DNA of 64,000 nt from Antedon mediterranea (taxonomy: Eukaryota > Echinodermata > Crinoidea > Comatulida > Antedonidae), in NCBI RefSeq assembly GCF_964355755.1, contig NC_092670.1, positions 459,001 through 523,000 on the forward strand, given 5' to 3'. Shown here in pieces: positions 1 to 64,000 of this stretch. A program made the translations under genes and the position numbers. Within the stretch, counting starts at the first letter, position 1, and each line of letters opens with the position of its first letter. The notes under the pieces are model-generated. The model did no database searches. It was not told the origin of the DNA and was given only the letters and a program-made list of their open reading frames with translations.

Positions 1-1046
1 TATCTAGGTTTTCTAGAACAAGAAGAAGTAAAGGTGAATTTGAGCCCTGGAAAGTTAAATTGAAAGTAAAAAGTTCAATAACATTAATTTAATAACAGTT
101 ATAAGCAAAACAATGAAGGAAACAATAAAACAAATAAATATATAATTCTTGTTCACATCGAAATGTTATATAATAGGTCCTGATGTACATCAATGTAACA
201 GAAATGAATGAATTTATAAAATAACTGGAGAAATAAGGTATTTGAGCTTTTGTTGGAAAGTCTACTCTTATCACTGAATAGATCGTTCCATTATTATAAG
301 AGGGGCCTACAAGGCTCTAGAGCCCATTGGAAATGGCTACTGATTATTTAAAAAAAAAATTAAATGAATATGGTTTAGTTTACTATCAAGGAAGACCTGT
401 AGGCCCAGTACTGTACTAATAAATTGTACTGTATCCCTGAACTCTGGTGGTGGAGATTTAGTGGGCGTGGCTTTAGACGGACATATCTGATTGGTCCATT
501 TGCGCGGGAAGTGAGTAGCGATGACCCACGTGGGAGAGAAGTGCGTTTATGATTATTTTGTATTTGTACAGTAGGTCTTTATTTCAGCTAGCTAGGCTAT
601 GGTTCCATTAACTAGAACTGTAATAGGCTAACTCTATTTATTGTTTGTTGACTAGACAAATTGTAGATAAAGGTGTATTCTACCAGCCTCAGTCAGGGAA
701 GAGTGAAAATGATTGTGCCTAGGCCAAGTAGGTCCAGTGACCTGACAATACACAATGCATTAAAAGGCAGTGAGATGGGCATACATGTTGCATTGCATGC
801 AGTGTTGCCCTATAATACAGTAGGCCTAGAGTACTAATCTTCCTGTGGAAAATATTTGTCCATGTCAATTTTTTTTTTTGGTGTAGGAACTAAAAACCAT
901 TTAATTTGTTTTTGACCCTGGTTTTCTACCTAGTTGTACTATCTGAATACTTTAGGTTTAAATATAATATTTATCAAACAATGTACATTATGGTAGTTAT
1001 AGTATAATAAAGTAATATATAGGCCTAAAAATATTTTTTTTTCCAG
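1..1046. other. 5' flank and probable 5' UTR intron of the first gene
   Basis: No convincing coding exon is visible. The stretch is AT-rich with several taggcct words. A polypyrimidine run and cag at 1041-1046 form a splice acceptor six bases before the ATG at 1052, so at least one non-coding first exon should lie upstream, probably near the GC-richer segment at about 440-560. I could not fix its donor. Confidence 0.4.
480..545 (+). promoter_or_regulatory. candidate promoter of the first gene
   Basis: This is a GC-richer island in AT-rich surroundings. It holds an inverted CCAAT box (attgg, 490-494), an E2F-like gcgcgggaa (502-510) and a palindromic E-box cccacgtggg (525-534). It lies about 500 bases before the first coding exon. 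The motifs are seen directly; promoter function is inferred from their clustering. Confidence 0.35.
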
Positions 1047-1051
1047 AAACA

Positions 1052-3347
1052 ATGCCTTCATCTTTCTTCGAAAGCAATGATGTCGACGAGTGGAGCAGAG
1101 TATTGGGCATTTACAAACAGGTTCTACAACTTAAAGCTTCTCAAATAAAGAAACCTGGAGCAGGCAAAACTTTGATTGAGCTAGACTACTGGTAAAAATT
1201 ATAAAAATAAACAGCTAACAAGCCAGTTTTAACGCTTTTGGAGCTCTATCAAACCTTGTACAGTAATCTCATCCAACCAACTAACATGCACATTAAAATA
1301 AGCAATATTCAGTATTTTAAAAGGCCCCAACCACCCCATAAATTATTTATCCCCTCTCCCCCTACACCCCAAACTAAATATGAGTATAACGTGTTAGGGA
1401 CTTTGATATACATTTGTACTGTAGTACTATCTATACAAGTATACATAATTATACAGTTATTATAAGTTTGTTTTTTTTATAAAGGTACCAAGAAGAGTTA
1501 TTATAAGTTTGTTTTATTATAAAGGTACCAAGAAGAGTTATTATAAGTTTGTTTTATTATAAAGGTACCAAGAAGAGTTATTATAAGTTTGTTTTATTAT
1601 AAAGGTACCAAGAAGAGTTATTATAAGTTTGTTTTATTATAAAGGTACCAAGAAGAGTTATTATAAGTTTTTTTTTTATAAAGGTACCAAGAAGAGTTAT
1701 TATAAGTTTGTTTTATTATAAAGGTACCAAGAAGAGTTATTATAAGTTTGTTTTATTATAAAGGTACCAAGAAGAGTTATTATAAGTTTGTTTTATGATA
1801 AAGGTACCAAGAAGAGTTATTATAAGTTTGTTTTATTATAAAGGTACCAAGAAGAGTTATTATAAGTTTGTTTTATTATAAAGGTACCAAGAAGAGTTGA
1901 GTGGTGAAATCCAAAGCAGAAAAGATAAATACCTAACACATGCTGAACTGAGCAAACTAATGAAATGGAAACTGGCAGTGAGTCTCCTGTAGTTCTCTAG
2001 CTACATATAAAGTTTTTTAATCAGTGGCTTACGGCTAAACCCAGGGGCCCCGGAGCTTATGGAGGCCCCTGAGCAGTGCCAAGAGGAAAAAATCAGGCAT
2101 TAAATTATGAAAAAGCTAAAAAACGCCCAAGGCCTCCAGCGTTTAGGGTTTCTAAACCAGGGGGATCAGACATCTGCGTTACACTGTTTCCAATGTAGTA
2201 CTGTACCAATTTCAGAAATTGTCCAACCTCAACTTATAATTGACTGATATAAATCTTAACAGAAAAGTATTTTCATCATTCATTTTCAGAGAGGTAAATT
2301 CCGTCCACGTCTCACTGAGCTTGTACAGACCAACAGTCCTGAGTTAGTGGAGACAACAAGCACAAAGGCATTCAAGAACCTTCCAAACATAAAAGCTGCT
2401 ATTAAGGACCTTGTTGTCCTCAAAGCAGTAGGACCAGCTACAGCTTCAGGTATTACTGCAGCATTGTACCAATCAACATAATTAAGGAATTTGTTTTGCC
2501 ATTTTTTATCATATGGTTAATAATTTCAAATGTTGAGTCAGAACTCAATAAAGTATCTTCTTGCATCAAATAGTGTTTACCATTTGTAAAAAAAATGTAT
2601 ATATATATGCAATGGAATGCAATGCATACTAAGTTATACATGTTTGTGGGCTTAATGGAGCAGCCAATATGGTAACCAAAATACTTCTCTAATCTTTAGT
2701 GTTTTATATATGCATAGTTAATGTATTGTTTCTTTGTCAGCAATTTTGACAGCAGGAGCACCAGACCAGGTAGCCTTTATGGCAGATGAAAGTATGCTAT
2801 CAATTGCAGGTCTAACCCCGCTAGAATACACAGCTAAACATTTTGATAAATACATGAAGAGCATTGAAGAATGTGTTAGCAGGTTAAATAAAAAAGGTGA
2901 GAAAGGGGAATTGGGATAATTTAAGTAATTGCCAGGAAAGCATTAGGTATTTATCAAAAAGACTACTTTTACGATGGGTTGAAACTATTATTTTGTTTGT
3001 CTGCACATGAATACAGTAGTCTGGATTCCAGACGGACTTAATATTAGTAAAATGATATATATTTTGGCACAAATGGCGTTTCATATGTATACTACTTGAG
3101 CTTGTAAAAATTTCAGACAAAAATCTATGAATACAGTAGCACTATTTTTAAATATATCAAAATGAAACTAAACTACTTTTATTTAGACCCAGAAAAGAAG
3201 TGGACTCCTCACAAAATAGAAATAGCCTTGTGGACACATCACATGGCAAATAAACTGGATCCAAGCATGTTGGAAGTTAAAGGGAAAAAAAGGAAATCAA
3301 CAAAAAGTGACGGAGAAGACTTGAAAAAGAAAAGCAAAGATTCATAA
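1052..3347 (+). CDS. uncharacterised 236-residue protein with possible helix-hairpin-helix segment
   Basis: Five coding exons join in frame with GT-AG sites: 1052-1191, 1884-1977, 2290-2449, 2741-2896 and 3187-3347 (711 nt including TAA). The protein starts MPSSFFESNDVDEWSRVL. Around residues 125-145 it reads LVVLKAVGPATASAIL, which has the L-x-x-L-x-G-V/I-G-P-x-x-A pattern of helix-hairpin-helix DNA-binding proteins. The C-terminus is a lysine-rich tail (GKKRKS, KKKSK) that could be a nuclear signal. No signal peptide or membrane segment is seen. I do not recognise the family, and the helix-hairpin-helix reading rests on a short motif. The ATG was chosen because it follows a splice acceptor directly and opens the long frame. 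The acceptor of exon 2 lies in the last unit of a tandem repeat that copies that acceptor ten more times. Confidence 0.75.
1468..1898 (+). repeat. 40-bp minisatellite that duplicates a 3' splice site
   Basis: Eleven units of about 40 bp. Each contains a T-rich tract, then ataaag and gtaccaagaagagtt. In the last unit (1884 onward) this is the real intron 1 / exon 2 junction of the first gene. The ten earlier units carry the same acceptor and the first 14 or so exon bases. The units are almost identical, apart from T-tract length and one tgata variant. Confidence 0.9.
2020..2165. mobile_element. possible DNA-transposon fragment in intron 2
   Basis: A GC-rich block that begins cagtggctta and holds ggggcccc / ggaggcccct words resembles decayed ends of hAT-type elements of marine invertebrates. 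No paired terminal repeat or target duplication could be defined, so this is a weak call. Confidence 0.2.
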
Positions 3348-3392
3348 ATTCACAGCAACACCTTGCTTTCAACAACTATTAAACAATTTTGA

Positions 3393-3398
3393 AATAAA
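3393..3398 (+). terminator. poly(A) signal of the first gene
   Basis: AATAAA 46 bases after the TAA at 3345-3347, in an AT-rich 3' UTR. Position and motif are typical; use is inferred. Confidence 0.5.
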
Positions 3399-3476
3399 TA
3401 AGTTGAAGTTAAAAACATAAATATTACTTTAGAAAAATTAAAAAGAGAAAGCAACATATTGTAATGATATTGATAA

Positions 3477-3482
3477 TTTATT
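3477..3482 (-). terminator. candidate poly(A) signal of EIF3D
   Basis: TTTATT on the + strand reads AATAAA on the EIF3D strand, about 360 nt after its stop. A nearer ATTAAA variant exists at 3750-3755 inside a MITE. If the distal signal is used, the 3' UTR includes that MITE and ends within about 100 bases of the convergent gene. Confidence 0.35.
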
Positions 3483-3627
3483 GAATTGAAATAATGGTAT
3501 ACATTGTTAAATAATATGATTTAAAAGAAGACATTAAAATAATCTGTAAATAATCTGTCAGTGCTTCAAACAAAGCCTGCGAGTATTATTGTTATACTGC
3601 ATTAAAATAAAAATGACAACGCAGTAT

Positions 3628-3770
3628 AGCTCTATCTATCTGTCCACACTATCAAAGATTATGTGACAAAAAGAATGTGATGTGCCCATATATGGACATG
3701 GTGATGATATCGCTACCATATTTGAGCACACATTTTTTTGTCAAAATAGTTTAATAGTGTAGACAGAGTT
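3628..3770. mobile_element. MITE family A, copy 1
   Basis: This copy has degenerate terminal inverted repeats, tagctctatc...ccacactatcaaa on the left and atagtgtagacagagtt on the right, with the shared interior gtgatgtgcccatatatgg. The same element recurs near 27718, 37001, 57629 and 62161. It has no coding capacity. It lies in the EIF3D 3' UTR or immediate 3' flank. Confidence 0.7.
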
Positions 3771-3840
3771 TAAATAAAGTATACTTCAATTAATTAAGAG
3801 TGGAATTGTTGGGATATGTGACAAATAGAAATATTAGTGA

Positions 3841-6800
3841 TTATTCATCATCGCCATCATCCTCATTTTCGTCATCACCATCCTCGTCTTCTTCATCAGA
3901 ACTGAATGTACTGTCTGGGATGTTGTAGATTCGAATCATTGGCTGAAAAAGAACAAAATGTTGTCAACGAATGTCATTGGAATACAACTTTGAAAACTAT
4001 CTATCTATCCACTATAATGATAATAATAATGCGACATTTATATAGCGTTATTTTGTAAAGATCAGAGTGCTTTGAGTGTTTGTTGATTATTATCTAGACT
4101 CTGAGGAGCAGGAAATAAGCTAACCAAAGACAACCCAATAATGATGGTTGTAATTTTTGACTAACCTTATTAGGATCTTTAAGAATGAGATATTTGCCTT
4201 CATCCAGCTTAAAACAGAGATCTATAATACACCTCAATATCCCCCAAGCGTTGTCCATGTTTAAGTTGATCTGTGCTGCTAACTCACTTGGTTTGAACTG
4301 CTGTGAGCCTAGGATGACATGCTGAGACGAATCCTTGGGATTGACACGTGAAACATACCTTCACAGGTAACAAATATGACAGCATTATTAAGTGTTTATG
4401 CACGATACTGCAATGGTACTTATGTACAGTATGTGTTTATTTTTTCCACCCACATATTTTAATGACTACCAGATCAGTTGCAACATAATGATGTTTAGAA
4501 AGTAATAAATATTTATCTCAGATATAATAGTATCCACATATTAACTTTAAGACAGGGATAACAAATAACATCATTGATAACAATTTATTGATTTGACACA
4601 GAAGCCATCAACATCTTCAAATGCTGCTTCATTTCTGTTTTTTTTTATACCCAGAATACCAAATACTGCACCATACTTACCCAAATTTGATATAGTCAGA
4701 GCCAGCCATAAGAGCACACATTGTCCACTTGGCCAGCTTAAAGCTGTTGTTCTTTACTTCAGTAGCTAGCACTGCACCTCGCTGACTATCTAGTTTCTGA
4801 CGCCACTCAGCTGCAGCTGTTGCCTGGTAACAAGAACGCAATCAATTGTTTAAGTTTAAATCAGCAGTTACATGAACACTGTTACACAGTTACATAGACA
4901 GTGATAGCCAGTGGAGTAGTAGACTCAGGCCCTGTTCAGACCCATGGCGTTAGACCGTTTTAGCGTACAACGTTACTATCAAGGTCACGTTACAAACCGC
5001 AGAGAAAAAAACGAGGTGTTCAGACCCATAGCGTACGATTATCGTTACAACGGAAGTACGTCATCCAAGTTGTTTCTAGTTGCATATTCATGTGCTCTTA
5101 CCCACGTGTTTTCATCATTATTTCCACTGTATACAGGCCTAGATCTCAGCCCTACAATTATGACAAAATTTGCCGTAAATAAAACATACCTCAGCATTTA
5201 TTTAAGAAAAATATAGTAAAGCCAAATTTCTGTTTCTATTGTTTTTATTTTGTAGTAAAAAACATTTTCCCCAGGCTCTTGTGTTACGAAAATAAAGCAG
5301 GCCTCGTAATGATGAAGAAAAAAATGATTGTGATTAGTCTATCCAGTCCAGTCAAAGATTATATATTCTTTGGTCCAGTCGGTTGAAAATAACCCTTAAC
5401 TTGTTAATAAAAGGGAAACAGCTCCCCTTGTTTGTTTACTGATTTTTTTAGGAGTTAGGGGGTTTTCAGCATTAAACTTGTCCAGTCTAGTCTGCCTTGT
5501 ATGAATGAGTGACTTGATGTCCCAGGCTAGTTTTTAGCTTGAATGAAATGCGTGAATGGCTCTAGGCCTAGCTAGGCCTAAAAGCGGATGGGATCGTAGT
5601 CCCTATGTTTAAATACAAGGTGCATGTATTTATGTCATTTGTTAGAAAATATAATGGTAATCAGTTGATAATAGTTTGTAGCCTTTGTAACAGTTGTATT
5701 TGTAGTGTAGTTAGGCCTTATTTATTCTGGCCTTTTTGTTATTGAAATCCATCTCACACATTGACGATACAAGATGTCAGCCTAGGTCAAACCTTGTTTC
5801 GCGTCATAACAGGAAACGTTCTGATTGGATACAACGTTGACTTACAGTAGCATCGTACGCTAAAACGGTACTATCAACCGTTTTCCACTACAACGCTACA
5901 ACCGTTGTACAACGCGTTGTACGCTAATCCCCAACTGTTCAGACACACATTCTTTTAGCGTCGTACGCTAAAACGGTCTAACGCCATGGGTCTGAACAGG
6001 GCCTTAAACTATACATAGACAGCGATAGCCAGTGTAGTAGTAGACTTCAACTATACATAGAGAGCGAGAGCCAGTGGAGTATTAGACTTCAACTATACAT
6101 AGACAGCGATAGCCAGTGGAGTATTAGACTTAAACTATACATAGACAGCGATAGCCAGTGGAGTAGTAGACTTCAACTATACATAGACAGCGAGAGCCAG
6201 TGGAGTATTAGACTTCAACTATACATAGACAGCGATAGCCAGTGGAGTATTAGACTTCAACTATACATAGACAGCGATAGCCAGTGGAGTATTAGACTTC
6301 AACTATACATAGACAGCGATAGCCAGTGGAGTATTAGACTTCAACTATACATAGACAGCGATAGCCAGTGGAGTATTAGACTTCAACTATACATAGACAG
6401 TGAGAGCCAGTGGAGTATTAGACTTCAACTATACATAGACAGCGAGAGCCAGTGGAGTATTAGACTTCAACTATACATAGACAGTGAGAGCCAGTGGAGT
6501 ATTAGACTTCAACTATACATAGACAGCGAGAGCCAGTGGAGTATTAGACTTCAACTATACATAGACAGCGATAGCCAGTGGAGTATTAGACTTCAACTAT
6601 ACATAGACAGCGATAGCCAGTGGAGTATTAGACTTCAACTATACATAGACAGTGAGAGCCAGTGGAGTATTAGACTTCAACTATACATAGACAGCGAGAG
6701 CCAGTGGAGTATTAGACTTCAACTATACATAGACAGCGATAGCCAGTGGAGTATTAGACTTCAACTATACATAGACAGCGATAGCCAGTGGAGTATTAGA

Positions 6801-9800
6801 CTTCAACTATACATAGACAGCGATAGCCAGTGGAGTATTAGACTTCAACTATACATAGACAGCGATAGCCAGTGGAGTAGTAGACTTCAACTATACATAG
6901 ACAGCGATAGCCAGTGGAGTATTAGACTTCAACTATACATAGACAGCGAGAGCCAGTGGAGTATTAGACTTCAACTATACATAGACAGCGATAGCCAGTG
7001 GAGTAGTAGACTTCAACTATACATAGACAGCGAGAGCCAGTGGAGTATTAGACTTAAACTATACATAGACAGCGATAGCCAGTGGAGTATTAGACTTCAA
7101 CTATACATAGACAGTGAGAGCCAGTGGAGTATTAGACTTAAACTATACATAGACAGTGAGAGCCAGTGGAGTATTAGACTTCAACTATACATAGACAGCG
7201 AGAGCCAGTGGAGTAGTAGACTTCAACTATACATAGACAGCGATAGCCAGTGGAGTAGTAGACTTCAACTATACATAGACAGTGATAGCCAGTGGAGTAG
7301 TAGACTTCAACTATACATAGACAGCGATAGCCAGTGGAGTATTAGACTTCAACTATACATAGACAGCGATAGCCAGTGGAGTAGTAGACTTCAACTATAC
7401 ATAGACAGCGATAGCCAGTGGAGTATTAGACTTCAACTATACATAGACAGCGAGAGCCAGTGGAGTATTAGACTTCAACTATACATAGACAGCGATAGCC
7501 AGTGGAGTAGTAGACTTCAACTATACATAGACAGCGAGAGCCAGTGGAGTATTAGACTTAAACTATACATAGACAGCGATAGCCAGTGGAGTATTAGACT
7601 TCAACTATACATAGACAGTGAGAGCCAGTGGAGTATTAGACTTAAACTATACATAGACAGTGAGAGCCAGTGGAGTATTAGACTTCAACTATACATAGAC
7701 AGCGAGAGCCAGTGGAGTAGTAGACTTCAACTATACATAGACAGCGATAGCCAGTGGAGTAGTAGACTTCAACTATACATAGACAGTGATAGCCAGTGGA
7801 GTAGTAGACTTCAACTATACATAGACAGTGATAGCCAGTGGAGTAGTAGACTTCAACTATACATAGACAGCGATAGCCAGTGGAGTAGTAGACTTCAACT
7901 ATACATAGACAGTGATAGCCAGTGGAGTAGTAGACTTCAACTATACATAGACAGTGATAGCCAGTGGAGTAGTAGACTTCAACTATACATAGACAGCGAT
8001 AGCCAGTGGAGTAGTAGACTTCAACTATACATAGACAGTGATAGCCAGTGGAGTAGTAGACTTCAACTATACATAGACAGCGATAGCCAGTGGAGTAGTA
8101 GACTTCAACTATACATAGACAGTGATAGCCAGTGGAGTAGTAGACTTCAACTATACATAGACAGCGATAGCCAGTGGAGTATTAGACTTCAACTATACAT
8201 AGACAGCGATAGCCAGTGGAGTATTAGACTTCAACTATACATAGACAGCGATAGCCAGTGGAGTATTAGACTTCAACTATACATAGACAGCGATAGCCAG
8301 TGGAGTATTAGACTTCAACTATACATAGACAGCGATAGCCAGTGGAGTATTAGACTTCAACTATACATAGACAGTGAGAGCCAGTGGAGTATTAGACTTC
8401 AACTATACATAGACAGCGAGAGCCAGTGGAGTATTAGACTTCAACTATACATAGACAGTGAGAGCCAGTGGAGTATTAGACTTCAACTATACATAGACAG
8501 CGAGAGCCAGTGGAGTATTAGACTTCAACTATACATAGACAGCGATAGCCAGTGGAGTATTAGACTTCAACTATACATAGACAGCGATAGCCAGTGGAGT
8601 ATTAGACTTCAACTATACATAGACAGTGAGAGCCAGTGGAGTATTAGACTTCAACTATACATAGACAGCGAGAGCCAGTGGAGTATTAGACTTCAACTAT
8701 ACATAGACAGCGATAGCCAGTGGAGTATTAGACTTCAACTATACATAGACAGCGATAGCCAGTGGAGTATTAGACTTCAACTATACATAGACAGCGATAG
8801 CCAGTGGAGTATTAGACTTCAACTATACATAGACAGCGATAGCCAGTGGAGTAGTAGACTTCAACTATACATAGACAGCGATAGCCAGTGGAGTATTAGA
8901 CTTCAACTATACATAGACAGCGAGAGCCAGTGGAGTATTAGACTTCAACTATACATAGACAGCGATAGCCAGTGGAGTAGTAGACTTCAACTATACATAG
9001 ACAGCGAGAGCCAGTGGAGTATTAGACTTAAACTATACATAGACAGCGATAGCCAGTGGAGTATTAGACTTCAACTATACATAGACAGTGAGAGCCAGTG
9101 GAGTATTAGACTTAAACTATACATAGACAGTGAGAGCCAGTGGAGTATTAGACTTCAACTATACATAGACAGCGAGAGCCAGTGGAGTAGTAGACTTCAA
9201 CTATACATAGACAGCGATAGCCAGTGGAGTAGTAGACTTCAACTATACATAGACAGTGATAGCCAGTGGAGTAGTAGACTTCAACTATACATAGACAGCG
9301 ATAGCCAGTGGAGTATTAGACTTCAACTATACATAGACAGCGATAGCCAGTGGAGTAGTAGACTTCAACTATACATAGACAGCGATAGCCAGTGGAGTAT
9401 TAGACTTCAACTATACATAGACAGCGAGAGCCAGTGGAGTATTAGACTTCAACTATACATAGACAGCGATAGCCAGTGGAGTAGTAGACTTCAACTATAC
9501 ATAGACAGCGAGAGCCAGTGGAGTATTAGACTTAAACTATACATAGACAGCGATAGCCAGTGGAGTATTAGACTTCAACTATACATAGACAGTGAGAGCC
9601 AGTGGAGTATTAGACTTAAACTATACATAGACAGTGAGAGCCAGTGGAGTATTAGACTTCAACTATACATAGACAGCGAGAGCCAGTGGAGTAGTAGACT
9701 TCAACTATACATAGACAGCGATAGCCAGTGGAGTAGTAGACTTCAACTATACATAGACAGTGATAGCCAGTGGAGTAGTAGACTTCAACTATACATAGAC

Positions 9801-12800
9801 AGCGATAGCCAGTGGAGTAGTAGACTTCAACTATACATAGACAGTGATAGTAGACTTCAACTATGAAGTTTGCTCCTAAATGGAAGAAGAACGGTGTAAA
9901 CAATGTGGCAGAAAATTCTAACCTTAGTGTCCCATTCATTAAGAGTCTTGATATTGATAAAGTTAGTCTCCCCAGACGAACCAATCAGCACGGCATCATG
10001 TTCACACCTGACTATGAGGTCAATGTCATCTCCTAGCTCCCACTTACGATACCTAGAAACAAAATACCAGAATTTTATAGCAGTTATTAAAGAGAACATA
10101 AAAGAAAAACTTTCAAAAGACATGAACAGCAAATTAAAAAAATACAATGTTTAATTGAATAAACTAAGGACATTTAGCTTATTGTGTAACATTCAGTTTT
10201 ATTATCTCAGATATTTAGTGTCCACATAATCATTTAAGACAGGGATAACAAATAACATCATAGATAAGAATTGATAACAAATAACATCATAGATAAGAAT
10301 TGATAACAAATAACATCATAGATAAGAATTGATGACAAATAACATCATAGATAAGAATTGAAAACAAATAACATCATAGATAAGAATTGATAACAAATAA
10401 CATCATAGATAAGAATTGATAACAAATAACATCATAGATAAGAATTGATAACAAATAACATCATAGATAAGAATTGATAACAAATAACATCATAGATAAG
10501 AATTGATAACAAATAACATCATAGATAAGAATTGATAACAAATAACATCATAGATAAGAATTGAAAACAAATAACATCATAGATAAGAATTGATAACAAA
10601 TAACATCATAGATAAGAATTGATAACAAATAACATCATAGATAAGAATTGAAAACAAATAACATCATAGATGAGAATTTATCTTGTTTTTTTCTATGTTA
10701 AAGACACACACTATCTTATAACCCAACAACATACCTGTAGGCAACAGAAGCTACTTCTCCTTCATCGTCATCGGTGATGAATGGATTTGGTTTATCGAAC
10801 TTGAATTTTTTTTCCGTTCCCTAAAACAATAAAAAAAAATTTTTTTAAAGGACAAATTTATGAGTAACACTCTAAAATAGACCATTAGTATGCATCAATG
10901 TGCTGTTGGCCGATATGATTCAGATTCCTTTTATTATATAATTATAATGCAAATTACAGTGGCTTGCCTTAAATAAATATAAAGGGGGAAAAAATTATTT
11001 TGTTATAATATATAATACAGTAGTCAAGATTCAGCATTTATTGTCCACAACTTTGTTTTCAGACAGGGATAACAAATATCATCATACTCTTAACTGTTAC
11101 ATTAGGAAAAAAAACATGGTGATTTGATTTGATCAATTCAAGTAGAAATTGTATACAATTGTCTGGTGTGCAATGAGCATGTATCTATATGTCTGGTATT
11201 ACATACCACACCTAGAACTTGGTTCCATTTCTGGTGTAAAACGTTGTTTTGATTCATTCTTAGTTTGACTGTTCCTATTGTTATTTCTGATACTTATACC
11301 TTAACAACTGTGATTACTAATTACATTATTGAATATAGTGTTTACCTTTAAACATTGTTGAGAAAAGTTATGATTTATAAAAGTTGCTTCAAGCGCTAAG
11401 TTGCGTGGAGCATTTGTGTGAACTCCCTCTTCTTGTGGTGGTGTCAATGCTGTCTCATTCACAGTAAGTAAGTCTACATAAAATACAAAACAAGTCTGAT
11501 TACCATTGTAACATAACTAAATAACTTTCCAAGAAGTTACATACATTTTATTTTTAATACCGTAGGCTTATTTATATTAAACAAAATTATGTTCTTACCA
11601 AATTCTGAATTGTCTCTCTTGTCAAAGAAAAGTTTGTCACCAACACGCTATAAAAATAAAACAAAAAAAGTGTTTCAGTAATAGTGCGGTTGGTCTCAAG
11701 AACTTAAACACTATTCTTTAGTAATAGTGTAAAACACTGTGCTTTAGGTATAATGGAGTTGAGGTACAGAGTAGTTTCAGAATGTTACTGTCTACAGTTT
11801 TTTTGTTTTCAGACAGGGATAACAATACTCATCATGTAATCTACTGTTACATTTACAATATTTATGTTTTTTTGTCTCTATTACATTAGAAAATGGAAAA
11901 CCTCTACCAGTATATCAAAAATAATGTGAAATAGCCTTTAAGAAGTCTTAATGAACCTAAGTCAATATTTTCCAATTATATGTCAACAGCGCCACAATGA
12001 TTCATAAAATAGATTTTTGTAGTAAGAAAGTAAAAGGCATTTGGTTATTTTTGTTTTACTTACTTGTACAACAATATCCCATGAGTAGTTGGATCTGGTA
12101 CTACACATCATGGTAGCCAAGATGATGTCGGTTGCAAAAACATTTCCTTGTGGTACAAGCTAAAAACAAACATGACAAACGTTGAAGAAAACTCATATAA
12201 TGTAAATTAACATATTCAAAGTAGAAATCAACATATTCAAAGTAGAAATTAGCATATTCAAAGCATAAATTAACATAGTACAGTAATCAGGTGTATAGTT
12301 TCCACATCTCTTTGTTAAGACAGGGATAACAAGTAATCATCACATTATGTACTGCTTCAGTTAGTTAGTAAAAATAGAATTTAAATTATTTTTGTATGAA
12401 AAAAATAAAAGTATACCTTTCTAATAAGAGGGTCATCTGTTGTAGTGACCTTGTGAAAGATCCGATTGACCCTGGCTAAACGCTTTTCATTCTTGGTTGT
12501 GATACGATCGTATGCTTTATCATACTGCTCCACCTCGCCACAAGTAATGCTGAAAAAATGTGCTTTGAATTATTATTTGGAAAATACTGCATTTATACAA
12601 CATTTAATTCAATTCAATAGTAGAACATATTACAGTAATCAGGTGTATAGTTTCCACATCTCTTTGTTAAGACAGGGATAACAAGTAATCATCACATTAT
12701 GTACTGTTTCAGTATTACCTAGGTTGCTTCTAATTCTATAGTTTATTGCTGCAGTTGCTTACATGTCTTTTGGACTGGAAACATCTGGAAGCCGAAGCTT

Positions 12801-14332
12801 ACTGAGGCGAGGGAAGTCCATTTCTTCAACAACTTGCCATTCATTGCGAACTTGCACAGAAGCATCTCTGGTCTTAACTTGATTTTGTTGTTGCTTAAAT
12901 AATAAATAAAAATACAATTATTTATTGTTATTATTTACCTGTACATCTTTTTTTCCCCTGCAAATACTAAGTACAGTTAAAAAAATTACAAACTTATATA
13001 TTATTAACTTACATAACGATTACGGTTCCATCTTGATTTGCCAAATTGCTTCTGCAGACGTCGCATTTGTCGTTGTCGTTCTTTCTGTGCTTTTGTCAAA
13101 GACTGTGGATTGCTAGTGTCTTTCTGTTCTCTGCGTTCTCTTTCACGCCTCAAGTTACGCTGAAAAATATTTAAAAAGATAAGAAACAATCTGCTAAATG
13201 AGACTGAGCAGAAGAAAATATTTAGTTGTGTTTTTACAGCTCAGTAAACTCTCATAAAGTTTGAATACCTGATTAAACTTAAGTCTGTTCCTAAGATAGA
13301 TAGGTTTCTGTATCTTGGACGAGTCAACAAGCTGGAAACTAGACTCATCTTGCTCATGGTAGTACGAGTACTGAGTTCCTGAACCAAACTGTGTTTGGTA
13401 GCGACCTGAAACATGACAGAAATGGTTGGTATAAAAACTTTAATTTGGCCATAGCATAGGCAAGCAGACAATTTCTTTGAGTGAGAATGAGATTTATAAT
13501 AAAGTATCCGTGAATTATAATAATGTACATTTTAGCCTCTTTAATACATGGCCCAGTCAAAATGCCTTTCTTTCCTTTTTGTTTGTATACATGTTAATCC
13601 TTTTCCAGCGCTGGTTGGAATATAAATCTGGCATAACAAAAATGCTAATAAAATTACCTAAATATCTCTTATCTGTATATGTGGCACCAGTCCAGTCAGA
13701 TACCTGCAAAACAAATACAAATTTAAGATGAATTTATGTTAATTATCAAATTATTTCATGTATCTAAATCTATCAATTTACTTTTAGAAATAGAATATTG
13801 CAAAATATGCCTATCTAGAAATAGGCTAGATAGAGATATGCATTTGTAACCTGCTCTAAAAACAATTATATTATTTTCAATAGCGCCTAAGTAAGGGGGA
13901 AACGCTACTAGCCTAGTTTACTATAATACCCTACTACTACTACTAGAATATAGCATATACTCTTGTCAGGCTATTTATTTTTAGCAATAATTAGGCCTAC
14001 TAGTAGTACTAGTAGTCAGGCAGGCCTATTTTAGTATTAAATTATTATTATTAAAATATTAATAACGGCCTAGAATTAATCTTAATTTCAAGGCCTAACT
14101 AAACAGCCAGATTCAATTTTCTATCACAAATTCACACACGGCCACGGGTCGGTATTCCACTGGCACTCAGCACGTCAGCACTGGTCACACGGCGCGGAGA
14201 ACTTACCTTTCCCAGACGGTCGCCTTTTGAAAAGGGTTGATATGGAATATCTTTGAACTGATCTGGTAAAGTACAGGGTCCCCAGCCATCTGGGTTCTCT
14301 TGGATTGTGGGTGGCACAAAACTAATACTCAT
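3841..14332 (-). CDS. EIF3D: eukaryotic translation initiation factor 3 subunit D
   Basis: eIF3d is the cap-binding subunit of the eIF3 complex that loads mRNA on the 40S ribosome in the cytoplasm. Fourteen coding exons, in gene order: 14207-14332, 13658-13703, 13269-13405, 13013-13159, 12763-12893, 12417-12549, 12064-12159, 11599-11647, 11346-11473, 10735-10820, 9923-10052, 4681-4823, 4166-4358 and 3841-3942. All have GT-AG sites and join in frame to 548 codons, matching the human length. Family-typical stretches include GWGPC and [12 protein letters not shown] near the N-terminus, an arginine-rich segment ([10 protein letters not shown]), [39 protein letters not shown] and an acidic tail ending DDGDDE. 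The start is the first ATG and gives the usual N-terminus. Introns 5, 6, 7, 9, 10 and 12 each hold one snoRNA copy. Intron 11 (4824-9922) holds a large satellite. Confidence 0.97.
4015..4080 (-). mobile_element. retroelement 3'-tail-like fragment (intron 13 of EIF3D)
   Basis: On the minus strand this reads cgctatataaatgtcgc followed by a (TTA)n-like tract. The same tail, ggcgctatataag plus (TTA)n, ends the fragment at 37385-37516 in the opposite orientation. This suggests the 3' end of a non-LTR element. Confidence 0.35.
4513..4580 (-). ncRNA. C/D-box snoRNA copy 1, 28S guide (snR38/SNORD1 class)
   Basis: Read on the EIF3D strand in intron 12. Box C ATGATG is at 4574-4569 and box D CTGA at 4521-4518, enclosed by a perfect 5-bp terminal stem (TTATC with GATAA). 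The guide GTTATCCCTGT (4562-4552) is the exact complement of 28S rRNA ACAGGGATAAC and lies directly before a degenerate D' (CTTA). By the fifth-nucleotide rule it addresses the middle G of GGG, the site of yeast Gm2815, guided there by snR38. Confidence 0.85.
4890..9864. repeat. 42-bp satellite filling EIF3D intron 11
   Basis: About 93 units of a 42-bp monomer (core ctatacatagacagcgatag, then ccagtggagtattagac). One unit lies at 4890-4927 and the rest at 6004-9864, split by a MITE. Monomers vary at four positions (cgatag/cgagag/tgatag/tgagag, tattag/tagtag, cttcaac/cttaaac). The variant order from about 6330 to 7860 recurs exactly 1974 bp (47 units) later at about 8304-9834. The array stops about 60 bp before exon 11. 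Confidence 0.95.
4928..6003. mobile_element. PIF/Harbinger-type non-autonomous element (MITE) inside the satellite
   Basis: The 1076-bp element starts GGCCCTGTTCAGACCCATGG and ends with its reverse complement. The terminal inverted repeat continues through cgttagaccgttttagcgtac, about 42 bp in all. Flanks are tca (4925-4927) and tta (6004-6006), and the undisturbed satellite unit reads gacttaaac, so a TTA target duplication with one later change fits. TTA/TAA duplications and GGCC-type ends are typical of PIF/Harbinger. No transposase frame is present, so it would have to be moved in trans. Confidence 0.8.
10202..10267 (-). ncRNA. C/D-box snoRNA copy 2, 28S guide
   Basis: In EIF3D intron 10, sense strand. 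Box C ATGATG is at 10261-10256 and box D CTGA at 10210-10207, with the terminal stem TTATC/GATAA. The guide GTTATCCCTGT is at 10249-10239, with a degenerate D' CTTA next to it. The 5' part of this gene, up to and including box C, has been amplified into the adjoining 29-bp minisatellite. Confidence 0.85.
10243..10673 (-). repeat. 29-bp minisatellite derived from a snoRNA box C
   Basis: About 15 units of 29 bp on the EIF3D strand, core cttatctatgatgttatttg. The first unit is the 5' end of snoRNA copy 2 itself. Every unit therefore carries the 5' stem half, box C and the first guide bases (TTGTTAT), but none has box D. A few units differ at one base (gataac, gatgac or gaaaac). Confidence 0.9.
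11023..11094 (-). ncRNA. C/D-box snoRNA copy 3, 28S guide
   Basis: In EIF3D intron 9, sense strand. Box C ATGATGA is at 11085-11079, a perfect D' CTGA at 11062-11059 and box D CTGA at 11034-11031. A 7-bp terminal stem forms from GTTAAGA (11094-11088) and TCTTGAC (11029-11023). The guide GTTATCCCTGT (11073-11063) abuts D', and its fifth base (11067) pairs with the middle G of 28S ACAGGGATAAC. With copy 4 it is one of only two copies with canonical C, D' and D boxes. Confidence 0.88.
11770..11845 (-). ncRNA. C/D-box snoRNA copy 4, 28S guide
   Basis: In EIF3D intron 7, sense strand. Box C ATGATGA is at 11835-11829, D' CTGA at 11812-11809 and box D CTGA at 11780-11777. The guide is at 11823-11813. 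The terminal stem AGTAG/CTACT is set back from the boxes by a small internal loop, so it is weaker than in copy 3. Confidence 0.82.
12205..12265. repeat. short tandem repeat, about 22 bp x 3
   Basis: Three copies of aacatattcaaagtagaaat with small differences, in EIF3D intron 6 close to snoRNA copy 5. Confidence 0.6.
12280..12355 (-). ncRNA. C/D-box snoRNA copy 5, 28S guide
   Basis: In EIF3D intron 6, sense strand. Box C GTGATGA is at 12343-12337 and box D CTGA at 12290-12287. The guide is at 12330-12320, next to a degenerate D' CTTA. The 6-bp stem GCAGTA/TACTGT includes one G-T pair. It is almost identical to copy 6 in the next intron, pointing to a recent duplication. Confidence 0.83.
12632..12707 (-). 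ncRNA. C/D-box snoRNA copy 6, 28S guide
   Basis: In EIF3D intron 5, sense strand. Box C GTGATGA is at 12695-12689 and box D CTGA at 12642-12639. The guide is at 12682-12672, with D' CTTA. The 6-bp terminal stem ACAGTA/TACTGT is perfect. It differs from copy 5 at about one base over its length. Confidence 0.85.
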
Positions 14333-16163
14333 TTTAATGTATTTACCACAAAAATATTGATTTAAAATACGCCTTAAACAGGCAGCATGCCGTATGCTAC
14401 TCAGAAATCCGAGAGAGAGAGAAAATCATACGGTGGATTGAGCAAAGTAAAAACTAATGAGTTTTATGATAATACAATCGTGATAGACCGCAAGCATTCT
14501 TTTCTTTAGTACATGCGTTGTCTGCTGCAGCGCAAAAGTGCGGCAAATAATGAGGGCGTACTGACAATTTGAGTTGAGCTATAAAATAAATAATTACTAC
14601 CTCAGTGAAACTGTTTTAATTAGTACGGAAAGACGCTAATGATATTAGTATAATAAATAGCTATATAATTTAATGAAAAAAAGGACAGAAGTTTCGGCAA
14701 CCAATCATTAAACTGTTTTTTTTGTAATTAAATTTAGTATTATAAACGCTCTTTTTAAAAAGTTAATTCATTGTCATCATCATCCATCATGATCAAGCTC
14801 GGTCACTTAATTAATTTAATAAATTCTTGAAGTAGTGTTTGTATATTATAATAGTGGTTTTTGTTGAAATATATATGCTAGTCTAAATTTACTAAATAGT
14901 GGAAACTTATACCGCCAATTGTTTTTAGTACCATTGTTAGTAGGACGTGATCACTATAATTAGCTAATAGATAACTAATTGGTCCTCTCACCATGATTTT
15001 TTTTATGATTGTTGTTACACAATGCTTTTTATTTCTTTTCATTTTTATTATTTGTATTTATTGTCTGAAATAAAATTTGAATTGAATTGACACAGGGCCT
15101 CAGAGCAATTCAAGGCACAATTAAAAAAAGAAATTTTTTTTTTTCATACGCATACTAACTTGCCAATTACAGGATGGATACATCCTTTAAATCCTTTAGT
15201 GTGCTGTACACTTAAAATATAGTATATTTTAGACATAAAATAAGTCAATTTTAAGTGATTGATGATTATCAATTATATTAATTAATTATAAAAAAATGAT
15301 GGAATAGATAAGAAAACAAAAAAGTCCAATGTATTATTTAGATGAGGGCAGTATTTATCACTTCCTGTTGTTTGTCTGTGAGAACTCGAGCGAGTATGAT
15401 GTTTGCTCTGTGAGTCATCTCCTCCTTATTTTTCAATGAATGAATTTATATTTTTCCGAATGACTAATTTGTTACTCGTACATTGTTAAAGAATCTGCAA
15501 TGCTTGGTGAGTATGATTTCGACATTAGATCATTATTTTACATTTCATTTAATGGTGCATTTGCTAGGCCAAACGAACCCGCCCTCTCCTCTGGATCATC
15601 GGCAGGACTCAACTCGTTCTCTCCAGTTAATTCTATAGTAGCCCTTTTATTGTCTCCGTGCCTCCCACCCCACCCAGAGATGGATGGGTGCACATATACG
15701 TAGCCTACTAGATATGTTGTATAGGCTAGCCTAGGCCTATGTTTACTTATGATAAGACGTAGACGACCTATTGTAAGTACGTAGTATTTTTAGCCCGGGC
15801 CTACTAATTTCAAATAAATAAACCTGCTAAACTATTTGGGACACAGTCAACAACCGTACTGTTCATTCATGTAATATTAATTATAGTTTTCTATGATTTC
15901 ACTGTGCTTTTGTAAATTAAGAATTAATGTATTATTTCATTGAATCAACACTGGGCCACTGTCATCTTCCTTACTAATCTATGGTTTGTGGTAATTCGTA
16001 AATTCAGTTATTGAACTGTCACAATATTATATTGTTTATCCAACCAGTAATCATTTATTACTCATTTTGTGTGATTCATTTGAATTTTTCAGATTTTCAC
16101 AGAAGTATATATTAGAACCAGTAAATTCGGATTATTTTAAGTTTGAAAGAATTGTTTTAAATC
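14333..16163. other. divergent intergenic region between EIF3D and MAP2K
   Basis: EIF3D is transcribed leftward and the MAP2K gene rightward from this 1.8-kb gap, so both promoters lie here. An AP-1 consensus TGAGTCA is at 15411-15417. A likely non-coding first exon of MAP2K runs from about 15370 to a good donor near 15507 (cttggtgagtatg). A possible second 5' UTR exon begins after ttttcag near 16092. An AT-rich tail with tgaattgaattg at about 15060-15100 resembles a degraded non-LTR element end. No other coding exon is seen. Confidence 0.45.
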
Positions 16164-19100
16164 ATGGCAACCAAAAAAGGACGTGAGTGAGACATATGAG
16201 ATGAATGTTTTTTTGTTATATTTATATTGTTCTATGTTGTTTTTTATATATCGTAACTTTTCTACCTATCTATATTTATATATTCCTACTTTTTTTTTAG
16301 GGTTATTGTGTTTTATAACCAGCAACCAATTTTGTTTTTATACCTGTTTGTGAAAACACAATAAAGAATAAGAATAAGAGTGAATCTTTGACTTTTGGTT
16401 TTAAAAAGTACCAAATAAATATCTATAAATATACACAAATATATTGATTGGAAATTCCAAAATAACCACATTTTAATTTTGTTTTTTCCCTCCTTCAACA
16501 TCAACATGAATCACATCCTGTTTGTCCCTTTCCATTGGCTTTCTTCTAGTAAACAATTTGAATTGAGGTTTGGTGTAAATGGTTGTACAGTTTTCCTTAC
16601 TATACAGGGTGTGGTCCTTACTATACAGGGTGTGATCCATGATATCCAAGATGTGGTTCTTATTTTGATGGTGCAAGAATAAGATAAATTTTCTATTTGG
16701 TTTCGTGCCAATTACAATGTTCCTGTCAAAATATTTTATGCTAAATGTACTAATTTAACCATGTTGAATAATATTAATCCCAGTAGTTATGATTACATCT
16801 TTTCTTTTCTAGCAAAAACAAAAACAAAATTTAAGTTCAACATAGAACCAGATCCAGTAGCCCCGAAGTAAGTGCTGTGTACAAAATACTTAAGAATATT
16901 GAACCTTAATGGAATTAATTGTCAAGTACATAAAACACTCAATGTTTGATTTTTAAAATTAAAACTCAATAATTTTTAATTACCCTCTGGTATAATCCCA
17001 CCCCTAGAACACAAAATTGGGCTGACTTTAGTGGGTGTGCTATACCTTGAGAAAAGCTCTTCAAAAGACCAAAACAATATGACATACTAGGATGTTTAAA
17101 TTTAAAGGCTAACTCTGCTACAACTGAGGCAATGTTATATAAATTAAGAGACGTAGTGTAGTCACACCACCTGGTGACCTGATTTGTTTGTTTGCAGACA
17201 CAATGTAAGCGAAACAGTCAAATCCAGTATAACTATCAACGGCACAGAATACCAAATTAAGGGCAATGACCTTCAGTTCATCCGTAACCTGGGAGCTGGT
17301 AATTACGGCATAGTAGACGAGATGCAACATCAGGAAACTGGTAAAAATATGGCGGTGAAGGTGAGTACTAGGTTATGGTTCAAATCCTCACTGTTGTAAG
17401 CCAATCCAAGCATTTGGTTATGTACATTTGAAATGATTTTTAAAATCTAGATGTAGTATGTCTTACAAGATGTAGATAATCTAGATAAAGGATAACCCAC
17501 CAAGTAGTAAGTAGTATGTCTTACAAGATGTAGATAATCTAGATAAAGGATAACCCACCAAGTAGTAAGTAGTATGTCTTACAAGATGTATCAATCAACA
17601 GATCACAAGATGTAGATAATCTAGATAAAGGATAACCCACCAAGTAGTAAGTAGTATGTCTTACAAGATGTATCAATCAACAGATCACAAGATGTAGATA
17701 ATCTAGATAAAGGATAACCCACCAAGTAGTAAGTAGTATGTCTTACAAGATGTATCAATCAACAGATCACAAGATGTAGATAATTTAGATAAAGGATAAC
17801 CCACCAAGTAGTAAGTAGTATGTCTTACAAGATTTGTAGTTAAATTGATAGTTTTAAATAATAATTTTTGTAGCGTATACGTGCACAAGTCAGCTCTGAC
17901 GAAGACAAGCGGTTGCTGATGGATCTTGATGTCACAATGCGTACAGCTGACTGTATGTACACTGTACAATTCTTCGGATCACTATTTCAAGAGGTAACAT
18001 TTTGTTTGTAATTAAACATTTAAAATATGTTCTCTATGAGAACTATGCTCTTGGCCAAAAAATTTAATCTCAAAATCGAAACCAATTTAAATCCGCACTA
18101 AAAAAGCACTTGTCTAACTACGTACCCGTTAAAACATGAATCAGAAGAATATATTTTGGTCAAGAGGAGCACAGAAGCATTAAATGCTTTAAGTCTCAAA
18201 ATCCAGGTAGAAAATATTGCCCCACACAACCTGCATTTGATAAATTGAAGTTGAGTGCACTAATAGCCCTGGTTTGGTTTTATTACAGGGAGATGTTTGG
18301 ATATGTATGGAGTTAATGGATGAATCACTAGATAAATTTAATAAAGTAGTTGTTGAGAAAGGTAAACTTATACCAGAGAATATTCTAGGCAAGTTGGCGT
18401 TTGTGGTAAGTATTTTACACCAGTGTTTTAGTAGGTTCCGCTATAACAACTACCAATCGTCAATTAATTCCTCTCCATTTTTTGTTTAAATGTTTCAGGT
18501 GGTCAGTGCTCTTAATTTTCTTAAATCGCAATTAAATGTTATCCACCGTGACGTAAAACCCTCCAATATACTTATAAATCGTACCGGCCAAATCAAATTG
18601 TGTGATTTTGGTATTAGTGGAAAGCTAGTGGATTCTATTGCCAAGACCAAAGATGCAGGAAGCAGACCATATATGGCAGTAAGTACAAATAATCAATGTT
18701 GGTTTCCTTGTTAAATCCTTATATAGACATTCTCATTTACATATGGTAATTAATAAAGAATTTTGAATCATTAGTTGGAGTATTATAGTAAAAAAGTAAA
18801 TTAAAGCAAGGAGGGTGGGGGGGGGGGGGTGTGGGGGCACGGGATGATCCAAATTAGTATGCATGACTACATCAAAAGAGAAAAAGATTTTACACATATT
18901 CCAAAGGCAGACATTCTTGGACTCCCTCAAGCAAACATATCAGGAAATATTGTGCCCTGTCAAACAACCTGAAAATGAAGTAAGGAATTAAATAACAAGT
19001 ACTGTAATTCTTTTAGCCTGAGCGTATCGACCCAGAGATGATGAGTGACCAAGGATACGACGTGAAATCAGACATTTGGAGTCTGGGCATCACTATGGTA

Positions 19101-19872
19101 ATTATTTATCTTTAGCATGTTGTTAAGACTTCCTATTTAGCTCACAGCTAATTAAGCAAATACCTAATTTAGTGTCATTCTTAAGACTTTTATTGTATGC
19201 CTAGTTATGGTTATCAGGACACAGGCCAATCCCAATAATCTTCCACACAGTAAATTTGGCTGTAAAAAATCTACAACTTTACTGAGCCTACCTACCTCTA
19301 ACTTACATTCTAGCTACTTTTATATGTTAAACATAAATGCAATATTTGTTAAAACAATAAAACAAACTCTAATTTATGATTTAGATTGAGTTGGCTACAG
19401 GAGTATTCCCTTATGCAAAATGGCGTACACCATTTGCACAATTAAAGCAAGTTGTCAAGGAGCCATCGCCAAAGTTACCAGAAGACTCTTTTTCAGAGCC
19501 TTTTGTCAAATTTGTAGATCTTTGGTACGTATTTCTTATTTTTTGGCAAAAGTCATCCAGATTCAGTATTTCTAATAATAAAGTCAGGATTTACAGAAAT
19601 GTGTTTTTTTTTACAGTTTAAAAAAGAATCACAAAGAAAGACCAAGATATGATGGCTTGTTAGTAAGTACATTTTAACGGTTCTACACAGCTAGGTCAAT
19701 AAGGTCAAGTGCATTGACATTGGGGGCTAGACTGGGTACACAATTATTCCATAACAATAGAAATTGACAATTATGATTCTTTTTTTTGCAGAAACTTGAA
19801 TTTATTGAAATTCACAAAGACTTGGATGAGGCTGCTGTAGGAGACTATGTTGTGTCTACTCTGGACTCGTGA
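16164..19872 (+). CDS. MAP2K6: dual-specificity MAP kinase kinase of the MKK3/MKK6 class
   Basis: MKK3/6 kinases phosphorylate the TGY threonine and tyrosine of p38 MAP kinases in stress signalling. Ten coding exons: 16164-16182, 16813-16867, 17198-17360, 17874-17993, 18289-18405, 18499-18678, 19017-19097, 19385-19524, 19617-19662 and 19792-19872. They join in frame to 333 residues (human MKK6 has 334). Visible motifs are the glycine loop [12 protein letters not shown] lysine in MAVK (K79), [20 protein letters not shown] (D176), DFG (D194), the activation loop SIAKT (S204 and T208, the MAP3K sites), APE and [10 protein letters not shown]. The basic N-terminus [14 protein letters not shown] fits a p38-docking D-site. 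The segment before the C-terminus ([15 protein letters not shown]) matches the MAP3K-docking region. MKK3 and MKK6 cannot be told apart here and probably share one pre-duplication orthologue. Confidence 0.95.
16980..17060 (-). repeat. dispersed repeat B, inverted partner of 33930-34040
   Basis: The segment ctctggtataatcccaccc...tagaacacaaaattgg is the reverse complement of about 45 bases within 33985-34035 in a tweety intron. Two diverged copies in opposite orientation indicate an old interspersed element of unknown class. Confidence 0.5.
17453..17832. repeat. tandem repeat of 60- to 86-bp units in MAP2K intron 3
   Basis: About five units (core agataatctagataaaggat, then aacccaccaagtagtaagtag). 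Later units contain an extra tatcaatcaacagatcacaa segment, giving two unit lengths. The array ends about 40 bp before the exon 4 acceptor. Confidence 0.8.
18071..18129 (+). pseudogene. relic of a LINE reverse-transcriptase C-terminus
   Basis: One short frame reads [14 protein letters not shown], which resembles the FK-x-x-LK-x-HL end of CR1/jockey-like reverse transcriptases. It sits in MAP2K intron 4 with no further open frame. The match is short. Confidence 0.3.
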
Positions 19873-19950
19873 GTCTAGCTAACACTCTGTCTGGACTCGT
19901 GAGTCTAGCTAACACTCTGTCTGGACTCGTGAAGCTAGCTAACATCTGAT
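19861..19950 (+). repeat. 30-bp triplication across the MAP2K stop codon
   Basis: Three tandem copies of a 30-bp unit that begins ctggactcgtgagtctagct. The first contains the last codons of the kinase and its TGA (19870-19872). The first two also contain gtgagt, a consensus 5' splice site; the third reads gtgaag. Confidence 0.85.
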
Positions 19951-22369
19951 AAAAACAAGATATACGATACTATTTTAGTAACCTAGTACTGAAGTATTAT
20001 AATAAAACAGTACATAGTTTGGAATTGGACAAAATAAACTACACACAGGTCATTCACAGGTCATTCTCGACTAGAATATATATTTTAAAAAGTATCACTA
20101 AATAACTGTAGGTTTTAGATATTTAAGTATAATAATGTTTATTTTACTGTAGAATTGAGAAAGAAAGTTCAGGGCACATTTTTTTTAAACATGTTGACAT
20201 TTTATATTTAGTCCAATTAATTTTGTTTACTTTAAATGAAAATAATATTGATATAATTAACTTTTAAGCATAAGGTTAAAGTATGATCATGGCTTATAAT
20301 TAAACGTAACAAGTTGTAAAAGTTTGCTGTATTGTTTTATAAATCAAACTTTCTTATCATTATGTATTTGTATATTTTCAGCACACTTTTGCTCTTTATA
20401 TAATTACAATATAGTGTGTTATTTGTGGACGTCACTGTATGGTTGTTAATTTTTTTCTCAATAATGGGTGGATGTTGTGTGTGTGCGAGTGAGCTCCCAA
20501 AGTTACTAGAAATGATGTCACAAGAAAGCATTGTGTGTGAAACTGATAAATGCTATATTAAGTATGTCCAGGTAAATAATAATGTAGTACAGGTAAATTG
20601 AATATACAGTATGAATGGAAGCGTCTAATTTAGCCTTCAAATGTAGTTTGCAGGATAGAACAGAACCAAACAACCAACAATTATTTGTATGTAAGAATCG
20701 GATTTAAACATTAAACATTAATTTAGGATACCTCTATCTAGTGTTTGTGTAATTTACTGTCAAAATTGGAAAAAGGAAGACACTTACCACCTCTGAAGAA
20801 TCAGACTTCACCCTGTTGGAAGTTAATATTTATAACGAGACGTACAGGAAGCCAACGGTTGACCTAGATGATACCAACCAACCTAAAAAATAAGTGAGAT
20901 TTGCAGTCCTCTGACTTTGAGCCATGGTTATCTGTTTGTTGAAAGTGTTTTAATAACGTACACAAGACCACAGTGACTAGGATCTATGGGAGAGAGAGAG
21001 AAAGTGTTGGGCTTTCTATCTGCAAACATCTTGCAGTCTATTAAATTACCTTGCATGAAATGACCCCCCCCCCCCCTTAGGAGTGTAAAAGATTGATAAA
21101 TTTAAAATAACATGGTACCCGGATCCTGTCTATTCAACAATTATAGTAGTGTAAAAGAAGAAAAAAGGGTCATATAGCAATTTAGCCTTTTAACCGACCC
21201 ATTAACATCAAACAAGTATCAAGCAAGTAACATTCAGTTCCCCTGCTTTATATTCCCAAATACACTCCTCAACACAACCTTTCCCCAAGGCATGACCTAT
21301 TGACCTACATTTCATCGAATAAAAACCAGAAACGCAAAAACAATACTTTTAGCAATTTTATTCCATCATTTTAACAGTAAATTTTGGAATATTCCATTTA
21401 CCAAACTACAAGTTATGAATGATTTATTTTACCAAACTAAAAACAAATGCACTTTGTATTTACATAATCTGCACAGGACATTCAATAGACTATTTAAAAG
21501 TATACCATAACAAATGTTGTATGTTAGTTAAGGACCATTGAGATATGATCCCACTCTCTATATATCTCTATATAAACGCTTTGGGAGCAGCATATCCATC
21601 TGTATGACATATACAGTATGTATTAACCAGTTTATATAAATTCCAATCCTGACCCCACCCTCTACCCATAACATTATAACCTCCTAACCAATGTTTATAC
21701 AATGTAAATAAAAGTAGAGATCCCTAATAGTTATAGTATAAAACAAGACAGATTTAAAATTTGTTTGTAATTCAGCATAGATGATATAAAATAACTTTAT
21801 ATTTACATGCAAACACTATTATTACTTTCTTATATAATTTCTGTAGTATGGAAAATTTAATGTTAAGTAATGGTCCTTGGAAAAAAGATAAAATGAAAGA
21901 CAAAAGTACATCCTCTTTCTTCTGATAAACATGGGAGGAAAATCATATGTCGGCCACAACTAACTGATATTTAAACCTAATTGGCAAAAAGCATTTGTTG
22001 TCGACTTCTATAAATATTTTTATTACAAAACAAATTGTCAAAACAGAATTCCTTTTAAGAACTTTCATTTGAGCTCACAATAAATACAAATACACAAATT
22101 CTGCTTGGCAGCCAATCACAAACCATATGCAAATGAGACAATGTTTTGAACACTGAATTAAGCTATGACTAAATATTCAATCTAATCTACAGCAAATTGA
22201 AGAAGAGAAAAATGTAGAAAACATTTCGGAAAAGTAATTTAAAAAGAATTTCATATTTGTGGTGATCAAAAAATTACTTGAACATCTGACATGACTATAG
22301 CCTTGATCGCACTTGGTCAAATTAACTGAGAAGCTGGCTAAAGTGACCAAGATAGATAGATAGAGCACT

Positions 22370-22490
22370 TGGTAGTCTAGAACCATGCTATTTCACCATG
22401 CTATAGTACTTGGTAGTCTTAAGCACCATGCTAATAGTACTTGGTAGTCTTAAGCACCATGCTATAGCACTCTGTAGTCTAAAACACAAT
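22370..22490. repeat. short tandem repeat, about 28-30 bp x 4
   Basis: Repeated accatgctatagtacttggt / agtctta units with small changes, in the 3' region of the tweety gene. Confidence 0.6.
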
Positions 22491-22592
22491 GCCAATGGCA
22501 AAATATTACAAACTTGGATATGAAGTTACTTTATGAGGGTGCATCCCTACAGCTGGTTACAGTACCCCGGGACAGTACCACAGTAAATTGTA

Positions 22593-22835
22593 GAAACAAC
22601 TTTCTAAGATATGTCATCGTGATGGGTGGTTACCTATCCTAAATGGCAGACTCAACTTTCTAAGATATGTCATTGTGATGGGTGGTTACCTATCCTAAAT
22701 GGTACACTCAACTTTCTAAGATATGTCATCGTGATGGGTGGTTACCTATCCTAAATGGCAGACTCAACTTTCTAAGATATGTCATTGTGATGGGTGGTTA
22801 CCTATCCTAAATGGTACACTCAACTTTCTAAGGGC
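22593..22835. repeat. 56-bp tandem repeat, about 4.3 units
   Basis: Units start caactttctaagatatgtca and continue through ggtggttacctatcctaaatgg. Alternate units share cagact or tacact ends and catcg or cattg, so the block looks like two rounds of doubling. Confidence 0.85.
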
Positions 22836-25194
22836 AACTCCAAGATTGGTGGAGGTCCAGAGTGAGACAAAACGTAGCCACAAGAAATAAAGGGATAAAG
22901 TTGTGCAGATTTCGCAAGAAAAGGGAACAATCTCTGTTTAAGCAATTGGATTGCCAAAAGCCTCTTAAAAGGTTGAAACAGTCTTGTTTAATCACTGCTA
23001 ACATACACTACCAGGTACAATTATTTCAAGGATAAAAATAACTAATTTTAGGGTTGATGACATGGTATACAATGACAATTAATGTAAACATTAAATACTG
23101 TACTATATTCTGTACAGTTGTTATTTATAAATTCTACATAAGCACAGGAAGTGTTGGTAGGAGAGGTCAATTAATGTGTTCACCCCACCCCCTTCACCTC
23201 CCACAAAAAGATATGGAAGGCCAACATTACCCTTTAACAACATTATCAGAGTGACACTCAATTACAGTCACCCCTGCACTTATGTGTAAGAACAATGTTA
23301 TTATGTTAAAATCCCAAAAAGTGATTTTAAATAAATTTAAACAATTTGATGTCAAATATACAATTCATATTAATGACTTAAAACACATAAAATTAGATTT
23401 TAGAAGTTAGTTAAATCAAAGATTGTAAATAGAAAATTTATTAAAAATTCACGAATATGCAATAAACAAGTGAGCAACTATGTACAAAATACATGAATAA
23501 ATGAAAGTAAATACTAAATTATTTTAATCCATACTATACATATGCATATGTATACATATACATACTATATATAATTATGTTATCTGGTCCCTATATATAA
23601 ATTTAAAACTAAACAAATCACTCTTTCACTTTAAAAAACCATTGTTAGTACAAAATATGAAGTAACAATAAAAAATGGAATTATTGGACACAACATTGTT
23701 AGGAACTTAAGTAAACTTAGTGTGTTCTTAAGTGCTTGATCATACAATATTGGTTATGCATAATTAAACAGAGAGTTTATTGTGTCAAATTGATTTTACA
23801 GTTTAATATAATTTAATCTATTTAGCAATATTAAAAAACTTTCTAGAATTATGTAATCTTTTTAGTGAAACAATCTATTTGTTGTTGGAGCATATACCAT
23901 TGAGTGGTGGCTCTCAACCACAAGTGAAAAACATAGCCTATACTAGTTTATCTAAAGTATATATATTAATATATTAGTGCTCTCTGCACGGCGCCATCGC
24001 CTTGGCCAAGGTGTTGTATGTATGATGGATTGTTAACAGATTCTCTGGATTGGTTATGGCGTCCTAACTCCACACTGGATTGCCTAGTTACAGCAATATT
24101 GTACTAAAAAAGTAAACAATGTAGACAACACACAAGTTGATTAGTGAAATGAAAATGTTAACAATGACGGATGATTTCTATTGCCTAAAACTATCATATT
24201 TAAAGGTACATATTTTGAAAATAGCTCAGTTCGTTTAAACTTTTTTATGTTAATTAAATAAAACATTATAATATAAAATATTCTACTAGTTAAATAAGAT
24301 TTTATGTTAATATTAGTAATATATATTACCATATAGTATAAAAATATTTAACAAATACATAACGTGTGTTTTAATTATTTAACAACAACTTGATACATAT
24401 GTAAATCTTTTATCGTTCAACTTAACGTTCATTAATTTTTGCAGCTTAATGTTTAACAGATTTAATATATCTATTTTAGAATAGAATTAACAAAGAACTC
24501 TTTTTCAGAATTTATTCATTGCTTCCTGGGAACTGAATTACAATGTAATTTCTATAATGTACCTTCAACGGTATCATAAACATGAACCAATAATAATTCT
24601 TGCTTATTCTATGAAAGCTACGATAACAGATTTACAATAGTGTATTATAAAATGATACAGATATTAGCTGTACAACAATGTATATAGTCACACAAGAATG
24701 CAATACTGTACATGCTATATATACGTTTAATTCTGTTTTGATGCAGGTATCCTCCTCCCCTAATAAAAGTGGGAAAAGATTCTATACCCACATCAATACA
24801 GAAATATAGTGCTATACTATGATATGTGGATGAAGTTACAACAACAAATGAAAGACACACAACAGATATATACAAGGATGCATTTTTACAATAAGAGAAT
24901 AAACACAACACCCCTTAAAATATAATTACATTCTTCTTTAACATATATGACATTGTTTATATACCACCAATTAATAAATTTAATCCATAAAAATCTTATT
25001 TGATAAAATTTAGCATTTATAATTATTACATAATTCATTTTTTTTTTTAAGTAATTGGTGGAAAATGTCAAAGTTCAAAAGTAGAGATTGCTTAATCCAA
25101 TCCACAGCATAATATTCAGTCCAGAAATGAGCGGCAAGAATTTCGACTTTTGTTTGCAGATCAGCAGCGGCGGCGGCCAGTCGGTAGGGCACCC

Positions 25195-28100
25195 TCAACC
25201 AGAATCTTGATTTCGAGAACGACCAGACATTGCCAAGGTATACTGTAATGGCAAAATATGTAAAAGCACCAATCACCATACAGGATAGTAAAAGGATAGT
25301 AACAACAACCAGTGGTGGATCAAACAGGGTTTCCTATTGGCTAATTGGATGGAAGGTGATTGTGGGAGAAATAAATCAATCAATTATGTGAAAATATACC
25401 CCCTGATTTTTTGAGTAAATATTTAAATTTATGTTTTTAGGTTAAAATTGGATTTGATTATGTGTAGCATCATTGCTAAATATTACAGTATTCTGTTTTA
25501 GATCTAAATGGTTGTAAAAATACTGCAAATTGAATGGTAACTTACAACTGTATTATAAAATGATTTCTGTTAAATTGTCAATTTTGAGCACTAGGGAATT
25601 TAAACAGGCTGGGATCATCAAATATTTTCATTTTCAGTTTGGTAGATATAATGATCATTAGATACAGTTGTTTTTTAACTAAATTATATTTTGAAGAAAA
25701 GAAGGAACATTAAATTTATTTTATTACCATATTTTAATGTAATGTTTCAAAATTGATTTTGCAATTTCTAACTCAAATAATTTCGCAACAGTGCCAAATG
25801 GAACAATGTTGGCACTTAATTGAATGAGTATATTACTTTTAGTTTCATCCAAGTCAAAAAAAAAGAATTAAATTGTATTCTGGAAAAATCTATACTGTTC
25901 TTGAAATAGCTGTGGACACACAGTGGGTTATGGAGTGTATTATAATTATAGTAGTAAGTACATTATGGAACATTGAATATGATTGGTTAAAATGCTAACA
26001 AATGAATGTGTTATAGTTGGGTGTTATAGTGCTAACAATTCACAAATAAATAACAAATATAAAAAAAAAACACAAATAATCATCATTTTTGCCAGATAAA
26101 TCATTATTTTTTTTTGTATTAAATGGAAATAAAGTATTAAGTATATAACCACTCATGGTATCAATAAATTAAGTATTAAGTATATAACCACCCATGGTAT
26201 CAATAAATTAAGTATTAAGTATATAACCACTCATGGTATCAATAAATTATTCATATAACAAATGTTTTTGTAAATATATACAGTAGAGGGATAGCAATAT
26301 TATTATAGGTAGGCCTATTATTATAGGTAGGCCTATTATTATAGGTAGGCCTATTATTATAGGTAGGCCTATTATTATAGGTAGGCATATTCTCCATTAT
26401 AAAGTATAAATCCAAAAACTTAAAAATGAAAAACCAAACTGGCAGATGACCCAAGAATTATTGAACCTGATTAATGTAACCAGAAAGGGCTATTGTATCC
26501 ACCATTGGTTTAAAAAGAAAGGCTAAAAGAAATTTAGTAAGGTATAGCGTTAAAAACACCCATAAAACATTAGAGTACAAAAGTACCAAACAATATATAG
26601 GAAATCCACTCATTATTAATTTCTGGAAATAGAATAGTTTGCAATAGTAGCAAGTATTACCGAGCATGTGCAGATTGTAACGCTTGAATACATTAAAAAG
26701 AATGTGTAAATGTTGCGATTGAATGTTGTCATAATGTCATGTGATCAAACGCAACAAACTGCACAACATACAGAATGGTATAAGCAAAAAATGCAGTTAT
26801 CAAAGGGCAGCTAAGATATGTAGCACTAGGCTAGGTGTAAACAATCTAAACATCTCCTGCAATTTCTGTGGAGAATGATGGGAATTTCCAGGCAACAGAT
26901 GTTTCTTTTGTAGAACTTACCCATCGTCTTCACATATACGCATACTGATAGAGTACATAGGGATGTAGAAGGAGAAAAGCCAATAAGCAAAATAGCATTG
27001 AAGCAAGATAAAAGAACTTGTTTATTTATAAGTATTAATATGCAATCAGAATACTACTGCAGTATTAGGTGTTGTATTGGTAATAGATTCTATCTAATGT
27101 TAGTGTTAGAAGTCGGTGTGTACTTACAGATGGCGGTGGTGAGTCGTGACCGTGTCTTCGTATCAAAGGGTCATCCTCGTACCTATAATCTTGATTGTAT
27201 GCTACACTGCTTGCTGCAAAGCTAGGATCTCTGTCAAAATCAATCAAAATCTATTACAAAAATCGGATTTTACTGATTCTAAACATTTAGAAAGCTGCTT
27301 AAATTAAATTTCTAAATTAAAGTTCTAAAATTATATGAATCATTGTTTACCTGTTATAATCTGGTATAGTCGGTGACCCTAGACCTGATTGACGCTGTGG
27401 TGACCTAGAAGGGTCATTGCGACGACTAAATCGTTCAAGCGTGGCACTTGGATTATCTGGTGGCAGGAATGGATCCTCTCTATCTACTTCATAATCAGCT
27501 TTCCTATAAATTACACAAACATTAATTCATCATCATGAACATCTTCTCCAATCAGAGCGATTATTGGCCGAGTGTGCATAAACTTATGAATTTTTCCTTT
27601 CAAATCATTCTCTATAATTTGTTTATTATTAATAGAATTTGCTGATATGCGAATAAATGAAATGAAAACAATAATCATTGAAACATTGAGATAATAATTA
27701 TGACTAAAGCTCTGTCTACACTATCAAACTAGTGATATACAGTAACATCATATGTTTATATATGGGCACATCACATTTGTTTGACACATAAAGTTTGATT
27801 GTGTGGACCATGGAGAAATAAGCTTATTTCTCCATGTGTGGACAGAGCTTGGATTATCAATGAGTTTCATAAACTTACCTTTTTGCAATAATTGGCAAAG
27901 TACAGGAGGAAATGAGAACTGTGAAGAAGATACCAGATAAGATTGAGCCTATCATCATGAAACTGATACCAGTGCTGTTGAACAAGAAGGAAATAGAACA
28001 TTAAAATTAAAGGGTCTATCTGAATACTGTATTTAAAATAAAAGTGTATAGCATGGTATAAAAATAGATCACAGTGAAGTCATCAATGACGGCCATGTGT

Positions 28101-31100
28101 ATAAAAGTGTATAGCATGGTATAAAAATAGATCTCAGTGAAGTCATCAATGACGGCCATGTGTATAAAAGTGTATAGCATGGTATAAAAATAGATCACAG
28201 TGAAGTCATCAATGACGGCCATGTGTATAAAAGTGTATAGCATGAGATAAAAATAGATCACAGTGAAGTCATCAATGACGGCCATGTGTATAAAAGTGTA
28301 TAGCATGGTATAAAAATAGATCACAGTGAAGTCATCAATGACGGCCATGTGTATAAAAGTGTATAGCATGGTATAAAAATAGATCACAGTGAAGTCATCA
28401 ATGACGGCCATGTGTATAAAAGTGTATAGCATGGTATAAAAATAGATCACAGTGAAGTCATCAATGACGGCCATGTGTATAAAAGTGTATAGCATGGTAT
28501 AAAAACAGATCACAGTGAAGTCATCAATGACGGCCATGTGTATAAAAGTGTATAGCATGGTATAAAAATAGATCACAGTGAAGTCATCAATGACGGCCAT
28601 GTGTATAAAAGTGTATAGCATGGTATAAAAATAGATCACAGTGAAGTCATCAATGACGGCCATGTGTATAAAAGTGTATAGCATGGTATAAAAATAGATC
28701 TCAGTGAAGTCATCAATGACGGCCATGTGTATAAAAGTGTATAGCATGGTATAAAAATAGATCACAGTGAAGTCATCAATGACGGCCATGTGTATAAAAG
28801 TGTATAGCATGGTATAAAAATAGATCACAGTGAAGTCATCAATGACGGCCATGTGTATAAAAGTGTATAGCATGGTATAAAAATAGATCACAGTGAAGTC
28901 ATCAATGACGGCCATGTGTATAAAAGTGTATAGCATGGTATAAAAATAGATCACAGTGAAGTCATCAATGACGGCCATGTGTATAAAAGTGTATAGCATG
29001 GTATAAAAATAGATCACAGTGAAGTCATCAATGACGGCCATGTGTATAAAAGTGTATAGCATGGTATAAAAATAGATCACAGTGAAGTCATCAATGACGG
29101 CCATGTGTATAAAAGTGTATAGCATGGTATAAAAATAGATCACAGTGAAGTCATCACTGACGGCCATGTGTATAAAAGTGTATAGCATGGTATAAAAATA
29201 GATCACAGTGAAGTCATCACTGACGGCCATGTGTATAAAAGTGTATAGCATGGTATAAAAATAGATCACAGTGAAGTCATCAATGACGGCCATGTGTATA
29301 AAAGTGTATAGCATGGTATAAAAATAGATCACAGTGAAGTCATCAATGACGGCCATGTGTATAAAAGTGTATAGCATGGTATAAAAATAGATCACAGTGA
29401 AGTCATCAATGACGGCCATGTGTATAAAAGTGTATAGCATGGTATAAAAATAGATCACAGTGAAGTCATCAATGACGGCCATGTGTATAAAAGTGTATAG
29501 CATGGTATAAAAATAGATCTCAGTGAAGTCATCAATGACGGCCATGTGTATAAAAGTGTATAGCATGGTATAAAAATAGATCACAGTGAAGTCATCAATG
29601 ACGGCCATGTGTATAAAAGTGTATAGCATGGTATAAAAATAGATCACAGTGAAGTCATCAATGACGGCCATGTGTATAAAAGTGTATAGCATGGTATAAA
29701 AATAGATCACAGTGAAGTCATCAATGACGGCCATGTGTATAAAAGTGTATAGCATGGTATAAAAATAGATCACAGTGAAGTCATCAATGACGGCCATGTG
29801 TATAAAAGTGTATAGCATGGTATAAAAATAGATCTCAGTGAAGTCATCACTGACGGCCATGTGTATAAAAGTGTATAGCATGGTATAAAAATAGATCACA
29901 GTGAAGTCATCAATGACGGCCATGTGTATAAAAGTGTATAGCATGGTATAAAAATAGATCACAGTGAAGTCATCAATGACGGCCATGTGTATAAAAGTGT
30001 ATAGCATGGTATAAAAATAGATCACAGTGAAGTCATCAATGACGGCCATGTGTATAAAAGTGTATAGCATGGTATAAAAATAGATCTCAGTGAAGTCATC
30101 AATGACGGCCATGTGTATAAAAGTGTATAGCATGGTATAAAAATAGATCACAGTGAAGTCATCAATGACGGCCATGTGTATAAAAGTGTATAGCATGGTA
30201 TAAAAATAGATCACAGTGAAGTCATCAATGACGGCCATGTGTATAAAAGTGTATAGCATGGTATAAAAATAGATCACAGTGAAGTCATCAATGACGGCCA
30301 TGTGTATAAAAGTGTATAGCATGGTATAAAAATAGATCACAGTGAAGTCATCAATGACGGCCATGTGTATAAAAGTGTATAGCATGGTATAAAAATAGAT
30401 CACAGTGAAGTCATCAATGACGGCCATGTGTATAAAAGTGTATAGCATGGTATAAAAATAGATCACAGTGAAGTCATCAATGACGGCCATGTGTATAAAA
30501 GTGTATAGCATGGTATAAAAATAGATCACAGTGAAGTCATCAATGACGGCCATGTGTATAAAAGTGTATAGCATGGTATAAAAATAGATCACAGTGAAGT
30601 CATCAATGACGGCCATGTGTATAAAAGTGTATAGCATGGTATAAAAATAGATCACAGTGAAGTCATCAATGACGGCCATGTGTATAAAAGTGTATAGCAT
30701 GGTATAAAAATAGATCACAGTGAAGTCATCAATGACGGCCATGTGTATAAAAGTGTATAGCATGGTATAAAAATAGATCACAGTGAAGTCATCAATGACG
30801 GCCATGTGTATAAAAGTGTATAGCATGGTATAAAAATAGATCACAGTGAAGTCATCAATGACGGCCATGTGTATAAAAGTGTATAGCATGGTATAAAAAT
30901 AGATCTCAGTGAAGTCATCAATGACGGCCATGTGTATAAAAGTGTATAGCATGGTATAAAAATAGATCACAGTGAAGTCATCAATGACGGCCATGTGTAT
31001 AAAAGTGTATAGCATGGTATAAAAATAGATCACAGTGAAGTCATCAATGACGGCCATGTGTATAAAAGTGTATAGCATGGTATAAAAATAGATCACAGTG

Positions 31101-34100
31101 AAGTCATCAATGACGGCCATGTGTATAAAAGTGTATAGCATGGTATAAAAATAGATCACAGTGAAGTCATCAATGACGGCCATGTGTATAAAAGTGTATA
31201 GCATGGTATAAAAATAGATCACAGTGAAGTCATCAATGACGGCCATGTGTATAAAAGTGTATAGCATGGTATAAAAATAGATCTCAGTGAAGTCATCAAT
31301 GATGGCCATGTGTATAAAAGTGTATAGCATGGTATAAAAATAGATCTCAGTGAAGTCATCAATGACGGCCATGTGTATAAAAGTGTATAGCATGGTATAA
31401 AAATAGATCACAGTGAAGTCATCAATGACGGCCATGTGTATAAAAGTGTATAGCATGGTATAAAAATAGATCACAGTGAAGTCATCAATGACGGCCATGT
31501 GTATAAAAGTGTATAGCATGGTATAAAAATAGATCACAGTGAAGTCATCAATGACGGCCATGTGTATAAAAGTGTATAGCATGGTATAAAAATAGATCAC
31601 AGTGAAGTCATCAATGACGGCCATGTGTATAAAAGTGTATAGCATGGTATAAAAATAGATCACAGTGAAGTCATCAATGACGGCCATGTGTATAAAAGTG
31701 TATAGCATGGTATAAAAATAGATCACAGTGAAGTCATCAATGACGGCCATGTGTATAAAAGTGTATAGCATGGTATAAAAATAGATCTCAGTGAAGTCAT
31801 CAATGATGGCCATGTGTATAAAAGTGTATAGCATGGTATAAAAATAGATCTCAGTGAAGTCATCAATGACGGCCATGTGTATAAAAGTGTATAGCATGGT
31901 ATAAAAATAGATCACAGTGAAGTCATCAATGACGGCCATGTGTATAAAAGTGTATAGCATGGTATAAAAATAGATCACAGTGAAGTCATCAATGACGGCC
32001 ATGTGTATAAAAGTGTATAGCATGGTATAAAAATAGATCACAGTGAAGTCATCAATGACGGCCATGTGTATAAAAGTGTATAGCATGGTATAAAAATAGA
32101 TCACAGTGAAGTCATCAATGACGGCCATGTGTATAAAAGTGTATAGCATGGTATAAAAATAGATCTCAGTGAAGTCATCAATGACGGCCATGTGTATAAA
32201 AGTGTATAGCATGGTATAAAAATAGATCTCAGTGAAGTCATCAATGACGGCCATGTGTATAAAAGTGTATAGCATGGTATAAAAATAGATCACAGTGAAG
32301 TCATCAATGACGGCCATGTGACTTGAGAAAAAGACGACTACAAGAACAATAACAGTAACTGTATACATGCTAGAATCTAATGATTTAAGAGGGATTTTAT
32401 CACCTTCATGAAACAGTCTATAGTCTGCAAATAAAATATGCATTGGAAAACAAACAATTGAAGTTAAAAAATGTTGTTTACTGACTGACTTACATTGTAT
32501 CATAGCACATAGAGTACAGACCAATCACATAGTCTGTCTTTAATGTGTTGCAGTTGACGCTAGCAACCAGGTTTTGAAGCTGCAAACTTGTTGACTGGAA
32601 TGTTTTGTCGAGTTTATTCAGAATTTCCTAAAAATAAAAAAACAATGAATTTAATTACAGAGGAAAAATAGGTTTACTACATACAACCTTCATACAACAT
32701 GATGAAATAATGCGTAGGAGGTCAAAGGGTAGAGAATTTTAAAATATGACTTTTATGATTTCAAATTGCATCCATTGGCATACAAAGATCAAGCAACATC
32801 AAACCATGAAAAAGAATGGCCTATTGTATTAGGTTTTTAGTTGTGTATAAATGATTGTGCTAGAAAATACAACTGCTGAAAGAAGTCCACTTTTCACAAA
32901 TCACTCTTTAGATTTCTGTCCGATGAATAGATAAAAATGATCAATTAATAATTAATATATCTAGGTTGTTGTTGATCAGCAGTTTTTAAAAATATTTATG
33001 TTGGTAGATGAAAAATGTTAGGTCATAACTTGTAGTCACGTTAACCATTTTAAAAATATAAAATAGCTACTAACAGTAGAATGCATACAAGCCTCCCTCT
33101 AACATCATCATCATTGTAACATTATATTCGTAACTTTTTATAATCGTCACAACTGCGACGCAGAAAATATTATCAACATTTCATCTCTCCTCATGAATTA
33201 TTCATGTTGTCTTGAATACGTAATTAGCAAAATACATAAATTATTCATATTGTACTGATTACATAATATTGAATTTATTCATCTAAGATCATCTTACAAA
33301 TCAACTGGGATTGTTCAAGTAATGTATGAGGAGTTTCAAGAGATTACATTTTATTGTCATTTGTCTACTACTGTATGCATCAACATAATCTCACATATCA
33401 TTCCTTTGTTGTTTTTTTTTCTGCTGCCGTAGTACTTCCAAGTAGTTTGCTAATATTAATAAATGTAACAATATCTTTTATAATCATACAGTATTCGTTT
33501 AGTAGTAACTGATTAAATAGAATTTAATAATAAACCATAACAATTCATGATATTGTTTTCAGAAAATCATTGAGAATTTTTTAGAAATATGTTTACGTCA
33601 GCAAGTGTAAATACTGTATCAATCAACTTACTCATATTATTCATGAATATTTCCTGTATTGGTGGTTAGATGTTTAATTCTGATCATATAACATATTTAT
33701 ACAGAAATAATACCAAACTAATTATTAAATGTATTGCTACATGACCTCTCTCCAACGTTATAAATTTTGAGAATTTTTTTTTTTTTAAAGACACTACACA
33801 ACTCTCGACGTGTAGTACTGTGTTTGGTTTAAAACATTTAGAAAATTACAGAGGAATAGGTTTTTGCCACAAACAGGCATATCCCTCATGGGTATAGTCC
33901 AAGTATTGAAATTTGAGTTTTTATAAGAAATGCTCACCAATCATTTTTTTCCTGAACCAGGGTTTACCTGGATATAGCCCCACCCTCAAAGTTGACCAAT
34001 TTCGTGTTCTAGGGACTGGGATTATACCAGAGGATATTTGCTTGTTAATTGTTTGTATTCATATTATCTTGTAATCTTATGTTGAAACCGAATAAAATCA

Positions 34101-37100
34101 AATCAAATACGGTACTAGTTTTATAATATAGGGAAAAAAAATGCCAATCAAAATGGAGTATCTGTACAATGAATCTAGCAATAGGAAGGAAGCCATTGGT
34201 TTATGCATACAGTATTTATGGACAGTGAACAGCACAGCATTCATCCAAAAACGGATGACTAATTATTCCCAGTAGAATCTGTGAGAATATATTGATTCCA
34301 GGAAACAAACTGACCACATTTAAAAAACATTTACAGTTATACCATTCTACCATTTGTAGATTTAGAACAATATATACAAAAATGTATAAATAATTCATGT
34401 GCCTAAAGGGTAAACATTAATGTATAAATAATTCATGTGCCTACAGGGTAAACATGAATTTTGAAGACAATTTTCTATTATAACAACAAATTATTCATAG
34501 GGCTTGGGGTACAAGTAAATTTAGGTAAATTATACATATACAGTCAACTCTCCCAGTGAACCTGACTCTCTGAAAACCAGAAAATCTCCCAATAACAGAC
34601 TTTTCTAGAAGTCGAGTCCTAAATTCATTTTTTTCCATTGAAACACATTCCGAATACCAGACTTTCTGGAAAGTCAGACATATTTGGCCACTGGCCCAAA
34701 GGCGACGGGTATTGGGAGAGTTGACTGTACCATAATAAAATGATAACAATGTTTATACTAAAAATATCAACAATTTGTTTTAAAGTTCATTAAAATGCTA
34801 TTTGAAAGTAGCAATTCAAAACCATTTACATGGATGATGCATTAGGTCACGTACATAGGTTATCCTTGTTATACAATAGAACATTAAATAATATTACAAT
34901 ATTGCCCTTGTAACATCTACCACAATTATTCTTTATTGTATACCAGGCTATATCAAATAATGGCCATAATATTAGAATCGATACTGTTTCACTTTTCAAA
35001 ATATCTAAAAATAAAAATTCTAGATAAGTTTTTTCTATATTTGTATTGATGTTTACAATTGTTTGAACTTGTTTGAACTTGTCCGCAAACTATAATCTTT
35101 GTTTTTACTTTTAAGAGAGAAATTGTGGATGTAAAAATGTAGGAAAACAGGGACAAATTATTGATTTTGTTATTATAGAAATAAAATCAAGTGCGACTTT
35201 ACTGCAATAATTGTGCTATTCTCAACATGTTTTTAATTTCTGGTCTTTATTTTCTTCTTTGCCCTATGGACAATGGCTATTAGTTAATAATTTTTTTATT
35301 GCTTTTACCACCTATCTTTCTGCTATATATAAATATATATATAAATCCAAAGGCAAATTACTGAAAAAATGACAATGCTGTGGGTATCAGTGGCTGGATC
35401 TCAATGGAGATACAAAATAAAATAAGCAAAAAGCTAAATCAAAACGAGAAGTAAAACAGCCAGAAAAGTTAGCAGAGCTTTCGGGCAACACTAGCCCTTC
35501 ATCAGTGCAAGTGATTATAAATATATGCTATATATTGTTATTTTAAGCTTGTATTAGTACAATCTATTCTTTGCAAACTGGACATCCTTAGTTTGGCCCA
35601 CAATGCCTGTTTATGCTATACATTCTATTGCCTTCCATGTCTGTGGGTTGAAAATGGGGGCATCTCCACACAAAGGAAGTAGAATCTCTATCTACGTTTT
35701 AGGATGTCATTATTTAGGCGAAAACAGTTGAGTTTCCTCACTACACATGATCACGTGCACCGGACAAGCTTTATTAATTCCATCCTTTTGTTTTATCAAT
35801 TTAGTATTTATAATTATATTTACATAAGAACTAATTCAACATGATTTTTCTTAGGAAATCATCAAAAAAAATCTTGGTGTAAATAATATAGTGTTGCCTA
35901 AAGCAGCTATTTTATACATATTCTTCAACATTAAAACTTTTGAACCAATATTATGTTTCTGTGAACATTCTATTTCAACTAAATGTAAAGTCAACATCAA
36001 AAACCAATTTGAAAGATTGACTTAGTGTATTAAGAAAAAATGTATTTAATTATTAATTCATTAAATGTTTTCACTGTCTATTAACCTATTGCTGGATACT
36101 AATACTTTGTGTTATCATGTTAATGCATTCATTTGCGCAACTGGAAAAGATGTTGTGAGTTAAGTATTGAATAAAAAATGTTCTCTTTTTAGTTATTAAT
36201 AATCAATTTACTCGTACATTCCCTGTTTACAAATGTCCTTACATAACATAATATATGATATAATAATTTATTGAAACTACACCTTTACAATGGTGGCACC
36301 CGTACATACACGGTGCGTTCAGATAGACATTCAACAGATACAAATAAATAAAAACAAACAGATACAAAATGACATGATATTACTTACCACTGCATCTGAT
36401 TGAGGGCCAGCTAGGTTTTCAATCTTCTCCAATGTTGCCTCCGCTAAAGTCTCTGCTTGCTGTGCATCTCTCAGTGACTAAAACAAGAAACATTTATCTT
36501 AAAATGGTACACCAGTTTTGCGAGCTTGTGAGAATTTCATTAAAATAAATATAATTTAGTCTCTCATTTCAAGATATTATGCTGAGTTAAAGATATTGAT
36601 ATTAATAAGTAACATCGCAAGACTTTTTTAAAGTGAATTCCATGAGAATTTGAATTTCTTTACAAGAATAAATCTTTTAAAAACAAACAATTTTTAAAGC
36701 GACCATTTTAACAAGTTATAAGGTCAAATTTGTCATAAAATTATCAATATGATATAGAGAAATCCTGCGGAGCATAAACGTTGAACTCAAGAAGCTGTTT
36801 TAAAGCCAATTGTTGTCATGGCACTTGGCTGACGGTGTCAAAACGTGCTGATTATATCAACTCATTAATCCTAAAGGAAATGTAATCAAATCCTTGCAAG
36901 TTTTAGGAAAAATACAAATATTTTGACCTGGATATATTTTACATCTTCAACAATTTTCTGATTGGTTGAATTTATGACATGAATTAATTTATCTTGCTTC
37001 AGCTCTGTCTACACTATCAAACTAGTCTGACAAAAAAGTATGATGTGCCCAAATATGGTAGTGAAATGCCCAAATATGTTTAGTGATATGACATCATCAT

Positions 37101-40100
37101 GTTCAAATATGGGTACATCACAAAAAGTTCGATAGTGAACTTTAGATAAATCATGTTGCTTCATCATGTCAAACTTTAGACAACATTCTCAAGAATTATT
37201 ATTTTTCAAAAAATATGATATGATGAATTGCCAATTGTTATTTTCACTACAGTAGATTAAAGTGTTAGATAGTTGTTTGAAATATCATTATGTGTGTGAT
37301 ATCTTATAGATACGGCCAGGTCAACTTGTAAGAGATATGTCAAGTAGGTGACAAAATGCATTAGTTTCTTTAAGTGAAATAAAATCTCCCGCTTCAAGAC
37401 CAACCTAAAGACGTCGCTATTCGCTGATGTTCTCGCACGTTGTTAATGCACAAAGCGCCACATGGGTGGAGGATACCGGCGCTATATAAGTCTTCATTTA
37501 TTATTATTATTATTAAATGTATGTTTTATACATTTTGTGTACACCCTACTGATATAAGGTCAAGTTTGAGTTTTCTTATGGATCTAAAAGCATTTTATAC
37601 TATTTGATTGAAAGCTGATCTTGGTTGTAACTCTCGGCAGACTTGTAATGGTGCATTATAAGATTATTTCAAACCTTACAGTACAAGTTCTATTCATTGG
37701 AATTTGTGATCATATGTTTAAAATGTATGAATCATTCTAAACAATAAAAGCAGAAGAAAATATATTTACTGTTTTTTTAGATGATAAATTATGAATTAGT
37801 CATTGGCATTTGTGATTTTAAAAAGCTTTATCTTTTGTGAGTCACAAAGGTTTGTGGGTTGAATTATGACAATCAATATATCTGAACTAGGTCTCTGTTT
37901 ATCTAAACATTTTTTTCATCCTAAAGGTTATATCCAATTAGCATAGATGATTACATATCATCTTGAAAAATTTATTGCATTTTGAGAGTTGGCTGGCTCT
38001 TCTTTAATTGGGTACTATCATCAACGTGAACAACATTTTGTTGCCAGTTGACTACACATTCCAAAAGATAGAAAATCTCAATTTGTTTTTTCCTTTTAAT
38101 TAATTGTTTTTCAAATTTTATATTTTCAAAGTATATATATTTATGTATACATAAGTGTAACCAATTCTTACAAAAGGATAATATATAACTTGAAATGATT
38201 CTTTATATCAGCTACTTCAGGTACGTCTAGTTATTTTATGGCATTGTAGGGCATTTTATAAAATATTCTATAGCCAATGTAATGTTTTATAAAATCATTG
38301 TTTTTACTTACTGTTCCATATGGATTTTGAGAGTTAGGATAGCAAGTCAAATAGTATAAAACAACATCTGAAAAACAAAAAGAAGATATTATTAAAGGCA
38401 CATAATCAAACCCTTTTACAACAAAAGAGAGGATGAAGATGTGTTACCTTGGTCTACTCCAGCATTACCGTCAGTATATGACAAAACATAAGTATTTGGA
38501 TCAACACAGAAATCACTAGCACCCTGAAAGAATAAGAACATTCTAATAAAAAAAAGTTTCACAGATGGACAATAAAAAATAAACCAAAAATATGGAAACC
38601 AAAACCATACTTTTTGCCAGCAGGTTAGAAATTTACTTTTTTTTAAATCTAGCAAAACACAATAAAGAAAGCAATTTTCAATCCTACAAAAGATATATTT
38701 AAGATCAAAACCCAAGTAACATTTTTAGACTAAACAGTCACTATTTCCTCCCAAAAAACACTACCAGCAAAACAATTTCAAAATGTTGTAATATAGCACC
38801 CTTCTAGTTTGCTAGGATGTATTTCCAGTTTTGCAGCTAAAATGTTTCAATAATAATGATTAAGTGGATGAAATAAAAATAATAGGAAACTTTGTTCTAA
38901 ATTATTAACTCAAATTCTAAGAAAAACTAATTATTAATTAAATATATTGTTATTATTTATTGAGGTTTATATAGTAAAAACATGTAGTTTGATGGTTAAT
39001 ATTGTTGATTTCCAAAAAAATATATACACAAACAAAAATGTTTAAAAAATACAAAAATGAAAAAACACTATTATACTATAAAATAAGGTTGAATACAATT
39101 TGAAAAAGACAGTTTTGTTATTCATATTCTAATGACTTAGATATAATTGTATGACATGTACATCCATGAATTCAATAAAACACGCATGAATTGTATTAGA
39201 TGTCATAAAATGAACTATATTCCCACTTCTTCTGTGGTATTAGTCTACTGATAATGTTGAATAAATTATGTAAATGTTTTAACCACACACGTATCATACA
39301 AGAACATTACAGACAAGATTGATTTGTTTTCAACTAATCCATCACTTCAAACCATTATTCAAGACAAGTTGGGTTTTCATATTAACAGTTCTCTAACACT
39401 AACACATTTAATTCAATTCTGCATATCATTTAAATTTCAATTAAAATAATAAAATGAATTTCATAAATGACCCCAACATAACAATGTGACCTTGATTAAT
39501 TAAGTTGTACTTGAACTTTCATACTACTGTATTTTTTTCCCCAAAAGCACTTAAGTGGTTATGGATTTTCACTTCTATTTTTAATAAATAAAACTTTGCT
39601 TTTTGTGTCATTGTTTTAGCACTATATATTATGATAATTATTTTAAATGTTTGGTCTCAATTGAATTAAGTTAACTATAGAAGATTGTAATCTAATATTT
39701 TTAACAAAGAAATAGAAACAGAATGTGAAAATTTAAAAATCTTAAACCATCAGATGTAATATTCAATCACAATGTCTTGCATTCCCTGAAGATCCATTTT
39801 TCCATTAAAAATCCTGACATTTTCAGATTCAAATATAGATTTTTGGTAAAATAACTATTCTTAACAGACCTTTGGGAACATCTCCTTGGAAACAGACAAA
39901 TTATTCTGATATTCATCAATTTTTGGTTTATAGATTTTTCATAAGTTGAGGAAAATAACAGAGATATGTCAGTTTATACTTTATATGATATAGGTCAGGT
40001 CAAAAAAGAACAATTTTTATTGTTTTTTTTTAAATTTTTTTTTTATATATGTTTATATTTCTTCTAACAGCAAGCAACTAGCCAATTACGGTTCCATGGT

Positions 40101-43100
40101 CAAATTGGGTCTGTCGCAGAAAATTTGACATTCATTATTCAGAACTATTTGATAAATTATCATGGAATGGAATTTTTGTACATGTAATGTGGTTTCTTTG
40201 CATTCTCCACTAAATGCCCAATCAGGACAATTCTAAATGTCATCGCCACAACCCTGGGCTTTTTTTAAACCATATTTAATGAGGGTGATCCATCTAGCAA
40301 TTGCTGATTTGGATGGGAAGGCAAGCCACACCACAGCTCAACTGTTGTATGCTATATTTCTATTTAATAAATTTACAACCAAAAGAATAGAAACAAATTC
40401 ATGTAGTAGGCAAACTCTGTATTATTACAAAAAGAAATTGGTATTTAGCATAATAGGGCATCTGGGAAAATTGTCATAGCAACAAAGTTGATACAGAAAC
40501 ACTTGAGAGCTAATTTGCTTTAATTTGCATAATGACCCCCCTGGGTTTATGAATGTAGTTGATGAACACTTTCACTTGTGCACCTGGCCTAATTATTGAT
40601 TCACAGACAGTTAAATTAAATCCATAAAACATGATCGATAATAGGTGGTTTTTAACTATCAAATAATTGGTTTAATTTAAAACAATTTATTACAGTATCT
40701 ACTATACTATAATGGCATCTTTGTATTGTTTCATTATAACTTATGTATTAACATTTTTTTGTTTTTTTGTTAACTATTGATAGACATTAATAAATGTATA
40801 AATTGTGAAAATGCATTAATTAGCTTAACAATGTTAAACTAAAAACCCTCCAGGACAACAGTATCATAATATATTTCTTTATCTCTTTATAATACTATAC
40901 CGACTTCAATGCTTTCAAATGCTATCAAATAAAATATATATTTAAACTAAATTTCTCACAAAATACTAATATATTCAATTCCTTTTGAATCAATGCATCC
41001 ACAGTGTGAACAAATATTTTAAAAATAAAACCCTTTGTTATCTGATACAAATGAAAGATTTAACAATTTGTAACCAAGTCAAATAAACAGAGTTTTATTA
41101 TTTTATTATGCAAGATATAATCTTGATTTTATCCCTTACAGTAGTAAAGATCAAAAGATTTTATGCCGAAACAAGTAATATCTATATTTTATAACTTCCC
41201 ATATCTATTACAAGCTGAACAATAGTTTAATAACACAAAACAATCTTTGTTGTCAAAAGCCTACAAAGTCAACTTTTTGGAATTATATTTCTTTCCCAAT
41301 TTCTGTTCTTAAAAAGGAAATTCTATAAACAAGATTTTTTTTAAAGAAGCACACATTGTATAAAGGGAAAGTATTGTCAATATTCAGCAGTACTGACAAA
41401 ATAAATTCTGTATACTGGTGGTTTTCTTTATTCTACTAGGCAGAATGAAAATGCAGCAAAGAGTTGACAGAATACATTCTGTAAACCGTTTTTCTATATG
41501 CTTTTACTAAAAGAACATTAAATAAATATTTAAATGGCACATGATTCAGCAAAGAGTTGACAGAATACATTCTGTAAACTGTTTTTCTATAGGCTTTCAC
41601 TAAAAGAACATTAAATAAATTGTTAAATGGCACATGATTCAGAGTTGACAGAATACATTCTGTAAATTGGTTGCTTTCTGTAGGTTCTCAATAAAAAATG
41701 TTACTTACTCTAAAGGCAGAATGAATTTCTTACAAATCACCAAAAAGACAAAATTAATATATAGTTGAAATTATTTCAAACATCATATTTATGAAAAAAA
41801 CTTACCACGGTAATGAAGATCTCTATCCCCATTCTGCACCAGATCAATATTATAAAAAAAAAACAAGTAACAGAAACGCTGAAATAGAAACAGGATTATG
41901 ATGATGAGCTAGTGTTACTTTTTAAATTGATTTATCAAAGTGTATAAATTATAATAATTTTCTATATTCCAGTGACACAAAGTCTAATAATATGAATTGA
42001 ATGCTACTTTAGGAAACTATAGATACCGGTAGGGATAATAATGTAAACTATAGATACCGGTAGGGATAATAATGTAAACTATAGATACCGGTAGGGATAA
42101 TAATGTAAACTATAGATACCGGTAGGGATAATAATGTAAACTATAGATACCGGTAGGGATAATAATGTAAACTATAGATACCGGTAGGGATAATAATGTA
42201 AACTATAGATACCGGTAGGGATAATAATGTAAACTATAGATACCGGTAGGGATAATAATGTAAACTATAGATACCGGTAGGGATAATAATGTAAACTATA
42301 GATACCGGTAGGAATAATAATGTAAACTATAGATACCGGTAGGGATAATAATGTAAACTATAGATACCGGTAGGGATAATAATGTAAACTATAGATACCG
42401 GTAGGGATAATAATGTAAACTATAGATACCGGTAGGGATAATAATGTAAACTATAGATACCGGTAGGGATAATAATGTAAACTATAGATACCGGTAGGGA
42501 TAATAATGTAAACTATAGATACCGGTAGGGATAATAATGTAAACTATAGATACCGGTAGGGATAATAATGTAAACTATAGATACCGGTAGGGATAATAAT
42601 GTAAACTATAGATACCGGTAGCGATAATAATGTAAACTATAGATACCGGTAGGAATAATAATGTAAGTCTATACATATGTAAACACACTGAAGAGATAAT
42701 TTTTCCATATTCAGATTGTTAGATCAATTTCAATTTTTCTCAAAATGTTATTTTAATTGATTGTTATTGAAATGGATTTGAAAAAAAAATTGTATCTAAC
42801 ATTAACACAAATCTTCTTCAATTCAGAGTGATTTAAATTATTTCCTTATTAAATTCATGAAAGTGAAAATGAAATCACACAACAAAACTATAATATTTCT
42901 CAAGGATAAAGATGGTTTTGCAGGTCAAAATGGAAGCTAGTATACAGTACTAAAAGAACATTGTACTAGTAATTAAGCTTCAACAATTACTCCACCATGT
43001 ATCTACTTTCAGATAATATATACTGTATTACCCATGTATCAACAAGGGAGTTATGGCAGATTTTTATAATTTTATTTAACATTTATGATGACTAGCTATG

Positions 43101-46100
43101 AATTTTGAACCATAATTTTATGTTCTACATCCTTGTTAAATGCTTTGTCTATCTTCCTGCTTGAATCAATTATTTCCTTAAAATATTAATATATCATTTT
43201 TAGAATAGAAAGCCATGGAAAATCCCAGCAAATTTCCAAATAAAAATGTTATGAAATGACTGTTACTTAGTTTTGCATTTATAAGTGATTTTTCTAAAGT
43301 TTAAAACCAATTTAAAGTAGTTAGTCACTATCTAACCAGGAACCAGGATGTACATTTCCCAAAAATGATACTTACAAAACAAGTAGACATCTTGAACCCT
43401 TTCCAACAGCACACAGAGCTATCAAACAAACAATGATCTCCAGGCTGAGTAACACAATGGTCCCAAGCCACCTGTAAAAAACAAATTCTGATGAATAAAT
43501 ACCAGGCACGGATTTAGGAGGGGTATAAACAGGCTGGATCCACTCCTGAATACCAATATAATATCAAGTTTAATGTTTTTTTGTTTCATCTTTCATCAAC
43601 TATAGCATGTGACTGAAATCAATTCTTTCTTAAGGAAAGTCACGTTTATTTTGATTATTTTTAATCAGTAGCTGCAATGGCATTGATATTTGTAAGATGT
43701 AATGACAAGCCTAAACCAATACTTTAGTTACCATTTATCAAGTTTGGTAAATGGTAACTATTACCCAAATGTTTTGACAGATGAATTTCAGGTTTAATGG
43801 GCATGGAGAGATTTTCATCCACCCACAGTATAAATATTGTCAGTAATTGATTGAATTCCCAGCTTTATCAACCAAGGAAACACAAAACTGTAATGGAAAT
43901 ATTGTGTATATACAGTATACATACTGTATATAATATGCCACTTTTGTCTCTCACTATAGAATCTGCCTTCACTATCAGTGACAACATATTCTACTAGGAA
44001 ACCCCCTACATATTTTACAAATCGCTCCTTGACTTTTATTGAAACTTGCTGATCTGATCAAAATTACTCATGACAACATTTATAGACTACAGAATATAAT
44101 AACTACAGTACATAGGATATTCATCAGAATTCTATTATTATATTACTGACTTGTATCTATACTGCAGGGGTACCGTATTATATTACTGACTTGTATCTAT
44201 ACTGCAGGGGTACCGTACTGTATTACTGACTTGTATCTATACTGCAGGGGTACCGTATTATATTACTGACTTGTATCTATACTGCAGGGGTACCGTACTG
44301 TATTACTGACTTGTATCTATACTGCAGGGGTACTGTACTGTATTACTGACTTGTATCTGTACTGCAGGGGTACCGTATTATATTACTGACTTGTATCTAT
44401 ACTGCAGGGGTACCGTACTGTATAAGTGCATTCTTCTATAATATGCCAGGTTATTTTGTCCTTGGCTAATGTACTATACATTGGAGTGCTTTGGGCTTAT
44501 GTCTAAATCAGTAAATATTAAAATATTATTTGATAAAATCCAAAAAATAAAAGCCTACCTAAAATATTCATATTTCTCGAGGTCATCTGCTTTTGAGGTC
44601 AAGTTCAACTTAACGCTATCAGCATCAGTACTTATTCGTGAAACATTGTCGGCTGTACTGTATGTATAGCGATTCAGGTTCTCCGTCAGTGCAAGTAATT
44701 CATCACGTTTCTGTCTGTCTTGTTCATTCATGAAGATTTGATTTAAATTGTCAATGTTCGTTGAAATGTCATTTTTGTATGTTGCTATTATCTTGTTCAC
44801 CTGTAACATAATGTTTAATTATCATCGTTAAAATAAAAAGAAAAAAATCAGAAAAAATGTTGATACATTGAGAACAATCAAAAGTTTGTAACAGAATTCC
44901 GAGTTTAATGATACAGTATTTTAATTCATGTTTTGTTTAAAATTCTATGACTACTGCATATATACAGTATATATATAAATACAAAGGCAAATTACTGAAA
45001 ATAATGACAATGCTGTGGGTATCAATGGCTGGATCTCAATGGAGATACAAAATGACAATTCTGTGGGTATCAGTGGCTGGATCTCAATGGAGATACAAAA
45101 TGACAATGCTGTGGGTATCAGTGGCTGGATCTCAATGTAGATACAAAATGACAATGCTGTGGGTATCAATGGCTGGATCTCAATGGAGATACAAAATGAC
45201 AATGCTGTTGGTATCAGTGGCTGGATCTCAATGGAGATACAAAATGGCAATGCTGTGGGTATCAGTGGCTGGATCTCAATGGAGATACAAAATGACAATG
45301 CTGTTGGTATCAGTGGCTGGATCTCAATGGAGATACAAAATGACAATGCTGTGGGTATCAGTGGCTGGATCTCAATGGAGATACAAAATGACAATGCTGT
45401 GGGTATCAATGGCTGGATCTCAATGGAGATATAAAATGACAATGCTGTGGGTATCAGTGGCTGGATCTCAATGGAGATACAAAATGACAATGCTGTGGGT
45501 ATCAATGGCTGGATCTCAATGGAGATACAAAATGACAATGCTGTGTGTATCAGCTGGATCTCAATAGAGATACAAAATGACAATGCTGTGGGTATCAATG
45601 GCTGGATCTCAATGGAGATACAAAATGACAATGCTGTGGGTATCAATGGCTGGATCTCAATGAAGATACAAAATGACAATGCTGTGGGTATCAGTGGCTG
45701 GATCTCAATGGAGATACAAAATGACAATGCTGTGGGTATCAATGGCTGGATCTCAATGAAGATACAAAATGACAATGCTGTGGGTATCAATGGCTGGATC
45801 TCAATGGAGATACAAAATGACAATGCTGTGGGTATCAATGGCTGGATCTCAATGAAGATACAAAATGACAATGCTGTGGGTATCAATGGCTGGATCTCAA
45901 TGAAGATACAAAATGACAATGCTGTGGGTATCAGTGGCTGGATCTCAATGAAGATACAAAATGACAATGCTGTGGGTATCAATGGCTGGATCTCAATGAA
46001 GATACAAAATGACAATGCTGTGGGTATCAATGGCTGGATCTCAATGGAGATACAAAATGACAATGCTGTGGGTATCAATGGCTGGATCTCAATGAAGATA

Positions 46101-49100
46101 CAAAATGACAATGCTGTGGGTATCAATGGCTGGATCTCAATGAAGATATAAAATGACAATGCTGTGGGTATCAATGGCTGGATCTCAATGGAGATACAAA
46201 ATGACAATGCTGTGGGTATCAGTGGCTGGATCTCAATGGAGATACAAAATGACAATGCTGTGGGTATCAGTGGCTGGATCTCAATAGAGATACAAAATGA
46301 CAATGCTGTGGGTATCAATGGCTGGATCTCAATGAAGATATAAAATGACAATGCTGTGGGTATCAATGGCTGGATCTCAATGAAGATATAAAATGACAAT
46401 GCTGTGGGTATCAATGGCTGGATCTCAATGGAGATACAAAATGACAATGCTGTGGGTATCAATGGCTGGATCTCAATGGAGATACAAAATGACAATGCTG
46501 TGGGTATCAATGGCTGGATCTCAATGAAGATACAAAATGACAATGCTGTGGGTATCAATGGCTGGATCTCAATGAAGATACAAAATGACAATGCTGTGGG
46601 TATCAATGGCTGGATCTCAATGAAGATACAAAATGACAATGCTGTGGGTATCAATGGCTGGATCTCAATGGAGATACAAAATGGCAATGCTGTGGGTATC
46701 AGTGGCTGGATCTCAATGGAGATACAAAATGACAATGCTGTGGGTATCAGTGGCTGGATCTCAATGAAGATATAAAATGACAATGCTGTGGGTATCAATG
46801 GCTGGATCTCAATGAAGATACAAAATGACAATGCTGTGGGTATCAATGGCTGGATCTCAATGAAGATACAAAATGACAATGCTGTGGGTATCAATGGCTG
46901 GATCTCAATGAAGATACAAAATAAAATAAGCAAAAAGCTAAATCAAAATGAACAAACAACAAGAAATATATATATATATTATACCTGTGTAGATACTTCA
47001 TTGATCGTTACATCCACGTCTTTTGCGGCATTCGTTAGTCGATTAACACCTGTGGAAGTTTCCTCATTTCCATAGAAACCAACAATTATAAAACTCCTAC
47101 AAAATAATCAGGTCATGTATATACTTAAAATTCATGGTAACATATTGTTTATTTTTAAACCAGGATCTCTATGATGATTGCAAACCATGCCTTATAATTC
47201 ATGCATGATGCAAAGGAAACTAGGACATGAGCAATGACATGGTTTGTACCTAGAATGAACGCAGTCAACTAGGACATGAGCAACGACATGGTTTGTACCT
47301 AGAATGAACGCAGTCAATTAGGACATGAGCAATGACATGGTTTGTACCAAAGAACTTATAACACAAGAATATCCTGTTCGTCCGAAGCGCGTAACAATTT
47401 CGAAAGGCATTGTGGGATAGAATAGAGCTATGGGTGGCGCCATTGTGAGCCATGGAGTAGGGCGCCCGCATCAAATTAGAAAGTCAAAATCATAGAGGGG
47501 ATCTGCTAATGCTCTAGTGGGGGTAGAGTAATTGACTGAGGAGTAGGGCGCCCGCATCAAATTAGAAAGTCAAAATCATAGAGGGGATCTGCTAATGCTC
47601 TAGGGGGGGGGGGGGGGGGTAGAGTAATTGACTGAGGAGTAGGGCGCCCGCATCAAATTAGAAAGTCAAAATCATAGAGGGGATCTGCTAATACTCTAGT
47701 GGGGTAGAGTAATTGACTTCCTAGTTTGGAGGGGGCGCTGCTCCATGCTGTAAAACTGGACCTACGGTTTATAGTCCTTATAAACCTGCCTTAAAATACT
47801 GTGACATGTTTCGAGAATATTCTTCTCATCATCAGAACATAAATCAACGCCTAGAGTACTTATATACCTACTGCCTGTACATTTAATGATTTTGATTTTT
47901 AATAATACAGTACAGTACAGGGTTGCTAGACAATATTTTACAATAAATGGATAATATTTCTAATCTATCTATTGTTTAAAAAAATATTATTGTACATTAG
48001 ATATTTAATACATGTATGCATAGGGAATGAATCATCGATATGTGAAAGTACAAACAAATAAAAATAAATGAAAGGTTTATTACGCTGTGCTAGTCAACAA
48101 TAGTGACAATTATGACTAAAGTGAAATTATTGAAAAGGAGCTTAATAATTGAACTTGAATGCTCAAATTAACTTGTTTTCATACAATGAATGAGTACACT
48201 TAAATGATATGCAACATATTAAAGTATGTTCATCATATCACTAACTCAGATAATTAAGTGGGAGAGAATTGCATATTAACAAGCACTGTAATAATGATTG
48301 GAAAAATGAATCAAGAATCAATTTGATTCTCGGCTATTACTATACAGTAGTGAAAATAAATAACGGCAATTATTTTTAAAACAAAAAGAGTTTTTCTACC
48401 AATATATTCCTGTTTACTGTTACTGTTTTTGATTGTTTAGTAGAATATAGAGTAAACTATAAGTATGCTGCAAGTATCTATTCTAGCGTATGTCCATTGT
48501 AAGTATATGCATGATAATAAGCCTAAATCACTTCCTATGTTATTAATATTTATCAACTCATTTTCAGGCAGAATAAGAGTTTTAAACGTACAGATGGTAT
48601 GCTAAGAGACCACCGTATGTTAATTCTAGTCTTTGTTTCAACGAGGAGGAGTTCTCAGTATCGTAAAGAAATCTAATTATGACAGAAATCAATTCCAATA
48701 CTGCAGCAGCAGCAGCCATTTATTATTAATGTCAGGTTGACAGGCTACGACTAGGTAGGTTTGTAGCTTGAATCATTTTAACAAGATATGCAAATTAGCT
48801 TGATTAGCATATTGATACAACATGACACAGTTTGTACTTATGTAGACCTATCAGTTCAACAATAATTGAACAAATAAATTGAAATGTGTTTAGTCTCTCT
48901 TTACTTGCAGTTCAAGTACCCTTGTTGTATCTTATCCATCTGAAATTATTCAGTGTGTTATGATGTACAATATTATTATGCAATCTGTGTAAAATACTGT
49001 ATGTTCTGTAAATAGTCTATAATAAACTTATCCACTCCATGATTTTAATTAAAAGGATAGCCTCCTTCTCATTAAATATGTAATTGGATAAAAGTGAAAT

Positions 49101-52100
49101 TGAGCCTAATTTGTAGGTAGGATTACCAGGGAGGGATGCATATTATACCAAGAACGGATAATTTGCTTATATTATTGCACGGAAATTAGTTAATACTGTA
49201 CATATCAGTGGTTGGATGTAGATACTGTACAATACCAGGTCTTATCAATTAGTTTACTATTCAAAGGATGTAAGAAAGAACAGACACATGTCAAATGAAA
49301 ACTCTCCAATATGGAAATTAATTAATTTGATTTAAAGTTTATTACAAACAGTGTTTCACCATTTTCCCACGATACATGATTTCCTCTGTGAAATAAAGTA
49401 TCTTCTACTTATTAAACAATGAATTTTAATCCATTAATCATTAAAGTATCACAGGTATTTTTTAAGTTAGATAAAAATGCGAGCATTTAATAAAACATTT
49501 TCAGTAAATATTGCAAATGAAATATAAAAAATCAATTGAAAACTTCAGGTAAATTTACTGCTCAGTACTGTACTATAGGACAAAACTACAAAACCGTAAA
49601 CATACAGTAAGTACTTACAAAGAAAGCAATGCAGCAATTGCCAAGCCCCATGTTTTGGCTGCTGATTTAGTCCTGGACGGGCGCGTTGGGCTTCTTGATC
49701 GCCTCCTACGGAAAAATCCATAGCAACAGTATACAAAGATGACTAAGATGGTTAATATCAACCATGCCAACGGAATGCTTGCCAGAAATAACAGTGCCTA
49801 GAAAAAAATAGAAAAATAAACATTAATACAGTATTAATGGATTTCTGGAAATACAGTACTGTATGGGATATTCTACAGTAATTGGTCTAAAACAAACAAT
49901 TTTATTTCTCAAAGCAGTCGATTTTATTTTATTTATTTTTTAAGAAAAAGTCTGAAGAAAAAAAAAAGATTAATTTTTTTATTTCAACCATCTTTAAAAA
50001 GGGTCACCCTTCCAGTTTAGCCCAGTGGGTTAACTGATATTCAGGAGACCTCTTTAAAATTAAAATACATTTTGTGTTGTGAATGTAGAGTGCAGTTTAT
50101 AAAAAAAAATGGAAACCCAGAGTTAATTTTATTTGGTTATTGCTTTGTTCAGTAAGTTATATACTTAGTAGCCATGACAAACAGCTTGAAAGGGTTTAAA
50201 TATGTAAAATAAAAGTCTACAATTTATCATGTAAAGAGGTGAAAATGAGTCATTATACAATTAGCTTTGACAATTGTCTACTCAGAGTGCTAGTTAATTT
50301 TTGGACTTGACATTGTATTGTAAATAAAGCCTATAGGATTAGCGATGTAAAGATAAATGGGTTGTTTCTAAACTTGTGTCAACCTTAATAATATTATACT
50401 ATAGAATTTTATCACAACACAATATTATTTAAAATTAATTTTTAAATTAGTAATTATCATCATCACAAATGACCTTTCATTGGTTGATAAAACAGGTATG
50501 TATTCTGACATTTTCAATAAGTAATATAATTGCAGGATCCTTTCCCAAAAGAATTGAATAGCATTTATATTCTTGAATTATTGGTTTTCAAAAAAATGTA
50601 AATTTGCATCTAAATAACAAATGAACTAATTACTGTACAGGAACTAACAATTGATGCTAAATTTCTTTGTTTAGCAGTTTTGTCCTACTGTAGGCCTACA
50701 GTACATTATTAAAAGGTTGTTTAAAGCTCAGGTACAGGCATGACATTTTAATAAAAATTTTGGTTAATTGTACATAAATCAAATATTTTTAAAAGAAATC
50801 AAGACGAAAAAACATGAATTTCCCTTAATATCGTCAAATACAAAATTTGGCAAAATTCTTCCATAAAAACCAGGAAGACTTTTTTTCAGTAGTTGGGTGG
50901 TTAACCTAATGTAATAACATGTCTGGTGACTCCCTAGAAGGTGAAAAAAGATGGTGGATATACGGTGGATAATTTTTGCTATAGCATGAAAATAAAAATC
51001 TGAAGTTGAATAAAAATACCAGAAATGTAAAATTCAAGTTATATTACCTATATTTAGTCATCTGATAACATTTTTTACCACACTGTTTAGTTTTCATAGC
51101 TTTTTAAAATGCCTCTCTATTTACAAAATTTGTGTACAAAAGAATAGAGATTTTACTGTGTAATTTGAACTATCCCCCACTGATAAGAAAGTGCTTATTT
51201 TCAACAAGCTTGTGTAACACAAATAAAATCCCAAAAATTATGAAACATAGGGGTAACTATAGATCGATAATTATTGGAATGTATGATCAATAGAAATTTT
51301 TTGCCCGCACCTGGCCTTTAAAGGGCAAAGTCATGTCTGTAGTATTGTTACTGTATGTGTACCAAAGGGCATCAAGCACAGCAAAGTGAACGTTTATTTT
51401 AGATGGTAAGAGATAAAATTGACAGCCTGTATAAACGTCAATAAGAACATAAATGATGACGTACAATATTACATTATGACGTCACCGATACCGATAAATG
51501 TAAATGCTGGTATGTGTTGCATTAGCAATTTGCTACGAATGAAATGTCCCAAGGGGTTCAACAAAGGGCCCTGGTAGCGCCCGTTAGTTGCTGCATATTG
51601 TTATTGTATTCGATTATAATCACTATTCGGCATTCCATAAATTAACAATTAAATATCTAAATAACATTAAAGATGTTTTAGCATATGTACTTAATAACAT
51701 TACATTTTAATATGTGGGAACTACTAGATGTCGATTAGTACAGTATACTGTAGATTTGTTAGCTTCTGGTATTAAGTTCAAATCATAGGCTCTAATATTA
51801 AATGTGTGGAATAATTGTAGGAGGAGCAATTTGGAAATGAAATGACGCAAGTATGTATTTACACAGCCTTGTCTTTTTAAAGTCACAATTCCCACGGGGG
51901 ATTTCAAAACGTCATTCCTGTCTGAACACAGTGCAATTATATTGATTATCTCAATATCAATTCAAATTTCAAAATGTTCAAAATTGTATTTCATTTATTT
52001 TAAATGATATTCACATTAATATAAATGTATGCATGTATTGATGATTGAAATGAATGCTTCACTGAATCTCACATTAACATAATAATACATGCATACAATG

Positions 52101-54019
52101 CAGTAACCTATTTAGTGTATAAAAGGATTGATTGTATTTTAACCAAATAAAGGTAGGCATCTTTTCAACATATTTCTATACAAAGTGTTCAATCACTTTA
52201 CATAATAATAAAATGTATTTCAAGATTATCAAATGATCAAATAAGGATATACAATACAATAACAATGCACTTAAGTGCAATAATGTGTGTGTATTCTATA
52301 TAATGTGTGTGTATTCTATATAATGTGTGTGTATTCTATATAATGTGTGTGTATTCTATATAATGTGTGTGTATTCTATATAATGTGTATGTGTATTCTA
52401 TATAATGTGTATGTGTATTCTATATAATGTGTATGTGTATTCTATATAATGTGTGTGTATTCTATATAATGTGTGTGTATTCTATATAATGTGTGTGTAT
52501 TCTATATAATGTGTGTGTATTCTATATAATGTGTGTGTATTCTATATAATGTGTGTGTATTCTATATAATGTGTGTGTATTCTATATAATGTGTGTGTAT
52601 TCTATATAATGTGTGTGTATTCTATATAATGTGTGTGTATTCTATATAATGTGTGTGTATTCTATATAATGTGTGTGTATTCTATATAATGTGTGTGTAT
52701 TCTATATAATGTGTGTGTATTCTATATAATGTGTGTGTATTCTATATTCCTATTTTATTCTATACCGTATCTGTTTTTTATCGTACTAATATTTGCCAAT
52801 CTTTCTATTGCTATTTTATTATAAAGTTTTTTCAGTATTTTTAATTTTAAAAAATCTAAATCTTCTGAAAATAACTATAAGTAGTCACATTATGTCAGGC
52901 CAAGGGTGTCCAGATTTGGGAGAGGTGTCTGTATTTCAAGTACGTGCTCATTTGTCTTGTTACGCTTCTAAATATTGAAAGCAGATTTAAATGGCAAACA
53001 TTGTCCAGACTAAAGTTTAAATTATTAACTGTTGTTACTAACAACTTCCTTCTGCAGATTATACTCTATTGTTGTCTAACAACCATCTTTTCCTGATGTT
53101 ACAATTCATTAGTGTTTAAACTTATAACCTCTCGTTTTACTTTGTAAGCATCATGTAAACATACATTATTATTCATTCTAAATTTAAATTTCTAGCATTC
53201 TACTGTAAGTAAGTTAAAGAATAGTATGCAAATAGTATGCAAATAGTATGCAAATATTTTAATTATTTATATTATTAATGCATTCTAGTGGATTCGAGAG
53301 AAAAAAAATTCAATTATCCTTGTTTCAAAGTTTGGGAAAGTGTGTACTGTACTGTTTAGGTCTCGCTATAATTAAATATGGCATACATAGAAATTCATCC
53401 AAAAACAAACAAATTGGCAACAGGGTTATTTATGGAGGAGTCGGCAGACCAGGTACAACCTACATAAATTACAATATAGACTAATAATAATCTTTATTTA
53501 TTCACGGACACTTAACTCTTCGCTTAACTCTCACCTTCCTTGTGCTAAAAATGAATATCGGTTTAGTAACATTTTTTTAACTGAAATTGGTTAAACAAAT
53601 ACTCAATTAAAAAGCAATACTCTTTTTAAAACCTTATATACTTCCACCTAAACCGTTGGCCAACAAACAAATAAAAATTGGAAAAAAAGCTGGTGGGTGT
53701 AAAAATCTATTCATTTAATTATTCAGTATTCAACAATGGAATACGTATGGCGTAACAAAAAAATAATACAGTTACTCTAATGGCAACACTAGGAGATGAT
53801 ACAATATGGCAAAAAAATACTGGAATAGTTTTAACTGTAAAAAATATGTGTTGTTAATAAACTCCTCCTCACCTGACGATACTCCTCCTGGTCAGGCTGG
53901 AACGAGTCGTCCACGGTCTCAAACGACTGGTATTTGATATGCGGCCAGGAATGGTACCATTCTGTCAGCCAGTATACCGTGTAATTACTCCGCCAAGAAT
54001 AGCTTACAAGTTGCCACAT
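25195..54019 (-). CDS. TTYH: tweety-homologue membrane protein (TTYH family)
   Basis: TTYH proteins are five-pass plasma-membrane proteins linked to large-conductance or volume-regulated anion currents. Coding exons in order: 53873-54019, 49619-49797, 46985-47096, 44559-44800, 43376-43471, 41806-41878, 38448-38523, 38312-38367, 36388-36477, 32494-32627, 27879-27974, 27351-27503, 27128-27230 and 25195-25242. They join in frame to 534 residues, the size of vertebrate TTYH2/3. The start MWQLVSYSW precedes WYHSWPHI and FQPDQEEYRQ, matching the tweety N-terminus. Hydrophobic segments lie in exon 2 (ALLFLASIPLAWLILTILVI), across exons 2-3, in exon 5 (WLGTIVLLSLEIIVCLIAL), across exons 5-6 and in exon 11. 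The extracellular loop has the tweety DFCVDPNTYVL motif and the possible N-glycosylation site NLT. The cytoplasmic tail is rich in proline, arginine and aspartate. A 24-nt microexon (26921-26944) would give a shorter 523-residue form. The paralogue class cannot be assigned. Confidence 0.95.
26128..26250. repeat. 39-bp tandem repeat x 3
   Basis: Three copies of attaagtattaagtatataa / ccactcatggtatcaataa in the last tweety intron. Confidence 0.8.
26302..26388. repeat. 18-bp tandem repeat x 5
   Basis: Five copies of attattataggtaggcct, containing the palindrome aggcct, in the last tweety intron. Confidence 0.85.
26921..26944 (-). CDS. TTYH: 24-nt alternative microexon of the tweety gene (C-terminal switch)
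   Basis: On the minus strand a pyrimidine-rich tract ending tatcag (acceptor) is followed by TATGCGTATATGTGA, nine more bases and a perfect GTAAGT donor. Joined to the phase-0 end of exon 13 (PPPS) it encodes YAYM and a stop. Skipping it joins exon 13 to 25242, giving YTLAMSGRSRNQDSG and a stop. Its stop lies only nine bases before the last exon junction, so the included form should escape nonsense-mediated decay. Splice-site strength supports it; use is inferred. Confidence 0.6.
27718..27849. mobile_element. MITE family A, copy 2
   Basis: Left end agctctgtctacactatcaa, right end tgtggacagagct, interior atatgggcacatcacattt. Inserted in tweety intron 11, ending about 30 bp before exon 11 on the + coordinate. 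Confidence 0.8.
28037..32320. repeat. 63-bp satellite in tweety intron 10
   Basis: Sixty-eight head-to-tail units of 63 bp (core tcatcaatgacggccatgtg followed by tataaaagtgtatagcatgg). Units are almost identical; variants are single bases (cacag/ctcag, caatga/cactga, a few others). As 63 is a multiple of three and one minus frame lacks stops, the array simulates a 1502-codon reading frame. It fills the intron between exons 10 and 11. Confidence 0.95.
33930..34040 (+). repeat. dispersed repeat B
   Basis: Contains ttcgtgttctagggactggg / attataccagagg, the inverted counterpart of 16980-17060. Class unknown. Confidence 0.5.
34541..34727. mobile_element. pogo/Tigger-like MITE
   Basis: The 187-bp element starts cagtcaactctcccagt and ends attgggagagttgactg, near-perfect inverted ends of the CAGT...CTC type. 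TA flanks both sides (34539-34540 and 34728-34729), the target duplication expected for Tc1/mariner-pogo elements. No transposase. Confidence 0.8.
35336..35446 (+). repeat. dispersed element C, single-unit form
   Basis: Runs from tataaatccaaaggcaaatt through one 48-bp unit (gctgtgggtatcagtggctg) to ataagcaaaaagctaaatca. The same flanks surround the 40-unit array at 44960-46945, and one inverted single-unit copy lies at about 57430-57540. Confidence 0.8.
35470..35510 (-). ncRNA. hammerhead-ribozyme-like motif 1
   Basis: On the minus strand: CTGATGA (35505-35499), stem II GGGC/GCCC (35497-35494 and 35486-35483), then GAAA (35482-35479) and a possible 3-bp stem III AGC-TCT-GCT. This layout is known from hammerheads in Penelope-like retroelements. 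Weak points are one extra A after CTGATGA and an A-A mismatch at the base of stem I, so self-cleavage is doubtful. Confidence 0.4.
37001..37140. mobile_element. MITE family A, copy 3
   Basis: Left end agctctgtctacactatcaa, interior aagtatgatgtgcccaaatatgg. The right end (gttcgatagtgaac) is degraded. In tweety intron 8. Confidence 0.7.
37385..37516 (+). mobile_element. LINE-like 3' end with (TTA)n tail
   Basis: One frame reads RFKTNLKTSLFADVLARC and stop, like the C-terminus of CR1/jockey-type reverse transcriptases. It is followed by aaagcgccac, ggcgctatataag and a (TTA)n tract. This is a 5'-truncated insertion in tweety intron 8. Confidence 0.5.
41450..41662. repeat. 94-bp tandem repeat, about 2.2 units
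   Basis: Units carry agagttgacagaatacattc then tgtaaac and aaaagaacattaaataaat, ending atggcacatgattcag. In tweety intron 6. Confidence 0.75.
42013..42666. repeat. 31-bp satellite in tweety intron 5
   Basis: Twenty-one units of actatagataccggtaggga / taataatgtaa, almost identical, each with the palindrome taccggta. Only three units show single-base changes (aggaat, agcgat). Confidence 0.95.
44141..44425. repeat. 40-bp tandem repeat x 7 in tweety intron 4
   Basis: Seven units of tattactgacttgtatctat / actgcaggggtaccgta. Units with tattat and with actgtat junctions alternate, so the effective unit was probably an 80-bp pair. Confidence 0.9.
44981..46925. repeat. 48-bp satellite in tweety intron 3, expanded from element C
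   Basis: About 40 units of 48 bp (core caatgctgtgggtatcaatg, then gctggatctcaatggagatac). The outer flanks (caaaggcaaattactga on the left, ataagcaaaaagctaaatca on the right) are those of the single-unit element at 35336-35446. The period is a multiple of three, so it produces spurious open frames on both strands (660 codons on minus). Confidence 0.95.
47219..47348. repeat. 50-bp tandem repeat, about 2.6 units
   Basis: Units start taggacatgagcaatgacat and contain ggtttgtacctagaatgaac. In tweety intron 2. Confidence 0.8.
47453..47720. repeat. tandem repeat of about 90 bp x 3
   Basis: Units start ggagtagggcgcccgcatca and continue to gggtagagtaattgact. They differ mainly in the length of a G-run (4 to 17 G). 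Confidence 0.85.
47801..47840 (-). ncRNA. hammerhead-ribozyme-like motif 2
   Basis: On the minus strand: CTGATGA (47835-47829), a 5-bp stem II GAGAA/TTCTC (47827-47823 and 47817-47813), GAAA (47812-47809), then CATGTC with a compact ACA/TGT stem III and GTC before the expected cleavage point. One extra T follows CTGATGA, and stem I shows only one clear pair. The core order fits Penelope-element hammerheads. It lies in tweety intron 2 on the transcribed strand. Confidence 0.45.
52281..52747. repeat. 20-bp GT/TA-rich minisatellite in tweety intron 1
   Basis: About 23 units of taatgtgtgtgtattctata. Three consecutive units are 22 bp because of a tgtatgtg insertion. Confidence 0.95.
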
Positions 54020-56515
54020 TTTAAATCATTCTTATCCCTAACATCCATATAAAGAATCCACTTATTGTAGACAATTATTCGTAATTCCGTTGTGTTTAAA
54101 TTCCAGTTTACTGTAAATGTAAGTTTCTGTTTCGTTTGTTGCTTACTCCCTCTCAGTGCACTATCAACTACCAACTAGACTATTACAACACTGCAAGGCC
54201 ACTAAGCAGTCACGCTTCACTGATTCCAGTCATCAATCACTCGCCGCCTCGCCACCAATAAATAACTATTATAAACTTGTTTTCTTATTTTTAATTCAAT
54301 CTACTTAACAGCCTCAAATATGGTGGTTAGCAAATGGTTTAATTACATAACATATTCATTGTAAAATTAACAAAACCAATTTGTTTTCATGAAGAACCGT
54401 TTCTCCGACCATGATGTTATTGTTATATATAAATATTTATAACTGCAAGCTAAAATTAACTTTTTATTTGAATAATATAATCATACTCTATGTACGGTTC
54501 TCGATAGTTTATTTTACAACTTCCTGGTTTGTGCAACAAAGGCTATCCAACATTATAAGCACCCATTTTCTGTTTTTAAGTGCCTGTAGGCCTACTCTGC
54601 TTTAAATCCATAATCATCGTTATTTTTAGCTTGCAATTTCCATTCCTGGCAGAAGTACTCAGAAATGTTTGTTTGTTTTAATTGTAAATGAAAGTATAAC
54701 ATTCAGGGCCGTAGCCAGGATCTGTCAAGGGGGGTTTGGACACTAAATATTTGGGTCAACCCCCCCCCCCCCCTGGGGTGGGGCCTGATGCGAAGCGAAA
54801 TTTGTTAAATGACACCCCTAGATGGCCGGAAAAGACACTCTCGTGCAGCATGCTACCAATGAGCAAAAAGATCGTACTTTTTTCCTCCTTCCCAAACACG
54901 TTGATAATTTAAAGGACGATAACTATTTGTTGCCGTATGTTAGATGCGCGTGCTCTGTGCGGAACCGCCGATTGTTTGATCATTTACTCCGTATTTTGTT
55001 TTGCGTTCAAGTTCAATGCGAACGTACATCTAGGAGCAGCCCCGAAAAAAGCACACTGGTTGAAGGCAAATGCTATTTGCTAGCTCTATCTATAATATTT
55101 ATTTACAGCAATTTGTTGAGGAATATAAATATTTAAATAGGTGATAGATATTGATACATTTTAGTACGTATCGGCTGGTGGTCTAGAAAAAAATAATCGG
55201 ATGCCATAATGTGAACTACAGTACTTGATACCATAGATATTATAGTGTAAAATATTAATATTCACTATAATCCTCTATGATACATTATACTTCATAGTCA
55301 CACATAAATACTGATGTACGTCGGAAGGCTATATACTTTATGCATGCTGCCTGACTGCCAGTGATCTAAACAATTATAGGTACGCAGTTGTCTGGCGGTG
55401 TCCTTTGTACGAATCGTTCGTGCCCCAGTTCGCTATGAGACGCGTCAAAATCATGTTACATGCAGGGACCAAACATTTATTTTTCAGGTTAAAATCGGCA
55501 ATTCATTTGCAGCTTTTAGAAATTTACAGACACGTATCGCCAGTTGACGCTCATACAGAGAAGAAGGTTCACGAACAAGTTTACAAATTTTTCAATTTAC
55601 AAACAACTTTTTGTACTGTGGGGCACATATTTGGAGGATTTTTGGAGATGAGGGTGAGGTATTGGGCATGTCGGGGATGGGGGTTCGCAGTCGGTTAAGG
55701 GGGTTCGCTGTAAAGGGGGGGGGGTTCGCCCGAACCATAAAAACCCCCCCTGGCTACGGGCCTGCATAACATTGTGCAATACACACACAAATATTTTTGG
55801 TAACCAAGTCTATAGATGTTGTTGTTTGCTCAATGTAGCACTGAGCAACAATGAATTTATTATGTCGTTTTACCAGGAATACGCTTACTGTAATTGTAAA
55901 TTATTGAAAACCACATTTTAACAATTCAAACAAGAAATGACAAACAATTTAAAAATACTGTATGCGATATTAATTCTCTATTAACATCAAAACAAGTAAC
56001 ACGTTTTGCATTGTTTTTATGTAAAACATTATGCTTTATGTTTTTAAGCAAAAACTAAACTAATAAGAAAAGGAAATATAAAAGAAAAACATAAATTAAT
56101 TTCAAAATAACATAAACTGCCTTTAGACAAAATAAAAACATGATTTATAAATACATTTAAATAGCAACATTAAATAATGCAGCGTTTGATCCAATCTTCA
56201 CCTTATAGGTGACCAGATTTGCTGCTATGTAAGTGGCAATAAAAACTGATTTGTGTCCAAGGCGTAACCACCAATAAGTGGTTTTACATGTCAGGCTAAT
56301 TTGAGAAATAAATACAGTAGTCTGAATTGATGAGTTCTTTGAACAAATGGAAATTCACTAGTGGATGAGATAATCTCTGACAGTACTTAGTGTGAAAGAT
56401 GAGAACTTGAGAACATAGTTTGTCCCACATAGATTCTGTATCTATCTTAGCGGAAACCGCTTGTCCACTCTGCGCTTTGTTTAAATGGTCATAAGCAATA
56501 TTATTAAGTTGGCCT
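54020..56515. other. upstream region of the tweety gene / 3' flank of BTAF1
   Basis: Contains the tweety 5' UTR and promoter (54020 to about 54260 is somewhat GC-richer), a 1.06-kb hAT-like element and the BTAF1 3' UTR just before 56516. No further coding exon recognised. Confidence 0.5.
54704..55765. mobile_element. non-autonomous hAT-like element
   Basis: The left end cagggccgtagccagg and right end cctggctacgggcctg are inverted repeats with one difference. The 8-bp sequence ataacatt flanks both sides (54696-54703 and 55766-55773), a target duplication of hAT length, if one extra c belongs to the right end. Long C and G runs lie just inside each end. The 104-codon frame inside (54822-55136) does not look like a transposase. 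Confidence 0.7.
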
Positions 56516-63933
<7,418 letters not shown>

Positions 63934-64000
63934 CTGCAAGAAAAATTAATAAATTATTGCATGCATTGTTGCAAACAATGATTAATTGGGATAATAATTA

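Follow-up and report, generated by a model that had tools for sequence, protein, structure and literature searches.

Identity of the repeated units in the EIF3D introns

What the repeated units in the introns of EIF3D are, and whether six of them in one host gene is an unusual arrangement, were the questions raised by a 64,000-nucleotide stretch of the Antedon mediterranea genome (hereafter the window). The first-pass annotation had placed six sense-strand C/D units in introns 5, 6, 7, 9, 10 and 12 of this gene, and both the exon mapping and the splice sites agree with this placement. The exons were mapped one by one with tblastn using the human protein sequence as the query. The coding part of the host gene lies on the minus strand from the ATG in exon 1 to the TAA in exon 14 (3841..14332, with the 5′ end approximate) and is interrupted by at least 13 introns, whose splice sites were read directly. 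A genome search found this as the only eIF3d (PF05091) locus. All six host introns are of the GT..AG type and contain a single snoRNA unit each, in the sense direction of the host and 81 to 203 bases 5′ of the 3′ splice site. Intron 11 (5.1 kb) is occupied by a 42-bp minisatellite (window positions 6003-9850, ~92 copies, 96% match); with a period divisible by three, the array leaves a spurious 1294-codon reading frame open on the plus strand.

The units were numbered 1 to 6 from intron 12 to intron 5, and all of them are on the minus strand. Copy 1 lies at 4511..4582 in intron 12 (4680..4359) with its guide at 4552-4562, copy 2 at 10200..10269 in intron 10 (10734..10053) with its guide at 10239-10249, and copy 3 at 11024..11093 in intron 9 (11345..10821) with its guide at 11063-11073. 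Copy 4 is found at 11771..11844 in intron 7 (12063..11648; guide 11813-11823), copy 5 at 12279..12351 in intron 6 (12416..12160; guide 12320-12330) and copy 6 at 12631..12703 in intron 5 (12762..12550; guide 12672-12682). Each copy is ~70 nt long. The window contains exactly six occurrences of the 11-mer GTTATCCCTGT, always on the minus strand, and when one mismatch was allowed, seven matches were obtained against 0.91 expected by chance. The combination of box C (RTGATG), guide and box D (CTGA) at snoRNA spacing was found six times on the minus strand of the window and not once on its plus strand.

The membership of these units in a known family was examined with the Rfam covariance model RF00213 (snoR38), which has a curated cut-off of 45 bits. 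The model matched all six copies, in agreement with the earlier assignment to the snR38/SNORD1 family. Copies 1 (48.5 bits) and 3 (48.1 bits) scored above the cut-off, and the remaining four ranged from 44.2 bits, just under it, in copy 2 through 36.8 bits in copy 4 to 34.7 bits in both copies 5 and 6 (E values of 0.00015 to 0.023 in 20 kb). The known members of RF00213 include human snR38A (28S Gm4362), yeast SnR38 (25S Gm2812 in that paper's numbering) and plant snoR38Y (Gm2805) (PMC3511168).

The internal anatomy of the copies is uniform. Box C is AUGAUGU, AUGAUGA or GUGAUGA and box D is CUGA in all six, with 4-6 nt between box C and the guide and 28-32 nt between the guide and box D. The guide GUUAUCCCUGU abuts box D′ on its upstream side and is invariant in the six EIF3D copies and in a further copy in PRPF8 described below. 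The identical 11-base guide reported earlier thus held in all six, and the conserved block is in fact longer, the same seven copies sharing the 15 bases TTGTTATCCCTGTCT, which comprise the guide and the start of box D′. Degenerate D′ boxes (CTTA for CTGA) and C′ boxes are seen in several copies, as is often the case for these elements; copies 3 and 4 have a D′ of CTGA, and copy 6 combines box C GTGATGA and box D CTGA with a D′ of CTTA. The terminal stems are of at least four different sequences among the copies, and when the flanks of the five non-redundant copies were re-paired, pairing of each flank with its own partner ranked 1 of 120 permutations. Individually, the stems are short or modest, and those of copies 2, 4 and 6 alone were not significant against shuffles; copy 3 has a terminal stem of 8 bp with an additional outer helix.

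Ribosomal target and predicted methylation

The guide had been proposed to pair with 28S rRNA, and the target ACAGGGATAAC was indeed present in the LSU rRNA of the same genome, where the guide pairs over exactly 11 bases. Two LSU rRNA matches in this genome hold the 28S target ACAGGGAUAAC. Both places, which are on contig 2 and were the only two found, look incomplete or rearranged, and in one of them an LSU 3′ part is followed after ~660 bases by an LSU 5′ part. The middle G of ACAGGGATAAC, predicted earlier to be methylated, is also the nucleotide given by the D′+5 rule: counting five bases from D′ in the upstream direction leads to the middle C of the guide, and this C is paired with that G. 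As the predicted site of 2′-O-methylation, this middle G would correspond to yeast 25S Gm2815 and human 28S Gm4362; in E. coli numbering it is G2446. Yeast snR38 is the guide for Gm2815 of 25S rRNA, a nucleotide of the peptidyl-transferase centre (PMC8307265).

The copies were also examined for an additional guide 5′ of box D. The sequence immediately preceding that box is not conserved from copy to copy, and its complementarity to the LSU pieces examined amounted to no more than 6-8 nt; each snoRNA is therefore likely to have a single guide. The invariant guide, the stem maintained by differing sequences and the lack of a conserved second guide together argue for working single-guide snoRNAs. 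On the basis of these sequence features, we consider it very probable that the ancient C/D-box snoRNA snR38/SNORD1 is represented in EIF3D by six intronic paralogues, which would be excised from the pre-mRNA and guide 28S methylation. In the proposed scheme, each snoRNA would be released from the spliced EIF3D pre-mRNA, and box C, box D and the terminal stem would form a kink-turn recruiting SNU13/15.5K, NOP56, NOP58 and fibrillarin. The 11-nt guide upstream of box D′ would then pair with ACAGGGATAAC of 28S rRNA, and fibrillarin would 2′-O-methylate the middle G as the nucleotide opposite the fifth base upstream of D′.

Divergence of the copies and a seventh copy in PRPF8

Copies 5 and 6 had been described as nearly identical, and they were found to match at 73 of 73 bases. 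Their homology stops abruptly ~10 and 7 bases beyond the snoRNA. Retroposition was considered as the origin of this pair and set aside, as no poly(A) tail was seen by eye and the homology merely ends at these points. The divergence of copies 1-4 outside the guide, also noted earlier, is borne out by identities of 52-83% outside the conserved 15-mer in the other copy pairs, with copies 1 and 2 at 83% and the older copies at 52-71%. By identity, copies 1, 2 and 7 group together, and so do copies 3 and 4.

Copy 7 is the one in PRPF8. The 15-mer TTGTTATCCCTGTCT occurs exactly seven times in 354 Mb, every time in one of these snoRNAs, and the Rfam model together with the exact 15-mer, a search in which divergent copies may be missed, gave seven strong copies genome-wide, six in EIF3D and one on contig 3. 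The latter is located in a PRPF8 intron (contig 3: 5594769-5594837, minus strand; 1501-1569 of the surrounding PRPF8 piece), is sense to its host and is flanked by exons matching PrP8 domains. Its box C (AUGAUUA) is imperfect, and its terminal stem is limited to 3 bp. Further genomic candidates were rejected because no full snoRNA was present at any of them; these were a weak RF00213 match on contig 9 and 19 sites with a near match to the 15-mer. PRPF8 introns also contain two short repeats (~970-1100 and 2725-2880 of the PRPF8 piece) that are similar to each other, end in TCTACACTATCAAACTAGTTTGAC-like sequences and have a MITE-like appearance. The earlier view of a separate expansion with six paralogues is reasonable for EIF3D itself and has to be extended by this seventh strong copy elsewhere. 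The set probably arose by repeated duplication of a ~90-bp snoRNA unit between EIF3D introns, with the intron-5/intron-6 pair as the probable latest event and with one further copy in PRPF8.

These differences among the copies raise the possibility that only some of them are active and that the others are functionless pseudogene copies, either recent or in decay. RF00213 scores reaching down to 34.7 bits, the imperfect box C and short stem of the PRPF8 copy, and the identity of copies 5 and 6, one of which may be too young to show selection, are consistent with such a mixture. However, no copy departs from the others in the guide or the start of D′ whereas elsewhere the older copies differ by 30-48%, box C (RUGAUG) and box D (CUGA) are retained in all six EIF3D copies, and the stems are maintained by differing sequences. 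Partial activity is regarded as unlikely, though worth serious consideration, and the reading as six snR38-type snoRNAs in EIF3D is preferred.

Intron-10 minisatellite

Intron 10 contains a 29-bp minisatellite of 15 units (10244..10678, minus strand), as seen by TRF, by listing of the units and by partial model matches. Each near-identical unit represents the 5′ half of a snoRNA, comprising one strand of the terminal stem (TTATC), a box C (ATGATG) and the initial portion of the guide. The array partly matches model R1, at positions 3-26. Its final unit is the 5′ half of copy 2 itself, and through the 14 extra units a single box D is preceded by 14 additional box C elements. The other snoRNA copies are without such an array, so it is explained most simply as derived from the snoRNA, most likely by slippage. 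That the 14 extra 5′ halves and the six-fold dosage are functional, by tuning snoRNA processing, the extent of methylation in the peptidyl-transferase centre or EIF3D splicing, appears highly doubtful.

The reverse relationship, in which the repeats would be a mobile element or minisatellite carrying a snoRNA-like guide by chance, could draw on the richness of EIF3D in minisatellites (the 42-bp and 29-bp arrays of introns 11 and 10), on the part of a snoRNA included in the latter and on the abrupt end of the copy-5/copy-6 homology, but it is extremely improbable, given a match to a conserved Rfam family, a 29-bp array that is most simply snoRNA-derived and a genome-wide total of just seven full copies, every one in the orientation of its host and six within a single gene, with no full-length copy outside genes or antisense to a host found by the genome search with the Rfam model and the 15-mer.

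Comparison with known snoRNA families

Yeast snR38 shares with the EIF3D copies the guide upstream of D′ and the target nucleotide, 25S Gm2815; unlike this set of intronic paralogues, it is a single gene. In Drosophila, several snR38 copies are found in a non-coding host. The literature agrees with the earlier statement that the human SNORD1 genes sit in SNHG16, where SNORD1A, SNORD1B and SNORD1C are located together in the introns (PMC7154078). They share with the EIF3D copies the family RF00213, the guide, the target 28S Gm4362 and the occurrence of multiple copies in the introns of one host, but SNHG16 is non-coding and has three copies, whereas the host here is protein-coding EIF3D with six, besides the one in PRPF8.

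The unusual character that the first-pass annotation ascribed to this arrangement was overrated. New members of C/D snoRNA families arise for the most part when a copy is placed in another intron of the gene that already hosts the family (PMC8178906), a process termed cis-duplication (PMC2653536; PMC3412847). Three of the four other C/D families searched as controls were also clustered in this genome. These were SNORD14, with three copies in 1.1 kb (contig 5: 29416776-29417872) just below its cut-off, SNORD18, with five copies in 2 kb (contig 2: 15447490-15449521), and SNORD33, with three copies in 2.8 kb (contig 7: 23513358-23516197). For SNORD27, the genome search gave no match, which does not imply its absence. 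Like the EIF3D set, each of the three clusters consists of one C/D snoRNA copied several times, here within 1-3 kb, but their guides and targets differ from those of the snR38-type copies. These results point to frequent cis-duplication of C/D snoRNAs in this genome. As the process is documented in the literature and three clustered C/D families occur here, the arrangement is nothing out of the ordinary, either among animals or in this genome, and the family, its target and its mode of expansion are already known. No paper naming EIF3D as a host of snR38/SNORD1 was found in the literature searched, in which journal coverage was partial; hosting by EIF3D and a copy number of six seem to be particulars of this lineage.

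The existing knowledge of the modification and its guide is left unchanged by these findings. The locus cleanly illustrates cis-duplication of a C/D snoRNA in a gene for which the literature searched holds no known host role for snR38/SNORD1. With a graded divergence from identical to about 55% outside the guide, its copies form a small natural series on the retention or loss of redundant guide copies.
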